The position numbers and the translations under genes are program-made. 64,000 bases of DNA from Sphingobacteriales bacterium. Its GTDB lineage: Bacteria > Bacteroidota > Bacteroidia > Chitinophagales > Chitinophagaceae. Below the pieces are notes generated by a model that saw nothing but the letters and a program-made list of their open reading frames with translations, had not been told where the DNA came from and ran no database searches. The stretch lies in the NCBI GenBank assembly GCA_003963365.1, contig RXJG01000005.1:136811-200810 (forward strand), written 5' to 3'. How positions within the stretch are numbered: position 1 is the first letter of the stretch; each line of letters opens with the position of its first letter. Shown piece after piece: positions 1-64,000 of this stretch.

Positions 1-600
1 ATGAATCTTTCCTGTATCAGCCAGTAAAATCATTAATGGCCAGTCACCAACGGGTTGTTCAGATAACCATTGTAAATTCGATTTTATCAAAGGGAGATTT
101 CTAAAAACGGCGCTGGAGGTGGGTATAAAATTTCTTGCTGCCAAATCCTGAATTGTTAACTCGTCAGGAAAACTATCATTCAAATCAAACACATCGTTCA
201 AAATATTATTATCGTTGTCTATTGTTATAACCTTATGAAAGGAGATGGAACAATCAGGTCTGCTTTCAAGAAGATCCACCTGCTTTTGTAATTTAAATTC
301 ATCAATCCAGTAATCATCTCCCTCAAAATATGCGATGTATTTTGATTTTGGTGCTGAAATCAAAACTTTCCAGTTTTGTGCCGGGCCCACATTTTTTTCC
401 TGCAGAATTAAATGAATAAGGTTAGGATACTTTTCTTTATAATCATGTAGAATATCTCTCGTTCCGTCTGTAGAAAAATCATCAGCAATGATTAATTTGA
501 TAGGGAAACTGACCTTTTGCATCAACACCCCTTCAATTGCCTGCTGTATATACTGCTTATGATTATAGGTAATAAGGCACACAGATAACAATGGATCCAT
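1..600 (-). CDS. Family 2 glycosyltransferase, C-terminus cut by window edge
   Basis: The reading frame is open from an ATG at 598-600 to the window edge, so only the first 200 residues are visible. The N-terminus (MDPLLSVCLITYNHKQYI) is the classical first beta strand and nucleotide-binding start of GT-A fold family 2 transferases. It is followed by an ADDFSTDGTRDIL segment and by FEGDDYWID near residue 110, the acidic metal/sugar-nucleotide site. It probably transfers a sugar from a nucleotide donor to the growing surface polysaccharide at the cytoplasmic face of the inner membrane. It is the last visible gene of the polysaccharide operon and starts a few bases after the methyltransferase gene. 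The donor sugar cannot be read from the sequence. Confidence 0.9.
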   Translation of the reverse strand, partial: MDPLLSVCLITYNHKQYIQQAIEGVLMQKVSFPIKLIIADDFSTDGTRDILHDYKEKYPNLIHLILQEKNVGPAQNWKVLISAPKSKYIAYFEGDDYWIDEFKLQKQVDLLESRPDCSISFHKVITIDNDNNILNDVFDLNDSFPDELTIQDLAARNFIPTSSAVFRNLPLIKSNLQWLSEQPVGDWPLMILLADTGKIH

Positions 601-604
601 AGTA

Positions 605-1345
605 TTACCGGGATGGTCCTTTTTCACACATTAGAAAAATACTTGAACAAAGATCAGGATATTGATGGCCTAACTGGTAGCAGCCTTCGAGAAATTCCGG
701 TGAAATAATATCAGTATTGAGTAACCTGTCCCACTGAAAATTAGCTAGTGCTTTAAAAAAAATACCCGACCTGTATACAACTTTCAAACCAGCTGATTTT
801 GCATCCCGTTCTAGTGTATCAAGTGAATAAGTGATACGATGACCATGTTCTTTTTCTGCAGCCGTAACTGCAGCATTATGTGTGATAAGCCCCATTTTTA
901 CTGCAATTTGCCTGGATGGAGCATTTGCATTGGGGCATACCAAAAAGAAACGGCCGCTATCTGTTAGCCATTCGTCATTAATACGTTTCATTACAGATAC
1001 CGGGTTATCCAAATGCTCCAGTACATGTGTTAGAATGATATTATCATATTTTTCTGGCAAAATTACCTCTTCAAACAAAGCATTAACAAATTTCAGATTA
1101 CCTAACTCTTTCCTGGCTGTTTCAATTGCTTCATCAGATGCCTCTACGCAGGTGATGTCTTTAAAATAGGGTATTAATCGCTTTGTAAAATCACCTTTAA
1201 AACTTCCGAGTTCAAGGCAGTTACCCTCTTTAAAGAAAGGCTCAAAAGATTTTAGCATAAACTTATGCATTACATCAAAATCAAAATTATAGGCATACCT
1301 GTGATCTGCCGTATCTTTTAATTCCTGGTTATAATCTCTTTTCAT
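605..1345 (-). CDS. Class I SAM-dependent methyltransferase
   Basis: This 246-residue protein has a SAM-binding motif I (LELGSFKGDFTKRL, residues 44-57), an acidic residue ending strand 2 (CVEASDEA), and a post-motif HVLEHLDNP typical of Methyltransf_11/12/23 domains. These are common in surface-glycan clusters, where they methylate sugars or glycan ends. It is preceded by the GNAT gene and followed after four bases by the GT2 gene, so it is likely cotranscribed. O-methylation of a sugar hydroxyl or terminal residue is the likeliest role, inferred from context. The acceptor is unknown. Confidence 0.85.
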   Translation of the reverse strand: MKRDYNQELKDTADHRYAYNFDFDVMHKFMLKSFEPFFKEGNCLELGSFKGDFTKRLIPYFKDITCVEASDEAIETARKELGNLKFVNALFEEVILPEKYDNIILTHVLEHLDNPVSVMKRINDEWLTDSGRFFLVCPNANAPSRQIAVKMGLITHNAAVTAAEKEHGHRITYSLDTLERDAKSAGLKVVYRSGIFFKALANFQWDRLLNTDIISPEFLEGCYQLGHQYPDLCSSIFLMCEKGPSR

Positions 1346-1374
1346 ATACTTGTTATTTCAGATTATATTCTTTA

Positions 1375-1833
1375 TTAATTTAGTTTTTTTTGCATCACCA
1401 GCTCATCATATTCTTTCTTTGTTTGCTTAAACCCAAATTTTGAATATAAACTGATAGCTTCCGTATTACTTGAAATAACCCGGAGGCTTATTTCCCGGCA
1501 ATGATTAGCTTTTGCAAAATTCATACATTCCTCCATCAATTGTGATGCAATACCTCGTCTCATATATTGGCTGATTACACTTACGTTGGTAATAAATACT
1601 TCTTTTTTTTCCTGGTTGAAATATGCTGCTATCAATCCTGACAATTCATCCTCTCTCCATGCTTCAAACATAACAGCATAGGTTGTTATTTTTTTAGCAT
1701 AGTCCTCCAGGTTGATTTTCTGCTTTAGTCCTGCTAAAAACTGATCATTGCATTTTTTAAAATGCTCCAATACATGCCCGGTAGTGGCTGTATTTATTTT
1801 ATAGCTTATGTGCAATTGATTCACAAATATCAC
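1375..1833 (-). CDS. GNAT-family N-acetyltransferase
   Basis: A 152-residue single-domain GNAT. The acetyl-CoA pyrophosphate-binding loop is visible as RRGIASQLMEECMNFA (about residues 93-108), followed by the beta-5/alpha-4 region (EISLRVISSNTEAISLYSKFGF) typical of the fold. Its start overlaps the end of the upstream propeller gene by four bases, which indicates translational coupling. In this setting it may acetylate an amino sugar made by the DegT aminotransferase of the same operon. That substrate is inferred from neighbourhood only; a ribosomal-protein or small-molecule target cannot be excluded. Confidence 0.85.
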   Translation of the reverse strand: MIFVNQLHISYKINTATTGHVLEHFKKCNDQFLAGLKQKINLEDYAKKITTYAVMFEAWREDELSGLIAAYFNQEKKEVFITNVSVISQYMRRGIASQLMEECMNFAKANHCREISLRVISSNTEAISLYSKFGFKQTKKEYDELVMQKKLN

Positions 1834-2795
1834 CTGCCTTGTTCAAGTTCAGCAATACCAAAACCCCTTCTCCCGAATTCATTACCGTTATATAGTAGAT
1901 ATACTTTCTCATAACATTGAAAAATATGCGGATAGCACATCATTTCAGCATCCCAACCGGTTGCAGGCTTCTGCATACCGCCCAGTTCATCATTTCTTGT
2001 CCAGTTTTTTAAATCATCTGACCAGGCATAACCCAGTCTGTAACCACGGTCATGATTTTTTCGGAAATCAGTGGCTTCCCTGAAACAGAAATACATGTGG
2101 TAAAGATCGCCAATTTTAGTAACGGTAGGCAAAGCCTGGCATTCATCAGCATTTAACACATCAGCAATGATCTGTTTACCTTCTTCTTTTTGCCAGGTAA
2201 TACCATCTTTAGATATAGCATGAGCAATTTTATATACCCGGGCAGGCGGCTCTTTATCAGTTGATTTCAACCAGCGTTGACCAAATATATACCACATATG
2301 AAACAGGTTATTATACACCTTTACAAATGAATCACCAACAAGGCATGGTTCTTTCAATGACGATGTTAAAACCGGACCAGAACCATACTTTTCAAAGCTT
2401 ACACCACCATCATTACTATATGCTAAACCAGTAGAGGTTTCAACTGATACTGACATCCTGCGACTCCACCCACATGTATAAGCCAATATTTTATTATCAT
2501 GTCTTAAAATATTGATGGGAAATATTCCATGCTCATCAAAACAGCCAAGATCACCCAGCTTAATGGGCGTTTCAGCAGATACATTAAGTACCTCATTAAA
2601 TTCTTTGTCAAAATCTAAATAGGCAATCATGCTTAAAAACTTACCTGTATTTTCTTCTTTTTTTCGGGTAGAAAAATATATACGAACAAAATCATCAAAA
2701 ACCAAAGTTTGTGGAGACTGGGCAAATTCAAAACAGCCATTAGGTAATCGGTAATCCAATGGATCAAATATATGTCTGCGGTTAATCCATTTCAT
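1830..2795 (-). CDS. Five-bladed beta-propeller glycosidase-like protein, copy A
   Basis: A 321-residue protein without a signal peptide, homologous over its full length to the next gene upstream (2806-3768). Shared blocks include FAQSP/FAQAP, GDLG-FDE-G, GW-R, EMMCYPH and GRRGFGIAEL. The repeated W/Y-rich strands and the pattern 'SKDGITWQK' resemble the GH32/43/68 five-bladed propeller superfamily, in which acidic residues on blade inner strands do catalysis. Proteins like this recur in Bacteroidota surface-polysaccharide clusters and are usually called hypothetical or glycosylase. Lack of an export signal suggests it acts in the cytoplasm on sugar precursors rather than degrading polymer. 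Function is not established. Confidence 0.8.
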   Translation of the reverse strand: MKWINRRHIFDPLDYRLPNGCFEFAQSPQTLVFDDFVRIYFSTRKKEENTGKFLSMIAYLDFDKEFNEVLNVSAETPIKLGDLGCFDEHGIFPINILRHDNKILAYTCGWSRRMSVSVETSTGLAYSNDGGVSFEKYGSGPVLTSSLKEPCLVGDSFVKVYNNLFHMWYIFGQRWLKSTDKEPPARVYKIAHAISKDGITWQKEEGKQIIADVLNADECQALPTVTKIGDLYHMYFCFREATDFRKNHDRGYRLGYAWSDDLKNWTRNDELGGMQKPATGWDAEMMCYPHIFQCYEKVYLLYNGNEFGRRGFGIAELEQGR

Positions 2796-2805
2796 ATTAT
2801 TTATG

Positions 2806-3768
2806 TTAAGGGACGTATTTTTTTAGTCTTGCTAATCCAAAACCATTCCTGCCCACCTGGTTTCCTAAATAAAGCATATAAACATTATGGTCAAGTTCAA
2901 ATACATGAGGATAACTCAGCATTTCATTATCCCATCCTTCGTCTGAAACATCAATACCAGCTTTTGAATCATCCCTCACCCAACTTAACAAATCAACAGA
3001 AGAAGCATAACCTATTCTGTACCCTTTTTCTTTACTTCTGTAAGCTTTACTATGTCTGTAACAAAAAAACATATGGTACTTACCTTCATAATAAAACACA
3101 TCAGGGCTAGCTTGTGCTTCGTCTTTCTCTATTCTTGTTTCAATAATGTCTTTGTTTTGTTTTTCCCAATTAACTCCATCAGTTGAAATAGCCATTCTGA
3201 TCCTGTAAACAGGTTCAGGTTTCCCATTATCAAGAATCCATTTTTTCCCGGCTATATAAAACAAATACCACATGTTGTTAAATATCCTCACTTTAGGTCC
3301 ACTTAATATAAAAGGTTCATCCACACTGTAGGACAATACCGGTCCATGGCCCATTTTTACAAAAGTCTCTCCGTTATCATAACTGGTTGCACAACCAATG
3401 GCAACATTAAAGGGAACAGATTCACATCTTGTCCAACCGCCGTAGTAGGCCCTGATTTCATTATTATATCGTACAACTGAAACGGGATATGTTCCAAATT
3501 CATCAAACATTCCTAAGTCTCCCAACTCCAAAATAGGTTTATCACTTACATTCACTATTTGCTCAAGATTAGCACGGCTAAAATCAGCATATGCAGAATA
3601 ACTAACATACTGCCCTCTTTCATCAGCAGGTGGCCTGCACGAAAAATAGACACGAACGAAATTATCGTAAATTAAAGAAGCAGGTGCCTGTGCAAATTCT
3701 TTTAGCCAGGGTTTTTGACTTACCTCAGCAGGGTTAAAAATTCTTCCCCTCTTTTCCCATTGAAACAT
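2806..3768 (-). CDS. Five-bladed beta-propeller glycosidase-like protein, copy B
   Basis: A 320-residue paralogue of the downstream neighbour, separated from it by only ten bases, so the pair looks like a tandem duplication that has since diverged. It keeps the blocks EFAQAPASLIYDNFVRVYFS, GDLGMFDEFGTYPV, GGWTR, DEAQASPDVFYYEGKYHMFF and GWDNEMLSYPH. These are consistent with a GH43/GH32-like propeller. There is no signal peptide or membrane segment. The two copies may act as a heterodimer or on two related sugars; this is inference. WbqC lies immediately upstream in the same operon. Confidence 0.8.
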   Translation of the reverse strand: MFQWEKRGRIFNPAEVSQKPWLKEFAQAPASLIYDNFVRVYFSCRPPADERGQYVSYSAYADFSRANLEQIVNVSDKPILELGDLGMFDEFGTYPVSVVRYNNEIRAYYGGWTRCESVPFNVAIGCATSYDNGETFVKMGHGPVLSYSVDEPFILSGPKVRIFNNMWYLFYIAGKKWILDNGKPEPVYRIRMAISTDGVNWEKQNKDIIETRIEKDEAQASPDVFYYEGKYHMFFCYRHSKAYRSKEKGYRIGYASSVDLLSWVRDDSKAGIDVSDEGWDNEMLSYPHVFELDHNVYMLYLGNQVGRNGFGLARLKKYVP

Positions 3769-3779
3769 TTCGAAACCGC

Positions 3780-4484
3780 TTAATTGATTAAATAAAAATA
3801 TGTAAGAAGTTTTTTTATCTCTTCACGTGAATTGAACATCATTACATCAATAATGGATAACCTTTCAATAAACTCATTATTGAATTGATGATAACGGATG
3901 TGTTCTGATTGTAAGAACTCAAGCCCTATTCCGTTTTCATTAAAAGTATTTTTTGCATACAATTCCACTCCTCCCGGAGGGTTTATATAGGTTGTTGCGT
4001 TTAATGCTTTACATATGGCAATTACTCTATCCTGAGATTTTAGCTGATGATCTACAGGTAAAGTTGAGGAAATAACAAATTTGGTTTTAATCTCTAAAAA
4101 TTGACATATTTCTGATACCGATTTATAAATAAACTCAAACAGGTTGTTTTCAGGTTTTTCTAAAATGCGCTCCATCAAAGCATAAACAGCATCGTAATGA
4201 GGTGCCTTGCGATAGGCGTATGCCAGCTTTCTGAGAATTTTATTTTTGTCATCAATAAAACTATCTGCAAGTTTTCGTTGATCTACATGTAAATAGTCAG
4301 AATCTTTCCGGATAGGCAACGTGATATATTCATCCTTACCATCAACCAGTATTCTGTTCCTGTTGATCCAGCCCTTTTTTGTGTATTTGATATTATCATA
4401 GATAACAAATTGATCTACCGCGTTAATCAATTGAAAATATCCGATGTAGGGCACAAAATAAGGTTGCATGATTGCAATCTTCAT
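3780..4484 (-). CDS. WbqC-family protein
   Basis: A 234-residue member of the WbqC-like family, recognised by the N-terminal MKIAIMQPYFVPYIGYFQL and the following D-x-hydrophobic and Y-x-K-x-x-W-x-N-R-N motifs (YDNIKYTKKGWINRNR). WbqC proteins are found in O-antigen and capsule clusters beside DegT-type aminotransferases and are thought to modify amino sugars. The reaction is not firmly established for most members. Here it sits 11 bases downstream of the DegT gene and upstream of the propeller pair, matching that association. It is cytoplasmic, with no transmembrane segments. Confidence 0.9.
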   Translation of the reverse strand: MKIAIMQPYFVPYIGYFQLINAVDQFVIYDNIKYTKKGWINRNRILVDGKDEYITLPIRKDSDYLHVDQRKLADSFIDDKNKILRKLAYAYRKAPHYDAVYALMERILEKPENNLFEFIYKSVSEICQFLEIKTKFVISSTLPVDHQLKSQDRVIAICKALNATTYINPPGGVELYAKNTFNENGIGLEFLQSEHIRYHQFNNEFIERLSIIDVMMFNSREEIKKLLTYFYLIN

Positions 4485-4495
4485 ATTAAATCTTA

Positions 4496-5572
4496 TTAAA
4501 CCAATTCATTAACAATACAGCTAATTTGGTTAATATCTTCAGTACGCAAGCTTGTGAATAAAGGTAACGCCAGCACCCTGCTGCTGATATCTTCTGAGAT
4601 TGGACAATGCTGAAAATTATTTAAAAATGGAAGCCGGTTTAAAGATGGATAAAAATATCTTCTGGTTGAAATACCATTCTTCAACAAAGCCTCTCTTACA
4701 TTCAGTAATATCTTTTCAGACTCAAAAATAACCGGGTAATATCCATAGTTATAATCAGCATTTTTTGCAAACTCAGGTTGTTGTATTTTTTTAAGCTTTA
4801 ACCGATTATTGTATTCGAGGTAAACTTGTTTTCGGGCCGCTATTATTTCACCAATAGCAGGTAAATTGCAAAGTCCCAGTGCGGCGTGAAATTCAGAGTT
4901 TTTTGCATTAATACCGATACTTAAATAATCATCTCCCAAATGACCAAAACTTCTGTATAACAATAATTGCTGTGCAACCCCGTCTTCTTTTGCGATAATA
5001 CAACCGCCTTCACCTGTATGAAACACTTTGGTTGCATGAAAACTGCAGGTGCTGATATCGCCATAGCTTAACAAGGAACTTCCGTTGTAGGTACAACCAA
5101 ATGCATGTGCTGCATCATAAATAACTTTTAGCCGGTATTTCTGTGCAATGGAATCAATTTTTTCAATAGCACAGGGAATGCCATACACATGTGTGGCCAT
5201 GATTGCCTCTGTATCTTCCGTAACGGCGGCTTCAATTTTATCGGCGTCAATGCAAAGCGTATGTGGATCTATATCCACAAAAACAGGCCTGGCACCTTCC
5301 CATAAAATTGAATTGGTGGTTGCCACATAACTGAATGGAGTGGTGATAACCTCTTTTTTGATGTTAAACACTTTCAACGCCATTTGCAACGGAACTGTGC
5401 CATTGCTGGTAAACAATAAATGCGGAACCCCCAGGTAATGCTTCAGCTTCAATTCAAGTTCCTGTACCAATTCTCCGTTATTGGTGATCCAGCTCTTATC
5501 CCATGCACGTTTCAGAATAGCTGTGTATTCATCGAATGATGGCAAATATGTTTTGGTAACATTGATCATCAA
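4496..5572 (-). CDS. DegT/DnrJ/EryC1/StrS sugar aminotransferase
   Basis: A 358-residue PLP-dependent aminotransferase that makes amino sugars from nucleotide-linked keto sugars. Visible hallmarks are the PLP-contacting aspartate in IYDAAHAFG (D153) and the Schiff-base lysine in SFHATKVFHTGEGG (K182), with SFSATK-like spacing typical of the family. The length is normal. Two adjacent ATG codons make the start uncertain by one residue. In this operon it should convert a keto sugar, perhaps produced with the help of the Gfo/Idh oxidoreductase, into an amino sugar that the GNAT or WbqC protein could then acylate. The exact sugar is unknown. Confidence 0.93.
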   Translation of the reverse strand: MMINVTKTYLPSFDEYTAILKRAWDKSWITNNGELVQELELKLKHYLGVPHLLFTSNGTVPLQMALKVFNIKKEVITTPFSYVATTNSILWEGARPVFVDIDPHTLCIDADKIEAAVTEDTEAIMATHVYGIPCAIEKIDSIAQKYRLKVIYDAAHAFGCTYNGSSLLSYGDISTCSFHATKVFHTGEGGCIIAKEDGVAQQLLLYRSFGHLGDDYLSIGINAKNSEFHAALGLCNLPAIGEIIAARKQVYLEYNNRLKLKKIQQPEFAKNADYNYGYYPVIFESEKILLNVREALLKNGISTRRYFYPSLNRLPFLNNFQHCPISEDISSRVLALPLFTSLRTEDINQISCIVNELV

Positions 5573-5582
5573 TTGCTATTAT

Positions 5583-6845
5583 TTACACAAAGTTGAAATT
5601 TAATTTAGGTCGCACAATCCCAGCATGTTTCCCATGCCATCCACTGATGCCTCTCTTTTCATTCACTTCAAATGAAATGACATGTTCAAAATTATAAAGA
5701 CTATAAGCTCTTTCTGCTACAATCATCATAGACACAGAATAGATGCCATCATTTAATAAGTGTGCAGGTATTTCGCAAACTCCCTTATTTAATCCTTCAG
5801 GTAACAATTTTGCGTCCGTATAAACATTAAAAACACATTCCTCAGTTGGAGTGTATAAATGAAGACTCAAATTCAATTCTTTATCCGGCACATAATTCCA
5901 GAATTCAAACTCAATATTAATCGGCGTTTCTATAGTAATCGGATCAAAAGGATTAGCCAGGATCGGGAGGGCTTCGATTCGTTTCATCTTTACAAATTCA
6001 TTGCCCGGCGCATCTTCGGGTTTTGCGAATGATTGCACCATTTCACTATTGATCTCACTATGTGTTAAGTAATGATTGATGACAGTGTCTGTTTGCCCGA
6101 TCTCCACTATTTTACCATGCTGCATATACATAATAGTATTGCACAGGTTCTTCATAGCAGTCATATTATGACTAACGAATAAAACTGTTCGACCATCCTT
6201 ACTGCTTACATCTTTCATTTTACCTAATGCTTTCTTTTGAAACTCTGCATCGCCTACTGCCAGTACTTCATCCACAACTAATATTTCTGGCTCTAAGTGG
6301 GCGGCTACTCCAAAAGCAAGCCGTACATACATGCCCGAAGAATACCTTTTAACCGGCGTATCAATATATCGTTCCACCCCGGCAAAATCCACTATCTCAT
6401 CAAACTTCTGCTTTATTTCTTTTTTGGTCATACCCAGTATGGCCCCGTTTAAAAAAATATTTTCCCTGCCGCTTAATTCGGGATGGAAACCTGTACCTAC
6501 TTCTAATAAACTGGCCACCCGCCCTTTAATTTTAATGCTGCCTGTTGTAGGCGCCGTGGTACGGCTCAGTATTTTTAATAAAGTACTTTTCCCAGCCCCG
6601 TTCCGTCCGATAATCCCCAACACTTCCCCGTGTTGCACGGTAAAATTAATATCCCTTAAGGCCCACACATAATCACTGTTGCCCCTTTGTGTACGGTCAT
6701 TTGCCTCTCCTATTTTTAAATAGGGATCTTCTTTCCCCCTTAGTCTGTGCCACCACCGGTTAATATCATGGCTCAATGTTCCTGTGCCAACCTGCCCAAG
6801 GCGGTATTGCTTCGATAAATTTTCAACTTTAATAACTGTATTCAA
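5583..6845 (-). CDS. wzt: Polysaccharide ABC exporter ATP-binding protein with Wzt-type C-terminal domain
   Basis: A 420-residue ATPase of the teichoic-acid/O-antigen exporter family. Residues 1-260 are the nucleotide-binding domain: Walker A GRNGAGKST (about 80-88), ABC signature YSSGM, Walker B ILVVDEVLAVGD and the H-loop in FVSHN. Residues about 290-420 form an extra beta-rich domain like the carbohydrate-binding Wzt C-terminal domain, which recognises the finished glycan end before export. It partners the permease at 7049-7915. A 203-bp gap separates the two genes, unusual inside this otherwise tight operon. Confidence 0.92.
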   Translation of the reverse strand: MNTVIKVENLSKQYRLGQVGTGTLSHDINRWWHRLRGKEDPYLKIGEANDRTQRGNSDYVWALRDINFTVQHGEVLGIIGRNGAGKSTLLKILSRTTAPTTGSIKIKGRVASLLEVGTGFHPELSGRENIFLNGAILGMTKKEIKQKFDEIVDFAGVERYIDTPVKRYSSGMYVRLAFGVAAHLEPEILVVDEVLAVGDAEFQKKALGKMKDVSSKDGRTVLFVSHNMTAMKNLCNTIMYMQHGKIVEIGQTDTVINHYLTHSEINSEMVQSFAKPEDAPGNEFVKMKRIEALPILANPFDPITIETPINIEFEFWNYVPDKELNLSLHLYTPTEECVFNVYTDAKLLPEGLNKGVCEIPAHLLNDGIYSVSMMIVAERAYSLYNFEHVISFEVNEKRGISGWHGKHAGIVRPKLNFNFV

Positions 6846-7048
6846 CTAAAACAAACTTTAATACTATCTGATTATTTAATCAACCCTCTCACCACTTCAA
6901 CGACTAAAGATCTACTTCCATCACCCTCTCATTTCTGAATCATTTTTATTATGGTATTTCCGGCTTCCTGGCTTTGACACCCAATCTGAGTCACTTCCCA
7001 TTCCCCTGCTCGCCACTCACTACTCGCAACTTGCCACCAGAAATTCCA

Positions 7049-7915
7049 TCACACCGTATCCATAAACGTTCGCTCCACTTTATTAAAGTACATCGCTCCA
7101 AACAGGAGTACCACAATCATAAAAATAAATGGATATAATAAAGAGGAATAAGTAAAACTCCCCGTATGAAACAAGGCAAACCGGAATCCTTCCACAATAG
7201 CGCTTAAGGGATTCCAGTAGATAATCCACGCATAACTCTTGTTGGATAAAAAAGAAAGCGGGTACACTACCGGTGTCGCATACATCAGTAATTGTATACC
7301 AAAAGTAATCAGTACCGAAAAATCCCGGTACTTGGTGGTAAGCGACGAAATGATGATTCCCAAACCCAAACTGATTCCCGCCATCAGGATGACCAGCAAA
7401 GGTAACAGTAACCATTGACTTCCAAAAACAACAGGAACTTGTTTAAATAATGCATAATAGAGTATCGCAATAATTAAAATTCCAAATTGAATACCTAACC
7501 GGGCAATATTGGAAAAAACAATACTGAGCGGGAGCACCAGCCTTGGAAAATATACCTTACCAAAAATACCGGCGTTCGCCACAAAGGTGTTGGAGGTAGC
7601 GGTTAAACAGCCAGAAAAATAATTCCAGATGGTTACCCCACTCATATAAAACAATACCGGCGGTATACCATCTGTAGGGATATTGGCAATTTTACCAAAA
7701 ATTAAAAGAAACATCAGGGTGGTAAGAATAGGTTGTATTACGTGCCACAAAGGACCCAGTATGGTTTGTTTGTATTGAGCAACAAAATCCCTCTTCACAA
7801 ACAATAGCATCAGGTCCCGGTAATGCCACACTTCTTTCAGGTTCAGTGAAAATAAAGAGACCTTTGGCTTTATTTCGAGGTCCCAGGTTTCTCCTTCCGA
7901 ATTATAATGATTCAT
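7049..7915 (-). CDS. wzm: Polysaccharide ABC exporter permease (Wzm-like, ABC-2 type)
   Basis: A 288-residue integral membrane protein with about six hydrophobic helices. The N-terminal cytoplasmic segment contains the conserved LLLFVKRDFVAQYKQTILGPLW region (given here in part: VKRDFVAQYKQTILGPLW) typical of TagG/KpsM/Wzm permeases. With the Wzt ATPase it would flip lipid-linked polysaccharide across the inner membrane. It lies 30 bases downstream of the oxidoreductase gene. ABC-type export paired with an OPX/PCP system is consistent with an ABC-dependent capsule-like route. Confidence 0.92.
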   Translation of the reverse strand: MNHYNSEGETWDLEIKPKVSLFSLNLKEVWHYRDLMLLFVKRDFVAQYKQTILGPLWHVIQPILTTLMFLLIFGKIANIPTDGIPPVLFYMSGVTIWNYFSGCLTATSNTFVANAGIFGKVYFPRLVLPLSIVFSNIARLGIQFGILIIAILYYALFKQVPVVFGSQWLLLPLLVILMAGISLGLGIIISSLTTKYRDFSVLITFGIQLLMYATPVVYPLSFLSNKSYAWIIYWNPLSAIVEGFRFALFHTGSFTYSSLLYPFIFMIVVLLFGAMYFNKVERTFMDTV

Positions 7916-7944
7916 GTATAAAATACCTTAACAGGTGCCGTAAT

Positions 7945-8952
7945 TTATTTTGCTACCCGGTAAATCTTTTCAATGATTTCAACAGATTTAATACCGTCCT
8001 CGCCACTAACATATTTTTTGGATGACCCGTTAAGAATGCTGATAAGATTTTCATACACCAGTTCATGATTACTCATAGACCCTTCATAAAATCCATACTG
8101 GTTAGCCCCTTTTCCTTCTTTCAATTCAGGGATACTGTTTTTTCCCCAGCACAGGTATTCCAGTTTATTCAAATATTGTCCTCCTATTTTAACGGTACCT
8201 TTTTCACCAAAAATAGTAATGGATCCCTCCATATTCTTTTTATAACTGTTAACAGAGTAATTAATGGATCCGCTAACACCTGATTTCATTTGCAAAATGG
8301 CCGACCCGGTATCTTCCAGCTCACTTACTTTTTTATGAGCAATATTTTGACGGAATGCTTTTATGGTTTTTACTTCTCCAAAGAACCAGTAGATTAAATC
8401 GATAAAATGACTGAACTGTGTAAACAACACACCGCCATCCAGTTTTTTTGTCCCTCTCCACAAAGAGTTGCGGTAATACTGCACATCCCTGTTCCAGAAA
8501 CAATTTACCTGGAAACTGTAGAGCTTACCCAGCTGTTTTTTTTGCAGTAATTCCTGCACAAAAGCAACCGGCGGGTTATACCGGTTTTGCTTTACTACAA
8601 AAAGTTTCCGTTTGAATTTAATTGCTGTGTTAATCATTTTACGGGCAGAAACCGTTGTAATAGCCATTGGCTTTTCACATAACACATGGCATCCGCCCGA
8701 AAGAGCAGCAATGGCATGTTCCGGGTGCAATCCGTTTGGTGTACAAATAACGGCTACGTCTATACCAGTCTCTTTATTCAGCAAAAGGTTGATGTCAGTA
8801 TAAAAACGGGCATCGTATTGCCGGGCAAATGCTTTTGCTTTTTTTATATCGGTATCACAAACTGCCTTAAGCACACCCATTGAAGAAATGATAGCAGCAT
8901 GTCGTTTTCCAATAGCCCCACAACCAATCAGCGCAAAATTTAATGACTTCAA
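7945..8952 (-). CDS. Gfo/Idh/MocA-family NAD(P)-dependent oxidoreductase
   Basis: A 335-residue two-domain dehydrogenase. The N-terminal Rossmann fold carries GCGAIG (residues 10-15), and the family EKP signature is at 93-95 (K94). A C-terminal alpha/beta substrate-binding domain follows from about residue 125. In polysaccharide clusters such enzymes oxidise or reduce nucleotide sugars at C3 or C4, for example WlbA/WbpB-type 3-oxidation before DegT transamination. That pairing with the DegT gene of this operon is plausible but inferred. It ends four bases from the GT4 start. Confidence 0.9.
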   Translation of the reverse strand: MKSLNFALIGCGAIGKRHAAIISSMGVLKAVCDTDIKKAKAFARQYDARFYTDINLLLNKETGIDVAVICTPNGLHPEHAIAALSGGCHVLCEKPMAITTVSARKMINTAIKFKRKLFVVKQNRYNPPVAFVQELLQKKQLGKLYSFQVNCFWNRDVQYYRNSLWRGTKKLDGGVLFTQFSHFIDLIYWFFGEVKTIKAFRQNIAHKKVSELEDTGSAILQMKSGVSGSINYSVNSYKKNMEGSITIFGEKGTVKIGGQYLNKLEYLCWGKNSIPELKEGKGANQYGFYEGSMSNHELVYENLISILNGSSKKYVSGEDGIKSVEIIEKIYRVAK

Positions 8953-8956
8953 CCTA

Positions 8957-10081
8957 TCAGTTATTTATTGCCAGGTAATCCGCCAGCCTTTTTTTAAATT
9001 TTTCAAAACCAAAATGACCCATCACCTCCTGCTGAACAATCTGATGTTGCTTAATGGATGAGTCACTCTCTTGTTTTTTTAAAGCCGCTACTACTGCACT
9101 GGCGATTTCCTCAATACTATCCGGGTTTACCAGGGTTCCTAACTGGCCATTCACCAGTGCATCAACGGTACCATCTTTATTACCACCAATAACAGCAGCA
9201 CCGCAGGTAAGCGCTTCAATAAAAACAATTCCAAAACCTTCTTTACTGCTGGGCATTACAAATACATCGCTTAACAGGAAATGATCGGTCAGTTCCTCAT
9301 CGGGAACATATCCTGTAAGTAAAACATTTTCTTGTAACTGGTATTGCTCCAGCAGGGATTTGATCTTATTTATTTCTTTTTCATCTCCGGCTCCGGCTAT
9401 AATATAGCGGATGGATGGGTATGTTTTTTTTATGACGGGCAGGGCGGCAATTACTTTGTCGTATCCTTTATAATTCTCAGTATGATTTAAACGGGTAACG
9501 GTAAGTAACACTTTTTCTGTCGGCGTTATAGTATACCGCTCTTTCAGGTAAGCAGGTTTTGTAAAATGCTGCGGCAGGTGAAAAAATGGATCGATGGTAT
9601 TATAAAATATTTTTGTCTTTTCAGCCGGCTGCTGCTGCAGGCGTATAACATTTTGTCTCGTAAATTCACTCACTGTCCATATCTCATCACATTTATCCAG
9701 TGCTTTTTTCTTATAACCGTTTACAGGTTCCATCACTTCAATACCATGTACAATCAAAACAATTTTTTTTGAAGGAAATATTCTCTTTATCCACACTACT
9801 AAGAGGGCCATATTAATATGGCCGGCTATAATTTCATCATAGCCCCTGCTTTTCCATAGTTCATTTAAAATAAACCACCAGCGCCTGCCTTTATAGGATC
9901 TGAAATTATGTTGGCTCACATATTTCTCATCCGGCTTATCATCATACACACTGCTGGTAGTAATGCTGGCTTTGCCGGCAGCAGAAAAATCGTTTAAAGC
10001 TTTTGAGAAACTGCGGTTAAATTTTTCTATCCCGCCGGTTTTTGAAAATGCAGTCAGTGTTAAAAATAATATTCGCCGCAT
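8957..10081 (-). CDS. Family 4 glycosyltransferase
   Basis: A 374-residue GT-B fold enzyme. The N-terminal acceptor-binding domain begins MRRILFLTLTAFSKTGGIEKF with the glycine-rich loop. The C-terminal domain contains the GT4 E-x7-E nucleotide-sugar motif in SSKEGFGIVFIEALTCG. A retaining transferase adding a hexose-type residue during repeat-unit assembly at the cytoplasmic membrane face is expected from the family. It is directly adjacent to the asparagine synthetase gene with no gap, so it is cotranscribed. Donor and acceptor are unknown. Confidence 0.93.
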   Translation of the reverse strand: MRRILFLTLTAFSKTGGIEKFNRSFSKALNDFSAAGKASITTSSVYDDKPDEKYVSQHNFRSYKGRRWWFILNELWKSRGYDEIIAGHINMALLVVWIKRIFPSKKIVLIVHGIEVMEPVNGYKKKALDKCDEIWTVSEFTRQNVIRLQQQPAEKTKIFYNTIDPFFHLPQHFTKPAYLKERYTITPTEKVLLTVTRLNHTENYKGYDKVIAALPVIKKTYPSIRYIIAGAGDEKEINKIKSLLEQYQLQENVLLTGYVPDEELTDHFLLSDVFVMPSSKEGFGIVFIEALTCGAAVIGGNKDGTVDALVNGQLGTLVNPDSIEEIASAVVAALKKQESDSSIKQHQIVQQEVMGHFGFEKFKKRLADYLAINN

Positions 10082-11869
10082 CTATTGTAAACTAAACCCT
10101 GTTTTGCCAAAGCGGTTCATCAGTATTACCGACCAGTAACGGCTCCAGCTAAGTTTGTTAGCACTAAAATCCTTGAAAAGCCTCTCTTCTGTTTTGTCTG
10201 AGGGTTTAATGAATGCCACGTCTTTAAACCAGTTGGCAAACGGGAAAGTAAATCCCTGTTTTTTCCGGTTCCAAATAGCTTCCGGCAGTTCGTCCTTAAA
10301 GGCTTCAATCAGCAAATATTTTGGCGATTGATATTTTATGGATGAATCAATTTGTGCGGCCGTATTCATTAAAAATCTGTCCAAAAATGGAACCCGTATT
10401 TCCAGTGCATGCCACATACTCATAAAATCGGTATCTTTCAGCAACTGGTTCTGCATATATAAAGATGTTTCCAGGCTCGAAACCCTGTTACCATTTTTTA
10501 ATGATTGTTCTGTATAATAATCTTCCAGTGCATTTAAAGAATTTATCACTTCTTTTTCTGAACTGTCCAGCACCCGGGCAATAGACTGCGGTACAAACAA
10601 ACCCCGGTAAATAAGGTATTCCCCGATATTATTTTTCATGGCAGCATACCCCAGTTTCTTAAGCCGGTAATCTCCTGTATACTTAAAGTTATTTAATATA
10701 ACGCCGGGCACCATGCGTAATAAAGAATAGTTTTTTGACAATTGAAACGAAGGATACCCGCCAAAAAGTTCATCAGCTCCCAAACCGGATAACACTGCTT
10801 TTAATCCATATTCATGGGCACAGCGGGAAATAAAATAACTATTGATGCCATCCACTGTTGGCTGATCCATTGCTTTCATTACATCCGGCAGTGATTCAAA
10901 AAAAAGAGATTTTGTTATGCGGAACGACTGGTGATGTGCCTTTGTTTTTTGAATAATAATTTTTTGGAATTTTTCTTCCGAAAATTCCTGTTCATCAAAC
11001 GTAATAGAAAGTGTATGCAGGTGATCTCCATGAAATTTCCTGGCTATTAAAGTAAGTAAACTGGAATCAATACCACCGCTTAAAAACAAGCCAATCGGTG
11101 CATCTGAAATTAAATGCCGCTCTACAGCTTCTTCCAGTTTGGTACGCACTAATAGCAGGGCATCCCGCCTGAACTTTATTTCTTCACTATAGGTTAATTT
11201 ATAAAAACAAACTTCTTTTTTCTCCAGCGAGGGGATATCAATTATTACAGCGGTTCCTTTTTTTACAGGAATCACATGCTTTAAAGTGGTTATCGGCTCA
11301 GGCAAACTGCCAAATGAAAGAAAATACGTTTTCCATAATTCGTTTTCTTCAAAATCATGTGCTGCCCGGTCAAAACCTCTTATCTCGGAAGCAAAATATA
11401 AACAGGTATGGGAGAGATAATAATAGAGGGGCTTAATACCTGCATGATCTCTTGCCAGGATTAACTGGTTATGCTGCTTGTCCCACAATGCAAGGGCAAA
11501 CATGCCATCAAAATATTTAAAACACTCAACACCCCAATGCTGGTATGCTTTTAATATCACCTCGGTATCAGATGCCGTGGAGAAATGATAGCCAAAATTT
11601 TTAAGAATGGATCTCAGCGCCTGGTAATTGTAAATCTCCCCGTTAAAAACAATCTGCAACTGGTTATTCAGGTCAGCCATGGGTTGATGACCACCGGGAC
11701 TTAAATCTATCAATGCCAGCCGGCGGTGACCTAAAGCCAGTTTAAAATCTTCATCAAGATAAATTCCTTCATCATCGGGGCCGCCATGTTTCATAGCATC
11801 CCGCATGTTGATGATTTCTTTGCTTAGGTTTTGAGAAGAAGGATTAAATATTCCTGTTATTCTGCACAT
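10082..11869 (-). CDS. asnB: Asparagine synthase (glutamine-hydrolysing) paralogue
   Basis: A 595-residue class II glutamine amidotransferase. Cys2 directly follows the initiator Met and is the glutaminase nucleophile, with RLALIDLSPGGHQPM and FNGEIYNY completing the glutaminase site. The synthetase domain has the ATP pyrophosphate loop LSGGIDSSLL. Enzymes of this type in capsule/O-antigen clusters often amidate a uronic acid or otherwise transfer glutamine nitrogen rather than making free asparagine. The operon position between the tyrosine kinase and the GT4 favours glycan modification. True AsnB activity cannot be excluded. Confidence 0.93.
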   Translation of the reverse strand: MCRITGIFNPSSQNLSKEIINMRDAMKHGGPDDEGIYLDEDFKLALGHRRLALIDLSPGGHQPMADLNNQLQIVFNGEIYNYQALRSILKNFGYHFSTASDTEVILKAYQHWGVECFKYFDGMFALALWDKQHNQLILARDHAGIKPLYYYLSHTCLYFASEIRGFDRAAHDFEENELWKTYFLSFGSLPEPITTLKHVIPVKKGTAVIIDIPSLEKKEVCFYKLTYSEEIKFRRDALLLVRTKLEEAVERHLISDAPIGLFLSGGIDSSLLTLIARKFHGDHLHTLSITFDEQEFSEEKFQKIIIQKTKAHHQSFRITKSLFFESLPDVMKAMDQPTVDGINSYFISRCAHEYGLKAVLSGLGADELFGGYPSFQLSKNYSLLRMVPGVILNNFKYTGDYRLKKLGYAAMKNNIGEYLIYRGLFVPQSIARVLDSSEKEVINSLNALEDYYTEQSLKNGNRVSSLETSLYMQNQLLKDTDFMSMWHALEIRVPFLDRFLMNTAAQIDSSIKYQSPKYLLIEAFKDELPEAIWNRKKQGFTFPFANWFKDVAFIKPSDKTEERLFKDFSANKLSWSRYWSVILMNRFGKTGFSLQ

Positions 11870-11890
11870 GTTTTGGGATAATACTTGGCA

Positions 11891-14308
11891 TTATCTGAAT
11901 AAATCCGTCAAATTGTCCCACCACTTACGGTACCAGGGCAGGTTCTCTTCGGTAAGATACCCTAACCCATAGCCATAACCATAACCATAGCCGTAGCCAT
12001 AGCCATAGCCGTAATAACCATTGGCTCCCTTAAATTTCACATCATTGATCACCAGGTTTAACCGTGGCATTTTATTTTGCGTGTAAAGTTCTTCTATAGC
12101 TCCTAACTGCCGCTTAAATGTATACCGCTGGCGGATTACAAACAAAGTACAATCAGCATAACGGCCAAGTACCAAAGCATCACTAACCAATCCTACCGGG
12201 GCGGTATCAATAACGATACATTCATAATTTTCCCGGAGGTAGTTAAATAAATCATTCATCCTGGGATCTAACAAAATCTCAGCAGGATTGGGAGGGATAG
12301 GTCCACAGGAAATCACATCCAGGTTTTCAACACTGCTGATGGGAATCGCCAAATCTTCTAAAGAGGCATTACCTACTAAGTAATTAGTCAAACCAATTTT
12401 ACGGTTTAGGTTCAATGTAGATACAATTTTAGGTTTGCGCAGGTCAAACTCCAGTAACACAGTCCTTTTACCACTCAAAGCCATTACCGCTGCTATATTG
12501 GTACTGATAAAAGATTTACCCTCTCCGCTCACCGAAGAAGTTACCAGGATGGATGGACATTTAATTTCCCCAAGTGTATGAGCCAGGTTGGTACGGATAA
12601 CCCGAAACTGTTCGGCCACCATATTGCGTTTACGCTTGGTGATAATTGCTGAACTGGGATCATCGTTATGCCCTACTTCCCCCACAATAGGAGTATTCAG
12701 TACTTTAATAATATCTTTTCGGGTGGTGATTTTATCATTGAGCAAATCAATACCATAGATTGCCACAACAGGAAATATCAATCCCAGTAAAATAGCAATG
12801 CGGTATACATTCGACCGGTTAGGACTGATAGGAATACTGGAGCTGACTGCATTATCTATTAATCGGGTATTTGATACGGTTGAAGCCAGTGAAATGGCTG
12901 ACTCTTCCCTTTTTTTCCGAAGGTATAATACTAATTCCTCTTTCACCGCCCTTTGCCTTTCAATCTCTCTTAAGGCTCTTTCTTTTTTGGGGAGGGATTG
13001 CAGTTCGGAAAGATATTTAGTATTGTTTTTTTCAATACTTGCTAAACTCAATTGATACGATTCCCGTACATTTTTTAAGTCCTCCAGCATTTTCAATCTC
13101 ACCACCTCAATTTGTGATTCGACATCAGCAATAGCTGCACTGCTTTCTGGTACATTATTTTGTAAAAAACGATTTCTTTTTAGTACCAGTTCATTAAACC
13201 CGGCAATCAACCCATTCAATACAGGGTCTTCAATGCCTAAATTCGTAGGCACAAGGTAAAACCGGTTTGCTTTATTTCTAATATAAGTATCAAGCAGGTT
13301 CAGTAATTCCAATTTCAATTGAATCCCTGATAATTGGCTTTCGAAATCATTACTGGTATTAATATTTGCTCCGCCACCCCCACCCCCGTTATTACCGGAA
13401 CTCATCGTAACTAAAAACTTGTCGCTCGATTTGAAATTCTCCAATTTACGTTCTACACTATCCAGTTCGCCTGCTATCAGGTTAAGGCGTTCATCAATAA
13501 ACCTGACAGTGTTTTTCCCTGTACGGTTTTTATCTTCCACATTCACATAATCATATTCCTTAATTAACCTGTTGATAATATCAATACCCTTGGCATTGTT
13601 AGTGGTGGAATAATTCACTTCCAGTATGGTGGCGCCACCCGGTTGAATCCGGACATTTAAATTACCCACCAGCTCTGAGGCCACCTCGTCAGAAGGCGAC
13701 CAGCTGACAATATATTCCATATTCATTACCGGTACCAGGTCTCCTCTTGGCACCAGCTTGAACTCACCGGCTGGCGTTCGAAAAACCTGGTTCAGGAAAT
13801 AGGACCGGTCATTGTTAATCCTGAACTGGTTTTCACTCAAAAAACGGAAAGTATATTTAATGCTGGTATTGCTGTCAGCAATAAATAGGGGTACAAAAAC
13901 AAATGGAGCCTGGTTATAAATTTCGCTGGTCTTAATTTTACCTTTGGTAAAATAAGTGGTATTTAATCCAAGTGAATCCACCACCCGCTGCATCAATTTT
14001 CTCGACTTCATGATCTCTATCTCATTCTGCAGGTTTACTGCTTTTTTAAAAACCATAACCTTCTCCAGCGCCTCATCATTGGAATTACTGTTTTCGTTTT
14101 TAATGATGATTTTGGATGACACATTGTAAACCGGGACCTTATAGCGCAGGTAAACCCATGCTCCCAGCAATGTCAAACCCAGTGAAAACAAAAACAAGGG
14201 GAAATAATACAGGTATTTGAATAAAAGCTCCTGCGCATTCAATGGGCGGGAACTCTTTTCCAAAATTTCCATCAGTTCCTGCGAATGCTTGGTAACACCA
14301 TTACTCAT
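11891..14308 (-). CDS. wzc: Wzc-like polysaccharide co-polymerase and tyrosine autokinase
   Basis: An 805-residue BY-kinase fusion. An N-terminal Wzz domain is bounded by membrane segments near residues 38-56 and 500-517, with a long periplasmic part rich in coiled coil. It contains a Gly/Asn-rich insert (MSSGNNGGGGGGANIN) near residue 300. The cytoplasmic kinase has Walker A SSVSGEGKS, Walker A' LLEFDLRKPK and Walker B CIVIDTAP. The tail holds eight consecutive Tyr-Gly units, the expected autophosphorylation cluster, encoded by a six-base tandem repeat. It controls chain length and export together with the OPX lipoprotein encoded just upstream. Confidence 0.95.
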   Translation of the reverse strand: MSNGVTKHSQELMEILEKSSRPLNAQELLFKYLYYFPLFLFSLGLTLLGAWVYLRYKVPVYNVSSKIIIKNENSNSNDEALEKVMVFKKAVNLQNEIEIMKSRKLMQRVVDSLGLNTTYFTKGKIKTSEIYNQAPFVFVPLFIADSNTSIKYTFRFLSENQFRINNDRSYFLNQVFRTPAGEFKLVPRGDLVPVMNMEYIVSWSPSDEVASELVGNLNVRIQPGGATILEVNYSTTNNAKGIDIINRLIKEYDYVNVEDKNRTGKNTVRFIDERLNLIAGELDSVERKLENFKSSDKFLVTMSSGNNGGGGGGANINTSNDFESQLSGIQLKLELLNLLDTYIRNKANRFYLVPTNLGIEDPVLNGLIAGFNELVLKRNRFLQNNVPESSAAIADVESQIEVVRLKMLEDLKNVRESYQLSLASIEKNNTKYLSELQSLPKKERALREIERQRAVKEELVLYLRKKREESAISLASTVSNTRLIDNAVSSSIPISPNRSNVYRIAILLGLIFPVVAIYGIDLLNDKITTRKDIIKVLNTPIVGEVGHNDDPSSAIITKRKRNMVAEQFRVIRTNLAHTLGEIKCPSILVTSSVSGEGKSFISTNIAAVMALSGKRTVLLEFDLRKPKIVSTLNLNRKIGLTNYLVGNASLEDLAIPISSVENLDVISCGPIPPNPAEILLDPRMNDLFNYLRENYECIVIDTAPVGLVSDALVLGRYADCTLFVIRQRYTFKRQLGAIEELYTQNKMPRLNLVINDVKFKGANGYYGYGYGYGYGYGYGYGLGYLTEENLPWYRKWWDNLTDLFR
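11961..12019 (-). repeat. Six-base tandem repeat encoding the Tyr-Gly tail of the Wzc-like kinase
   Basis: On the plus strand the units are CCATAG, CCATAA and CCGTAG repeated about eight times; on the coding strand this reads as alternating Tyr and Gly codons (TAT/TAC, GGC/GGT). The repeat is imperfect at third positions. It lies about 25 codons before the stop, where BY-kinases carry their tyrosine cluster. Gain or loss of units would keep the reading frame. Confidence 0.9.
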
Positions 14309-14326
14309 TCTGATAAATTATTAAAA

Positions 14327-15148
14327 TTATTTTTTAAACAGATTAATTAACAAACTGATACTGGTAACCACTGCCAGCCCAAGCTGAATATATTGTAAGG
14401 TTTTGGTCTGCTTTTCAGGTATAGAAAATGTATTTAGTTCAACATATATAATATCATCCGGCTGTATAAAATAATAAGGGGAAGAAAAAATATTACCCTC
14501 GTTCAGGTTGATCCGGCCTATTTCCTTCTTCCCGTTCGTTTCACGTATAATCATAATATTTTCTCTTTTCCCGTTGAGGGTAAGATCTCCCGCAGCCCCA
14601 ATGGCATCAACAATCGTAACCCGGTCGTTGATTATGGACTGTTGCCCGGGAATTTTCACTTCTCCCAACACGGTAAATTTATGATTCATAAATCGTAATT
14701 CCACAACCGGATCTTTGATCTCCTTTTGTAATTTTTCTTTTACTGAGTCAGCAGCCTGGGTTCTCGTTAAACCCGCAACGGGTATTGTGCCTAAAAAAGG
14801 AACAATGATCTGCCCTGCTTCATTTACCAGGTAACCAGTTATTCCTGCGGAAATGCCATTACTTGTACCGCTACTACTAGTTACGGCAGAACTTTTATTA
14901 ATAGCTTCGAGGATAGGGGTTGCTGCTTCTTTTTCCAAAATACTGCCACTCGCCATAATACTAAGGATATCCCCTTTTTGAATAAGAGGTTCGTAAGCTG
15001 TGGCAACCTTCAAGGCAGAGTCTTTAACATTCCTGAAATACATTAATTGCTGTCTTGTCTGTTCACTTGTCTTACAACTGCTGGCCCACACCAGTAATAA
15101 AAGCAATCCGCTATAAAAAATTAACTTCTTTTCAGTTGGTTGAATCAT
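14327..15148 (-). CDS. wza: Outer-membrane polysaccharide export (OPX, Wza-like) lipoprotein
   Basis: A 273-residue protein with a lipoprotein signal: hydrophobic segment then lipobox WASSC, lipid-modified Cys25. The middle contains the PES/Poly_export domain (GDILSIMASG) and a following SLBB-like part (FTVLGEVKIPGQQSI...). A hydrophobic C-terminal helix (LGLAVVTSISLLINLF) precedes a basic end, common in Bacteroidota OPX proteins. It should form the exit conduit partnered with the Wzc-like protein encoded 18 bases downstream. It is the first structural gene after the UpxY-like regulator. Confidence 0.93.
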   Translation of the reverse strand: MIQPTEKKLIFYSGLLLLLVWASSCKTSEQTRQQLMYFRNVKDSALKVATAYEPLIQKGDILSIMASGSILEKEAATPILEAINKSSAVTSSSGTSNGISAGITGYLVNEAGQIIVPFLGTIPVAGLTRTQAADSVKEKLQKEIKDPVVELRFMNHKFTVLGEVKIPGQQSIINDRVTIVDAIGAAGDLTLNGKRENIMIIRETNGKKEIGRINLNEGNIFSSPYYFIQPDDIIYVELNTFSIPEKQTKTLQYIQLGLAVVTSISLLINLFKK

Positions 15149-15303
15149 ATATCTGGTTATTAAAATAATAAAAAATCAAAATCTGCAAATCCAAACATTA
15201 TCTTACCCAATTTTATTCATGATATACAAACGTTTTTCATTACAGAACATTTAAAATACACACACTTACCATAAATTTTCTTTCTTCATTCAATATTTAC
15301 ATC

Positions 15304-15822
15304 TCACCAACCTGTTCCCTGTCTTCTCACCATTGCCAGGTTGTTTTTATTAATTTGGGCTACTATTTTATATCCCAAACTATTGATAACAATAACTGCT
15401 TTATTATTCAGCACCTTTATTACCTCTCCTTCTTTTTCCATAAATGCTCCCCGCTTAATAATCACTTTTTGCGAAGGCTTTATCTCTATCGACTCCAGCT
15501 CTACATTATCATATTCGTCCAGGAATTTTCTGATCAACTCAATTTCTTTATCCTTAATTACAGCCGGCTTACTGTTCCAGTAAACAAAATTTAATACCCC
15601 GTTGGTCATCCGCACATTGGTCATTTCGTCCGGCGAAATTCGGGTAAAAACATAAGATTTAAACAAAGGTTCCAGTACAACTTTTACCCGGTCACTCCAC
15701 TGGCGGCTTACTTTATTAAGCGGGCAATAAGTATCAACCCCCTTTTCAGCAAGTAATTGATTCACTTTTTTTTCCCACCGCGGTTTGGTGTAAACAGCAT
15801 ACCATTTTTTTTCGTTCTTCAT
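15304..15822 (-). CDS. UpxY-like NusG-family transcription antiterminator
   Basis: A 172-residue specialised NusG paralogue. The NGN domain begins KKWYAVYTKPRWEKKV and contains the family LFKSYVFTRI strand. The C-terminal KOW motif is IIKRGAFMEKEGEVIKVLNNKA. Proteins of the UpxY/TaeY type bind RNA polymerase in the 5' leader of capsule operons and suppress premature termination of that operon only. The ATG at 15820-15822 is preferred over a GTG at 15856-15858, because the NGN domain starts immediately after it. As first gene of the polysaccharide operon, behind a long structured leader, it fits that role well. Confidence 0.92.
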   Translation of the reverse strand: MKNEKKWYAVYTKPRWEKKVNQLLAEKGVDTYCPLNKVSRQWSDRVKVVLEPLFKSYVFTRISPDEMTNVRMTNGVLNFVYWNSKPAVIKDKEIELIRKFLDEYDNVELESIEIKPSQKVIIKRGAFMEKEGEVIKVLNNKAVIVINSLGYKIVAQINKNNLAMVRRQGTGW

Positions 15823-16136
15823 TTTTGGTTTATTGCATGGCTTCGCCACCTCAGTCACAGCTGCTTTTTATAACTGGCTGGTGTTTACGTTATTGAAACT
15901 GTTTTATCTTCACTTACCTGTAACAGAAAAGGGTATACTAAGCATACTTTATATGCTTTAATATACCCTTACTAACTTCCATCTTTTACTCACTAAATCA
16001 CTATCTCCTGCAGATATTAAAAAATAAATTATTCCATCCTCATTCAGGAATATTGAATTGTTCCAGGGCAAACGCAACATAATTTTTTAGATTACTTTGC
16101 CTGACAGATGTTTTACGGTCATGCGATGCAAATATA
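15823..16136 (-). promoter_or_regulatory. Promoter and long structured leader of the polysaccharide operon
   Basis: A perfect Bacteroidota -7 box (TATATTTG on the minus strand, plus 16129-16136) would start transcription near 16122, leaving a leader of roughly 300 nt before the UpxY-like ATG. The leader contains a large inverted repeat at 15929-15970: outer arms AAGGGTATA and TATACCCTT, inner arms AGCATA and TATGCT. This is the expected architecture for UpxY-dependent antitermination. The divergent gap 15859-16243 holds no other gene that I can support. Confidence 0.6.
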
Positions 16137-16243
16137 GGGAATTTCATTACGCACAATTTTCACAAAATCAAGGTCTTTTTCATAAGTCCCAGTCACATTT
16201 TAGCCAAAAAACTTCTTAAATTTAATATTCAAAATTTGGTGAA

Positions 16244-17434
16244 TTGAAAGAACGCTTCTATTCTCTTGATATATTTCGTGGTGCTACCGTTTGCCTCATG
16301 ATATTGGTGAATAATCCGGGCAGCTGGTCGCATATCTATGCCCCGCTGGAACATGCACCCTGGCATGGACTTACACCTACTGATCTCGTTTTCCCTTTTT
16401 TTCTTTTTGCTGTGGGAAACGCTATGTCGTTTGTAATGCCCGGGCTGCAAAAAGCCGGCGATGCTGTTTTTTGGAAAAAAATAGTAAAAAGAACCGCTTT
16501 CATATTTCTGATCGGTTTGTTTCTTAACTGGTGGCCATTCTATAAATGGGATAATAATATATTAGTATTCAAAAGCTGGGTCGACAGCGGAAATCCACAA
16601 TCAGGTATTAGAATTATGGGTGTGCTTCAGCGAATTGCCTTGTGTTACTTCTTTGCCTCCATAATCATTTATTATCTCAAACCGGTAAAAGCCTTTTATG
16701 CAGGGCTGATATTACTGCTCCTGTACTGGATCCTTTGTATCGTTGGTAATCCGGCAGATCCGTACAGCTTAAATGGCTGGTTTGGAACAGCAATAGATAA
16801 AAGTATTTTAGGTACAGCTCATTTATATAAAGGAGAGGGTGTGCCTTTTGATCCGGAAGGGTTAGCCAGTACAATGCCGGCTGTGGTTGAAGTGATATTT
16901 GGTTATTTGGTTGGGGACTACATTCAAAAGAAGGGAAAGAGTTTTGAAACGCCGTTCGGTAAGTCAAACGAAAAAAATATAGCTGCTCCTTACCAAATGA
17001 TCAGCGGACTTTTTGTTGCCGGGGTAGCAATGCTGGTGACCGGTTTTTGTTGGGACATGGTTTTCCCCATCAATAAAAAGATATGGACCAGCTCTTATAC
17101 TGTTTACACCACAGGATTAGCCACCATCACCATTGCCACCATGATATACCTGGTGGAATTAAAAAATATTAAGGGCTTCCTTGCCCGGTTTTTTGATGTG
17201 TTTGGAAAGAACCCTTTATTTGTTTTTGCCCTCAGTGCTTTTCTTCCAAAGAGTCTTGCATTAATAAAACTGGAAGAGGGGGTTAACCCCTGGAACTGGT
17301 TATATAAAAAGCTGTTGATCCATACTCCCGGCGCACCAGAAATTGGGTCTTTATTATACGCAATCTTCGTTATCCTCTTAATGTGGGCCATCTGTTACTG
17401 GTTAGATAAAAAGAAGATCTACATAAAAGTGTAA
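16244..17434 (+). CDS. NagX-like membrane acetyltransferase (HGSNAT/DUF5009 family)
   Basis: A 396-residue polytopic membrane protein of about ten helices that starts with a TTG codon. The N-terminus KERFYSLDIFRGATVCLMIL and the following VNNPGSWSHIYAPLEHAPWHG with TPTDLVFPFFLF are hallmarks of the heparan-alpha-glucosaminide N-acetyltransferase-like/DUF5009 family (YeiB/NagX relatives). Family members move acetyl groups across a membrane onto amino sugars. The DIFRG motif matches family N-termini, so the TTG start is credible. It is transcribed divergently from the polysaccharide operon, but there is no evidence it belongs to it. Confidence 0.88.
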   Translation: MKERFYSLDIFRGATVCLMILVNNPGSWSHIYAPLEHAPWHGLTPTDLVFPFFLFAVGNAMSFVMPGLQKAGDAVFWKKIVKRTAFIFLIGLFLNWWPFYKWDNNILVFKSWVDSGNPQSGIRIMGVLQRIALCYFFASIIIYYLKPVKAFYAGLILLLLYWILCIVGNPADPYSLNGWFGTAIDKSILGTAHLYKGEGVPFDPEGLASTMPAVVEVIFGYLVGDYIQKKGKSFETPFGKSNEKNIAAPYQMISGLFVAGVAMLVTGFCWDMVFPINKKIWTSSYTVYTTGLATITIATMIYLVELKNIKGFLARFFDVFGKNPLFVFALSAFLPKSLALIKLEEGVNPWNWLYKKLLIHTPGAPEIGSLLYAIFVILLMWAICYWLDKKKIYIKV

Positions 17435-17792
17435 CCAACCCCTTTCGTCGGTTGTAAACCCCGAAGCGCTTTAGGATAATATTTATGGCCCTTCACAAGT
17501 AGGGCAGCCAGGCAGGTAAGCCAGGTGATTCTTCTGTCTAAAGCATTCATCCTTCGTTCATCCTTCGTTTATTCAGTATAAAATAGACAGGTTTTGAGCA
17601 GCGCTAAAGTATGGGTACTATACCCTGTCTACCCCTTAGTCTCCAATCCATGTATCGGTTGAACATTGTAGCAGTTTATGAAAACTCCCGGAATCATACA
17701 CGTATGAGTTTAAAAAATCTTTAACGATAGAAATTTCACTGTTGATTTTGTTGCATAATATCTTCACATCAACAAAATCAACCCACTTTTTT
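17435..17792. other. Repeat-rich intergenic region
   Basis: The gap contains a perfect tandem duplication of the 11-mer TTCATCCTTCG (17546-17567). It also has an inverted repeat TAGACAGG/CCTGTCTA (17584-17591 and 17624-17631) enclosing a second palindrome GGGTACTATACCC, and a GCCC...GGGC hairpin near 17488-17506. A possible small minus-strand reading frame occupies its right part and is listed separately. No promoter or RNA gene is recognised with confidence. Confidence 0.5.
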
Positions 17793-17872
17793 ATGGACAC
17801 TTCCGATGGTTCTTCTGACGACGAAAGTGAAGAACAAACCGCCTTAAAATTCTTTCGTAATTCTTTTCTCAT
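17636..17872 (-). CDS. Possible small hypothetical protein
   Basis: A 78-residue reading frame beginning MRKELRKNFKAVCSSL and ending STDTWIGD. Its residue composition and codon use look more protein-like than most antisense frames here, but I recognise no family. It is antisense to the first part of the polysaccharide deacetylase frame, so the two 5' ends would overlap divergently, which is uncommon. It has no signal peptide or membrane helix. It may be a real small gene, a remnant, or chance. Confidence 0.22.
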   Translation of the reverse strand: MRKELRKNFKAVCSSLSSSEEPSEVSIKKWVDFVDVKILCNKINSEISIVKDFLNSYVYDSGSFHKLLQCSTDTWIGD

Positions 17873-18662
17873 CGTTTTCTTTTCTTCCTGCAGCATTGAC
17901 CATGGTTATGATAATTCATTACCAGCTAAATTCATTACGCATGTTAGGAAAAATACAGCACCCGTTGAAACCATAAAACCGGTTAAGGTGAAAAAGAAGA
18001 AAACGATCTACTTAACTTTTGATGATGGCCCTAACAAAGGCACCAAAAATGTACTGCAGGTAATTAATGAAGAACAGGTACCTGTTAGTATGTTTATTGT
18101 TGGTCAGCATGTGTATGGCAGCCAGGAGCAACAAGCAATATGGGATAGTTTGCAAAAAGACAGTTTAGTGGAACTGTGCAACCACAGTTTTACTCATGCC
18201 CATAATAAGTATAATAAATTTTATACTAATGACAGTACAGTAGTAACGGATTTTGAAAGATGTAAAGATTCCCTTGGTCTTGACAATAATATTGTACGAA
18301 CGCCGGGAAGAAATATTTGGAGAACAGCAACTATAAGCTCCACCGATATTAAAAAAAGTAGCGAAGCTGCCGATTCATTATATAAAGATGGATTTACTGT
18401 TGTGGGCTGGGATGTGGAATGGCGTTTTAATGATTCGTTGAAATTAAAACAAACAACGGATGAAATGATAAATGAGGTTGACAGTGCATTTATTAAAAAC
18501 AAAACTAAAACGCCTGAGCATTTAGTATTATTGGCACACGACCAGGTATTTGCCGATTCAACCGATGCTTCTTCTTTGAAGAACTTTATCCGTTTATTAA
18601 AGCTCAAGGACGAATATAATATTGAGTTTGTAAGCCGTTACCCCGGTCTAAAACAACAATAA
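17793..18662 (+). CDS. Polysaccharide deacetylase (NodB homology), probable lipoprotein
   Basis: A NodB-domain carbohydrate esterase (CE4 type). Motif 1 is TFDDGP (residues 75-80), with Asp77/78 for base and metal binding. Motif 2 is NHSFTH with the two metal histidines. RTPGR, GWDVEWRF and LLAHDQ match motifs 3, 4 and 5. Such enzymes remove N-acetyl groups from chitin- or peptidoglycan-like glycans outside the cytoplasm. A hydrophobic stretch NSFLIVFFSSC ends in a lipobox-like Cys33, but the residues before it (MDTSDGSSDDESEEQ) are acidic and unlike a signal peptide. The true start is therefore uncertain; no ATG/GTG/TTG lies just before the hydrophobic core. Confidence 0.85.
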   Translation: MDTSDGSSDDESEEQTALKFFRNSFLIVFFSSCSIDHGYDNSLPAKFITHVRKNTAPVETIKPVKVKKKKTIYLTFDDGPNKGTKNVLQVINEEQVPVSMFIVGQHVYGSQEQQAIWDSLQKDSLVELCNHSFTHAHNKYNKFYTNDSTVVTDFERCKDSLGLDNNIVRTPGRNIWRTATISSTDIKKSSEAADSLYKDGFTVVGWDVEWRFNDSLKLKQTTDEMINEVDSAFIKNKTKTPEHLVLLAHDQVFADSTDASSLKNFIRLLKLKDEYNIEFVSRYPGLKQQ

Positions 18663-18720
18663 GCTTAACGAAACATTTTAATTAAGAATAACTAATTTTA
18701 CGGTTCTAAATTTTACAACT

Positions 18721-19476
18721 ATGGCATTATTTAAGTCTGGCAATCCCACCCTGTCAGAAAAAGCTTTTCAAAGTGCAATTGTTACAGACTATCAAAATGT
18801 AATGACTGTCCGTGGCACACTTAATAAGTTTGGATTTTTATTTGTGATGATGATGGCTTCTGCTGTTTTCAGCTGGAAGTATTATTATGATGGAGCTAAT
18901 GTGATGCCGCTCATTTTAACCGGCGCAATAGGTGGACTAATTGTAGCGCTGGTAATTACGTTTAAAAAAGAGTGGTCTCCTTTTTTAGCTCCTGCTTATG
19001 GTTTATTAGAAGGTTTATTCGTAGGTAGTATCTCTGCTTACTATGATTATGCATTTAAAGAAAAATATCCCGGCATTATAATGAATGCAGTTGGAATAAC
19101 TTTCGCTGTTACCATTGCTATGTTTCTGTTATACAACTTCCGTATAATACAGGCTACACAAAAATTTAAAGCGATCATCTTCACCGCTACCGCAGGTATT
19201 GCTATATTTTATTTTATTACCTGGATACTGGGAATGTTTGGAATTCATATTCCATTCCTTGTAGAAGGTAGTATGTTGGGGATTGGATTCTCCTTGTTTG
19301 TAGTAGCTATTGCTGCGCTAAACCTGATTCTTGATTTTGATATGATTGAACAAGGGGCGGCACAAGGGGCGCCAAAGTATATGGAATGGTATGCAGGTTT
19401 CGGCTTGCTGGTTACATTAGTTTGGTTATACCTGGAAATTCTTCGCCTGCTTTCAAAACTTAGCGATAGAAAATAA
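18721..19476 (+). CDS. Bax inhibitor-1/YccA family membrane protein
   Basis: A 251-residue protein with about seven hydrophobic helices. It begins MALFKSGNPTLSEKAFQ, the Bacteroidota-type N-terminus of the YccA branch of the Bax inhibitor-1 (TMBIM) family. The conserved central ITFAVTIAMFLLY helix and late DFDMIEQGA motif are present; in TMBIM proteins conserved aspartates near the C-terminal helices gate proton-sensitive calcium leak. The physiological role in bacteria is poorly defined. It is a single gene followed by a clear terminator shared with the ars operon. Confidence 0.92.
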   Translation: MALFKSGNPTLSEKAFQSAIVTDYQNVMTVRGTLNKFGFLFVMMMASAVFSWKYYYDGANVMPLILTGAIGGLIVALVITFKKEWSPFLAPAYGLLEGLFVGSISAYYDYAFKEKYPGIIMNAVGITFAVTIAMFLLYNFRIIQATQKFKAIIFTATAGIAIFYFITWILGMFGIHIPFLVEGSMLGIGFSLFVVAIAALNLILDFDMIEQGAAQGAPKYMEWYAGFGLLVTLVWLYLEILRLLSKLSDRK

Positions 19477-19494
19477 TCTTCTATAGACTTCAAT

Positions 19495-19525
19495 AAAAAA
19501 GGTTCGCATCTGCGAACCTTTTTTA
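19495..19525. terminator. Bidirectional intrinsic terminator
   Basis: The arms AAAAAAGGTTCGCA and TGCGAACCTTTTTT form a strong stem with a tiny loop and end in T-runs on both strands. It lies between the converging ends of the Bax-inhibitor gene and arsC, so it can stop both transcripts. Confidence 0.85.
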
Positions 19526-19921
19526 TTACAATTCTTCAATCAGTTCCTTTACTTTATTACTGATATAATCCCTTACTTTATTAAATTCTTCCGGTTCCAT
19601 GTATTTGGGATCGGGTATCTGCCAGTCAATAAATTGTTTAGCCGGCATCCACGGACAAGCATCACCACAACCCATGGTAACCACTGCATCAAATGGTGCA
19701 TATTGTTCTACTTCCTGCAATGATTTTGATTCATGTTTGCTCAAATCATACCCTAACTCTTTCATAGCAGCAATTGCTTTGGGATTTACCACGCCACTGG
19801 GTTTGCTTCCGGCACTATATGCTTCCACTTCATCTCCCCCATGAATAATGGCAAACGCCTGGCTCATTTGAGAACGGTTACTGTTTTCTACACAAACAAA
19901 AAGCAGTTTCTTTTTTGACAT
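19526..19921 (-). CDS. arsC: Arsenate reductase, thioredoxin-coupled type
   Basis: A 131-residue low-molecular-weight-phosphatase-fold reductase that converts arsenate to arsenite. The phosphatase loop C10-VENSN-R16 binds arsenate. C85 and C89 (MGCGDACPW) provide the other two redox cysteines of the Staphylococcus pI258-type triple-cysteine relay, which is recycled by thioredoxin. The acid motif PDPKY is present. It is the last gene of the ars operon, six bases after the aquaporin gene. Confidence 0.93.
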   Translation of the reverse strand: MSKKKLLFVCVENSNRSQMSQAFAIIHGGDEVEAYSAGSKPSGVVNPKAIAAMKELGYDLSKHESKSLQEVEQYAPFDAVVTMGCGDACPWMPAKQFIDWQIPDPKYMEPEEFNKVRDYISNKVKELIEEL

Positions 19922-19926
19922 AATTT

Positions 19927-20565
19927 TTATTGTTTGATGATTTTACATACTATAACAGCTATTAAAGCACCAATAAACGGCGCTGTTAAATAAACCCATA
20001 TATCATTAAAATGTCCGCTTACTATTGCAGGTGCTAATGATCTTGCAGGGTTCATAGAGGCTCCCGAAACAGGTCCGGCAAACATTGCTTCCAGTAACAC
20101 TACACTTCCTATTGCAAGTCCTGCAAACATTCCCTGTTCTTTAGAGCCTGTTGCCACCTGTAAAATGACAAACATTAGAAAGAAGGTAAGCAGCACTTCC
20201 AAAATAAATGATTGGATAGCTGAACCGCCTGGAATGGTGGCACCCAGTAATGAATTAGCAGGGAATAACAACTTAAGCGCAGTACTTGCTGCTATAGCCC
20301 CTGATAGCTGACTGGTTAAATAAGGGATCGTTTTCTTCCATTCAAAATTTTTATTGACTGCAAAAGCAATAGTAACAGCAGGATTTAAATGTGCACCTGA
20401 AACATCACCAACTGCATATATCATTGCCATTACAACAAGTCCAAAAGTTATAGCGATACCTGCATGCGTTACCTGTCCATTCGAAACTTCATTAATTACA
20501 ACCGCACCAGTTCCACAAAATACAAGCGTAAAAGTTCCAATAAATTCAGCCAGGTATTTTCTCAT
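19927..20565 (-). CDS. MIP-family channel (aquaporin/aquaglyceroporin) of the ars operon
   Basis: A 212-residue channel with six helices and the two pore-forming half-helices carrying NPA motifs (N61-P-A in GAHLNPAVT and N172-P-A in GASMNPARS). Many such channels pass uncharged arsenous acid. In Sinorhizobium an ars operon lacks an efflux pump and uses the aquaglyceroporin AqpS as arsenite exit with ArsC. No ArsB or Acr3 gene is visible here, so this channel may serve that role. Whether it is water- or arsenite-selective cannot be read directly. Confidence 0.9.
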   Translation of the reverse strand: MRKYLAEFIGTFTLVFCGTGAVVINEVSNGQVTHAGIAITFGLVVMAMIYAVGDVSGAHLNPAVTIAFAVNKNFEWKKTIPYLTSQLSGAIAASTALKLLFPANSLLGATIPGGSAIQSFILEVLLTFFLMFVILQVATGSKEQGMFAGLAIGSVVLLEAMFAGPVSGASMNPARSLAPAIVSGHFNDIWVYLTAPFIGALIAVIVCKIIKQ

Positions 20566-20624
20566 GCTTTTATATTTTTCTTCATCATTTACAACTATTA
20601 AATGCTAATGCAGTTGAAAATAAT

Positions 20625-21482
20625 TTAACAGCATCCGCTGCCCGGCTCACAGCATTTGCGTTCATCTTTAGCTGGTTTTTCAGCATACACCGTTACACTC
20701 AATATTCTTAAGCTACTATTCTTATATTCATTTACTTCCTCTTCACTTAAGTAATTCGCCAGGATATCATCCGGAATATTGATCACCTTTTCCTTCTGCA
20801 GCGTAATATTTACAAACCCTGCTTCTCTAATGATGGACAAATAATTTTCTTTTTGAATAGCGCCGCTTACACAACCTGCATACAATTCAGCAACCTCTTT
20901 CCATTTAGCAGGCAACTCACCATTTAATACAATATCCGAGATAGAAAAATGTGCGCCGGGTTTTAAGGTCCTGTAAATTTCGCTGATCACTTTATGTTTG
21001 TTTGGCACAAGATTCAGGACACAGTTACTTACAATTACATCAGCATAATTGCTGGTTACCGGCATATCTTCAATATCACCTAAACGAAATTCTACATTAT
21101 TATATCCAACTTTTTCTGCATTGGCCCCCGCTTTGGTAACCATAGCTTCTGTAAAATCAATACCAAGCACTCTTCCTTTTTCTCCAACTATCCGCCTGGC
21201 AATAAAAGCATCATTGCCGGCACCGCTTCCCAAATCAATTACCGTGTTTCCTTTCCTGATTTGTGCAAACTCAGTTGGCAAACCACAGCCTAATCCTAAA
21301 TCGGCATCAGGATTATATCCTTCCAGCTTTGTGTAATCATCGGCCATAATATTATAAACATCCTCCCCACAACAGGATGAAGTAGCTCCGCAACAGGAAC
21401 TGAGATTTTGCGACTGTGATTGACTGGCAATGGCTGCATATTTTTCCTTTACCAGTTCTTTTAATTGAGCTTCGTTGTTCAT
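20625..21482 (-). CDS. arsM: Arsenite S-adenosylmethionine methyltransferase
   Basis: A 285-residue ArsM that methylates arsenite stepwise to volatile or excreted species. The three conserved arsenic-binding cysteines are visible as C66 (GLGCGLP), C154 (VSNCVLNL) and C204 (YAGCVSGAI). The SAM site is VIDLGSGAGNDAF. Additional cysteine pairs flank the domain (C30/C31, C37/C38 and a CCEPGSGCC tail), which may capture metalloid. It lies between arsR and the aquaporin gene and is probably cotranscribed. Confidence 0.95.
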   Translation of the reverse strand: MNNEAQLKELVKEKYAAIASQSQSQNLSSCCGATSSCCGEDVYNIMADDYTKLEGYNPDADLGLGCGLPTEFAQIRKGNTVIDLGSGAGNDAFIARRIVGEKGRVLGIDFTEAMVTKAGANAEKVGYNNVEFRLGDIEDMPVTSNYADVIVSNCVLNLVPNKHKVISEIYRTLKPGAHFSISDIVLNGELPAKWKEVAELYAGCVSGAIQKENYLSIIREAGFVNITLQKEKVINIPDDILANYLSEEEVNEYKNSSLRILSVTVYAEKPAKDERKCCEPGSGCC

Positions 21483-21513
21483 GGCTTTACTTTTTATGTT
21501 TATATTATACTTT

Positions 21514-21849
21514 TTAACAACAGGCTTTTTCGTTTTTAATCTTCAGGTTGGCAAACAAACCATTGAATTCATTATTGAATTTTTCAAAAGCCTTCCAGTT
21601 AATACAATAACAACTGCGTGGACCATCTATTGTTCCATTGATCAATCCTGCATTCTTCAATTCTTTTAAATGTTGTGATACGGTTGATTGTGCCAATGGT
21701 AATACATCCACTATCTCTCCGCAAATGCATTTGTTATGCTGAGCCAGTACTTTTAATATAGCAATACGGGCAGGATGACTCATAGCTTTGGCAAAAGCTG
21801 CCAGGTCCTGTTCCTTTTGTGTAAACTCTTCTTTTTTATGAAATGCCAT
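21514..21849 (-). CDS. arsR: ArsR-family metalloid-responsive repressor
   Basis: A 111-residue winged-helix repressor. The recognition region [13 protein letters not shown] follows a metalloid-site motif CICGE (C41, C43) of the ArsR/SmtB type. Further cysteines at 80, 82 and the C-terminal CC pair could complete arsenite binding. It should repress its own operon and release DNA on arsenite binding. Its start overlaps the end of the upstream methyltransferase by 14 bases, so it is translated from the same transcript. A candidate operator at 22532-22547 straddles the -7 box. Confidence 0.94.
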
Positions 21850-22465
21850 AGCTGGTTGTTTTTAAAAAACTGCAGTATAAAAAATTTTGAATAGTATTGA
21901 ATGGTGTAAGATGATCAGCAGTGATACATTTGATCTTATGAAAATACTTTTTTACAAATGCAGATAAACTGCTTTCATTATATTGCTTAACCGGTAAGCC
22001 ACTGCATTCATCCGGCCCCTGGTCAGAAAAAGCACCAATGATGATCTTAGCATTTGGTTTTAAATATTTGTTAGCTGTTTCTAAATATAGTTTCCGGTCT
22101 GCTTCATCGGTTAAGAAATGTAATACAGCCCTGTCGTGCCATACATCAAACTTTTTAGCCGGAGCAAAACCATTTATATCTGCCACAATCCAATTTACCA
22201 GTTTTGCTTTTTCTCCCAACCGCTGAATTGATTTTTCCAGTGCTTTCTCAGAAATATCCAGCACCGTAATATCTGAATAACCTTCCTGCAATAAATAATC
22301 AACAAGATTACCATCTCCTCCCCCCACATCAATAACAGCCGCCTCTTTTTGAATATTCAGCTCTTTAAAAAAGCGCAATGAAACTTCCGGTTTTGACTGA
22401 TACCAGCTTACATCCATCGAGTCTTTATTGCCATAAACTTTCTGCCAGTGTTCCCGGGTATTCAT
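21836..22465 (-). CDS. Class I SAM methyltransferase, first gene of the ars operon
   Basis: A 209-residue methyltransferase unlike ArsM. It begins [22 protein letters not shown], a pattern found in thiopurine/tellurite-resistance-like and related small methyltransferases. The SAM site is [16 protein letters not shown] and the later motif [10 protein letters not shown] is typical of the same subgroup. Being promoter-proximal and overlapping arsR ties its expression to arsenic. A role in detoxification of methylated or thiolated arsenicals is suggested by position only. The substrate is unknown. Confidence 0.85.
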
Positions 22466-22501
22466 TAATCTTTTTTTTACGATGATTATGTTTATTAAAA
22501 A

Positions 22502-22518
22502 AGACGAACCGGTCGTCT
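22502..22518. promoter_or_regulatory. Inverted repeat in the ars leader
   Basis: Perfect six-base arms AGACGA and TCGTCT flank a five-base spacer. The element would lie within the transcribed leader, about 40 bases before the first ars start codon and downstream of the predicted -7 box. It could be a secondary operator or an RNA hairpin. Confidence 0.45.
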
Positions 22519-22531
22519 AAGTTCATTCTAT

Positions 22532-22568
22532 ATCGCAAATATACGATTAATAAATTCAGCTAATCAAA
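22532..22568 (-). promoter_or_regulatory. ars promoter with operator-like arms around the -7 box
   Basis: On the minus strand a TTTG (-33 type, plus 22565-22568) is followed after 21 bases by TATATTTG (plus 22536-22543), a full match to the Bacteroidota -7 consensus TAnnTTTG. The -7 box is flanked exactly by the inverted half-sites ATCG and CGAT (22532-22535, 22544-22547). A repressor bound there would block sigma contact, which suits ArsR. Confidence 0.6.
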
Positions 22569-22660
22569 TTTTCCAGGTCAATTTTTAATTAAATAATAAT
22601 TTAACCGGCCATAAAGTATATTAACAAACTGATCTTCAGAAATACTTATCTTCACTGTCT

Positions 22661-24481
22661 ATGAAAAAAATATTTATTTTCCTCAGTGCGATACTGACAC
22701 TTTCTCTTTCTTTACCCGCCCAGGAACTTCATTACTCCATTACCAGAACAATGATTCCTATGCGGGATGGCGTTAAACTATTTACAGTAATTATCAGCCC
22801 TGATAACGCCACTGAAAAATTACCAATACTGTTGCAGCGTACTCCGTATGGTGCCGATGTTCCCGGTAATTTTAATCCTTTATTGGTACCCTCTGCAGCA
22901 ACAATGGCAAAGGAAGGATACATTTTTGTACGCCAGGATATTCGTGGCAAATACAAAAGTGAAGGTGATATGCAAATTCATACACCATTAATTTCCGTGC
23001 AGAATAAAAATGCTATTGATGAAAGTTCCGATACATGGGATACGGTTGACTGGCTGATCAATAATGTTTCCAATAATAATGGAAAAGCAGGCATTTATGG
23101 TGTTTCATATCCCGGCTGGCTGGCATTAGTGGGGGCTGTTAATCCGCATCCGGCATTAAAAGCTTCCAGCGAACAGGCTTGTATGGGTGATTTGTTTTTG
23201 GGCGATGATTTTCATCACAACGGGGCATTCCGGTTGAGCTACGGTTTTGAATATACCTATGAAGTGGAGTATGATAAAACAACTGACAGCGATTTCCCTT
23301 TTCCACAATATGATTTGTATAACTGGTATCTGAACATGGGATCATTAAAAGATATCAACGATAAATATTTTCATAACAAAGTTCCTACCTGGAATAATTT
23401 TATCAAACATCCAAACTATGATGAGTTCTGGCAAAAGAATTCACCGTTGAGTTATGTTTCTTCTCCGCAAATTCCTCAACTGCATGTGGGAGGTTATTTT
23501 GACCAGGAAGATATTAATGGCCCGCAGCTGATGTATGCACATATGGAGAAAAAGGATTCATTCAACCGGAATCATATTGTATTAGGGCCATGGAATCACG
23601 GACAATGGAGCGGGCCTAAAGCTGATAGTTTGGGTAAAATAAGTTTTGAAAGTAAAACAGCAGTATGGTTCCAGGATTTGCAAAAGCAATGGTTTGATTA
23701 CTGGCTGAAAGGAAAAGGTGATGGCAAATTTAAAGAAGCTTATTGTTTTCAAACAGGAAGTAACCAATGGAAAACATATGATCAATGGCCGCCAAAAGAA
23801 ACCACTTCAAAAAAATTATATGCAGCGGCCGGTAATAAATGTTCATTCAACGCCCCTACTGCAACCAATGGTTTTGTAAGTTATATCAGTGATCCAAAGA
23901 AACCGGTGCCTTACCGGACATTACCGATTGAAGCAACGTACGGGCCGGGCAGCCGCTGGAGACCCTGGCAGGTAGAAGATCAGCGTTTTGTTACCACCAG
24001 GCCGGATGTGGTAAGTTTTACAGGAGAAACATTAGAGAACGATCTTACTGTTACGGGGAAAATTACCGCTCATGTTTTTGCCAGTACCACTGGTACCGAT
24101 GCAGACTGGATTGTAAAAGTCATAGATGTTTACCCTGATATCAATGGAAAGAGCTTAGCAATGAGCGGTTATCAATTACCGGTCGCCATGGAAGTATTTC
24201 GTGGAAGGTTCAGAAAAAGTTTTAGTAAGCCTGAGCCATTAACGCCGGGTAAAGTGAATGAATTTGTAATTGATCTTCATCAAATCAATCATACCTTTTT
24301 AAAAGGACATAAGCTGATGATTCAAATACAAAGCAGCTGGTTCCCGGTGATTGACCGTAATCCTCAGAAATATGTACCGAATATTTTTGAAGCGAAAGAA
24401 TCAGATTTCATTAGAGCAGAACAACGTATTTATTTTTCCAAACAATACCCAACTTATATCGAGTTGCCGGTGATGGAATAA
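22661..24481 (+). CDS. CocE/NonD-family secreted hydrolase (S15-like)
   Basis: A 606-residue alpha/beta hydrolase with a signal peptide (MKKIFIFLSAILTLSLSLPAQ). The nucleophile elbow is GVSYPG with Ser149. The N-terminal MRDGVKLFT and TPYG segments and the DIRGKYKSEG motif are typical of CocE/X-Pro dipeptidyl-peptidase S15 domains. The catalytic Asp probably lies in GGYFDQED and the His in GPWNHGQW. The C-terminal jelly-roll domain (from about residue 400) is the usual PepX_C. It likely hydrolyses acylated or N-terminal peptide/ester bonds in the periplasm. It diverges from the ars operon with no obvious functional link. Confidence 0.92.
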   Translation: MKKIFIFLSAILTLSLSLPAQELHYSITRTMIPMRDGVKLFTVIISPDNATEKLPILLQRTPYGADVPGNFNPLLVPSAATMAKEGYIFVRQDIRGKYKSEGDMQIHTPLISVQNKNAIDESSDTWDTVDWLINNVSNNNGKAGIYGVSYPGWLALVGAVNPHPALKASSEQACMGDLFLGDDFHHNGAFRLSYGFEYTYEVEYDKTTDSDFPFPQYDLYNWYLNMGSLKDINDKYFHNKVPTWNNFIKHPNYDEFWQKNSPLSYVSSPQIPQLHVGGYFDQEDINGPQLMYAHMEKKDSFNRNHIVLGPWNHGQWSGPKADSLGKISFESKTAVWFQDLQKQWFDYWLKGKGDGKFKEAYCFQTGSNQWKTYDQWPPKETTSKKLYAAAGNKCSFNAPTATNGFVSYISDPKKPVPYRTLPIEATYGPGSRWRPWQVEDQRFVTTRPDVVSFTGETLENDLTVTGKITAHVFASTTGTDADWIVKVIDVYPDINGKSLAMSGYQLPVAMEVFRGRFRKSFSKPEPLTPGKVNEFVIDLHQINHTFLKGHKLMIQIQSSWFPVIDRNPQKYVPNIFEAKESDFIRAEQRIYFSKQYPTYIELPVME

Positions 24482-24510
24482 AAAAAGGAGAAGCGATGCT
24501 TCTCCTTTTT
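24482..24510. terminator. Bidirectional intrinsic terminator
   Basis: Arms AAAAAGGAGAAGC and GCTTCTCCTTTTT with a three-base loop. It sits directly after the CocE stop codon and just beyond the end of the converging AIM24 gene. Confidence 0.88.
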
Positions 24511-24529
24511 ACTTTATATAGATTCAAAA

Positions 24530-25354
24530 TTAAAATCCATCTCCATCCAACAAATTACCTAATCCGCCTAAAATACTTCCCTCTTCTTTACGATGACCAA
24601 ACTGCGGACTGTAAGAAATGATCTTACTTGCCAAACGACTAATCGGTAATGACTGCAACCACACTTTACCAGGACCACGCAATATTGCAAAGAATAAACC
24701 TTCACCGCCAAAAACCCAGTTACGTATACCACGTACCATTTCAATATCAAAATCAATATTACCGGTGTAGGCAACTACACATCCTGTATCCACTCTTAGC
24801 AATTCTCCCGGTACCAAAGTTTTTTCAATCACATAACCGCCTGCATGCATAAAAGCCATGCCATCACCCTCTATCTTTTCCATAATAAAACCTTCACCAC
24901 CAAAAATACCGGTACCTAATCTTCTTTGAAATGCTATTCCAATACTTACTCCTTTGGCAGCACATAAAAAAGCATCTTTTTGTGCAATGATCCTTCCACC
25001 TAATTGCTGCAGATCCATTGGAATAATCTTACCGGTATAAGGAGCAGCAAAACTCACTTTCCTCTTTCCTTGTCCGACATTGGTAAAAGCCGTCATAAAT
25101 AAACTTTCACCAATCAATAATCTTTTACCAGCACCTAATAACTTGCCTAACAAACCGCTTTGCTGTGATTGCTGGGAACCATCGCCAAAAATGGTTTGCA
25201 TCTCAATACCATCATCCATCATCATAAACGCACCACTTTCTGCAATGGCCGTTTCCTGCGGATCGAGTTCTATTTCTACAAACTGTAATTCTTCACCATA
25301 GATCTTATAATCAATCTCGTGATTGCTGCGCTGAGAAGCATACGTTACATCCAT
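24530..25354 (-). CDS. AIM24/TIGR00266-family protein
   Basis: A 274-residue protein with the beta-sandwich AIM24 fold made of internal repeats: ESGAFMMMDDGIEMQT, a glycine-rich GLLGKLLGAGKRLLIGES segment, and FGGEGFIMEKIEGDG repeated later as FGGEGLFFAILRGPG. No signal peptide or membrane helix is seen. The family is widespread, and its molecular role in bacteria is undefined. It is a single gene. Upstream a TAATTTTG -7 candidate (plus 25375-25382) lies next to a TAAGCGCTTA palindrome (25384-25393). Confidence 0.88.
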   Translation of the reverse strand: MDVTYASQRSNHEIDYKIYGEELQFVEIELDPQETAIAESGAFMMMDDGIEMQTIFGDGSQQSQQSGLLGKLLGAGKRLLIGESLFMTAFTNVGQGKRKVSFAAPYTGKIIPMDLQQLGGRIIAQKDAFLCAAKGVSIGIAFQRRLGTGIFGGEGFIMEKIEGDGMAFMHAGGYVIEKTLVPGELLRVDTGCVVAYTGNIDFDIEMVRGIRNWVFGGEGLFFAILRGPGKVWLQSLPISRLASKIISYSPQFGHRKEEGSILGGLGNLLDGDGF

Positions 25355-25434
25355 ATTTATATCATTTAGGAAAACAAAATTAATAAGCGCTTAATTCAAA
25401 AATCGGTGTGCCGGTGAAATTTCGGTGAAAATAT

Positions 25435-25497
25435 CCTGTCAATTGACAGGGGGTTCATTCATCATTTTAATGAAGGCTTCCGTCAGGCCACTGACGG
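25435..25497. repeat. Two palindromes in the AIM24-RND intergenic region
   Basis: A perfect 16-bp palindrome CCTGTCAATTGACAGG (25435-25450) is followed by a CCGTCA/TGACGG inverted repeat (25480-25485, 25492-25497) and a T-run on the plus strand. There is no plus-strand gene upstream for it to terminate, so its role is unclear. Confidence 0.55.
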
Positions 25498-25537
25498 CTG
25501 AAATTTTTTTTTCGTTTTTTACTACCAATAAGATAAA

Positions 25538-25563
25538 AGCCGTTCTTAAGAATAAGAACGGCT
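25538..25563 (-). terminator. Terminator of the RND efflux operon
   Basis: Perfect 11-bp arms AGCCGTTCTTA and TAAGAACGGCT with a four-base loop, followed by TTTTAT on the minus strand. It lies 35 bases after the stop codon of the RND pump gene. Confidence 0.8.
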
Positions 25564-25598
25564 AATTATAAACCAAAACCAACTGAGTTTATACTAAA

Positions 25599-28500
25599 TT
25601 ATCTTTTTGTTTTAAATCCTAAGTAATGCGGTAACATCGGTTTACCCTGAACGAGGCGTTTCCATATCCACATTATCAATACCAGCAGGAAGAATAAGGG
25701 TCCTGTAAATCCAAGCAATGCCACCCATTTGGTTCCATAGAATTTTGTCATGGGTCTTCTCAATCTTTCTGAGATTAAATACATTGATGGCACGATGAGT
25801 AAAGTCATGAAGAAAGCGAAGATCAAACCAAAGATCAATGTCCATGACAATGGTCCCCAGAACACCACACTATCACCACCAAGGAAAATATGCGGATTAA
25901 ATGTTCTTAAGAACGATAACCAGTCAATGTTTAATCCAATGGCTAATGGTAATAATCCAAGAATGGTTGCCAATGCTGTTAACAACACCGGTATAATACG
26001 AATTTTACCAGCCTGTATAATAGCATCTTTTGTTTTATACCCCCGGCCACGCAGCTCATCTGTAAATTCAATTAAGAGAATTGCATTCTTTACAACAATA
26101 CCCGCTAAACCAACAATACCCATTGCCACCATAATCAATGGCATCTTCATTCCGGTTAATGCAAATCCAAAGAGCACACCTATGATACTGAAGAAGATTT
26201 CATTCAACACAATAAATGGTTTACTTACAGAATTAAACTGCAATACCAGTACACCGAAAATCATTCCCAGCGCAATAACCAATGCTTTTAAAAGGAAGCT
26301 GAGTGATTCCTGTTGTTCTTCCTGCTGACCGGTTTGTTTAATGGTGATGCTATCTGGTTTGCCGTTGAAATTATCAATAGCTTTCTTCACATCAAGATTG
26401 ATTTTGTTTGGATCTGATCCCTGTAAAATATTTGAATACACCGTGATCAATCGTTTAAGGTTTTTACGTTTTACTCCACCCAGTGTATTGGTATAATCAA
26501 ACTTCACCACATTACTGATCGGTACTTGTTTCACCTGGCCTGATGAAAAATCACGGTAAGTGATTTTCATATTCTGCAAATCGGAAATACTATTTCGCAA
26601 CTCATCGGTATAACGTATTTGTACTTTGTATTCATCTTCACCATCTTTCAATTTACTTGCTTCACGACCAAACAAAGCTGTTCTTAACTCACCACCAATT
26701 TGCCCGGTACTTAATCCTTCTCTCATTGCTCTTTCTCTGTCAACAGTTAAAGTAAGTTCTGGTTTGTTTACATCCACATCCAACTTCAGTTTCTCCACGC
26801 CTGGCACATTCACACTGTCTAAATAGTTTTTCAGTTTCACTGCCGTCTTTACAATATCATCAAACTCATCACCTATTACTTCAATATTAACCGGCGCTCC
26901 CGACGCTGGACCATTTTGTTGCCCCTGTATACTTACTTCAGCACCGGGAATTTCTTTGATAACACTCCGCAAACTATCTACATACATGGATGTTTTTATC
27001 CCATGACGTTTTTCAAACTCCACAAATGAAATTTGAATTCTTCCTAAATGTGGTTGTGTTCCTCTTTCTCCCTGGAAAGGATCTGTAGCACCAACCGCAA
27101 CGTTAGTGATCACCGACTCTACTATCGGGTTGTTTTCCCCCAGTACGGAAAAGACTTTATTCTCTAATATTCTCGTTACGCTATCGGTAACTACTGTTTT
27201 TGTACCTACCGGCATTTTTAAATACACATACACCACCGGCGGATCACCACTCGGGAAGAAATCTGTTTTTGTTCTTCCGGTAAAGATGGAAGCTATTAAA
27301 GCCACTAAGCCAACTAAAAACGAAGCAAACACGGAAGCTAATAACCAGCCCGGCCTGTTACCACTTAATGCCCATTTAATACCCCGTTCATAACGACTCA
27401 TGATGCGTGGCAAAAATTTATTTTGAAAACGATGAATCCAATCAGTTAATAAATAGGTGTTGAATATAACCAGCACTGCCATTATCAGTAAGAAGTTGGC
27501 AAATGCAGGTATTCTAAATAAATGAAATAACAAACCAAATCCAACCAAAGCCCAAAACCATTTCTTTTTAAATAATGCTGATTTAGGTTCGGGATCAGGA
27601 TAATGCTCCGGTTTCATAAATGAGGTGGCAAATACCGGGTTTATAAGGAAGGCCACAATCAGCGATGCCGTTAATGTTAAGATCAGCATGGTTGGCAAGT
27701 AGATCATAAACTTACCAATGATACCCGGCCAGAATAACAATGGGAAGAAAGGCGCCAGCGTTGTAACTGTACCGGAAAGTACCGGTGCAAATACTTCACC
27801 TGCGGCTAACTTGGCAGCTTTTATAATAGGCGTTTTACCATTATTGAAAATACGGTGTGTGTTTTCAATGACCACAATCGCATCATCCACTATAATGCCC
27901 AAACCAAACAACAGGGCAAACAGCACAATAAAGTTGAGGGTAACTTTTGTACCAACTATCACATCTGCTGATGGAATAAACAGGAACGCCACAAACACAC
28001 TCAACGGTACACTTAATGCTACAAAGAAAGCATTGCTTACACCCATGAAGAACATCAATACGATCAATACGAACAGGAAACCTATGACAATCGTATTGAT
28101 CAGTTCATTAAAAGATATTTTAGTAGGTGTACTCTGGTCACCGCTAACAGAAATATCAAGGTCTTTAGGGAACTCTGATTTCTTCAGTTCATCAATAATC
28201 GCATGCACCTGTTCTGAAGTACGGATCAGGTTTTCTCCTGATCTTTTTACGATCTGCAGGGTAACTACATCTTTTTTATTGAGACGACTATAGCTTTCTT
28301 TTTCTTTTACCGTATCCACCACCTGTGCTATGTCTCTTAAATATATTGGCTGACCATAAATATTTTTGATAACGATGTTATGCATATCCAGCGCCGTTTT
28401 AAACTGGCCACGTACCTGGATAGTTGGCTGCATTTCACCAATTTTAATATTACCGGCGGTAATATCTCTGTTCTCAGATGAGATTGCATTGGCTATATCT

Positions 28501-29144
28501 GTAAAACCTAAACCGGCTGCCTCCATTTTATATTTATCAACATTCACCTGTATCTCTCTCTCCGGTGCGCCGGCTATTTCAGCTTTACTAACTTCCGGTA
28601 ATTCTTCAAACTTATCCTGAAGTTTCTTGGCATATTCTTTCAGCTTCACTCCATCATAATTACCACTTACGTTTACAAACATGATTGGGAAGTCAGAGAA
28701 TGCTACTTCCACCACATCTGGTTGTGTGGTCATATCAGCAGGTAAATCTGTTTTTGCTTTATCTACTGCATCTTTTACTTTTCGCTTGGCTGTTTCTACG
28801 TCTACTGTTGTTTCAAACTCAACCAATATGCTGCTGAAATCCTGGATGGATGTACTTTTTATATTGCGAATCTTGGCACCACTGATAGCTTTTATTTGTT
28901 TTTCTATCGGGCGGGTGATCAAATTTTCTACATCCTTGGGAGAGTTACCGGCATATACTGTTGCCACATATATCTGTGGTAAAGTAATATCAGGATATTG
29001 CTCCTTTGGCAGCGAAGTAAAAATATTTAAACCCCACAGTGTGATGGCAATAGTTGCCACATAGGCTACCGTTGTATGATCAATCACCCAGCTGGTAGGC
29101 TTAAACTGTTTGAATAAATCTTTTATTTTGTGTGCAATGTTCAT
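25599..29144 (-). CDS. RND-family efflux pump, inner-membrane subunit
   Basis: An 1181-residue HAE1/AcrB-type proton-driven pump, counted from the ATG at 29142-29144 (MNIAHKIKD); a start six residues upstream also exists. The proton-relay pair is visible in FGLGIIVDDAIVVIENTHR, and the periplasmic porter repeats follow each first helix. It is longer than the usual 1030-1050 residues: two additional hydrophobic segments lie between TM6 and TM7 (around residues 530-590), and another lies at the C-terminus. With the adaptor and TolC-like protein of the operon it would expel hydrophobic drugs or envelope components. The substrate is unknown. Confidence 0.94.
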   Translation of the reverse strand: MNIAHKIKDLFKQFKPTSWVIDHTTVAYVATIAITLWGLNIFTSLPKEQYPDITLPQIYVATVYAGNSPKDVENLITRPIEKQIKAISGAKIRNIKSTSIQDFSSILVEFETTVDVETAKRKVKDAVDKAKTDLPADMTTQPDVVEVAFSDFPIMFVNVSGNYDGVKLKEYAKKLQDKFEELPEVSKAEIAGAPEREIQVNVDKYKMEAAGLGFTDIANAISSENRDITAGNIKIGEMQPTIQVRGQFKTALDMHNIVIKNIYGQPIYLRDIAQVVDTVKEKESYSRLNKKDVVTLQIVKRSGENLIRTSEQVHAIIDELKKSEFPKDLDISVSGDQSTPTKISFNELINTIVIGFLFVLIVLMFFMGVSNAFFVALSVPLSVFVAFLFIPSADVIVGTKVTLNFIVLFALLFGLGIIVDDAIVVIENTHRIFNNGKTPIIKAAKLAAGEVFAPVLSGTVTTLAPFFPLLFWPGIIGKFMIYLPTMLILTLTASLIVAFLINPVFATSFMKPEHYPDPEPKSALFKKKWFWALVGFGLLFHLFRIPAFANFLLIMAVLVIFNTYLLTDWIHRFQNKFLPRIMSRYERGIKWALSGNRPGWLLASVFASFLVGLVALIASIFTGRTKTDFFPSGDPPVVYVYLKMPVGTKTVVTDSVTRILENKVFSVLGENNPIVESVITNVAVGATDPFQGERGTQPHLGRIQISFVEFEKRHGIKTSMYVDSLRSVIKEIPGAEVSIQGQQNGPASGAPVNIEVIGDEFDDIVKTAVKLKNYLDSVNVPGVEKLKLDVDVNKPELTLTVDRERAMREGLSTGQIGGELRTALFGREASKLKDGEDEYKVQIRYTDELRNSISDLQNMKITYRDFSSGQVKQVPISNVVKFDYTNTLGGVKRKNLKRLITVYSNILQGSDPNKINLDVKKAIDNFNGKPDSITIKQTGQQEEQQESLSFLLKALVIALGMIFGVLVLQFNSVSKPFIVLNEIFFSIIGVLFGFALTGMKMPLIMVAMGIVGLAGIVVKNAILLIEFTDELRGRGYKTKDAIIQAGKIRIIPVLLTALATILGLLPLAIGLNIDWLSFLRTFNPHIFLGGDSVVFWGPLSWTLIFGLIFAFFMTLLIVPSMYLISERLRRPMTKFYGTKWVALLGFTGPLFFLLVLIMWIWKRLVQGKPMLPHYLGFKTKR

Positions 29145-29193
29145 GATCTTTCGTTTAGTCAATTCTCAAATTGAATCCTTTCTTCTTTCTTAA

Positions 29194-30399
29194 CTATTTT
29201 GCAATAGCAATACTTTGTCCATCATACAAACTCTGGAAACCCTTAGTGATTACCTGGTCGCCTGCAGCTAAACCACTTTTTACTTCTACTATATCACCAT
29301 TTACTTCACCAATGATCACTGGTTTTTTACGGGAAACAGTTTTGTTATTTTCTTTGGCATACACAAAAACAAATTTTCCTTTTTCATCAGTTTGAATAGC
29401 AGCCAACGGAACAACAAATGCATTGGGATTTGCATAGTCCTGTATCTTCACCTGTGCTACCATATTTGGTTTTAATAAACCATCTGATGGAATTTTAGCC
29501 TCAACAATAAATCCTCTTGAAGTAGAGCCAATTGTTTGACTTACCACTGAGACATTTGTTTTAATTACTTTATTACCTAAATCAGGAATAACTACTTCAA
29601 CAACATTTCCAGTTTTTACCCTGCCTAAATAGGTTTCAGGAATATCAGCAGATACTTTTAAACTACCAGTATTTACAATTTGAATTTGTGGCAGATTGCC
29701 ATTAAAACCAGTAAAGGTTTCCCCAACTCTTACATTTACCTGGTCAGCAATGCCACTAACATCAGCCAGTACGTTTGTAGTTGCCCATTGCTCCTGTGCA
29801 GCTTTTACATTTTCTTCTGCCGTTTTTAACTGTGCTTCCAAAGACTCAACATTGGTTTTTGCCTGTAGCAATTGTACTTCTGTACCAATCTTCTGATCCC
29901 ATAAATTCTTTTGTCGCTGATAGAGACTTTTAGCCAGTTCTAATTGAGTTTTTATTTGCTCTAACCCCTGATTGGCAGCAGCAATACTTTGTTTAATTAT
30001 TGCATCGTCTAACTTGGCCAATTGCTGACCTTTTTTTACAACATCTCCTTTCTTAACATACAATGCTTTTACAACACCCGGCACTCCTCTTGGTGATACA
30101 AAAGAAATATTGTCGGATCCTATGTTTCCCTGCAATTCTATAAAGTGTGCAAACTTTTGATTGGCAATAGTGATCACTTCCACCAGTTTGGCTGATTTAG
30201 CAGCAGCAGGATCGGCTTTGGCAATTTCATCTTCCAGTTTAGCGATCTGGTCAGACAGCTTTGATTGTTCTGCCTGCAATTTTGCTAACTCGGCTTTTTT
30301 ATCTCCCAGGGCTGATTTTTCTTCTTTAGCTCCACCTCCGCAGGCAGCAATTATGATCATCATCCATGCGGCTATGCTTATTCTTATTATTTGTTTCAT
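29194..30399 (-). CDS. RND periplasmic adaptor (membrane fusion protein), lipoprotein
   Basis: A 401-residue adaptor with a lipoprotein signal (IIIAACGG, Cys about residue 20). A charged coiled coil follows directly after the lipid anchor (about 30-65). Next come the lipoyl half-motif GVVKALYVKKGDVVKKGQ, a helical hairpin, the second lipoyl half and beta-barrel domains. The short N-terminal coiled coil is additional to the usual hairpin. It bridges the RND pump to the TolC channel and is encoded between them, about 30-50 bases from each. Confidence 0.93.
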   Translation of the reverse strand: MKQIIRISIAAWMMIIIAACGGGAKEEKSALGDKKAELAKLQAEQSKLSDQIAKLEDEIAKADPAAAKSAKLVEVITIANQKFAHFIELQGNIGSDNISFVSPRGVPGVVKALYVKKGDVVKKGQQLAKLDDAIIKQSIAAANQGLEQIKTQLELAKSLYQRQKNLWDQKIGTEVQLLQAKTNVESLEAQLKTAEENVKAAQEQWATTNVLADVSGIADQVNVRVGETFTGFNGNLPQIQIVNTGSLKVSADIPETYLGRVKTGNVVEVVIPDLGNKVIKTNVSVVSQTIGSTSRGFIVEAKIPSDGLLKPNMVAQVKIQDYANPNAFVVPLAAIQTDEKGKFVFVYAKENNKTVSRKKPVIIGEVNGDIVEVKSGLAAGDQVITKGFQSLYDGQSIAIAK

Positions 30400-30429
30400 A
30401 CGATTGTTTTATCTGTTAGGTTAATGTTA

Positions 30430-31785
30430 TTATTGAAGTTTTCCAATGGCTTTATGGTAATCCACTTTGGCAATGATGGCATCATATAATGCAGCGTAAT
30501 AATCGCTTTGTGCCACCTGCAAATCTTTCCATGCTGTATTGATCTCTGTATTGGAACCTAAACCCTGTTCATATTTCTTTTTGGTTTGATTGTATACCGA
30601 TTCTGCCAGCTCCATATTTTTTCGCTGTGCATCAATAGTGAGAATGGCACTTTTAAGTTTGTCTTTTGTTTGCTTCACCTCCATATCCACGTTTTCCTTA
30701 AAATTATCCAGGAGGTTGGTGGTTTTTTGAAAGTCAATCTTCGCCTGTTTCATTCTGGCATCTTTCGTAAACCCATCAAAAATGGGAACATTAAGTCTTA
30801 AGCCAATAACAGAGGTAGTAAACCATTGCTGACTGAAATCAAAAATGTCAAATTTGGTACGCTGCGCATTTTTACTGTAAGAAGCAAAAGCAGAAAGCGA
30901 AGGGATATAACTTAATTTATAGCGACGAACGTTATACGCATTTAATTTATTTGCCAGCTCTAATGCCTGCACTTCTTTACGGTCTTTATAATTATACACA
31001 TCATCTAATAAATCCTCTTTAATATTTTGTTCAGTCAGTGTATCAGTTAATACCAATGCATCTTTTTGCGGCATCCCCATTAAAAATTTCAAAGAAGCAT
31101 TCCCTGCATCTAATGTATTCTGCACTTTTACTTTTTCAGTTTGCACATTGGTTAATGCCACCGTAGTTTTATCTACGTCTAATTGCTCAGCAAACCCATT
31201 TTTGTAAATCTCTTTGGTATCATGCAATAGTTTTTCCAGCAAATCAATATTCGCATCAATCTTTGCCATTTGCATTTTACCAATTACTAACTGGTAATAA
31301 ATTTTCTGGATGTTAGCATTAATTGCTTCCTGCGTTACTTCAGCATTTATTTGTGACAGTTTTAAATTGGTGCTCCTTGCCTGCAACCCAATAAATACCT
31401 GCCCGTCAAACAATGTTTGATCAAGATTAATAGAACCTGTTGCTGAATACTTGGTTCCAAATTTCACAGGAACGTACGTTCCTGAAGCTCCCCCAAAAAA
31501 TTGTCCCGGAAGCAGTGTTGTTGGAATAGCAACATAATCATTTATGTTAGCACTACCACTAAATTGAGGAAGAGCCAATGCAGTGTACTCCCTGTTTACC
31601 TGCTGCGTTTTTTTAATATCCAGCAAAGCATTTTTAACCTGCACACTGTTTTTCATTCCATACTCCACTGCCTGCTGAACAGAAAACTGGTGTGTTTCAT
31701 TTTCCTTTGGTTGCGCAACGGCCGTGTTAATCATCACCAGCAAGGCAATGGTCCATACTGATATTTTAGCCAATCTGTTTCTCAT
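30430..31785 (-). CDS. TolC-family outer-membrane efflux channel
   Basis: A 451-residue protein with a signal peptide ending TAVAQ. Two OEP repeats of long alpha-helices alternate with beta-strand segments (GSINLDQTLFDGQVFIGL and RLNVPIFDGFTKDARM). This is the standard duplicated TolC architecture. It forms the outer-membrane exit duct of the RND pump. Its start overlaps the tetR stop by four bases, so it is translationally coupled to the repressor gene. Confidence 0.93.
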   Translation of the reverse strand: MRNRLAKISVWTIALLVMINTAVAQPKENETHQFSVQQAVEYGMKNSVQVKNALLDIKKTQQVNREYTALALPQFSGSANINDYVAIPTTLLPGQFFGGASGTYVPVKFGTKYSATGSINLDQTLFDGQVFIGLQARSTNLKLSQINAEVTQEAINANIQKIYYQLVIGKMQMAKIDANIDLLEKLLHDTKEIYKNGFAEQLDVDKTTVALTNVQTEKVKVQNTLDAGNASLKFLMGMPQKDALVLTDTLTEQNIKEDLLDDVYNYKDRKEVQALELANKLNAYNVRRYKLSYIPSLSAFASYSKNAQRTKFDIFDFSQQWFTTSVIGLRLNVPIFDGFTKDARMKQAKIDFQKTTNLLDNFKENVDMEVKQTKDKLKSAILTIDAQRKNMELAESVYNQTKKKYEQGLGSNTEINTAWKDLQVAQSDYYAALYDAIIAKVDYHKAIGKLQ

Positions 31786-32402
31786 GATTCAGTTTTTATT
31801 CTTTCTTGTTTGTATTTCAAAATTTGTTTGTGCCCCTTCAACGTAACAAGTCCATATAGAAAATGCTCCATTATATCATGGGTAACATTGGCGAGGTTGT
31901 ATTTGCCGGGTGGAAAGACAAATACATTAAAAGGAAGCATCATTGTTTCCAGCCGGTATTTGCTGATGATATCAATATTCAGTTCCGGGCGGTACAGTTC
32001 TTCTTTAATACCTCTTTCTATATTGGCTTTAATTACTTTGTATAAGAACTCGTTTTTGTGCTTCGAGAATTTTTGGTAAGCCTGCTGGTGAAATTTTTCC
32101 AAATCAAACACTACCATCGGGTTCATATTGCTCATTTGCTCATGCACCTGCTCCATGGTAAGCAGCATTTCTTCAATGGCATCTTTGGCTTCAGACAAGC
32201 ATTGCATACAATCCTTTTGAGTAGAATCCAGTTCCTCATTTACCACAGCTTCAACCAGTTCATCTTTATCAGCAAAAAACTGGTAAATGGTCTTTTTACT
32301 CATGCCCAGCTGAGCGGCTATATCATCCATCGATACGGAGCGGATACCGTATTGCATAAAAAGATCGTGTGCCTTGTTTCTTATTCTATCACGTATTTCC
32401 AT
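31782..32402 (-). CDS. TetR/AcrR-family repressor of the efflux operon
   Basis: A 206-residue regulator. The N-terminal helix-turn-helix (FMQYGIRSVSMDDIAAQLGMS, given in part: SMDDIAAQLGMSKKTIYQFF) is followed by an all-helical ligand domain. It is promoter-proximal in the order tetR, tolC, adaptor, RND. A perfect inverted repeat fills its promoter, so autoregulation of the whole efflux operon is likely. The inducing ligand is unknown. Confidence 0.93.
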   Translation of the reverse strand: MEIRDRIRNKAHDLFMQYGIRSVSMDDIAAQLGMSKKTIYQFFADKDELVEAVVNEELDSTQKDCMQCLSEAKDAIEEMLLTMEQVHEQMSNMNPMVVFDLEKFHQQAYQKFSKHKNEFLYKVIKANIERGIKEELYRPELNIDIISKYRLETMMLPFNVFVFPPGKYNLANVTHDIMEHFLYGLVTLKGHKQILKYKQERIKTES

Positions 32403-32418
32403 AATTCAAAATCGGGCA

Positions 32419-32457
32419 CAAAACTATGGAAACTTTTTTCGTAGCCAAAGTTTCCAT
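32419..32457 (-). promoter_or_regulatory. tetR efflux-operon promoter with embedded inverted-repeat operator
   Basis: On the minus strand TTTG (plus 32446-32449) and TAGTTTTG (plus 32419-32426) form a Bacteroidota -33/-7 promoter with a 19-base spacer. A perfect 11-bp inverted repeat, ATGGAAACTTT and AAAGTTTCCAT (32426-32436, 32447-32457), with a ten-base spacer covers the region between the boxes. It is 17 bases from the tetR start codon. Confidence 0.7.
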
Positions 32458-32526
32458 CAGTTTTTTTTACCATTTATCCAAAAACCAGCTTTTGTTTATG
32501 CTTAAATGCAGGACTATCTTTGAACT

Positions 32527-33195
32527 ATGAAGAAGCTTATTTCTTTCCGCCACCTGTTTCCACGGGAGCCATTTCGTTTCAAAAAAATATTCCAGTATTT
32601 TTTACAGGGGCTTTTAATTATTGCCCCGGTAGCCGTTACCGGTTATGCTATTTACTGGGTTGTTTCTACTATTGATGGATGGATACCCCTTTTTACTGCA
32701 AGAAATGAGGAGGGGCGGCTGTATGTGAGAAACTTCGGACTTGGCTTTCTTATCATCATTGGAACGGTATGCCTGCTGGGTTATTTATCTTCTTTCTTTA
32801 TTGAAAGCAGGGTATTTAACCTCTTTGATTACTGGATGGAAAAAACACCGGGTATTAAATTCATTTACTCCACTGTAAAAGATTTTTTTGAAGCTTTTGC
32901 GGGTGAAAAGAAAAAATTTGATAAGGCAGTGCTGGCCAATATAGATGATAATGATGTGTGGAGAGTGGGTTTTATTACACAACAGGATATGACAGAGTTT
33001 GGATTAAAAGATTATGTGGCTGTTTATGTGCCGATGAGTTATTCCATTGCCGGCAATGTTTATTTAATACCATCTACCAGAGTAAAACCTATAACAAATA
33101 TCAGCAGTACGGATGCAATGAAGTTTGCCATCAGTGGTGGTATTACAACAGTGGATGAATCAGCTCGTCCAGACAAGCAAAAAGATAACAAGTAA
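32527..33195 (+). CDS. DUF502 membrane protein
   Basis: A 222-residue protein with two hydrophobic helices (LLIIAPVAVTGYAIYWVV and FLIIIGTVCLLGYLSSFF) and the conserved family segment PGIKFIYSTVKDFFEAFAGEKKKFDK. A soluble C-terminal part contains YVPMSYSIAGNVYLIP. DUF502 proteins are widespread in bacteria and plants (COV/LCV relatives) and lack a defined biochemical role. It is transcribed divergently from the efflux operon and 16 bases upstream of the next gene. Confidence 0.9.
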   Translation: MKKLISFRHLFPREPFRFKKIFQYFLQGLLIIAPVAVTGYAIYWVVSTIDGWIPLFTARNEEGRLYVRNFGLGFLIIIGTVCLLGYLSSFFIESRVFNLFDYWMEKTPGIKFIYSTVKDFFEAFAGEKKKFDKAVLANIDDNDVWRVGFITQQDMTEFGLKDYVAVYVPMSYSIAGNVYLIPSTRVKPITNISSTDAMKFAISGGITTVDESARPDKQKDNK

Positions 33196-33211
33196 TATTT
33201 ATCTTAATACA

Positions 33212-34177
33212 GTGAAAAAACTCTTCTTTTTACTGGTATTACTCGCTGTGCAGATAAAAGCACATAGCTGGGGATTTTTTGGTCATCGTAAGATCAATTA
33301 TTATTCTGTGTTTTTATTACCGCCAGAGATGATGGTATTATATAAATCACAAATAGATTTTTTAACTGAGCACTCCACTGATCCTGACAAAAGAAGATAT
33401 GCAGTAAGCAATGAAGCCCCCAAACATTATTTGGATATTGATCATTATGGAACTTATCCATACAATGATTTGCCAAGAAAATGGACGGAGGCCGTTGCGA
33501 AATATGGACAAGACTCATTAAATGCACACGGCATAGTTCCATGGTGGGTGCAAACAATGATGAATCGTTTAACTGAAGCATTTAAAGAAAAGAACCAGGC
33601 AAAAATTTTAAAATACTCGGCTGAAATTGGTCATTACATTGCTGATGCACATGTACCGTTGCATGCCAGCAGCAACCATGATGGTCAGTTAAGCGATCAA
33701 AAAGGCATCCATGCTTTTTGGGAAAGCCGTTTGCCTGAATTGTTAGCTGATAAAGATTGGGATTTCTTTATTGGCAAGGCAGATTATATCCAACGCCCCG
33801 GTGAATTTATTTGGGCGAGATTTTTAGAAAGTGCCAAAGCAAGCGATACTGTTTTACATTTTGAAAAAACTTTAAGTCAAAGATTTCCCGGGGATAAAAA
33901 ATATGGATTTGAAAACCGCAATGGTGTGGTGATCCGTCAGTATTCAAGTGAATATTCCAACGAATACAACAGCATGCTGAATGGTATGGTGGAAAGAAGA
34001 ATGCGGCAAGCGATTTATTGTGTGTCATCTTTTTGGTACACAGCCTGGGTAAATGCGGGGCAGCCTGATTTAAGTAAGCTCTCCGGTAAAGAATTCTCCG
34101 CCGAAGAGCTGAAAGAGTTTGAAGAACTCAACAACCAATGGAAAAGCGGGAAGATACAGGGTAGGGAGCATGAGTAA
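33212..34177 (+). CDS. Secreted zinc-dependent phospholipase C / S1-P1 nuclease-like protein
   Basis: A 321-residue protein from a GTG start at 33212. A signal peptide (KKLFFLLVLLAVQIKAHS) is followed by WGFFGHRKIN, where the first mature Trp and nearby His are typical zinc ligands in the PLC/P1-nuclease fold. HYLDIDHYG and EIGHYIADAHVPLHAS supply the other zinc-binding His and Asp residues. An upstream ATG at 33125 would place 29 extra residues before the signal and overlap the previous gene, so it is rejected. It probably hydrolyses phosphodiester bonds in the periplasm. A second member of the fold lies at 51629-52420. Confidence 0.87.
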   Translation: MKKLFFLLVLLAVQIKAHSWGFFGHRKINYYSVFLLPPEMMVLYKSQIDFLTEHSTDPDKRRYAVSNEAPKHYLDIDHYGTYPYNDLPRKWTEAVAKYGQDSLNAHGIVPWWVQTMMNRLTEAFKEKNQAKILKYSAEIGHYIADAHVPLHASSNHDGQLSDQKGIHAFWESRLPELLADKDWDFFIGKADYIQRPGEFIWARFLESAKASDTVLHFEKTLSQRFPGDKKYGFENRNGVVIRQYSSEYSNEYNSMLNGMVERRMRQAIYCVSSFWYTAWVNAGQPDLSKLSGKEFSAEELKEFEELNNQWKSGKIQGREHE

Positions 34178-34211
34178 CCACTCTTCGTTTTACTAACACC
34201 CATTACTTTCA

Positions 34212-34250
34212 TTACCTGTACATTTGCAATTCATTTTTCATTACAGGTAA
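34212..34250 (+). promoter_or_regulatory. serC promoter region with inverted repeat
   Basis: TACATTTG at 34219-34226 matches the -7 consensus TAnnTTTG. It overlaps the left arm of a nine-base inverted repeat (TTACCTGTA at 34212-34220, TACAGGTAA at 34242-34250). The start codon of serC follows at 34275. The -33 box is weak, so this is tentative. Confidence 0.4.
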
Positions 34251-34274
34251 TTGCCTGTGCAAATACATTGAATA

Positions 34275-35351
34275 GTGGTATACAATTTTAATTCTGGTCC
34301 AAGTATTTTACCCAAAGAAGTTTTTGAAGAGGCAAGCAAAGCCATTATTGATTTTAACGGAACTGGTTTATCTATTTTAGAAATAGGTCACCGCACTACT
34401 TTATTCCAGGCAGTGATGGATGAAGCCATTGCACTGACAAAAGAACTAATGCAGCTGGACAGTGATCATGAAGTATTGTTCTTGCATGGAGGTGCTTCTA
34501 CACAATTCTTCCAGGTTCCCATGAATTTGCTGAATGAAAATGAAGTGGCTGCTTATACTGATACCGGTATCTGGGCTACTAAAGCCATTAAAGAAGCAAA
34601 ACAATTTGGCCATGTAGATATTGTGTGCTCAGCAAAAGATAAAAACTATTCTTACTTACCCAAGGATTTTGCAGTAGCTCAAACATCCAAATACTTGCAT
34701 CTTACTACCAACGAAACTATTGGCGGTGTACAGTGGCAGGATATGACCCCGTTTTACGAAGCCGGTGTTCCATTGGTGGCAGATATGAGCAGTGATATCC
34801 TCAGTCGTAAATTAAACTTCAACAAGTTTGATTTGATTTATGCCGGTGCACAAAAGAATTTAGGCGCCGCCGGTGTAAACCTGGTAGTAGTTAATAAAAA
34901 TATTTTAGGAAAAGTAAATCGTACCATTCCTTCCATGCTGGATTACCGTATTCATATTGACAACGGTTCGATGCTGAATACCCCACCGGTATTTGCTGTA
35001 TATGTGTGTATGCTTACATTAAGATGGCTGAAAAAAAATGGTGGTGTGGAAGTGATGGAAAAGTTGAACGAAGAAAAATCTGCCTTACTCTATAATACGA
35101 TTGATGCATTACCTCTCTTTACTCCAACGGTTGCCAAAGAAGACCGCAGTAAAATGAATGTGGTGTTTATTATTAAAGAGGCCGCACTGGAAAAAGAATT
35201 TTTAGAGCTGTGCAAAAAAGAAAACATAGTGGGTATTAAAGGCCATCGTACTGTTGGTGGTTTCCGTGCCAGCTTGTACAACGCCATGCCTTTAAGCAGT
35301 GTGCAGGTATTATGTGATTTGATGAAAGAGTTTGCAGTAAAGAAAGGATAA
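34275..35351 (+). CDS. serC: Phosphoserine aminotransferase
   Basis: A 358-residue class V PLP aminotransferase that converts 3-phosphohydroxypyruvate and glutamate to phosphoserine, the second step of serine synthesis. It also acts in pyridoxine synthesis. The Schiff-base lysine is K194 in YAGAQKNLGAAG. The N-terminal YNFNSGPSILP and FLHGGASTQF phosphate-binding motif are diagnostic. The start is GTG (34275-34277), matching the family N-terminus. The DUF1015 gene follows, an association seen in many Bacteroidota. Confidence 0.95.
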   Translation: MVYNFNSGPSILPKEVFEEASKAIIDFNGTGLSILEIGHRTTLFQAVMDEAIALTKELMQLDSDHEVLFLHGGASTQFFQVPMNLLNENEVAAYTDTGIWATKAIKEAKQFGHVDIVCSAKDKNYSYLPKDFAVAQTSKYLHLTTNETIGGVQWQDMTPFYEAGVPLVADMSSDILSRKLNFNKFDLIYAGAQKNLGAAGVNLVVVNKNILGKVNRTIPSMLDYRIHIDNGSMLNTPPVFAVYVCMLTLRWLKKNGGVEVMEKLNEEKSALLYNTIDALPLFTPTVAKEDRSKMNVVFIIKEAALEKEFLELCKKENIVGIKGHRTVGGFRASLYNAMPLSSVQVLCDLMKEFAVKKG

Positions 35352-35563
35352 TGCTGAATAAACAGATCAATTATTTTTATAAAAATTTTGTACAGCAACT
35401 CAAATAAAATAAAGAAATTTAGTTGTTTAAACAACAGAATTAACCGCATCTGTTTAGTGCAAATAGTTTATCTTGCGACCTCCTTAATACCCTGCTGAAA
35501 CATCTTGCCAGATGAGAGAGAATGAAGCCTGGTTGCTTCATAGAAAAATCAGCAATAAAAATT

Positions 35564-36796
35564 ATGGCTATAATATCACCGTTTAAAGCACTGAGACCAC
35601 AGGCTCCGTATGCCAAACAAGTGGCCTCAAGACCTTATGATGTGCTGAACTCTAAAGAAGCAAAACTGGAAGCACAGGGCAACCCTGCTTCTTTTTTGCA
35701 TATCACCAAATCAGAAATTGATCTGCCGGATGATACTGACCTGTATTCACCTGCAGTTTATAAAGCAGCAAAGGAAAATTTAACTGCTTTCATCTCCCGT
35801 GAAATGTTATTCCGTGAAAGCAAACCCTGTTATTATATCTACCAGTTGATAATGAATGGCAGAAGTCAAACTGGTTTGGTGGCGGTATCTGCTGTTGATG
35901 ATTACGAAAAAGACATCATCAAAAAACATGAATTTACCCGGCCGGATAAAGAGAATGACCGCATCAATCATATTAAAACCACCGGTGCACAAACCGGCAA
36001 TGTGTTTTTAGCCTACCGTGATGTGGAAGCGATTAATGAACTGATTGAAAAATGGAAGAAAGAAAAATCTCCCGGCTATGATTTCATTGCAGATGATGAT
36101 ATCCGTCACACCATTTGGGTGGTAAGTGATAATAAAACAATTGAAACAATTACCGGTTTATTTGCCACCCAGGTTCCCTGTACTTATATCGCTGATGGAC
36201 ATCACCGTGCTGCCTCAGCTGCAAAAGTTCGTGCCGCATTAGGTAGTGAAGCAACTGAAGGAAGTGATTTCTTTTTAACTACTCTATTCCCTGCTGACCA
36301 GTTAGCCATACTTGATTACAATCGTGTGATTAAAGATTTGAATGGATTAACAGAACAGGAGCTGATTACTAAACTGGAAGAAAAATTTATCGTGAAGAAA
36401 TCAGAAAAAGCAGTTAAGCCTGCTTCTTTACATGAGTTTGGAATGTATCTTAACAAAACATGGTACCAGCTCAACAGTAAAGAAGGAACTTACAGCGAAG
36501 ACCCGATAGGCATACTGGATGTAACCATTCTTCAAAACAATGTATTGGATCCCATCTTCAACATCAAAGATCAGCGTACCGATAAACGTATTGATTTTGT
36601 TGGTGGCATTCGTGGACTGGAAGAATTAGAAAACAGGGTAAATAGCGGTGAAATGGCCATTGCTTTTAGTTTATATCCCGTAAGTATTCAGCAATTATTT
36701 GATATTGCTGACAGCGGTAATGTAATGCCTCCAAAAAGCACCTGGTTTGAACCAAAGCTGAGAGATGGTTTGCTCACGCATCTCATTTATGAGTAG
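35564..36796 (+). CDS. DUF1015 family protein
   Basis: A 410-residue cytoplasmic protein from the ATG at 35564 (MAIISPFKALRP), the classical DUF1015 N-terminus. An in-frame ATG at 35522, preceded by a purine-rich GAGAGAGA, would add 14 residues. Conserved blocks are SRPYDVLNSKEAK, HEFTRPDKENDRINH and YIADGHHRAASA. The family has unknown activity but is often linked to serC/serA, suggesting serine or amino-acid metabolism. Confidence 0.88.
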   Translation: MAIISPFKALRPQAPYAKQVASRPYDVLNSKEAKLEAQGNPASFLHITKSEIDLPDDTDLYSPAVYKAAKENLTAFISREMLFRESKPCYYIYQLIMNGRSQTGLVAVSAVDDYEKDIIKKHEFTRPDKENDRINHIKTTGAQTGNVFLAYRDVEAINELIEKWKKEKSPGYDFIADDDIRHTIWVVSDNKTIETITGLFATQVPCTYIADGHHRAASAAKVRAALGSEATEGSDFFLTTLFPADQLAILDYNRVIKDLNGLTEQELITKLEEKFIVKKSEKAVKPASLHEFGMYLNKTWYQLNSKEGTYSEDPIGILDVTILQNNVLDPIFNIKDQRTDKRIDFVGGIRGLEELENRVNSGEMAIAFSLYPVSIQQLFDIADSGNVMPPKSTWFEPKLRDGLLTHLIYE

Positions 36797-36827
36797 GGTG
36801 CCAGGCAATTTTCAGTTGCCAGGCACC
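36797..36827 (+). terminator. Hairpin after the DUF1015 gene
   Basis: A perfect 12-bp stem GGTGCCAGGCAA / TTGCCAGGCACC with a seven-base loop begins just after the stop codon. No T-run follows, so it may be a 3'-end stabilising hairpin rather than a true intrinsic terminator. Confidence 0.5.
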
Positions 36828-36931
36828 TGCATAATAAGCAAGCTTTAACATTCTGCTTAAATTCTTACCATAAATAATTTGTAATCTTGCAATGGAGGCC
36901 TAATCGTCTCCATTGTTTTAATAAGAACTTT

Positions 36932-37942
36932 ATGAAGCAAACACTGATTTTACTTTTCTCCTTTTTCACCCTTACTGTGCTGGCACAGGATGTAAAAGAA
37001 TTGCAGGAAACAGCCCGCAACTTTATGAAAAATGGTGATTTTACCAATGCCATACTTGTTTTACAAAAAGCCTCCACACATGACCCAAAAAATGTTGACT
37101 TGCAAAAGGACATGGTAATGGCTTATTATTATAACCGGGATTATACCAATGCAAAAATGGTAGTGGAAAAATTAATTGACCGGGATGATGCCGATATTCA
37201 GTCATTTCAACTGGCTGGTAATGTGTACAAGGCACTGGAAGAAAATAAGGAATGTGAGAAGGCTTATAAAAAGGCATTAAAAAAATTTCCTACTAGCGGT
37301 GCATTGTATAACGAGCTGGGCGAATTACAATGGGGCAAAGGAAACAGCGAAGCTATTCAACAATGGGAAAAGGGAATTGAACTCGATCCAAATTATGCCG
37401 GCAATTATTACAATGCCGCCCGTTATTATTTTGTTACCACCGACAAAGTGTGGGCCCTGGTATATGGGGAGATGTTTGTAAATATGGAAAGTTATACCAC
37501 CCGTACCGCAGAAATAAAATCCTTATTGCTCGAAGCCTACAAAAAATTCTTTACCGATGATGCTGCTTTGGCAAAAAAGGAAACTAAAACAAAAGACAAT
37601 GAATTTGCCAGGGCATTTATTGAAACCCTTAATAAAAATGCACCTGAAGTTATTGGTGGCATTACACCCGAAACAATGGTGATGGTGCGTACCCGCTTTA
37701 TACTCGATTGGTTTGAAACCAATGCAGCCCGTTTCCCCAACCGCTTATTTGATCATCAACGTCAGTTGTTACAGGAAGGAATGTTTGATGCCTACAATCA
37801 ATGGCTGTTTGGTGCGGCTGATAATTTAGCCCAATATGAAGTATGGACTAAAACACACCAGGAAGAATATGACCAGTTTACTAAACTGCAGCGCAATAAA
37901 TTATTTAAAGTGCCGCAGGGACAGTATTATCAAAAATTGTAA
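36932..37942 (+). CDS. Secreted tetratricopeptide-repeat protein
   Basis: A 336-residue protein from the ATG at 36932 with a signal peptide ending LTVLAQ. At least three TPR helical pairs lie between residues 20 and 170 (GDFTNAILVLQKASTHDPKN, NKECEKAYKKALKKFP, GNSEAIQQWEKGIELDP). The second half is helical and rich in Tyr and Trp without a recognised domain. TPR proteins of this kind act as periplasmic scaffolds. There is no obvious partner nearby. The longer frame from 36887 lacks a sensible N-terminus. Confidence 0.82.
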   Translation: MKQTLILLFSFFTLTVLAQDVKELQETARNFMKNGDFTNAILVLQKASTHDPKNVDLQKDMVMAYYYNRDYTNAKMVVEKLIDRDDADIQSFQLAGNVYKALEENKECEKAYKKALKKFPTSGALYNELGELQWGKGNSEAIQQWEKGIELDPNYAGNYYNAARYYFVTTDKVWALVYGEMFVNMESYTTRTAEIKSLLLEAYKKFFTDDAALAKKETKTKDNEFARAFIETLNKNAPEVIGGITPETMVMVRTRFILDWFETNAARFPNRLFDHQRQLLQEGMFDAYNQWLFGAADNLAQYEVWTKTHQEEYDQFTKLQRNKLFKVPQGQYYQKL

Positions 37943-37971
37943 ATAACCTTCAAATAAAAAATAAGAACCCG

Positions 37972-37993
37972 TCCCGCCGCTGGCGGGATTTTT
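37972..37993 (+). terminator. Intrinsic terminator after the TPR gene
   Basis: A GC-rich stem TCCCGCC / GGCGGGA with a three-base loop followed by TTTTT. It is 30 bases past the TPR stop codon. Confidence 0.82.
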
Positions 37994-38072
37994 AATTGGT
38001 AATATTAAACCACCGTCCTATTTTGCTGTTTTTTCCTATATTGTTATTCTTAGTTCAAATTCACCGATTGCT

Positions 38073-39872
38073 ATGACCGAGCCCAAAAGACTTTTCGATT
38101 GCATTCAATACCATATTGACAAAGGCCCGCTGGATGTGATGCTGGCTGCCAAAGAAAACGGCAAGTGGCGTACTTACAGCACACTGGAGGTTGAAAGTAT
38201 AGTTAATAAACTCAGTGCCGGTTTAATTAACCTGGGCATTAGTGCCGGTGATATGTCGGCGGAGGGAAGAGATAAAGTTGCTATCCTCTGTAAAAACCGG
38301 CCGGAATGGATTATGCTTGATCTGGCGGTTCAGCAAGTGGGTGGTTTGCTTACCCCTATTTATCCAACGATCAATGTAAATGAACTGGAATATGTACTGA
38401 ATGATGCGCAGGTAAAAATTGTATTTGTAAATGATGAGGATCTTTACCTGAAAGTATTAAGCTTAAAAGCAAAGGTGCCATCCTTAACAGAAATATTTAC
38501 GTTTGAACATGTGCCAAATGCCCGGCACTGGAAAGAAGCAATGAATGCTGCTACTGATGAAGCCTTGCAAAAAATCCCACTCATTAGTGAAAAAATTGGT
38601 TATAAAGATTTAGCTACCATCATTTATACATCCGGCACTACCGGTAAACCTAAAGGTGTTATGCTCAGTCATGAAAATATTTTAAGTAATGTGATGGCCA
38701 GTATCCCTTGTTTTCCCGAGGGAGAAGCACAAAGAGCATTAAGTTTTCTGCCGCTCAATCACATATTTGAACGGATGGTTACCTACCTGTATCTTTTTAC
38801 CGGAACAGCTGTTTATTATGCTGAAAGTTTAGATACCATTGGCGATAATTTAAAAGAGGTAAAACCGGATCTTTTTACCACGGTACCCCGTTTGCTGGAA
38901 AAAGTATACGATAAAATTATGCAGAAAGGCGCTGAACTAACCGGCACTAAACGGAAACTGTTTTTTTGGGCTCATGACCTGGCAACCAACTATGAGATTA
39001 ATAAAAATCTTGGATTCTCCTATAATTTAAAACTGGCTATCGCCAATAAATTAGTGTTTAGTAAATGGAGGGAAGGACTGGGCAATAATATTAAATGTAT
39101 TATCACTGGTGGCGCCGCCTGCCAGGTAAGACTCATCCGCATTTTTACTGCCGCTAAAATCCCTGTGATGGAAGGCTATGGTTTAACTGAAACCTCGCCG
39201 GTAATGTGTGTAAACCGTTATGAAGTGGAGGGCCGAATGTTTGGAACGGTGGGGCCAACGCTGAATAATGTTGAAGTAAAAATTGCTGAAGATGGAGAAA
39301 TACTTTGTAAGGGACCGAATGTAATGGTGGGTTATTATAAAAATCCCGAACAAACAGCCGAAGTCATTAAAGACGGCTGGTTTTATACCGGTGACATTGG
39401 AATGCTGATTGATGCAGACTATGGAACTTACAAACAATTTTTAAAAATAACTGACCGTAAAAAAGAATTATTTAAAACCAGCGGCGGTAAATATGTAGCG
39501 CCTTTGCCCATTGAAAGTAAATTAAAAGAATCTCCCTTTATAGAACAGGTGATGGTGGTGGGCAGTGAAAGAAAATTTGTTGGTGCTTTAATTATTCCCA
39601 GCTTTCCCAGTTTGCTTGACTGGGCAAGAAAAAATGGTATTACAGAAACCAGCAATGAAGCACTCCTCCAAAATGAAAAAGTAAAAGAACTCTATATAGA
39701 GCTGGTTGAAAGTTTTAATAAATTCTTTAACCACGTAGAGCAGATTAAAAAATTTGAATTACTGCCACAAGACTGGAGTGTGGAGACTGGTGAACTTACC
39801 CCCAAACTCAGCCTCAAGAGGAAAGTGATAATGGAGAAATACAAAGAGGCTATTGACCGTATCTATTCCTAA
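38073..39872 (+). CDS. Long-chain fatty-acid-CoA ligase (AMP-forming)
   Basis: A 599-residue ANL-superfamily enzyme of the FAA1-type. The AMP-binding P-loop is IIYTSGTTGKPKGVMLSH, the second motif is EGYGLTETSP, and the hinge and third motif are YTGDIG and TDRKKELFKTSGGKYVAP. It activates fatty acids to acyl-CoA through an acyl-AMP intermediate at the inner membrane. The family is often duplicated in Bacteroidota, and the chain-length preference is unknown. The phosphoesterase gene follows after 16 bases. Confidence 0.94.
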   Translation: MTEPKRLFDCIQYHIDKGPLDVMLAAKENGKWRTYSTLEVESIVNKLSAGLINLGISAGDMSAEGRDKVAILCKNRPEWIMLDLAVQQVGGLLTPIYPTINVNELEYVLNDAQVKIVFVNDEDLYLKVLSLKAKVPSLTEIFTFEHVPNARHWKEAMNAATDEALQKIPLISEKIGYKDLATIIYTSGTTGKPKGVMLSHENILSNVMASIPCFPEGEAQRALSFLPLNHIFERMVTYLYLFTGTAVYYAESLDTIGDNLKEVKPDLFTTVPRLLEKVYDKIMQKGAELTGTKRKLFFWAHDLATNYEINKNLGFSYNLKLAIANKLVFSKWREGLGNNIKCIITGGAACQVRLIRIFTAAKIPVMEGYGLTETSPVMCVNRYEVEGRMFGTVGPTLNNVEVKIAEDGEILCKGPNVMVGYYKNPEQTAEVIKDGWFYTGDIGMLIDADYGTYKQFLKITDRKKELFKTSGGKYVAPLPIESKLKESPFIEQVMVVGSERKFVGALIIPSFPSLLDWARKNGITETSNEALLQNEKVKELYIELVESFNKFFNHVEQIKKFELLPQDWSVETGELTPKLSLKRKVIMEKYKEAIDRIYS

Positions 39873-39888
39873 TTAGAAATGTTTTCCC

Positions 39889-41064
39889 ATGTATACACAT
39901 CATTTTATAAGAATAAGCATTTTAAATGTAATACTATTCATTTTTTATACGAACTCATTTGCCCAAAAGATTGAAACGGTAAGTGGTTATGTTTTTGTTG
40001 ATAACAACCAAAACGGCATTAAAGACAGTAATGAAGAAGGGATAAAGAATGTAGCCGTGTCAGACCAGGTGAATGTAGTTACAACAGATGCCAACGGATT
40101 TTATCAACTCAATAATTCCGGCTATGGATTTATTTTCATTAGTGTGCCCGATGGATATACAACAAAAAGTTTCTGGCAAAAAGCAAACAATAATATCAAT
40201 TTTGCCCTTACTAAAACCAAACCTGTCAGTTCTTTTTCATTCATCCAGGCTTCCGATACACATGTCAGTGAAAAGAGTTTGGAAAGAATGAACCGCCTGA
40301 GGGCATTGGTTGATTCTGTTAATCCGTCTTTACTATTAATTACCGGTGATTTAGTAAGAGATGCACTTCGTGTTCCGGAAAAAGAAGCAACGGGTTATTA
40401 TGATCTTTTTAAAACTGAAATTCAAAAGATAAAACAACCGGTTTGGTTAGTCCCCGGCAATCATGAGATATTCGGTATAGAACGGCATCTTTCTTTAGTA
40501 AGCCCCCAACATCCTTTATATGGAAAAAATATGTATCGTTCCTATTTTGGACCGGATTATTATTCTTTTAATTATGGCGGTGTTCATTTTATAGCTTTAA
40601 ACAGTTTGGAGTTTGAAGATTTATGGTATTACGGCAGCATTGATTCACTTCAACTGGAATGGCTGAAGAAGGATGTATCATTTCTGTCGCCTGCCACTCC
40701 CATCGTAACCTTTCAGCATGTACCATTTTTTTCAGGCAGTATCAGTATATCACCTTTTGAAGCGGATGGCCCGGGAAAAACATTGGAAAAAGAAAAAGGT
40801 GTAATCAAATTCCGGCATATTGTTTCTAATGCACAGGAGGTGCTGGTCATTCTTAAAAATCATAACTATCCATTAGCATTGGCGGGTCATAATCATTTCC
40901 AGCAAAAATTTAGTTTGGAAGGAGTACAAACAAGATTTGAGCAAACCGGAGCTGTTATCGGCCCATCGGAACAGGGAATTATCAAAATGCCTTCTGGTAT
41001 CACCTTATATAAAGTAGTCAATGGAAAAATAGATGAAGGAACTTTTATTCGTATGGATAAATAA
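39889..41064 (+). CDS. Secreted calcineurin-like metallophosphoesterase with SdrD-B-like N-domain
   Basis: A 391-residue exported protein. After the signal peptide (ending NSFAQ) comes a small beta domain with a calcium-loop-like segment VDNNQNGIKDSNEEG, as in SdrD B or MetallophosN repeats. The phosphoesterase core has DTH in QASDTHVSE, GDLVRD, PGNHEIFG, FQHVPF and AGHNHF, the full two-metal set. It probably cleaves phosphomono- or diesters outside the cytoplasm. Alternative substrates such as UDP-sugars or lipids cannot be separated from sequence. Confidence 0.9.
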   Translation: MYTHHFIRISILNVILFIFYTNSFAQKIETVSGYVFVDNNQNGIKDSNEEGIKNVAVSDQVNVVTTDANGFYQLNNSGYGFIFISVPDGYTTKSFWQKANNNINFALTKTKPVSSFSFIQASDTHVSEKSLERMNRLRALVDSVNPSLLLITGDLVRDALRVPEKEATGYYDLFKTEIQKIKQPVWLVPGNHEIFGIERHLSLVSPQHPLYGKNMYRSYFGPDYYSFNYGGVHFIALNSLEFEDLWYYGSIDSLQLEWLKKDVSFLSPATPIVTFQHVPFFSGSISISPFEADGPGKTLEKEKGVIKFRHIVSNAQEVLVILKNHNYPLALAGHNHFQQKFSLEGVQTRFEQTGAVIGPSEQGIIKMPSGITLYKVVNGKIDEGTFIRMDK

Positions 41065-41179
41065 TGGTCTTTCTTAATTAGCACCGGGCCTGGTTGCAAT
41101 CTTTCGGGCAGAATCTTTTTTATCACCTGTAACAATTCCGTCGACCGTTCGTATAACATACATTCCGACTTTATACGAC

Positions 41180-42373
41180 ATGAACAATATAGTTACCGAA
41201 AGGAAATATTATATCGACTGGATCAGGGTACTAGCTTTTTTTCTGCTCATTTTTTTTCATTGTGCTATGCCCTTTGTAATTTTTGGGTGGGAAGTAAAAA
41301 ATAAAGAACAATCTTTAGCATTAAGCCGCCTCATCTGGTGGTTACACCAGTGGCGACTTCCTTTATTGTTCTTCATATCCGGGGTTGGGATTTATTTCTC
41401 ATTGGAGAAAAGGTCCATAATAAAATTTGCAGGCGAAAGAATTGTACGGCTATTTATTCCTTTATTATTTGCTATGTTCTTCACTATCCCGTTACAGGTT
41501 TATTTTGAAAAAACACAAAAGGGATTAATTCACCAGTCATACAGTAGTTTTTATCCTACAGTTTGGGACATGGTTCCTTACCCTGATGGAACGCTAACAT
41601 GGAGCCATATGTGGTTTGTTGTTTATCTCTTTGTATTTTCTATGTTACTCCTGCCGGTCTTTGGGATTTTTAAAATTAAGTTCTTAAAAAAGCTACTGGA
41701 AAAATTTAGTTTATTGCTTTCTCATCCAATCTTTTCATTTTTCCTTATTGCTCCATTTATTGTTTATTATTTTACACTTTATCTTAAATACCCGGAGCAA
41801 CAAAGCCTGTTGGATGATTGGTTTCTTTTTATATTCTCTCTTACGCTGGTAATATATGGCTATGTGCTTGGCCGAAACAACAGGTTTTGGGAGAACTGTG
41901 AAAAATATCGTTTTATCTATCTCTCCATTGCTATCATTTCCATCATCATATTATTTTACAGCTATTGGTGGAATATGAATTTTCCAAAAAAAGAAGACAA
42001 CAGTTTGTACACTTATGGTGTCACTAATTCCATTCATATATGGTGCCTCATAATGGCTTTGCTGGGTTTTGCAAAAAGACATTTGAATTTCAGTAATCGT
42101 TTTTTAAAATATGCCAACCAGGCTGTTTATCCGTTTTATATTTTACATCAAACATTAATTGTGGCCTTTGGTTTTTATGTGGTGCAATGGGCAATGCCAA
42201 TAGCATTTAAGCTTTTGATATTGATTCTTCTCTGCTTTAGCAGCTTGTGGTTGATATATCACTGGATTATTCGTCCGTTTATGTTGACAAGAATATTATT
42301 TGGACTTAAACCAAAAGACAAGAAGATTGAAAAAAGAATGACGCCTAATGATGAATTGATATCAATGCAATAA
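41180..42373 (+). CDS. Acyltransferase-3 family membrane protein (OpgC/OafA-like)
   Basis: A 397-residue protein with about ten membrane helices. The N-terminus RKYYIDWIRVLAFFLLIFFHC carries the DWIR and membrane His typical of acyltransferase 3 proteins, which O-acylate exported sugars using cytoplasmic acyl donors. Further family signatures are LHQWRLPLLFFISGVG and WSHMWFVVYLF. The substrate may be a periplasmic glucan, peptidoglycan or surface glycan; nothing nearby decides this. Its end overlaps the converging VOC gene by 12 bases. Confidence 0.88.
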   Translation: MNNIVTERKYYIDWIRVLAFFLLIFFHCAMPFVIFGWEVKNKEQSLALSRLIWWLHQWRLPLLFFISGVGIYFSLEKRSIIKFAGERIVRLFIPLLFAMFFTIPLQVYFEKTQKGLIHQSYSSFYPTVWDMVPYPDGTLTWSHMWFVVYLFVFSMLLLPVFGIFKIKFLKKLLEKFSLLLSHPIFSFFLIAPFIVYYFTLYLKYPEQQSLLDDWFLFIFSLTLVIYGYVLGRNNRFWENCEKYRFIYLSIAIISIIILFYSYWWNMNFPKKEDNSLYTYGVTNSIHIWCLIMALLGFAKRHLNFSNRFLKYANQAVYPFYILHQTLIVAFGFYVVQWAMPIAFKLLILILLCFSSLWLIYHWIIRPFMLTRILFGLKPKDKKIEKRMTPNDELISMQ

Positions 42374-42994
42374 GCAAATTCTATCCTTAATTTTTATTTG
42401 AGCTGCAAGGCCTGGTTCATCAGATTGCTTAACTATAATTTTTCCGGAAAGATTAATTGACTGTAAAAAATGTTCAATCATTTTTGCCTCCGGATGATGT
42501 ATTTCCAGTTGCAGCAGTAAACAATCATTATCCAATAACCTGCTTGCCGGATGAGAAGCTGTTTGCCATTGAATCAAGATCGGTAACATACCATCCATTA
42601 GCATTATTCCATCTTCGGTAATAGTGATAAGCCAGTTTAAATCACCACGACTCATTGGCTCTATATTTCCCAATGAAACATGACTTGCTTTAACAGCTTC
42701 CTGTATATCATTTGTTCTCACTACCCAGGTGGCCAGTTTTGGTTTTGCATCAGCAGGTAATTCATCCAGTTCAAACCATCGGGGCCTGCCAACAGGTAAT
42801 GATTGTGGATTAACAGCTATCACTTCTAAATAAATTGATTCACCTAATTTAAGCAAACGGTTATGTGTACCCATTCGTTCATGTTCTCCGCCGGGTTGTG
42901 GTCTTACTCCCAATTGCTGAAAAACATACTCGCTGCCAGATGCTAAATCGGGGGCTGTTATTACCAGGTGGTCAATGAATGATTGGCCTTTCAT
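42362..42994 (-). CDS. Glyoxalase-like (VOC superfamily) protein
   Basis: A 210-residue protein from the ATG at 42992-42994 (MKGQSFIDHLVI); a start nine codons upstream is possible. FIDHLVITAPDL, GGEHERMGTHNRLLKLG and YLEVIAV match the Glyoxalase_3-like family, with the expected metal-site His and Glu positions. These proteins bind metals and often act on small oxygenated or halogenated substrates, though many have no known function. It has no signal peptide and is a single gene. Confidence 0.85.
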   Translation of the reverse strand: MKGQSFIDHLVITAPDLASGSEYVFQQLGVRPQPGGEHERMGTHNRLLKLGESIYLEVIAVNPQSLPVGRPRWFELDELPADAKPKLATWVVRTNDIQEAVKASHVSLGNIEPMSRGDLNWLITITEDGIMLMDGMLPILIQWQTASHPASRLLDNDCLLLQLEIHHPEAKMIEHFLQSINLSGKIIVKQSDEPGLAAQIKIKDRICLLH

Positions 42995-43110
42995 GTTACA
43001 AATTTGCCTATAAATTTTCATTTGTTATCTGTAGCATAGCGTACCAACCGTACAAGTGTGCGACGCAACGAAAGCTAAATTGAAATACCTTCGCTCACTA
43101 AATCATCATC

Positions 43111-43800
43111 ATGAAAACAGCAATCGTAACCGGGGCTTCCGGTAATATGGGCCTGGCAGTTGTACAAAAATTTATTGATGAAGGATATTTTGTAGTGGGA
43201 ACTGTTATTCCCAATGACCCGGTGAAACTGGATTTTCCTGCCAATAAATTTGAAGCAGTGGTAGTTGATTTGATGAATGAAGAAGATGCCGCAAAATTCA
43301 TTGCTGCTGTTATTGAAAAACATAAAAGTATTGATGTTGCTGTGCTTACCGTTGGTGGTTTTGTAATGGGCGGTATTAGCACAACGTCAGCCGCCGATAT
43401 TATGAAGCAATACAAACTGAATTTTGAAACCGCTTATAATATTGCCCGGCCAGCCTTTATACATATGCTTCAGCAAAACAGTGGAAGAATATTCCTGATT
43501 GGTTCAAAGCCCGGATTAAGTGCAGCCGGTAACAAAGGATTGGTGGCGTATGGTTTGAGTAAATCACTCATCTTTAGGCTGGCTGAATTAATGAATGATG
43601 AAGCGAAAGGGAAAAATGTAGTAACATCCGTAGTAATTCCAAGCACCATTGATACACCACAAAACCGTAAAGCCATGCCCGATGGCAATTTTAATAACTG
43701 GGTAAAGCCGGACGCTATCGCAGAAGTTATTTATTTCTACTGTACCGGTAATGCAGCAGTTCTCCGTGAACCCCTAATTAAAGTGTACAATAATTCGTAA
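43111..43800 (+). CDS. Short-chain dehydrogenase/reductase
   Basis: A 229-residue SDR. The NAD(P)-binding glycine motif is TGASGNMG (residues 7-14), and the catalytic tetrad is partly visible as Y-x-x-x-K in AYGLSKSL and the preceding Ser in LIGSKPG. The short length matches classical SDRs. VVIPSTIDTPQNRKAMP corresponds to the region shaping the substrate pocket. The substrate is unknown, and no cotranscribed partner is evident. Confidence 0.9.
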   Translation: MKTAIVTGASGNMGLAVVQKFIDEGYFVVGTVIPNDPVKLDFPANKFEAVVVDLMNEEDAAKFIAAVIEKHKSIDVAVLTVGGFVMGGISTTSAADIMKQYKLNFETAYNIARPAFIHMLQQNSGRIFLIGSKPGLSAAGNKGLVAYGLSKSLIFRLAELMNDEAKGKNVVTSVVIPSTIDTPQNRKAMPDGNFNNWVKPDAIAEVIYFYCTGNAAVLREPLIKVYNNS

Positions 43801-44156
43801 GAATTGATACTGAATTAAAATAGTTAACAAATAAAAAAAATCCACCATCTTCAGTATTTATCATTCCGTTTGTTTGAGTTGCCCCGGTGAACATTAATAT
43901 AGAATTAAAAGATTTTATTCATACCCTCACTATTCGTTAAATATTTTTTAACACCATCATTTAGCTTTCGCAATAGTTCATTCCTTTCAGTATGTGAATA
44001 AATGTGATTGTTAAAAAAATACCTGTGTAAATATTGAATTTGAAGCAGTTATTTTTTTATTGATTTCCGCTTTAACATTTACCAAAAGTTCTGGCATAGT
44101 TTTTTTAGCTCTCTGTACTGTGTTTAAAAACTAATTGTTCATCTAAAATTCAGGTT
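43801..44156. other. AT-rich intergenic region with a possible decayed gene
   Basis: No intact gene is seen. On the minus strand two short open frames read protein-like: MPELLVNVKAEINKKITA (from 44097, stop at 44011) and then, in another frame, TERNELLRKLNDGVKKYL ending at 43905. They meet at an A7 run near 44013-44019, which would suit a frameshift. I recognise no family. Confidence 0.35.
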
Positions 44157-44627
44157 ATGAAAAAAATTTTTAGTGCCATAGGAATCATTTTAGTTAGTGC
44201 GGTAGTTTTTACTGCTTGTAAAAACAATGCAACTAAACCCAATGATGAAACAAAAATATTATCAGCCGCAGATGCTGCACAGTATAACGAGTTTCAGCAA
44301 TTCCAGGAATGGAAAAAACAACAGGACATGCAGAATGACAGGATGGCTGGTACCACTGCTTCTAATACCGGTGCTACAAGAGTAGTGTACAGAACAAAAC
44401 CAGTATACAGAACATCTGCTCCAACTACTTCCACAACTGCTACCCGAAAAAAAGGCTGGAGTAAAGCAGCTAAAGGAACAGTGATTGGTGCAGCCGGAGG
44501 TGCAATAGCAGGTGCGGTAATCAATAAAAGGAACCGTGCAGCAGGCGCCGTAATTGGTGGTATTATTGGTGGCGGTGTTGGTTATGGTATTGGTCGCTCT
44601 ATGGATAAAAAAGATGGTCGTTACTAA
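44157..44627 (+). CDS. Glycine-zipper lipoprotein (YMGG-like)
   Basis: A 156-residue protein with a lipoprotein signal (VVFTAC, Cys21). A linker rich in Gln, Thr and Tyr follows. The C-terminal part has two glycine zippers, VIGAAGGAIAGAVINK and GAVIGGIIGGGVGYGIGRS, separated by a basic turn as in YMGG/17-kDa antigen repeats. Glycine-zipper lipoproteins insert hairpins into or against the outer membrane. A strong hairpin terminator follows. The function is undefined. Confidence 0.87.
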   Translation: MKKIFSAIGIILVSAVVFTACKNNATKPNDETKILSAADAAQYNEFQQFQEWKKQQDMQNDRMAGTTASNTGATRVVYRTKPVYRTSAPTTSTTATRKKGWSKAAKGTVIGAAGGAIAGAVINKRNRAAGAVIGGIIGGGVGYGIGRSMDKKDGRY

Positions 44628-44658
44628 TCATTGATAAATATTATTGATAAATATCTAG

Positions 44659-44706
44659 GAGGGGTTGTCTGTTCCTGTGAAATAAAGATAACTCCTCCCT
44701 TTTTTT
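44659..44706 (+). terminator. Terminator of the glycine-zipper gene
   Basis: A 13-bp stem (GGAGGGGTTGTCT with AGATAACTCCTCC, two G-T pairs) and a 15-base loop are followed by CTTTTTT. Confidence 0.78.
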
Positions 44707-44732
44707 AATAAACCCGTATACCTGCGGGTTAA

Positions 44733-44813
44733 TTATGAAATATCGGTATATAGTTTTATTACCACCTTACCAATGGTTTTATGATTAGCCAGTATTTCAG
44801 GAATTGACGGCAT
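44733..44813 (-). pseudogene. C-terminal relic of a zinc-type alcohol dehydrogenase/quinone oxidoreductase
   Basis: A 26-codon frame reads MPSIPEILANHKTIGKVVIK and ends YTDIS then stop. The 'ILANHKTIGKVVI' pattern closely matches the last helix and strand (E-x-H-x-x-x-x-x-GK-V-V-L) of zinc-type alcohol dehydrogenase and quinone oxidoreductase proteins. Nothing upstream continues the domain, because the reductase gene occupies that position and its stop lies inside this fragment. It is probably a leftover from deletion or recombination. Confidence 0.4.
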
Positions 44814-45318
44814 AACTCAGCATGATTAGACCACTTGGGTAAGGTTTAGATTTTAGTAGTGTTAGCTTTATTCTTTTATCAATATTTTGAAATAATGGTT
44901 TACCTGAGCCCAGTAAAATAGGATGCACTGCCAACTCTATTTCATCTACATGTCCATTATTCATAAAATAAGTGGTTAAAGATGCTCCTCCAAAAAGCCA
45001 TATATCTTTTCCCGGTTGTTGTTTTAAATCAGTTATAAAATCATCAAGGTTCCCGTTTACTAAAATTCTGTCTCCCTCCAGTTTAGATAAAGTAGTGGAC
45101 ACTATATATTCATTCACTTTGGGAAAACCGGGCATGGTTTCACCACCGAGCGTTAAAACCAGTTCATAGGTTTTTCTTCCCATTACTATACTGTCAATAC
45201 GTTTCATGTATTCCGTCATTCCGTAATCATCATCCATAAAACACCAGTCAAACTTTCCTTCAGCATCTTCAATAAATCCATCCAGGCTAACGGCTACCTG
45301 CAATATTACTTTTCGCAT
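44797..45318 (-). CDS. Dihydrofolate-reductase-like protein (RibD C-terminal family)
   Basis: A 173-residue single-domain reductase. Family features are VAVSLDGFIED near the N-terminus, MGRKTYELVL for the nucleotide phosphate contact, and IWLFGGASLTTYF for the GG loop. Paralogous YyaP/YwjB-type proteins have no fixed substrate and need not reduce folate. The gene's final codons overlap the alcohol dehydrogenase relic. It diverges from the YdeI gene. Confidence 0.9.
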   Translation of the reverse strand: MRKVILQVAVSLDGFIEDAEGKFDWCFMDDDYGMTEYMKRIDSIVMGRKTYELVLTLGGETMPGFPKVNEYIVSTTLSKLEGDRILVNGNLDDFITDLKQQPGKDIWLFGGASLTTYFMNNGHVDEIELAVHPILLGSGKPLFQNIDKRIKLTLLKSKPYPSGLIMLSYAVNS

Positions 45319-45414
45319 ATTTTTTCATTTATAAGTTAAAGATATTACCAGGGCTGATTAAAAAATCATTTTACAAAATATGGAGTAATTCCTGATTCTT
45401 TTTAGCTTAGTATT

Positions 45415-45999
45415 ATGGCAACAGAATTAAAGACAATAAATACTAAAAACAGGGCTGGCCTCCGTAAATGGCTGGAGAAGAATCATACATCAAAAGAAAG
45501 TATATGGCTGGTTCTGTATAAGAAAAATACCACCAAAGGAACGCTGAGCTACAATGAAGCGGTGGAAGAAGGTTTATGCTTTGGATGGATTGACAGCAAG
45601 CCAAACAAGCTGGATGAAGAAACATATAAAATACTGTTCAGCCCACGCAAGCCTAAAAGTGTTTGGAGTAAGATCAATAAAACAAAAATTGATAAACTTA
45701 TTAGTGAAGGGCGTATGCACCCGGCCGGTCTCGCAGTTATTGAAGCTGCCAAAAAAAACGGGAGCTGGAATGCCATTGACGATATTGAAGCATTTAAAAT
45801 ACCAGTTGAACTGGAGAAAGCGCTGAATAAAAACAAAACTGCCAAAAAAAATTTTGAAGCCTTTCCGCCCGGTGTACGCAAACAAATAATGCAATGGATA
45901 TCCACTGCCCGGCAACAGGAAACAAAGGATAAAAGAGTAAAAGAAACTGTTGAACTGGCAGCAAAAAATATAAGAGCAAACCAATACCGGCCTAAATAA
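45415..45999 (+). CDS. YdeI/OmpD-associated family protein
   Basis: A 194-residue protein with the YdeI signature: RKWLEKNHTSKESIWLVLYK, then YNEAVEEGLCFGWIDSKPNK, FSPRKPKSVWSKINK, and a helical C-terminus ending TKDKRVKETVELAAKNI. Members are linked to bacteriocin or antimicrobial-peptide protection in some hosts, but their activity is unknown. There is no signal peptide. Its last eight bases overlap the converging GNAT gene. Confidence 0.9.
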   Translation: MATELKTINTKNRAGLRKWLEKNHTSKESIWLVLYKKNTTKGTLSYNEAVEEGLCFGWIDSKPNKLDEETYKILFSPRKPKSVWSKINKTKIDKLISEGRMHPAGLAVIEAAKKNGSWNAIDDIEAFKIPVELEKALNKNKTAKKNFEAFPPGVRKQIMQWISTARQQETKDKRVKETVELAAKNIRANQYRPK

Positions 46000-46537
46000 G
46001 ATGCTTCACCATATCCAGGTTTTCTTTTTCATTATGCCAGAAAGAACCGTATAACTGGTAACCAAATTTTTTATAAAAATTTACCGCCCTTTCATTGGTT
46101 GCCTGCACACCACCCCACAAAATAATATGCGCTGTTCCTTTTGATTTTAATTTTTTTTCAATTTCCTGATACATCAATGAACCCAGGCCGGAACTTTGAT
46201 AAGCATCTGCTACAGAAGGTGCATACGTTACGGTGGTGGAATAATTAAACTGCTGTTTTCTTTCTGCATACCGCTTTTCATCCCAGTAAATCATCCCCTG
46301 TTTGAATAACATATAGGCCACTATATCGCCTGTAAATTCATTAATAGCAATATATCGTAAAACATCATCTGTATGGGTACAAATTTCATTCACCGTTTGC
46401 CAGTCAAACGGATGGGGACCAAATCTTGATTTTGTTTCTGCAGATAATGAAGAAAGATAATTAAAGAGTTTTTGTGTGTGAGTACTATCGAGCAGTTGAA
46501 CAGTTATCTTTTGGCTGTTTTTTAAAATTAATTCCAT
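45992..46537 (-). CDS. GNAT-family N-acetyltransferase
   Basis: A 181-residue GNAT. The CoA loop is SSGLGSLMYQEIEKKL with the preceding strand ending SVADAYQ, and the late NERAVNFYKKFGYQ motif completes the fold. The N-terminal part (LSSLSAETKSRFGPHPF) resembles antibiotic or protein N-acetyltransferases of the RimJ/L type. Its target is unknown. It starts 16 bases after the DinB gene in the same direction, so the two may be cotranscribed. Confidence 0.88.
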   Translation of the reverse strand: MELILKNSQKITVQLLDSTHTQKLFNYLSSLSAETKSRFGPHPFDWQTVNEICTHTDDVLRYIAINEFTGDIVAYMLFKQGMIYWDEKRYAERKQQFNYSTTVTYAPSVADAYQSSGLGSLMYQEIEKKLKSKGTAHIILWGGVQATNERAVNFYKKFGYQLYGSFWHNEKENLDMVKHLI

Positions 46538-46552
46538 ACCACAACAGTTAAT

Positions 46553-47131
46553 TCAGGATTCATTCTTTTTGCTCTTATCTATATATTCATCAGTAAAGTG
46601 CTGTTTGCGTTTAGGCTGGGCAAATTTTTCTTTATTATAATCAATGGATTGTCCTTTGGGAATAGACAAACTCTTCCATTCCCTTGCAGCCATCCTGGCG
46701 ATGTAAACAATCTGTCCGATATGATAGGGATAATGTGCCAGTTGACGGTTAATAGCCTCCGTAACCGTTTGTCCCATGTTACGGATATAAACCACCTTGC
46801 CTAAATCTTCTTCCTGCAAGGGTTTAACTGCATTGAATAAACACTCCCATCCCTCATTCCACATCCTCATCATTTCTTCTCTTGATTGAATATCATTTTC
46901 AAACTCTGCATCTCTTTTACGCCATTCTTTTTCACCGTCAGTAGTTAAAAAATCAGTCCAGCGGCTCATCATATTGCCCCACAAATGTTTTACGATGGTG
47001 GCAATACTATTACTGTCCTTATTGTATTGCCAGAACAATTGTTCATCACTCACCTGCAAAAATGATTTTTCACCCAGTTGTTTGTAATATTCAAATTGCT
47101 TAACGGCGCTTTCTAAAAAATCGTAAGCCAT
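46553..47131 (-). CDS. DinB-like protein (DUF1572)
   Basis: A 192-residue four-helix protein of the DinB/YfiT superfamily. The expected metal-binding histidines lie in IATIVKHLWGNM and RQLAHYPYHIGQIVYIARM, where H-x3-H is typical. DUF1572 members may be thiol-dependent S-transferases, but no activity is established here. It is probably cotranscribed with the GNAT downstream and divergent from the sigma factor gene. Confidence 0.88.
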   Translation of the reverse strand: MAYDFLESAVKQFEYYKQLGEKSFLQVSDEQLFWQYNKDSNSIATIVKHLWGNMMSRWTDFLTTDGEKEWRKRDAEFENDIQSREEMMRMWNEGWECLFNAVKPLQEEDLGKVVYIRNMGQTVTEAINRQLAHYPYHIGQIVYIARMAAREWKSLSIPKGQSIDYNKEKFAQPKRKQHFTDEYIDKSKKNES

Positions 47132-47274
47132 AAAAAAGATTTCTGCAAAGTTCGGTACCTGCGAGATATTAAAAAATTACCCGGCACACCGTCCATTAGC
47201 CGCAGCCTGCCGATAAATCAGCCTTTCACCGGTTTTCTTAAAGTAATTTTCCATTTGCTTCGTCTTCCTTATAA

Positions 47275-47850
47275 ATGGAAGCACAGGCACTGACATACAT
47301 GAGCGAACGGAAAAAGCAAAATATTATTGAAACAGTAAAAGATTACGGTAGCAAATTATTTGAATTTATCCGCAGCAAAGTAGGCACCAATGAAGACGCC
47401 GAAGATATTTTGCAGGAGGTGTGGTACCAGTTCAGTAATGTATCGGGTACACAAACCATTGAACAGGTAAGTGGCTGGTTGTATGCGGTGGCAAAAAATA
47501 AAATCACCGATAAATACCGTAAACAACAAACAGCGTTACTGGAAGATGAAGTGTATGAAGATGAAGAAGGTGAAATACATTTTAAAGAAGTTTTATTAAG
47601 TGCTGATGATAATGCAGAAGCATCGGCTTTAAAAAAACTTTTCTGGCAGCAGCTAAAAGAAGCTTTGGATGAGTTACCGGAAAATCAGCGGCAGGTATTT
47701 ATCTTAAACGAACTGGAAGGAATGACGCTGCAGCAGATTGCTGATAAAAACGGGGAAAACATCAAGACCATCATCAGTCGTAAAAGGTATGCTGTTAGTC
47801 ACCTGCGCCAACGCTTACAATTTTTATACAACGAATTATTAAACGATTAA
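47275..47850 (+). CDS. ECF-type RNA polymerase sigma factor
   Basis: A 191-residue sigma-70 factor. The sigma-2 region (residues about 15-85) includes NEDAEDILQEVWYQFSN and the -10-recognition part VSGWLYAVAKNKITDKYRK. The sigma-4 helix-turn-helix is LDELPENQRQVFILNELEGM followed by TLQQIADKNGENIKTIISRK. Sigma factors of this size usually pair with an anti-sigma protein. The only candidate partner is the membrane protein 11 bases downstream, which lacks a recognised anti-sigma fold. Confidence 0.93.
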   Translation: MEAQALTYMSERKKQNIIETVKDYGSKLFEFIRSKVGTNEDAEDILQEVWYQFSNVSGTQTIEQVSGWLYAVAKNKITDKYRKQQTALLEDEVYEDEEGEIHFKEVLLSADDNAEASALKKLFWQQLKEALDELPENQRQVFILNELEGMTLQQIADKNGENIKTIISRKRYAVSHLRQRLQFLYNELLND

Positions 47851-47861
47851 AAACTTAAAAA

Positions 47862-48206
47862 ATGAACGAGATGTATTTTAAAGGAAGGAAAAGACCCGGA
47901 AGATTTTTATTTTTTGGCATAATGGGTGTTGCCGCCCTGTTTGGATTCACTGCTATTGTAATGTTATTATGGAATGCTATTCTGCCATCACTGTTACACG
48001 TGGGCATAATTGGTTACTGGCAGGCGATGGGATTATTGGTGCTGAGTAAAATATTATTTGGCTCCATGGGACCGGGTGGCGGAAGAAGACGGAGACATTG
48101 CGGACCACCTCCACACCTGAGAGAAAAATTTATGAACATGAGTGAAGAAGAGAAGGCTGCGTTTAAAGAGCATTGGCAAAAACAATGGGGCAAGGCTCCT
48201 GAGTAG
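47862..48206 (+). CDS. Small two-helix membrane protein paired with the ECF sigma factor
   Basis: A 114-residue protein that I cannot assign to a named family. It has two hydrophobic helices (FLFFGIMGVAALFGFTAIVM and GIIGYWQAMGLLVLSKILFG), a glycine/arginine/histidine stretch (GGGRRRRHCGPPPH), and an acidic, helical C-terminus (NMSEEEKAAFKEHWQKQ). The C-terminus is reminiscent of metal- or stress-sensing periplasmic LTXXQ helices. Starting 11 bases after the sigma gene, it is almost certainly in the same operon and may regulate or sense for it. Confidence 0.8.
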   Translation: MNEMYFKGRKRPGRFLFFGIMGVAALFGFTAIVMLLWNAILPSLLHVGIIGYWQAMGLLVLSKILFGSMGPGGGRRRRHCGPPPHLREKFMNMSEEEKAAFKEHWQKQWGKAPE

Positions 48207-48256
48207 TGTTGCGTTTCCTGTTCTTAAACCTTAGTGGTCATTACTATGGTTTAAAA

Positions 48257-48287
48257 AAAAGGCCACCCGTTATGCGTGGCCTTTTGT
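48257..48287. terminator. Bidirectional intrinsic terminator
   Basis: Arms AAAAGGCCAC and GTGGCCTTTT with a nine-base loop, flanked by A- and T-runs. It lies between the converging sigma-factor operon and the protease gene. Confidence 0.85.
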
Positions 48288-48305
48288 AATTTATGTGAAC
48301 AGTTA

Positions 48306-51300
48306 CTACTTATCTTTCTTTGCTTCAATTTCTTTCAGCAATTCATCACAGGCTGCTTTTAGCTGGTCGTCGGTACCGGTAGCTAACCAGTCTGGTTTGT
48401 TTTCAACAATGATGTCAGGTATAGCCGGGCCTAACTCTTCATTCTTATCCGTAGCTTTTACAAACCATCCTCTCCCGGGCAGGCGAACAAAAGAACCATC
48501 CATTAAACTTCTGCCACCTGTTGAAATCACTGAACCATTGGTTGGCACACCAACCAGTTTACCGATGCCTAATGTTTTATAGGCATGCGAAAATATTTCT
48601 GCATTGGAATAACTTCCTTCATTACATAAAGCGATAGAAGGTTTTGTCCACGCAGCATATACTAACCGTTCCCCGATGGGATAATAATCCCTGAACTTCT
48701 TTTTATCTTTTTCTAAATTATCACTGGCCCCTCTCGGAATAGTATAAGCATGTTGCTTGTAATTTAAAATAGTCATCAGGTAATCGGTAGTAGAGCCGCC
48801 GCCGTTATAACGAACATCTATAATCAATCCCTCTTTACCATAACCAGCTTCGGCAAATTCTCTTTCTACTGTTTCAAAACTTGGGAAATCCATGCTGCGG
48901 ATATGAATATAACCCAACTTACCTCCCGAAAATTTATCAACCATTTTTTTCCGGTTCTGCACCCATTCTTCATACAAATTATCGCTGAGCGATTCTGTTA
49001 ACCGCAAAGTAACTTCTCTGGCTTTACCATCTGCACCCGTTACATTGAGCAATACCTTCTCATTGGTTAATCCGTTTAATAAACTGTAAAAATTCACATC
49101 GTTACTTACGGCTTCTCCATTTACAGCAGTAATAATATCACCCTCCATTAATTTACTGGCTGCTTTATCCGCCGGTGCATTTAATAAAACATGTTTCACC
49201 TTCATTCCTTTATCAACAGGAAATAATTCGGCACCAATTAAACCCGTATTTTCTTTTTGTGTTTCCAATCTTTCGGGACTGGTAAAACCCATATGACTTG
49301 AATTCATTTCACCCAGCATCAGGTTAAACATAGCCCCAAAATCTGTAGTGGTGCTGGCATATACACAGCGGTCAATGTACTTATCATGCATCTTCTTCCA
49401 GTTAATGCCATGGAAGTTGGGATCATAAAAACCATCTCTTATCGTACGCCATGCTTCTTCAAACACCTGTGTTCTTTCCGCTACATAATCAATTTTCATT
49501 TTTGCAGTGAAGGGCAAGCCCTCTGTTGTACCAGCTTTCACATCAACCCGGCTCAATGTTCCCTGCTTACGGTAGTATAAATATTTTCCATCTTTATCCA
49601 TAATAACAGCTGCAGGATTCGTTCCTCCTTTAGTGATTTCCTTTAATTCTTTTCCATCCCATTTAATACTATACAAGTCACGGCCTTTTGCGGTACTGCT
49701 GTTAGTGGTGTAATAAAATGTTTCCCCATCTTTTGAAATAGCAATATCATTTTCATCGCCGGGGAAATTAGTTACCTGTTTTATTCTGTTCTGTATATTT
49801 TCAAAATCTATCTTAATTGGTTTGGTTGTTTTCTTATCGCCTGCTTTTGCATTATCAGCTGGCTTTTCCATATCGGCCCAGTCCTGGTTATCTTTTTCCC
49901 AGTCTTCTTTACGCAACCAAACAAACCATACATCATTACTGCGACCCACACTTCTTTCAGAAATAAAGGCCAGCTTGCTTCCGTCGGCACTCCATACCGG
50001 TGAACGATCAGTGCGGGGGTGCATCGAAACGTTTACTGCAGGTGAGGAATTGTCTGCTGACTGTATAAACACTTCTTCATTATAATATAAATCGCTTACG
50101 GAATAAGCCAGCCACTTGTTATCAGGACTCCATGCCATACCGGAAGGATTAGCCCAGCCATCTTTTAATATTTTTTCATTACTCAATTTTCCATCAGCAG
50201 CAATATCTGCCACTACCAGTGTTCCTCTTCCTCTTACATAAGCAATTTTTTTACCATCGCCTGAAACAACCATCTCACTTTCATCTTCTTTGGTATTGGT
50301 TAATCTTGTTAATTTATGTTTGAATGTTTTAAAAAGATTTCGCTGACTGGTATCCGCAGATTGAACAAGATAGATATCAAAGTTGCCATCATTACGATCG
50401 CTGCTGAAAAGTAAAGCCGAATCATTAAGCCATTCCGGTTGCACATCACGGTATGCATGGTCGCTTATATTAATGCTTCTTGCTTTTTCTTTATCCGCCT
50501 CTTTGATAAATATTTCACCATGCACTACAAAGGCTATTAATTTTCCGTTGGGAGATACCGCATAGTCTTCCAGGTTATTGGTAAAAGTTTTTTGCTCGTA
50601 TGGATCAAGCCGGTCATCTGCATTGATTTGTACGTCTATTTTTTTTACCTCACCAGAAGCTGTTTTCATAGTGTATAAATCCATTTCTTTTTCAAATACA
50701 ATGCTGCTTCCATCTGCTGAAATACTAAAGGAACGGATTGATTCATCTTTGTAGTTGGTAATTTTCTCTGGCTTACCTGTCGCTTTTCCATCATTGCCTA
50801 AAGAAAGTTTATACAAATTATAGGCACCATCATTACTGCTTAAGAAATATAACGTATAGTTCTTTCCCCATTGTGGTAAAATATCATTGGTTTCAAAGCC
50901 TGGCAATTTTGAATAGGTTTTATTCTTTGTATCATACAGCCATATATCACGATTGGAACTGCCACGGTAAGCATAACGGGCTACCGGGTTAATATCTCCT
51001 TTTACAAAAGCTACAAATCTTCCGTCGGGTGAATAGACAGGGTCATAACCCATTACATCCATTTCTCTTGATTCTGTTCCACCGCTGGGACTAATGGCAT
51101 ATACTTCATTGGGTCTTTCCATTTGACGGAATTCCCGGTTCGTAGAAAAGAGAATTTTGTTTTGAACTGTCCAGCTTGAAATATTATCAGCTGCAGAGTG
51201 ATAAGTTAATCGTTTGGGTACACCTCCTTCAACAGGCATTACAAAAATATCATTGTTGCCATAACGGGAGCCGGAATAAGCTATCTGCTTCCCATCGGGA

Positions 51301-51512
51301 CTAAAAACAGGGTTACCTTCATATCCTTCGTGAATGGTTAACCGGGTGGCTTTGCCGCCGGTGAACGGAACGGTCCATATATCACCCTGGAAAGAAAAAG
51401 CCACCAGTGTTCCATTATTATTCACAGCTGGCTGACGCAATAAAAGAGGTGTTTGTGCTTTTGCATTCAACAACAGGAATGAAAGCACACATGCAGTAAA
51501 ACATTTTTTCAT
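48306..51512 (-). CDS. Tricorn-like S41 protease
   Basis: A 1068-residue exported protein from the ATG at 51510-51512 (MKKCFTACVLSFLLLNAKAQ signal peptide); 12 more codons upstream are open but unconvincing. Residues about 25-300 and 330-620 form beta-propellers built of WD40/PD40-like repeats (AYSGSRYGNNDIFVMPVEGG). A PDZ domain is next (GLIGAELFPVDKGMKVKHVL), then the S41 catalytic domain with the nucleophile region NEGSYSNAEIFSHAYK. It degrades unfolded or peptide substrates in the periplasm, as expected for this family. A terminator lies between it and the sigma-factor operon. Confidence 0.94.
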   Translation of the reverse strand: MKKCFTACVLSFLLLNAKAQTPLLLRQPAVNNNGTLVAFSFQGDIWTVPFTGGKATRLTIHEGYEGNPVFSPDGKQIAYSGSRYGNNDIFVMPVEGGVPKRLTYHSAADNISSWTVQNKILFSTNREFRQMERPNEVYAISPSGGTESREMDVMGYDPVYSPDGRFVAFVKGDINPVARYAYRGSSNRDIWLYDTKNKTYSKLPGFETNDILPQWGKNYTLYFLSSNDGAYNLYKLSLGNDGKATGKPEKITNYKDESIRSFSISADGSSIVFEKEMDLYTMKTASGEVKKIDVQINADDRLDPYEQKTFTNNLEDYAVSPNGKLIAFVVHGEIFIKEADKEKARSINISDHAYRDVQPEWLNDSALLFSSDRNDGNFDIYLVQSADTSQRNLFKTFKHKLTRLTNTKEDESEMVVSGDGKKIAYVRGRGTLVVADIAADGKLSNEKILKDGWANPSGMAWSPDNKWLAYSVSDLYYNEEVFIQSADNSSPAVNVSMHPRTDRSPVWSADGSKLAFISERSVGRSNDVWFVWLRKEDWEKDNQDWADMEKPADNAKAGDKKTTKPIKIDFENIQNRIKQVTNFPGDENDIAISKDGETFYYTTNSSTAKGRDLYSIKWDGKELKEITKGGTNPAAVIMDKDGKYLYYRKQGTLSRVDVKAGTTEGLPFTAKMKIDYVAERTQVFEEAWRTIRDGFYDPNFHGINWKKMHDKYIDRCVYASTTTDFGAMFNLMLGEMNSSHMGFTSPERLETQKENTGLIGAELFPVDKGMKVKHVLLNAPADKAASKLMEGDIITAVNGEAVSNDVNFYSLLNGLTNEKVLLNVTGADGKAREVTLRLTESLSDNLYEEWVQNRKKMVDKFSGGKLGYIHIRSMDFPSFETVEREFAEAGYGKEGLIIDVRYNGGGSTTDYLMTILNYKQHAYTIPRGASDNLEKDKKKFRDYYPIGERLVYAAWTKPSIALCNEGSYSNAEIFSHAYKTLGIGKLVGVPTNGSVISTGGRSLMDGSFVRLPGRGWFVKATDKNEELGPAIPDIIVENKPDWLATGTDDQLKAACDELLKEIEAKKDK

Positions 51513-51628
51513 ACAATCGCTTGGTTTTAGAATTAAGTCGATAAACAACTAAGAAAGCTAATAATTTTTAATAAACAGGTATGTGAGCTGGTTTATTAAT
51601 TGATAAACGGTAATATTCCTTTGAGTTA

Positions 51629-52420
51629 TTATTTAAAAATTTCATTTAATATCCCGGCGAGTCTTATTCCTCCTTTCAATAATTGCTGGTTCAGGATTTC
51701 TATATTATCAAAATTGTACCGGTAGCCCAGTTTTTGCTCCGGTTGGGTAATACCTTTGTAAATGCTGTCAGCCAGTTGATAAGATTCATAAAACCATTTT
51801 ACTATGGGTTGCTGTTGCAGTGTTTTCCGCTCAGCCAATGATGAATGATTAATATTAGCAACATATTCGGTATAACTCAGTTTCTGCATTTCAATTATTT
51901 TATCATCCCATACGCTGTGCAGGTTGGTTGTTTCATTAAACCAATGCACTTTTATTTTATTACCGCCCTGGTCTTCTGCCCGGCTTACATGCATCGGTTG
52001 GTGTATATCACCGGTAATATGAATCAGCAATCGCAGATACATCTTCTTTTTATCTGCCGACAGGTTTTTCTTTTTTAATTCTTTTATTAAAAAATTGAGC
52101 CGGGTATAAGCATCCGTTGCCGTATCGTTTTTAAGATACGTGGTAAAATCAGCATAGCTCATACCTGCCGGTATATTGATATAATGCCACGGACTTAAAT
52201 AATTCATGGTAGAATCCGATTTAATAAAATCAGCCCAGTTACTGGAGATGGCTACCGATTCATTACCGAGAATTTTATGTAAAGCTGCTTTGGCTTTAGG
52301 GGTGAGATAGCTGTCGGCAATTTGCCCCACTACCCGGTGACCGGTTGGCCCCCATGCCAGCACAGGATAAGAAATAATGACAGTAATAATTATACAAAAA
52401 AAAGTTTTCGTTCTCATCAC
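51629..52420 (-). CDS. Secreted S1/P1-type nuclease
   Basis: A 263-residue zinc-dependent nuclease. The signal peptide ends PVLA, giving a mature N-terminus WGPTGHRVVGQIA in which Trp1 and His are zinc ligands. WADFIKSD, SPWHYINIP and RLLIHITGDIHQPMHVS supply the remaining Asp/His ligands. Single-strand DNA or RNA is the expected substrate, for phosphate or nucleotide scavenging outside the cytoplasm. It is more typical of the family than the relative at 33212-34177. Confidence 0.93.
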   Translation of the reverse strand: MMRTKTFFCIIITVIISYPVLAWGPTGHRVVGQIADSYLTPKAKAALHKILGNESVAISSNWADFIKSDSTMNYLSPWHYINIPAGMSYADFTTYLKNDTATDAYTRLNFLIKELKKKNLSADKKKMYLRLLIHITGDIHQPMHVSRAEDQGGNKIKVHWFNETTNLHSVWDDKIIEMQKLSYTEYVANINHSSLAERKTLQQQPIVKWFYESYQLADSIYKGITQPEQKLGYRYNFDNIEILNQQLLKGGIRLAGILNEIFK

Positions 52421-52466
52421 AGTAGATTTTGATTAAAGTTACAATCGCTTTGTTACTGTTGAAAAG

Positions 52467-53021
52467 TTACGGCCAATATTTTTGTGCAATAACATGCCAT
52501 TTATCATCAACCAGCTTCAGCAGCGAAATGGTATTGGACGTAAAAGACTCTTCAAACTTTCTTTTTGAAAAATATTCCCATGCTTTTTCAAAGGCTGAAG
52601 GCTTAACATCCCGGTTGGCAATTGTTACATGCGGGTGAAACGGGCGGCTCTCTTTTTTTATAGCACCGGGAAACAGCAGGTTAAAATAATTATTAATACG
52701 AAGGTGTAATAAACCCAGTTCTTTATTCTCATTTAGCTGAATAAAAATTACTCTTTTACCAAAATGAGCAAACTCTTTTAATTGAACCGGCAGTGGCAAA
52801 TGGTTGTGTTCAAAATTTTTAAGGGCGATTATTAATTCCGGTTCTCTTGTTATGTCAAAATAAAATGGGGCAACCAGAGTAATATGCGCCGGTGATTTTA
52901 AAGCTGCTTTACAACCAAACTGCTGTTGCATCCAAAGTTTACACTGTAATACTTTTTCATTAATGGCATCAGGGCAAACAATGGCGATAAAATACATTTT
53001 ATGCGAAGGCCTGCCTGCCAT
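52467..53021 (-). CDS. 2'-5' RNA ligase / cyclic phosphodiesterase family (2H)
   Basis: A 184-residue protein with the two catalytic H-x-[ST]-h motifs of the 2H phosphoesterase fold: HITLVAPF near residue 45 and HVTIANR near residue 130. N-terminal KMYFIAIVCPD and the central strand-rich layout match LigT/ThpR-like proteins. It may hydrolyse cyclic phosphodiesters or ligate RNA ends. Which activity dominates is not decided by sequence. It has no signal peptide. Confidence 0.88.
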   Translation of the reverse strand: MAGRPSHKMYFIAIVCPDAINEKVLQCKLWMQQQFGCKAALKSPAHITLVAPFYFDITREPELIIALKNFEHNHLPLPVQLKEFAHFGKRVIFIQLNENKELGLLHLRINNYFNLLFPGAIKKESRPFHPHVTIANRDVKPSAFEKAWEYFSKRKFEESFTSNTISLLKLVDDKWHVIAQKYWP

Positions 53022-53124
53022 AATTCAATTTACTTTTTATATAAGTGACATTTAAATCAGGAAACCCATCACTTGCATTATTCCTGAGCAAAGAATTTAT
53101 TTACTGCAGTATTAAGGAAAAAAC

Positions 53125-53619
53125 TTACCTGCCAAAATCATCCTGCAGGCGAACGATATCCTCTTCATCAGAAGGATTTGCCGCATCGGTATGTTGCCAT
53201 ATCTCCGCAACAACACCCCAGCCATTCAAACCAATCAGGCGGTGACGTTTTCCCTGTTTCAGTTTTATTTTATCACCCGGCTTTAAAATACGTTTATCCG
53301 TTTCCTCATCTGTATCGCTGGTAGCAACTGCCACTTCCCCATCAATACACCGCCATATCTCCGCCCGGCGATGATGGTATTGCCAGCTCAGTCTTTTGTT
53401 GGGAGCCACCATTAAAATTTTTGGACTGAGCTTATCCGATATTTTCAAACTTTCAAAATCTTCTTCCGGAAAAAATTGTTTGGCAAACTGTGCCGCCTGC
53501 GATTCATCAATTACATAAAAACCACCCCAGGGACGGTTACGGTCTTCTTTAATAACATCTAATTGCAGTTCCTTTAATAAAACAGCTGATTTTTCAAATA
53601 TTAAATCTCTTGATTCCAT
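53125..53619 (-). CDS. Cupin protein, mannose-6-phosphate-isomerase-like
   Basis: A 164-residue cupin. RPWGGFYVID near residue 30 resembles the type II phosphomannose isomerase N-terminus. The cupin metal motif reads LSWQYHHRRAEIWRCIDGEV, and the second motif is LKPGDKIKLKQGKRHRLIG. It is much shorter than GDP-mannose pyrophosphorylase/isomerase fusions and lacks the nucleotidyltransferase domain. It could be a sugar-phosphate isomerase or a regulatory cupin. The annotation 'phosphoheptose isomerase' often given to such proteins is not supported by motifs. Confidence 0.78.
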   Translation of the reverse strand: MESRDLIFEKSAVLLKELQLDVIKEDRNRPWGGFYVIDESQAAQFAKQFFPEEDFESLKISDKLSPKILMVAPNKRLSWQYHHRRAEIWRCIDGEVAVATSDTDEETDKRILKPGDKIKLKQGKRHRLIGLNGWGVVAEIWQHTDAANPSDEEDIVRLQDDFGR

Positions 53620-53786
53620 GTACGAAAGTTAGATAAATTCTTTTATTCAGATTATTTGTTCTTCCGGTAAGGAGGAATATATTACTGGCAAATGGTGAAG
53701 AATGGCTCTTTAATATGTCGTCAAAACAATTTAGACTTTCAGTAACGTGTAAGAGTATTTTATTAAATCCATATATTTTAGCTGCA

Positions 53787-54542
53787 CTAAAAGCTCGATT
53801 TTTGTAATAGCTCCTTTGTAAATTGATAACCTGTCTCAAATATATCAGGTAATCTATGCGTATCGAATAAGGAAAATTTATTTAACCCTGGAGGTTCAAC
53901 AAATAAAAAGCATCCTTCTGAAGACCTGCCAACCATCTCCTTAAAACTTAAACTCAATGTCCTGTCTATAGTTTCTATAAATTTTTCTTTGGAATTAAAT
54001 TGTTTCTTAAGCGGATTTACATGAACGCTTATGACATCTTGCTTTCTGTTATTAAAGGGATCAACAGGTAAATTATTTGACAAGCCCCCATCCACATAGG
54101 GAGTGCCATTTATAACTACAGGAGGAAACAAAACAGGAACTGAACAGGAGGCAATAAGTGCATCAATAATATTTCCCTTGCTGAATATGTATTGTCGTCC
54201 GGTTTCAAAATTAGTTGCTGTTGCGTAAAAAGGTATAGGCAAATCCTCAAATTTTGTATATCGCAAATTATTTAACACAAATCCCCTGATATATTTCATT
54301 GAAGCCAATCCGCTTTTCAAACCATTCCAGGCAAATATTTTTGATTTCAGTTTCTTAAGGACCATTTCTTTGATTTCGTCTGGTGTAAAACCATTTGCTA
54401 AAAAAGCACCGGCTAATGCACCGGCACTTGCACCAGCAATTTCTTTTGGAAAAATACCATGTTCATTCAAAGCTTTTACAACACCTAAATGAGCAAATCC
54501 CCTGCAGCCACCTCCTGAAAGAACGAAATATTTCTTCAGCAT
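53787..54542 (-). CDS. Patatin-like phospholipase
   Basis: A 251-residue protein from the ATG at 54540-54542 (MLKKYFVLSGGGCRGFAHLG); an upstream start would add 12 residues. The oxyanion loop is SGGGCRG (residues 9-15), the nucleophile Ser39 sits in GASAGA, and the catalytic Asp is in DGGLSNNLP. This Ser-Asp dyad hydrolyses phospholipid or acyl chains in the cytoplasm. It belongs to the short RssA-like class. It is preceded by the pirin gene in the same direction. Confidence 0.92.
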   Translation of the reverse strand: MLKKYFVLSGGGCRGFAHLGVVKALNEHGIFPKEIAGASAGALAGAFLANGFTPDEIKEMVLKKLKSKIFAWNGLKSGLASMKYIRGFVLNNLRYTKFEDLPIPFYATATNFETGRQYIFSKGNIIDALIASCSVPVLFPPVVINGTPYVDGGLSNNLPVDPFNNRKQDVISVHVNPLKKQFNSKEKFIETIDRTLSLSFKEMVGRSSEGCFLFVEPPGLNKFSLFDTHRLPDIFETGYQFTKELLQKSSF

Positions 54543-54558
54543 ATTTTTGAAATTGATT

Positions 54559-55410
54559 TTAACTAACCCACTTCCCAAACACTCCCGTTCTTAAATCACT
54601 ATACGCTTGTTTTATTTGTTCATCTGTATTCATCACAAATGGCCCTGCAGCCACCACCGGTTCTCTCAATGGCTTGCCGGCAATCACCAAAACTTTCAGA
54701 TCAGTCTTTGCTTCAATAACAATTTCACTTTTGTTTTCAACCGATGGTTTCATCCACAACACTTCCCGTTTGCCCGCTGCTACTTTATTTGCTCCAAATA
54801 TTCCGGATCCTCCCAGAACATAAATAAAGCCATTATAATCTTCTTCAAAATCCTGCTTTGCTATATGACCCGCTTTTGCAGTAATTTCTACCATCGTTAC
54901 CGGAACATAATTTTTAGTTGCGGACGTGATATTTCCTGATGAACCCGAAATAACCCTGTACATAATACCCTCTTCATTACGAACCGGGTTGTCTTTCCAC
55001 AAAATATCCTGGTAACGTGGCACTGTCATCTTTTTATTGGCGGGAAGATTTACCCACAACTGTAACAGGTGCACAAATTCATTTTCAGGTCCTTCTTCTA
55101 CATGCAAAAGTCCTTTTCCGGCACTCATCCATTGCACATCTCCATTTCTCAAAAAACCATTATGACCCATATTGTCTTTATGATGAAGCTCTCCATTAAT
55201 GATGTAAGTAACTGTCTCCATTCCACGGTGTGGATGATAATCAAATGCTCCTTTCTTCATATAGTCTTCTGCCATTAATAAAAATGGATCGAAACGCTGC
55301 CAGTTGCCAGGCGGCAAAACTGCATACGCTTTGTGAATAGCGGTGTTAACATGCGGAATAACACTCCATTTCTCTTCAATCTCTCTTTGTATTACCTGGT
55401 TTGTTTTCAT
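54559..55410 (-). CDS. Pirin-family cupin protein
   Basis: A 283-residue bicupin. The N-terminal iron-binding cupin shows FDPFLLMAEDY, FDYHPHRGMETVTYIING, HHKDNMGHNG and MSAGKGLLHVEE with the usual His/Glu ligands. A second, degenerate cupin fills the C-terminal half. Pirins bind Fe(II); some are quercetin dioxygenases and others affect transcription or redox response. The neighbouring iron-permease-like gene is 29 bases upstream, so a common promoter is possible. Confidence 0.92.
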   Translation of the reverse strand: MKTNQVIQREIEEKWSVIPHVNTAIHKAYAVLPPGNWQRFDPFLLMAEDYMKKGAFDYHPHRGMETVTYIINGELHHKDNMGHNGFLRNGDVQWMSAGKGLLHVEEGPENEFVHLLQLWVNLPANKKMTVPRYQDILWKDNPVRNEEGIMYRVISGSSGNITSATKNYVPVTMVEITAKAGHIAKQDFEEDYNGFIYVLGGSGIFGANKVAAGKREVLWMKPSVENKSEIVIEAKTDLKVLVIAGKPLREPVVAAGPFVMNTDEQIKQAYSDLRTGVFGKWVS

Positions 55411-55438
55411 TTCAATGTATTTTCAATATACTATTGCT

Positions 55439-55891
55439 TTACGCACCTGCCAATAATTTTTCCTTTGTATTCAATACCGCTTCATCTAAAGAGTGTGTAC
55501 TGAAAATATTTTCTTTACCTGTCATTGCAGCCAATTTGATGTAGAAATCTTTCAATTGCTGCAGTTCCTGCTCTGTAAGGTCTTCAATATTAATCAGCCG
55601 GTTACTGGCCTTTTTATTGCAGGCTATTAATTCATTCAGTTTCAAATGCAATGCCATTGTATCTTTATTTTGTGTTTGCTGAATAACAAACACCATTAAA
55701 AAAGTAATAAGGTTTGTACCAGTGTTGATTATTAATTGCCATGTATCTGAGAAATGAAAAATCGGTCCTGTAAAAAGCCAGATAACAATAATAAAAATAG
55801 CACCCATAAACGCCGCTGAGCTTCCTGCAAATTTTGTGATTTTTGCAGAAAACCTGTTGAACTCCCTGTTTTTTTGGTCGTTATTTTTCAT
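55439..55891 (-). CDS. Low-affinity iron permease family protein
   Basis: A 150-residue protein with two hydrophobic helices (AAFMGAIFIIVIWLFTGPIF and LIINTGTNLITFLMVFVIQ) followed by QTQNKDTMALHLKLNELI, a hallmark of the Fe-permease family named after fungal Fet4. The C-terminal third is soluble and helical. Bacterial members are small and their transport function is not proven. A short QQTQNKD motif is the clearest signature. The following pirin may be cotranscribed. Confidence 0.85.
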   Translation of the reverse strand: MKNNDQKNREFNRFSAKITKFAGSSAAFMGAIFIIVIWLFTGPIFHFSDTWQLIINTGTNLITFLMVFVIQQTQNKDTMALHLKLNELIACNKKASNRLINIEDLTEQELQQLKDFYIKLAAMTGKENIFSTHSLDEAVLNTKEKLLAGA

Positions 55892-55966
55892 GTATTAAAG
55901 TTTGATTGGCACTTTAAAAAGCATTTCCCTTCGTTACATTGAAATTCAACTATCAATGAAAATGCA

Positions 55967-56536
55967 TTACGCTATTTCACTTTTCCATTTCTTTAAACTG
56001 AATGCCAGTATAATTCTGAACACTCCGGCAAAAATGAATGACAACCCTGTCCATGCAATAATATTTGCTACTCCAAATGCGGGAACTGCCAATATCATAA
56101 AAGCAAAGATGATAATTCCTATTGCCAATAATAAAAACCAGCCCCAGTTCAAATCACCATAAGACTTCAGATCGAACGAAAAACCAATAGCGGAAAAGCC
56201 ACGGAATAGTAACCAAAAACCCAGTACAAATGGCAGTATTGCCATAGTAACAGTGGGATATACCAGGAGGTAAGAACCTATTACTATGTCAAGTAATCCG
56301 CTGGCTAATGTCCAGCCCCAGCCTTTCATTGACTTACTGGCTGTGATTGCAAATACGGTTTCAAAAAAGCCAATCGTTAGAATACTTGCTCCAAATAATA
56401 CGCTTAATGATAAATAAGCTGCGGCGGGTGAAGCAAAAACCCATATACCTACAGCAGTCAAAAGTAGTCCGGTTAATAAAAGAAGCCACCAGTATTTAAC
56501 CGCTTCCTTTATTTCTTTTAAAATTGTTTGAGTCAT
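55967..56536 (-). CDS. HdeD-family membrane protein (DUF308)
   Basis: A 189-residue protein from the ATG at 56534-56536 with about six hydrophobic helices, arranged as three similar helix pairs (WWLLLLTGLLLTAVGIWVFA, GWTLASGLLDIVIGSYLLVY, LLLAIGIIIFAFMILAVPAF). This is the DUF308/HdeD layout, named after an acid-resistance locus of Escherichia coli, although its mechanism is unknown. It is separated by a strong hairpin from the upstream DUF1269 gene. Confidence 0.88.
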   Translation of the reverse strand: MTQTILKEIKEAVKYWWLLLLTGLLLTAVGIWVFASPAAAYLSLSVLFGASILTIGFFETVFAITASKSMKGWGWTLASGLLDIVIGSYLLVYPTVTMAILPFVLGFWLLFRGFSAIGFSFDLKSYGDLNWGWFLLLAIGIIIFAFMILAVPAFGVANIIAWTGLSFIFAGVFRIILAFSLKKWKSEIA

Positions 56537-56593
56537 AAAAATATTTTTGAGTGTTATAATTTTTTTCAAATCAGCAATCGCCGATTTTTTTCA

Positions 56594-56625
56594 AACAGCG
56601 TTCTGCCAAATAGCAGAACGCTGTT
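56594..56625 (-). terminator. Strong hairpin between the DUF1269 and HdeD genes
   Basis: A perfect 13-bp stem (AACAGCGTTCTGC / GCAGAACGCTGTT) with a six-base loop. On the minus strand it is followed by TGAAAAAAA rather than a T-run, so it may be a processing or attenuation site instead of a classic terminator. Confidence 0.55.
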
Positions 56626-56646
56626 ATGCAGTGATGGCCCGGGTGC

Positions 56647-57474
56647 TTATGCTACAGGAACTTCTTCTTTTTTCCCAATTTCAAATGCTTCACCAACCAG
56701 TTTTGCGGCTTGTTTTAATTTAGCTGACCTGGCATTGTACTCTTGTGTTAATGCATCAATCCTTTTTTGCAGTTTTGCCTTTCTCTTTTCGTTTGCGTTT
56801 TTCATCTGATCTTTCATGGCATTCACTTTTGCATCAAATTGATTTTTTGATTCTTCCATTTTATTTTTCAGATGATTGTTGACCACCTGCGCTTTATTTT
56901 TCAATTTTTCGATGGAGGTTTTGATCTTCGCCTTATCAGCTTCCCTGGCTTCTATGAATTCTTCTTTCAACTGTTTGTACTCATTTGAAATGGCTTCAGC
57001 TTCCCGGTTAATTTGTTCATCTTCCACTTCATAACGAAGCCGTCTGAACACTACTCCGTTTAGCGCCTGCATTTTTGTATCAACAGGTATGGCCCAGGTT
57101 TCATCAATTTCACAAACAATGGCAGTCTTTCCATTACTTAATGCTGTAGCTACGTCATCTGCAAACCTGGTATTAACGTCATCCACGTTTACATCATAAA
57201 TTAATCCCGCCATCGAACCTGTAACAGCTCCGATAGCTAATCCAAGAGGACCTCCCAGCAGACCGAGTAAACTTCCCGTAATAAGTCCAACGCCGGTACC
57301 AACAGGACCTTCATCGGATCTATTCAATACCAGGATTTTACCATTCTGGTCTTTATGAATTACTGCATTTGCATAGAGGGTTATATCCCCGTTTGCGTGT
57401 AAGCTTTTTAGAGCGGTGAGGCCTTCGTAAGCTTTTTGTTCGGTTTCAAAAACCGCAATTAACATCTTGTTCAT
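56647..57474 (-). CDS. DUF1269 protein with glycine-zipper segment and long coiled coil
   Basis: A 275-residue protein of unknown function. Residues 1-55 form the DUF1269 alpha/beta domain (MLIAVFETEQKAYEGLTAL), residues about 60-95 are a glycine-zipper membrane segment (GPVGTGVGLITGSLLGLLGG), and residues 145-260 are a charged coiled coil of Lys/Glu/Ala heptads. There is no signal peptide; the glycine zipper is internal. It is reminiscent of membrane-tethered stress proteins. A possible stress-response association with HdeD is inferred from adjacency. Confidence 0.82.
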   Translation of the reverse strand: MNKMLIAVFETEQKAYEGLTALKSLHANGDITLYANAVIHKDQNGKILVLNRSDEGPVGTGVGLITGSLLGLLGGPLGLAIGAVTGSMAGLIYDVNVDDVNTRFADDVATALSNGKTAIVCEIDETWAIPVDTKMQALNGVVFRRLRYEVEDEQINREAEAISNEYKQLKEEFIEAREADKAKIKTSIEKLKNKAQVVNNHLKNKMEESKNQFDAKVNAMKDQMKNANEKRKAKLQKRIDALTQEYNARSAKLKQAAKLVGEAFEIGKKEEVPVA

Positions 57475-57612
57475 ATTTTATTGTTTTTATAGTGAAAAAT
57501 CTTTTCAGAAAGAATTTTATTTATTTCAGAGGGAGACGAATAAAACTATAACTGGGCAGAACCGGGAATCAATGACTGTTATCCCGTTTATAAATAAATC
57601 AGGTAAACAATC

Positions 57613-58230
57613 TTAGTTATCCTGTTTTATATTTTCTTTTTCTTTCTTCATATTCAGCAACTTTACCCCTTTTGTATTAAGAATACTATGCAAAAAGAGC
57701 ATATTTGTTTTTTCAATGATCTTGTGTATATCTGCCTGGGCGATATCACTTCCCAATGCACTTTGAATTTGCCAGCAATAAAGCCACCCAACATTTGCTT
57801 TATCTATATCAGGCCTGAAAATTTCCTCTGCTATTCCACGTTGCAAGCAGCGTTCGATAAAAGGTATTATTGAATTATCCCTGAAAACACCCAACTGCAA
57901 ATAAGCATCGGGATAATATTTCTTCAGGCTCCTGACAAATGCCGGAGTTAATATCCCAAGGATGTTATTCAAATAGGAAGAAAAATTCTCTATCTCTATG
58001 ATTGCATTGGGAGAAATGTCCGGGCACAAAAAAAGATAATTGCTTGTCTTTGATATTATTTTATCCACTACCATGTTTACCAGCATCTCCTTGCTTTGAA
58101 AATGCTCATATAATGTTTTTTTTGAAATACCGGCATATGAAGCAATGTTGTCCATCGACACTGAGTGCAATCCATTCTGCCTGAAGAGTGCTGTAGCTTT
58201 TTCAATTATATCGTTCGTCTTGTCCTTCAT
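57613..58230 (-). CDS. TetR/AcrR-family transcriptional regulator
   Basis: A 205-residue regulator from the ATG at 58228-58230 (MKDKTNDIIEKATALF); another ATG two codons upstream is possible. The DNA-binding part is SMDNIASYAGISKKTLYEHF, followed by a ligand domain with an amphipathic dimerisation region. Its upstream region contains the 28-bp element shared with doxX, at a position suited to activation. The regulated genes may include the DUF1269-HdeD genes downstream, inferred only from orientation. Confidence 0.92.
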   Translation of the reverse strand: MKDKTNDIIEKATALFRQNGLHSVSMDNIASYAGISKKTLYEHFQSKEMLVNMVVDKIISKTSNYLFLCPDISPNAIIEIENFSSYLNNILGILTPAFVRSLKKYYPDAYLQLGVFRDNSIIPFIERCLQRGIAEEIFRPDIDKANVGWLYCWQIQSALGSDIAQADIHKIIEKTNMLFLHSILNTKGVKLLNMKKEKENIKQDN

Positions 58231-58287
58231 AATCATTTCATAACACAAAGGTGAAACGAATATGCTCCTGTAAGAAGGTTTGCAAAT

Positions 58288-58315
58288 CGGCAAGTTTGGT
58301 CAATTAGTCGGTTAA
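58288..58315 (-). repeat. 28-bp regulatory element upstream of tetR (copy 1)
   Basis: On the minus strand this begins TTAACCGACTAATTGA and ends AACTTGCCG. It is identical over 28 bases to copy 2 at 59715-59742. A common motif, CGTTTCA then CTTTG, follows 29 bases downstream of each copy with no gap in the alignment. The element ends 57 bases before the tetR start codon. Confidence 0.85.
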
Positions 58316-58359
58316 TAGAGACTGGGAAATCAATTCCCGGGTGAGTCCCGGAAATACTG

Positions 58360-59262
58360 CTATGTTTGACGATATTCTTTTGGCGACAGACCGGTATGTC
58401 TTTTAAAATATTTGCCAAAGAATGATTGATCGCTGAAGTGAAGTTCATCAGCTATTTCCGCAATGCTTAAGGTTGGATTATCTAAAAGTAATTTTGCTTC
58501 AAGCAAAACAAAATCATCAATTATTTCACCAGCTGTTTTACCGGTGATCTCTTTTACAGTTTCAGTAAGATATTTGGCAGTGATATTGAGCTGGTCTGCA
58601 TAAGCCTGTACATTGCGCTGTTCTTTGAATTGTTTTTGCACTAACTGTGTAAAATTCCTGACCAGGTTTTCTTTTCTTGTGATATGATGATGGAATGGTA
58701 CGGCATATTTCTTACTCAGGCCGTACACTTCATATAAATAAATATAGAAGGTATGGTACAGGAGTTCTTTTCCATAAGGATGCTCATTCATTGAAGAGAG
58801 TTTTTCGTTTAGTTGTTTGATGAGCAACTGAACAGTTCCGGCATCTTTTTTTTCAAGCTTCCAGTGTGGTGAAAACTGAGTGGAGAAATAATCCAGTAAT
58901 TCAACAGCATTCTTCGGCATCCCTATGGCAGTAAGAAAATTAATAGTAAAGTTGACGCCTGAAACAATTGTATCTTTTGAAACAATTTCAATTTTTTTTA
59001 TTGCAGCAGGTGCAATAATGAGAAGACTGTTTTCATTTGCTGCATATTCTTCCAGGTTTAATGTAAACGTAAGCTCACCTTTCACTATAAGAAAAACAGT
59101 TAAGAAATCGGAGCGGAAATGAAATTTAAAAAGATCGTTTTCGTAAAAAGGTTGATTGTATCGAACAGAAAACCCCGGCACACTGGTGTTGGTATTAAAA
59201 TCCGGACCAGACAAAAAATCTGAATGCTTATAAGTAAATGTTTTGCTGGTTTTGCGTGGCAT
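58360..59262 (-). CDS. AraC-family transcriptional regulator
   Basis: A 300-residue regulator. The N-terminal sensing domain is cupin-like (FYENDLFKFHFRSDFLTVFL). The C-terminal double helix-turn-helix covers about residues 200-298 and ends SIAEIADELHFSDQSFFGKY then FKRHTGLSPKEYRQ, the classical AraC signature. No close operon partner is evident, although doxX lies just upstream. Its binding site may be the 28-bp element found before tetR and doxX; this is inference. Confidence 0.93.
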   Translation of the reverse strand: MPRKTSKTFTYKHSDFLSGPDFNTNTSVPGFSVRYNQPFYENDLFKFHFRSDFLTVFLIVKGELTFTLNLEEYAANENSLLIIAPAAIKKIEIVSKDTIVSGVNFTINFLTAIGMPKNAVELLDYFSTQFSPHWKLEKKDAGTVQLLIKQLNEKLSSMNEHPYGKELLYHTFYIYLYEVYGLSKKYAVPFHHHITRKENLVRNFTQLVQKQFKEQRNVQAYADQLNITAKYLTETVKEITGKTAGEIIDDFVLLEAKLLLDNPTLSIAEIADELHFSDQSFFGKYFKRHTGLSPKEYRQT

Positions 59263-59310
59263 ATCCGAAAGTTATTCAAATTATACCATGCTGCAAACGG
59301 CCTGAGCAAC

Positions 59311-59652
59311 TTAACCTGGAAGAGTGCCAAACTTTGAGAGTTGAAGCCCCAGCAATACCAGTAATAGAATAATGGTGACAATTGGGAGGATATAATGCGA
59401 GGGCTTCTCTTTTAATTTGATCAACGTAAACAAAGCGCCACCCATTACAACAACCAGGCCGATTGTTGCCAACATATCATATTTAGTAAACAGCGCAACA
59501 GCCAGAATTAATTCTGCAAAACCTGTGGCATACATTACTCCTGTTGTGTAACCCGCTTGTTCAAAAACCGGTTTGGTTTTGCCTGTCATTTTTACAAAAA
59601 CAGCTAAACCAAATATTACTGCCAATATAGCTTTGATGATAATTGTTTCCAT
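59311..59652 (-). CDS. DoxX-family small membrane protein
   Basis: A 113-residue protein with four hydrophobic helices and the DoxX-like pattern ILAVIFGLAVFVKMTGK, GYTTGVMYATGFAELILAVA and MGGALFTLIKLKEKP. DoxX-like proteins of this small class (DoxX_2) are common in Bacteroidota and often lie near redox or stress regulators. No function is established. The promoter region contains copy 2 of the 28-bp element 62 bases upstream of the start codon. Confidence 0.87.
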   Translation of the reverse strand: METIIIKAILAVIFGLAVFVKMTGKTKPVFEQAGYTTGVMYATGFAELILAVALFTKYDMLATIGLVVVMGGALFTLIKLKEKPSHYILPIVTIILLLVLLGLQLSKFGTLPG

Positions 59653-59714
59653 TTCTTGTATTTATTGTAATACAAAGATGAAACGGTAAAAGAGATAGAG
59701 AAAGGTTGCTACTT

Positions 59715-59742
59715 CGGCAAGTTTGGTCAATTAGTCGGTTAA
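59715..59742 (-). repeat. 28-bp regulatory element upstream of doxX (copy 2)
   Basis: Identical to copy 1 at 58288-58315. Each copy is followed at the same spacing by CGTTTCA-CTTTG, a -7-like motif differing from TAnnTTTG in the first base. No TTG-type -33 box is present at normal distance, so the element may take its place as an activator site. Confidence 0.85.
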
Positions 59743-59771
59743 AAATATTGGAATAAAGCAACCGGTTAATT

Positions 59772-61451
59772 TCAGGCAACTTTGTGAATTGATAAAGGAA
59801 TTTCTACGGTAATACTGCATCCCTTGTTTGGCGCAGCATCAATAAGTAGTCGTCCGGAAAAAAGTTCTGCTCTTTTTTTCATATGCAACAACCCGATTCC
59901 TGGTTTTATTTTGTTTACATCGAAGCCAATCCCATTGTCGGTTATTTTCAGATGAATTAAGTTGTTCATTATTCTCAGTTCGATTCCAACTTCTCCTGCT
60001 TTGGAATATTTCTGGATATTTTTCAATTGTTCCTGTGATATCCGGTAAATATTCAGCTTCACATCAGGGCTGATGAATTCCGTCAATAAACAGCTGTCGT
60101 ATTCAAAACTAACCTGCATACTCCCATCGGGATTTATTTCATACAATAAATTGCTGATCGCTTCAGGTAATGATAGTTCATCAAGAAATCCGGGATATAT
60201 CCTGTGTGAAATATTCCTGGTCTCCGCTACTGCCATCTCAAGATATTTCCTCGTTTCGGCAAGATATTTTTCTTTTTCATTGTGATCAGCCTTTATGCTC
60301 ATACTCAGAAACAATTGTGTACTGACCAGCAGTTGACCTATATTATCATGTAACTCTGCACCCAGCTTCTGGCGTTCGTCTTCCTGGGTTTTGATAATAG
60401 CTTTAGTGATTTTCTTATCCAGTTTTTCCTTTTCTGTAATATCATTTATAGTCAGAAAAAACACTTTGCGATCCAGAAAAATGGCCTTTGCATTTACTTC
60501 CACATCCAGTATTTCACCATTCTTCTTATAATGGCGGGCTTTAATGGTGTACTGGTTTCCTGCTTCAATAAGATGTTTCCATTCTGCTTTCAATTTCTCT
60601 TGTTGCTCTTTGTTTGTTATCCCACGAAGTTCAAACGCTCTAATATTTAAAAATTCCTTTCTGTTATATCCATATAGTTTCACTGCTGCATCATTTACTT
60701 TAAGATACCTGAAGGTTTTTGAGTCAACAATAAAATTGGGCAAGGGGCTCAATTCAAATAAAAGCCGGTATTTGTTTTCCGTTCTCTTTAGTTTTCTCAG
60801 TGTATTGCCAATACTCAAACCTAATACAAGCAAGAGAAAAATAACAACATATGAGCTCAACTCTTTTCGTCTTGCCAACTTTTGAAGATAATCGTTGATT
60901 TCCGAAATTTTCGTTGCGGATACACTGCTTACCATCTCCAAAAGTTGGTGGCTTGAAGCATCAAAATCTGCATGAATGTTTGCCTTCTGCCGGATAAGCT
61001 GTTGTAATTTTTCATTCTGAACATTTCCCCCGGCAGCAAACCGGATAATTGAATCATTTACTTGCCTGGTGATACTGTCATAAGCCAGCAGTTTATTAAA
61101 AGATGTCCGCTCAAAACCTGTCTCGATTAATTTTTTATAAGCAATAAAGTTATCCTTATTGTCATAGATAGCCGGAATGGTACCGGCAGCTTTCGATGAA
61201 TTATAGTTATTATCATTTATATGAATCGTCTCAAATACCAATTTCTCATTTCTGTTATAATTTTGAATTATACTCAGCAGAAGTTGCAATTTTCGATTCG
61301 AAATATTTGAGATCGTATTTACTTTTCCGGCCGCTTCACGGGTTTGGTTATATTCCCAAAATCGTACAAGCCCAATAAAAATTAATAGGCCGCAATAACT
61401 TGCAAAGAGCAGTTTACTTAATGGAATAAGATCTAAAATTTTTAACCTCAT
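59772..61451 (-). CDS. PAS-domain sensor histidine kinase (HisKA_3 type)
   Basis: A 559-residue membrane kinase. One helix near residue 15-30 and another near 200-220 (YVVIFLLLVLGLSIGNTL) frame a helical periplasmic sensor of about 170 residues. A PAS domain (YRLLFELSPLPNFIVDSKTF) and its C-terminal segment come next. The HisKA_3 phosphoacceptor is the His in GAELHDNIGQLL, and the ATPase has DNGIGFD and GIGLLHMKKRAELF. NarL-type response regulators normally partner such kinases, but none is encoded beside it. The signal is unknown. Confidence 0.93.
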   Translation of the reverse strand: MRLKILDLIPLSKLLFASYCGLLIFIGLVRFWEYNQTREAAGKVNTISNISNRKLQLLLSIIQNYNRNEKLVFETIHINDNNYNSSKAAGTIPAIYDNKDNFIAYKKLIETGFERTSFNKLLAYDSITRQVNDSIIRFAAGGNVQNEKLQQLIRQKANIHADFDASSHQLLEMVSSVSATKISEINDYLQKLARRKELSSYVVIFLLLVLGLSIGNTLRKLKRTENKYRLLFELSPLPNFIVDSKTFRYLKVNDAAVKLYGYNRKEFLNIRAFELRGITNKEQQEKLKAEWKHLIEAGNQYTIKARHYKKNGEILDVEVNAKAIFLDRKVFFLTINDITEKEKLDKKITKAIIKTQEDERQKLGAELHDNIGQLLVSTQLFLSMSIKADHNEKEKYLAETRKYLEMAVAETRNISHRIYPGFLDELSLPEAISNLLYEINPDGSMQVSFEYDSCLLTEFISPDVKLNIYRISQEQLKNIQKYSKAGEVGIELRIMNNLIHLKITDNGIGFDVNKIKPGIGLLHMKKRAELFSGRLLIDAAPNKGCSITVEIPLSIHKVA

Positions 61452-61663
61452 GCTTCAATATTGCGTCACCCCGTTTTGGAAACAGAGGCAGTTTTGTGTT
61501 ACTGTTATTGTTATTAATTTCTCCCGGATCTTTTGAGATAATATCAAAAGATTTCACAGCGTATGGATAGCTGTTACGGTTTTCAGGATGTATAAGTTGA
61601 TTTCCGTTCCGCAAATTTCCTTAAACAGGAGGTGGCCGGGAGTATCTTTTTCAACTAATCTCA

Positions 61664-62587
61664 CTACAAATTCAAATGAAGTTGCCGGTACTGTACAGGA
61701 GAGTTGCCGGTATGTCTTTTAAAAAAGCGGAAAAAGTGTGAGGAGGACTGAAAGCCCAGTTCATACGCAACTTCTTTTACTGAGAGCGTTGTATTTGCAA
61801 GCAATGATTTAGCTTCTGTTATTAATTTCAGATCAATCGTTGCTTTTGCCGGTTGCAACAGGTGTCGTTTGCTAAGTGCATTCAGCCGGTTAGGGTGCAA
61901 ATGAAGTTTATCCGCATAGAATGATACAGCATGTTGCTCTTTATAAAATCGTTGAATCAGGTTGATATATTCAATTACCGGAAGCGGCAGTAAACTTGTA
62001 GCAGTCTTTTCGCCTTTTTTGAAAAATCTTTCACAAACGATCAGTAATTCAAGGATCTTCAGTGTTATCATTTCATTTTTATTCAGCCGTTCATGATGTT
62101 TTTCATCAAGTATAGCTTCAAATATCTTATCAAGGTTTTTTCCCTGCCGGGCACCCGTATAAACGTAAGGCATCAGCTCTGAACGGAACAGGTTTAAGTG
62201 TTTGAGATGTTGGCTGGGAAATGTTTCACTAAGAAAAAAGTTAAGGTTGGCGATCAAAAAATATCCGCGGGTGTCGCTACTATGTTTGGCCGAATTGATA
62301 GTTTGACCGGGAATAAATATAAGCGTCCTGTCAGTTACCTGAACTTTAACGTTGCCAATAGTTATTTCACCCTTCCCCCTGGTAAAGAAGGCAATAATAA
62401 ATTGTGATTGCCGGTGTGGGGGAATACTGAATTGTAAATGAGGTAATGTATCTTCTACCCTGACTAAAAAGAAGTTTAATCGCTTAACCAGTTTCGCATC
62501 AAGATCAACAATATTTTTATTCCTGCGATATTGTTGGAATGCTTTTTTATAGTCGTCCAATATGGTTCTTTCCTCTGCAGTCAGCAT
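61664..62587 (-). CDS. AraC-family transcriptional regulator
   Basis: A 307-residue regulator from the ATG at 62585-62587 (MLTAEERTILDDYKKAF); a start five codons upstream is open. The N-terminal cupin-like domain carries PHLQFSIPPHRQSQFIIAFF. The C-terminal helix-turn-helix pair spans about residues 210-305 and ends SVKEVAYELGFQSSSHFFRF then FKRHTGNSPVQYRQ. It is a separate paralogue from the AraC protein at 58360. Target genes are unknown. Confidence 0.92.
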   Translation of the reverse strand: MLTAEERTILDDYKKAFQQYRRNKNIVDLDAKLVKRLNFFLVRVEDTLPHLQFSIPPHRQSQFIIAFFTRGKGEITIGNVKVQVTDRTLIFIPGQTINSAKHSSDTRGYFLIANLNFFLSETFPSQHLKHLNLFRSELMPYVYTGARQGKNLDKIFEAILDEKHHERLNKNEMITLKILELLIVCERFFKKGEKTATSLLPLPVIEYINLIQRFYKEQHAVSFYADKLHLHPNRLNALSKRHLLQPAKATIDLKLITEAKSLLANTTLSVKEVAYELGFQSSSHFFRFFKRHTGNSPVQYRQLHLNL

Positions 62588-62996
62588 GTTGATAAGGTAC
62601 AAATAAAAAGAATATTCGAGCTGAACTTTTTGAATGATTTAAGAAGCATTTTCAGAAAAAAAGAGTGATAAGCGGGTATTTCTGTCACTTATTGCCTCTA
62701 AGCGACACACCTGTGGTCCCGGTATAAATCGAAACTGTTTCTAAATTTAAGTCCCGCAACCAGCAAAGTAGCCCGAACAAGAATCGAACTTGTATCTAGA
62801 GTTTAGGAAACTCCTATTCTATCCATTGAACTATCGGGCCACTTTGCCTGCAGGATATTCTATCCCCATCCAACTGCCCCGTGCCGGGCGGGTATTGAAT
62901 TACGGGGCCAATGGGCGGCAAAAATAACAGTTTCTGTCAAATCCTTTTCTAACTATCTGCACTATTAATTTTATCTTCCCGTATTAATTATTCATT
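62588..62996. other. Intergenic region containing tRNA-Arg
   Basis: The gap between the AraC gene and the VOC gene holds only the tRNA gene at 62769-62840. The AraC side contains a weak TTTATTTG -7-like match on the minus strand. Nothing else is recognised. Confidence 0.6.
62769..62840 (-). tRNA. tRNA-Arg (anticodon CCU)
   Basis: The minus strand folds into a complete cloverleaf: acceptor GGCCCGA with TCGGGCT (one G-U pair), D arm GTTC/GAAT, anticodon stem GGAGT/ACTCT with loop TTCCTAA (anticodon CCT), variable AGAT, and T arm ACAAG/CTTGT with loop TTCGATT. The discriminator is A, and CCA is not encoded. It reads AGG arginine codons. Confidence 0.93.
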
Positions 62997-63455
62997 ATGA
63001 AAAGATCATTCGTTGTAACAACGGCTATTTGTATAATGCTGTCCTTTACTGTAAGGGCCCAGTCTTCCAAAACCAAAGCTGTTATCAATCACATTGCTGT
63101 ATATGTAGTGGATTTGAAAAAAAGTACCGGCTTTTACCGGGATATAATAGGATTAGACACCATACCCGAACCCTTTCATGATGGCAGGCACACCTGGTTT
63201 GCCATTGGCACTAATGCTCATTTGCATGTTATTTCCGGGGCTTCCGCAGTAACAATACATGATAAAAACAGTCATCTCTGTTTTTCTGTTCCCTCTGTTC
63301 CTGAGTTTATTAAAATACTCGATCAAAACCATATTGCTTACGAAAACTGGCTGGGCGAAAAACAAGCTGTTACCAATAGAGTGGATGGGGTAAAACAGAT
63401 CTACTTCACCGACCCCGACGGTTACTGGATCGAGATCAACGATGCCAAAAAATAA
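62997..63455 (+). CDS. Secreted VOC-superfamily (glyoxalase-like) protein
   Basis: A 152-residue protein with a signal peptide (MKRSFVVTTAICIMLSFTVRAQ). The VOC domain shows AVINHIAVYVVDLKKSTGFY with the first metal His, then HTWFAIGTNAHLHVISG, HLCFSVPS and IYFTDPDGYWIEIND with the final metal Glu. Secreted VOC proteins of this kind are common in Bacteroidota and their substrates are unknown. Most VOC enzymes are cytoplasmic, so the export signal is unusual. Confidence 0.9.
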   Translation: MKRSFVVTTAICIMLSFTVRAQSSKTKAVINHIAVYVVDLKKSTGFYRDIIGLDTIPEPFHDGRHTWFAIGTNAHLHVISGASAVTIHDKNSHLCFSVPSVPEFIKILDQNHIAYENWLGEKQAVTNRVDGVKQIYFTDPDGYWIEINDAKK

Positions 63456-63504
63456 CGGACAATAATTTACTAATTATCAATTCCTAATTCCTTAGGGCAA
63501 ACCT

Positions 63505-63512
63505 TATCTTTG
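63505..63512 (+). promoter_or_regulatory. -7 promoter box of the terminal TPR gene
   Basis: TATCTTTG matches the Bacteroidota -7 consensus TAnnTTTG and lies 21 bases before the ATG at 63534. Confidence 0.5.
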
Positions 63513-63533
63513 CACTCCTAATTTTTATGTAGT

Positions 63534-64000
63534 ATGAAGTGGCTGAATACTTTTATTAAATACCGTTTGTGGATAGGTTTGGTTGCCCTTGCAGGGGCTA
63601 TTGCCGTGAATTTTTATGCAGGTTTCTGGCCTTCTTTTATATTATACTTTATTGCCGTAATCTGTATTGTGGGCCACTTCTTAATAGGTCCTTTGCGGTT
63701 GATACAGGTATATATTGAAGAAGGGGATTTTGATGGTGCCCGAAAAGTGCTGGATTCAATATGGTTTCCCGGCCTGCTCATCAAACCCGTTCGTTCCGCT
63801 TATTATGCAGTAAAAGGTCAGTTGGCAATGGTTAGTCAAAATACCGATGAAGCCGAAAAGCATTTAAAGAAAAGTCTTGACCTGGGTGGTACCATGATGA
63901 AGGATGCTGAAGGTGCTAACAAATTACAACTGGGCATGCTGGCCCTGCAAAAAGGCGATTGGAAATCCGGCGAAAACTACATCCGTCAGGCCATTCGTGC
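63534..64000 (+). CDS. TPR-containing membrane protein, C-terminus cut by window edge
   Basis: Open from the ATG at 63534 to the window end (155 residues visible). Two hydrophobic helices (LWIGLVALAGAIAVNFYAG and FILYFIAVICIVGHFLIGPL) are followed by TPR-like helices: GDFDGARKVLDSIWFPG, AYYAVKGQLAMVSQNTDEAE and LQLGMLALQKGDWKSGENYI. It is probably a membrane-anchored scaffold facing the cytoplasm. The remaining domains lie outside the window. Confidence 0.8.
   Translation, partial: MKWLNTFIKYRLWIGLVALAGAIAVNFYAGFWPSFILYFIAVICIVGHFLIGPLRLIQVYIEEGDFDGARKVLDSIWFPGLLIKPVRSAYYAVKGQLAMVSQNTDEAEKHLKKSLDLGGTMMKDAEGANKLQLGMLALQKGDWKSGENYIRQAIR

Follow-up and report, generated by a model that had tools for sequence, protein, structure and literature searches.

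The C-terminal tail of a Wzc-like tyrosine kinase, encoded in a 64,000-nucleotide stretch of Chitinophagaceae DNA (hereafter the window), carries eight tyrosines in a row at every second residue, and we put the probability at about 0.8 that this tail is a longer version of the YxY phosphorylation ratchet already described, with selection for a tyrosine in every other position. The DNA repeat that encodes this ladder would then exist largely because the tract has to code for Tyr-Gly; selection on the protein would maintain it, and now and then it would gain or lose length, with hints of 12-bp steps. The observations directly support the protein family, the ladder, its pitch of two and the slow change in the number of its units.

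The 805-aa ORF that ends in this tail encodes a Wzc-like BY-kinase, an assignment that its sequence matches and the structural model make sound. Its domain order is an N-terminal Wzz-like region, a GNVR region, the kinase domain and the tyrosine tail. Pfam GNVR and CbiA are above cut-off and Wzz is below it (19.8 bits vs 25.5), TIGR01007 (polysaccharide biosynthesis tyrosine autokinase) scores 154 bits at a cut-off of 108, and the PDB sequence matches are Wzc and CapB structures. Residues 519-805 (287 aa) were modelled with AlphaFold2 from an alignment of 65 sequences (64 references and the window protein, L038 omitted), with a mean pLDDT of 87.1. In the PDB, Foldseek places this model closest to chains of Wzc and CapAB (E about 1e-21), with Etk also among the matches. 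The periplasmic Wzz/GNVR part is flanked by two putative membrane helices, hydrophobic stretches identified by eye (residues 36-54 and 498-523), and lies in the same chain as the Walker motifs, the Wzc/CapB fold and the C-terminal tyrosine cluster. Lys598 and Asp701 are each invariant in 130 of 130 homologues. The same genome holds a second Wzc-like kinase (G000:C4:206276-208522, L002), 29% identical, with a tail of scattered tyrosines and no Tyr-Gly ladder.

Table 1. Features of the kinase gene and its neighbourhood, in window coordinates.
Feature	Position	Strand	Remarks
NusG-like antiterminator	15304..15858	-	head of gene run
Wza-like polysaccharide export protein	14327..15148	-	Poly_export, SLBB
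Wzc-like BY-kinase (PCP-2a type)	11891..14308	-	805-aa ORF; Pfam, TIGR01007 and PDB matches
Cytoplasmic kinase domain	12035..12754	-	residues 519-758
Walker A	12512-12526	-	GEGKS 595-599, K598; within kinase domain
Walker A'	12431-12451	-	EFDLRKP 620-626; within kinase domain
Walker B	12194-12211	-	IDTAPV 700-705; within kinase domain
Gln734 codon	12107..12109	-	aligned with E. coli K30 Wzc Glu675; codon position from residue number
(Tyr-Gly)8 ladder	11966..12013	-	residues 766-781; eight hexamers of four kinds
Predicted amphipathic C-terminal helix	11897..11935	-	WYRKWWDNLTDLF; residues 792-804, AlphaFold2
ABC-2 membrane subunit (Wzm-like)	7049..7915	-	same gene run
ABC ATPase (Wzt-like)	5583..6845	-	same gene run

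The first-pass annotation had described a Wzc-like kinase whose phosphotyrosine tail consists of about eight Tyr-Gly units encoded by a hexanucleotide repeat. Pfam, TIGR01007, the PDB sequence matches and Foldseek all agree with the kinase, and the repeat is as described: the stretch named translates as GYYGYGYGYGYGYGYGYGLG, contains (YG)8 and is reported by TRF as a period-6 array at 11967-12010 (7.3 copies, 89% matches), with a second row for the same array at period 18 (2.7 copies). The repeat is the tyrosine tail of the kinase, but the tyrosines do not form the end of the protein, as 24 residues remain after the last YG unit (the ORF ends ...GANGYYGYGYGYGYGYGYGYGLGYLTEENLPWYRKWWDNLTDLFR). 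Composition alone would yield eight consecutive YG at about 1e-22 per site, so the ladder is not due to chance. It lies inside a disordered stretch of the AlphaFold2 model, residues 761-789, and extra tyrosines stand outside the pure run at Tyr765 and Tyr784.

What is maintained in such tails became apparent in a survey of 130 homologous loci, drawn from 65 genera of the family (129 genomes). These loci are the best-scoring rows of a search with matches in 211 of 244 genomes, several second paralogues and lower rows being left out; L038, with a truncated frame, is kept in the counts, and L159 yielded no ORF under the filter used. All but a few of the 130 homologues have a Tyr-Gly-rich tail. 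In the 128 tails that were parsed (all except L071 and L126), tyrosines follow each other at a spacing of two residues in 778 of 1225 cases; Gly fills the gap in 691 of these, and Asn, Ser, Arg and other residues come next. The longest chain at pitch 2 averages 5.71, vs 2.19 ± 0.06 in shuffled tails. In L027 the intervening residue changes while the tyrosines stay (YGYGYGYGYGYSYNYNYSYSY), and the ladder continues as YSYNY... in L027, L051, L075 and L083. It is thus the tyrosine spacing that is conserved rather than the DNA repeat. These persisting tyrosines also bear on the idea that the Tyr-Gly segment is a low-complexity, disordered spacer, in which the number of tyrosines would be meaningless. 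The disorder of the segment in the model and the range of the longest run in the family agree with a spacer, yet pitch-2 tyrosines are kept where the residue between them drifts, and the available text of PMC8285477 and PMC11986026 presents the tyrosine tail as a known BY-kinase substrate; we hold the spacer to be unlikely.

In E. coli Wzc, according to the accessible parts of PMC11986026, one tyrosine (i) occupies the active site and tyrosine i-2 a pocket, and the tail becomes ordered when a tyrosine is supplied where i-2 lacks one. Phosphorylation there starts at the C-terminal end and works inward step by step until the octamer comes apart (PMC8285477, PMC11986026, in the sections at hand), and by the available text of PMC8285477 no single tyrosine is essential or sufficient. 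The window protein has tyrosines at i and i-2 repeatedly, eight of them at pitch 2 from residue 766 to 780. To account for this arrangement, we propose that the ladder acts as the autophosphorylation tail of the kinase, with a tyrosine at every second residue. One tyrosine would enter the active site of the neighbouring subunit, the pocket would meanwhile hold the tyrosine located two residues upstream, and each phosphorylation would advance the tail by one YxY step. The Tyr-Gly repetition would make every step identical and so lengthen the run of the ratchet, and the phosphates carried by the ladder would loosen the ring. Phosphorylation of the ladder tyrosines, disassembly of the ring and an effect on the polymer would be expected here by analogy.

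Several points sit less easily with this ratchet reading. The E. coli tail enters the active site by its free end, whereas here the ladder is followed by further residues. Tails with a longest run of 0-3 units are also present in the family, which can therefore do without a long pure ladder. Gap events per 1000 aligned residues number 9.67 in the tail vs 1.13 in the core, the former rate also counting tail parts outside the ladder, and the number of units is plainly variable. Finally, E675 and P536 of the E. coli enzyme align with Gln and Ser, and the part that rejects phosphotyrosine may work differently.

Known BY-kinases help to place the window protein. With E. coli K30 Wzc (PMC11986026, PMC8285477; PDB 7nhr and later) it shares the kinase fold, the Walker motifs, tyrosines at i and i-2 and a C-terminal tail. 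The E. coli tail, as far as the available text of these papers goes, has a few YxY steps and ends at about residue 721, just after Tyr718, whereas in the window protein eight pure steps lead into a segment of 24 residues that includes the predicted helix. S. aureus CapAB (PDB 2ved, 3bfv) has the same kinase fold and a C-terminal tyrosine cluster but consists of two chains, and the accessible text of PMC6441080 names three C-terminal tyrosines, which are spaced more widely. P. gingivalis Ptk1, from the same phylum, also carries a tyrosine-rich C-terminal cluster, and its autophosphorylation has been demonstrated (PMC4082711, in the part available, which mentions no repeat). Searches of the open-access literature turned up the YxY ratchet paper but nothing on Tyr-Gly repeat number or slippage in BY-kinase tails.

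How does the number of steps change? Among the 130 homologues the longest pure Tyr-Gly run spans 0-12 units. In the closest congeneric pairs of 28 genera (identity at least 60%), the unit number is the same in 19 and differs in nine, by one unit in seven pairs, by two in one and by four in one. It is the same in 12 of the 16 closest pairs at 80% identity or above, and in 12 of the 20 in which one or both partners reach four units. Judged from these alignments, unit number shifts as species diverge, more quickly than core length does but still slowly.

The source genus is represented by three genomes, one per species, two of which have the kinase gene. In the sister species (L003) the kinase is 91% identical, the gene as a whole is changed at 41% of its four-fold sites, and the ladder likewise has eight units of four hexamer kinds, with at most two identical neighbours. 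The two ladders show five synonymous differences where 3.8 are expected from point substitution, the expectation being derived from the rest of the gene; in register, one falls in Tyr codons (0.8 expected) and four in Gly codons (3.0 expected). Slippage is unneeded to explain the difference between these tracts. A search of genome contigs returned one locus, with the same tail as that of the sister species.

These comparisons weigh on another reading of the repeat, namely that it is a contingency tract in which frequent slippage adds or removes tyrosines and gives graded variation within a population. The hexamer repeat is in frame, and the nine differing pairs show that unit number can vary between congeners. 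Genus g21 adds pure hexamer runs (nine TATGGA in L115, six TATGGT in L119, seven in L122) and a closest pair, L119 vs L122, with 7 vs 8 units; if a fast-changing ladder exists, this genus is the best place in the family to look for real slippage. The window tract itself is a degenerate repeat and no pure microsatellite. Its hexamers are, in order, TACGGC, TATGGC, TATGGC, TACGGC, TATGGT, TATGGT, TATGGC and TATGGG, so that instead of the long pure repeat of a contingency locus we find at most two identical hexamers in a row. The sister species, moreover, has the same unit number.

Growth by copying of neighbouring units should also leave adjacent hexamers that resemble each other. We shuffled the Tyr and Gly codons within each tract and found no excess of identical adjacent hexamers, either in 99 tracts (108 observed vs 122.0 ± 7.8 shuffled) or in a set of 61, made of one tract per family genus and 15 others from the phylum (63 vs 69.1 ± 6.2). 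Synonymous differences in register, counted over 18 non-independent pairs, are near expectation, with 30 in Tyr codons (34.7 expected) and 66 in Gly codons (59.1 expected). Active avoidance of identical neighbours was considered as well and is weak: 0.04 of the shuffles are as low for the 99 tracts and 0.19 for the 61. As to the first-pass annotation, which had proposed that slippage adds or removes units in frame and so yields graded variation, its in-frame variation holds between species, while the frequent form of the claim finds no support here, given the impure tract, the equal number in the sister species and the lack of an adjacent-hexamer excess. Rapid slippage at the window locus is not supported by the sequences compared, and we regard a contingency tract as very improbable.

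The same data make a slow turnover of unit number in the family likely. In one form of it, rare duplications or losses, often of 12 bp (two units), would occur while selection holds the number near an optimum for each lineage, a reading to which we give even odds and which can hold together with the ratchet ladder. Its footprint would be the identity of hexamers two units apart, which exceeds the shuffled value in 99 tracts (131 vs 99.0 ± 7.2) and in 61 (75 vs 56.2 ± 5.6). Codon-pair preference was tried as a source of this excess and rejected: with a null weighted by the preferences measured outside the tails, the excess still stood in 88 tracts (106 vs 85.1 ± 6.7), 27 of which come from additional loci, including genus g108. 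The two closest pairs, those of g83 and g63, in addition, have more Tyr-codon changes than expected (3 vs 0.5 and 3 vs 0.7) at constant length (12 = 12 and 7 = 7 units). Against this slow turnover, the Gly-codon changes of these pairs are fewer than expected (1 vs 3.1 and 0 vs 2.2), so that total change is not raised, and the alternation of synonymous codons could be selected directly. Hexamers four units apart show no excess in the codon-pair-weighted analysis of the 88 tracts, and where closest pairs differ in unit number, the step is usually one unit rather than two. A weaker excess at three units appears in the 88-tract set (80 vs 66.2 ± 6.2) and is absent from the analysis of the 99 and 61 tracts. 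On balance, duplication or loss of 12 bp is a plausible slow mode in the family. The g108 set, from a genus that we take to be on the Flavobacterium side, is at 50-68% identity too diverged for strain-level comparison.

Sequence statistics and the model suggest that in this branch the ladder is usually not the end of the protein and is followed by an amphipathic C-terminal helix. In the window protein the predicted helix has a pLDDT of about 72-74, and its last 18 residues have a helical moment of 0.90, higher than in any other of the 65 genus representatives. Across the family the ladder is followed by a median of 29 residues (range 1-50), and the moment of the last 18 averages 0.587 at 100 degrees vs 0.447 ± 0.012 in shuffled sequences, falling below the shuffled value at 160 and 180 degrees. 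The excess amounts to 7.7 standard deviations with one protein per genus, 2.9 in 29 g108 loci and 3.9 in 24 other phylum-search loci, some of which are of g108 or of the family. The last 20 residues have a mean net charge of +4.2 and a tryptophan share about ten times that of the rest; with a net charge of -1, the window protein runs opposite to this trend. A moment above 0.45 together with a net charge of at least +2 is found in 99 of 130 family members and in 15 of 29 g108 loci. As controls we took 12 plasmid BY-kinases of other groups, from 40 listed matches (633 records): ten of them end within seven residues of the last tyrosine, and their moments range from 0.14 to 0.52. Three of the 12 are from Bacteroidales, so the helix is not phylum-wide. 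Outside Bacteroidota, L205, on a Cetobacterium plasmid, has a basic extension after its tyrosine tail and is possibly a parallel case. We found no report of an amphipathic C-terminal helix in a BY-kinase in the open-access literature; in the available text of PMC6441080 the word 'amphipathic' refers to another protein.

The pocket, too, differs from that of E. coli. There, Glu675 is the acid proposed to reject phosphotyrosine (PMC11986026, in its accessible sections). By a single pairwise alignment its equivalent here is Gln734, and the aligned position holds Gln in 119 of 130 homologues and Glu in none, with Gln alone in 56 of 65 genera; by this alignment the window protein lacks the acidic pocket residue of the E. 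coli ratchet. The 29 g108 proteins have Met (15), Leu (9), Phe (2) or Gln (1), two being unread, and the position aligned with E. coli P536 is Ser in 112 of 130. The pocket Gln of this branch was not found described in the open-access literature. We can envision the ladder as a loop held at both ends, by the kinase domain and by a C-terminal helix lying on the membrane or the ring, in which phosphates are counted until the helix is released and ladder length sets their number. With the loss of the acid proposed to give direction in E. coli, direction would perhaps be given by the anchored end; this picture is tentative, and we would bet against it.

The lengthened ratchet that we favour matters because its ladders form a natural series, from 0 to 12 pure steps in one family, of the very stepped element that the E. 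coli model says is counted. This series makes it testable whether ring stability or polymer export depends on how far phosphorylation has gone. Since a helix commonly follows the ladder and the pocket acid is missing, the E. coli picture probably does not transfer unchanged to these Bacteroidota, and both the helix-capped ladder and the pocket are distinguishing features of this branch worth attention. The YxY ratchet is known; the long Tyr-Gly ladder with its helix and the pocket Gln may perhaps be new.

By analogy with E. coli and with Klebsiella, where Wzc variants alter capsule chain length (PMC10597399, in the text available), phosphorylation may set polymer length here. The kinase gene has the Wza-like exporter on one side and an asparagine synthase on the other, all within a run of minus-strand genes. 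Past the end of the window, some 33 kb distant, this run reaches a CpsB/CapC phosphatase (G000:C1:115228-115965), likely the partner phosphatase of the kinase. No Wzx flippase was seen among the part of the ORFs of the run that was scanned, and a 457-aa protein that matches no family but shows some ten hydrophobic stretches is a candidate for Wzy. An ABC-2 (Wzm/Wzt-like) pair at 5583-7915 shares the run with the Wza/Wzc pair, giving mixed signals as to the export route. Elsewhere in the window, a possible arsenic cluster lies at 19526-22465, where we take the genes to encode a phosphatase of the arsenate-reductase type, methyltransferases and an aquaporin-like channel.

Follow-up and report, generated by a model that had tools for sequence, protein, structure and literature searches.

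A predicted tandem operator of an AraC/XylS-family regulator precedes doxX-araC and tetR, and its targets appear to have been switched from an RND efflux pump

Among the activators of RND pumps, MarA, SoxS and RamA act with acrAB and MtrA with mtrCDE. MarA and SoxS bind as monomers to one asymmetric marbox and have no N-terminal effector domain. Autoregulation is known for RhaR/RhaS, and certain members of the AraC family, AraC included, both activate and repress. Promoters of Bacteroidota have the consensus -33 TTG and -7 TAnnTTTG, and the XylS repeats at the Pm promoter of Pseudomonas putida are spaced 21 bp. At Pm, two tandem direct repeats, each composed of a 4-bp box A, six nucleotides and box B, adjoin the core promoter, and activation is of the dimer type, RNA polymerase being adjacent to the proximal site (PMC5481539). 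The AraC/XylS activator-operator pair proposed here is of this known kind, and its target set appears from sequence comparison to have been rewired.

The window (the whole stretch of DNA that was analysed, 64,000 nucleotides) contains the 28-mer TTAACCGACTAATTGACCAAACTTGCCG exactly twice, on the minus strand in both cases (58288-58315 and 59715-59742), and each copy is followed at the same distance by CGTTTCA(C/T)CTTTGT, just as the first-pass annotation had reported. Allowing up to three mismatches, no third copy was found in the window (shuffles expect 0) or elsewhere in the 4.04-Mb genome, and the element was absent from the other genomes among the 195 of the same family that were searched. 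The likeness of the two copies continues past the 28-mer, which makes up two thirds of a candidate operator of about 40 bp, and 34 of the 40 bp are identical. The genes and predicted elements are as follows.

59701..59740, minus strand: candidate operator 1, before doxX-araC, 40 bp
59722-59740, minus strand: operator 1 half-site A, AACCGACTAATTGACCAAA, boxes CCGA-N6-GACC
59701-59719, minus strand: operator 1 half-site B, TGCCGAAGTAGCAACCTTT, boxes CCGA-N6-AACC
59673..59680, minus strand: predicted doxX promoter -7 box, CATCTTTG, TTTG 64 nt from operator start
59311..59652, minus strand: doxX, DoxX_2 family, 113 aa (Pfam PF13564, E=5.5e-7), first gene behind operator 1
58360..59262, minus strand: araC, AraC-family regulator, 300 aa (Pfam HTH_18, E=5.3e-20)
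58274..58313, minus strand: candidate operator 2, before tetR, 40 bp
58295-58313, minus strand: operator 2 half-site A, AACCGACTAATTGACCAAA
58274-58292, minus strand: operator 2 half-site B, TGCCGATTTGCAAACCTTC
58246..58253, minus strand: predicted tetR promoter -7 box, CACCTTTG, TTTG 64 nt from operator start
57613..58236, minus strand: tetR, TetR_N family (Pfam PF00440, E=3e-15), gene behind operator 2

The operator consists of two direct-repeat half-sites of 19 bp, CCGA-N6-(G/A)ACC, at an offset of 21 bp. Direct-repeat identity at this offset was 0.54, compared with 0.26 in shuffled sites, and no palindrome in the operator scored above 0.39 (best 0.38). The first-pass annotation had described a conserved upstream motif in the form of a 28-mer with two GACYAA halves eight bases apart; the conserved motif stands, but the unit is the 40-bp tandem repeat. 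The weak inverted match that it had pointed out, TTAACC-N10-CCAAACTT, does occur on the plus strand (59311-59334). It lacks a second half-site, however, and the operator model returned no score for it at E<=10, so it is not supported as a site. Neither window promoter has a TTG at normal -33 distance, where AACCTT is found instead, and both -7 boxes lack the first consensus T (form xAxCTTTG). Counted from the first A of AACCGAC (operator start) to the start of TTTG, the spacing is 64 nt at both promoters. Just 9-16 nt separate the -7 TTTG from the start codon of tetR downstream of it (58236 or 58230; region 58230-58249), so the tetR mRNA leader would be extremely short.

Like Pm, the window operator is composed of tandem box-N6-box repeats that are placed at a fixed distance from the core promoter and overlap the -35/-33 region. 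It differs from Pm in its boxes, which are CCGA/RACC here and TGCA/GGTA there (PMC5481539), and in the Bacteroidota-type -7 box of the promoter.

We collected orthologs of AraC from the genomes of the family and from public genomes. Across the class, in Chitinophaga, Dyadobacter, Arcicella, Flectobacillus and Mucilaginibacter among others, orthologs with 43-56% identity bear a related operator that adjoins araC at an equal distance to TTTG. The resulting set comprised 33 sites in 23 loci, excluding the window, and its almost gapless alignment yielded the consensus AACCGACtTTttGACCAattTTnCCGAtttatnAACCTTT, followed after ~22 nt by aaCTTTGc. TTTG began at 64 nt in 28 of these 33 sites and at 63 nt in the other 5 (30/35 and 5/35 when the window sites are included); a few orthologous sites had TTTA or TTCG instead. 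Two orthologs with 44-47% identity (L070 and L072) had weak or partial sites only. The proposal that the element substitutes for the -33 box was supported by this comparison across genomes, in which it keeps a fixed distance to the Bacteroidota -7 box.

A sequence-only model (R1) was built from the 33 orthologous sites, with the window held out. Searched with R1, the whole genome returned two matches, both in the window, namely operator 2 (tetR; E 1.9e-10) and operator 1 (doxX; E 5e-9), and the next best match had an E of 0.089. Within the window alone, the values were 3e-12 and 7.9e-11, respectively. Own-genome scans combined pattern and model searches; allowing up to three mismatches over the 16 core positions gave 14 matches versus 22 in the reversed control, so that matches beyond the two window sites are attributable to chance. 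R1 was also run on 394 family, 395 class and 395 phylum genomes, in partly overlapping sets, and the operator was rare across all three. Held-out sites were counted at E<=2e-4 outside the training set and outside this genome, which left 12 (G283, G295, G218, G348, G316, G778, G458, G667, G504, G730, G910 and G704). An AraC homolog was located within ~1.5 kb of 11 of them, all except G704, and most of these homologs were less closely related (31-46% identity; 55% in G316). The G704 site (L182; contig 5, 293895-293960) is a good operator match (E 2.7e-7) before a lipoprotein-like gene, and no homolog of the window AraC was detectable within ~10 kb of it.

These results bear on a rival reading in which the 28-mer would have no function and would stem from a dispersed repeat or from recent accidental duplication. 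The identity of the copies at 28 of 28 bases would fit such an origin; but the genome holds just two copies, both at promoters, and the same site with fixed spacing recurs in many other genera. We therefore rejected the dispersed repeat and give a chance origin virtually no weight. Because the paired window copies are more alike than the paired copies in Chitinophaga, a recent copying event is suggested, which makes the two sites less independent of each other.

The protein encoded between the two copies had been named as the natural candidate binder, and the operator indeed travels with its orthologs across genomes. Its C-terminus is an AraC-type HTH (HTH_18, E=5.3e-20; DNA-binding domain of E. 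coli AraC, 2k9s, E=4e-11). Its N-terminal domain matched the regulatory domain of RhaR both by sequence profile (9e-4) and by fold, with a target TM of 0.75-0.79 to 5u93 in a Foldseek search; the mean pLDDT of the AlphaFold model was 86.6. By sequence and fold, the protein thus belongs to the full-length AraC/XylS subgroup, with a double HTH and an N-terminal domain of the effector/dimerisation type. Because this domain resembles that of RhaR, it likely binds an effector. Probable autoregulation is a further feature shared with RhaR/RhaS, from which the system differs in its operator sequence and in neighbouring genes that are unrelated to sugar use.

TetR would be the other candidate: the operator could belong to the TetR behind copy 2, which would then repress itself and doxX. 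In addition to the window, Pseudoflavitalea (L053) has a tetR behind the site, and F. pectinovorum (L075) and Sphingobacterium olei (L072) encode TetR homologs close to araC. Nearly all operator loci, however, lack a TetR homolog and have AraC, the site repeats directly at 21 bp and is not a palindrome, and its position is upstream of the -7/-33 core, which it does not cover. We rejected TetR as the binder and regard its ownership of the operator as very improbable. Because TetR is missing from most loci and the site is not palindromic, AraC (58360-59262), whose homologs adjoin the operator nearly always, is the likely binder of both operators.

We propose, with a probability of roughly 0.88, that the element serves as operator for the regulator of the AraC/XylS family at 58360-59262, whose subunits would occupy the tandem half-sites and bring about class II activation of doxX-araC and tetR. 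In this model, two AraC subunits would bind head to tail on the two 19-bp half-sites (CCGA-N6-RACC), which are offset by 21 bp. The downstream one of the two would stand in for the -33 box, so that RNA polymerase would be recruited by AraC at the overlapping -33 position to the -7 box (xAxCTTTG) at a fixed distance. The boxes are arranged as in XylS/Pm, which implies activation of class II with overlap of -33, and by analogy we infer binding and activation by AraC rather than repression. A mainly repressing AraC, or one that activates only with its effector and represses otherwise, would be in keeping with the dual action of some family members, but has little chance of being correct, since at every promoter examined the downstream half-site stands where a -33 box is lacking, as expected of promoters needing help, and the geometry is that of activation at Pm (PMC5481539).

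Operator 1 would drive doxX-araC and operator 2 would drive tetR. doxX and araC stand in one row behind operator 1, 48 bp apart, and are probably co-transcribed as one operon. Because they share this row, the previously suggested regulon of araC, tetR and doxX holds, and AraC probably activates its own operon. The kinase that had been tentatively added to this regulon does not belong to it: its gene is upstream of the element, and the whole-genome model scan gave no site before it. A second AraC-family gene (61664-62602) lies just upstream of the kinase, and no operator-model site was found near it.

In most orthologous loci, the operator is located behind araC and before an MFP-RND efflux operon, a linkage that is shared with MarA/SoxS/RamA and MtrA and that, in many genera, connects this subfamily of AraC proteins with RND efflux pumps. 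The window differs from the MarA/SoxS systems in its tandem site, in the RhaR-like N-terminal domain of AraC, and in the genome's lack of a pump ortholog: the best RND match in this genome had 28% identity, compared with 71-78% among most site-bearing loci. In the literature searched, which did not extend to subscription journals, we found no description of the operator or of these pumps being controlled by AraC in Chitinophaga or Flavobacterium, nor do the relevant passages of PMC10197871 and PMC7881675 contain one.

Chitinophaga has a second operator before araC itself. The window keeps this layout of site, araC, site and target, but doxX precedes araC, and tetR is the second target. Because the cognate pump is absent, the circuit now stands before doxX-araC and tetR, and the target set appears from these sequences to have been rewired from the RND pump to doxX and tetR. 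Because most relatives carry the pump, we infer that it was lost here rather than gained elsewhere. A weaker site (E 0.003) that is flanked by an AraC homolog (37%) and a DoxX_2 gene in another genome (G160) hints at independent support for the link between AraC and doxX, and in one further locus (L150) the gene behind the operator encodes an outer-membrane barrel.

The analysis provides a defined predicted operator, a testable class of activator-dependent promoters for Bacteroidota, and an apparently clear case of regulon rewiring, in which the same regulator and operator persist, the pump is absent and other genes stand behind the sites. At even odds, we would extend this to a widespread, undescribed Bacteroidota AraC subfamily whose XylS-like tandem operator serves as a portable switch: regulator and operator would stay fixed while targets are swapped (RND pump, doxX, tetR, outer-membrane barrel, 3-hydroxyacyl-CoA dehydrogenase), and the operator would here have been copied before a second regulator gene, giving a two-tier AraC-to-TetR circuit.

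Two other arrangements were observed. In two genomes of the family (L151:1637-3065 and L153:629-2065), araC is separated by the operator from a 3-hydroxyacyl-CoA dehydrogenase gene, which was not expected as a target. In Chitinophaga ginsengisegetis, a gene for an LpxR-family outer-membrane protein is preceded by a third operator, a weaker one (L117:3813-3881).
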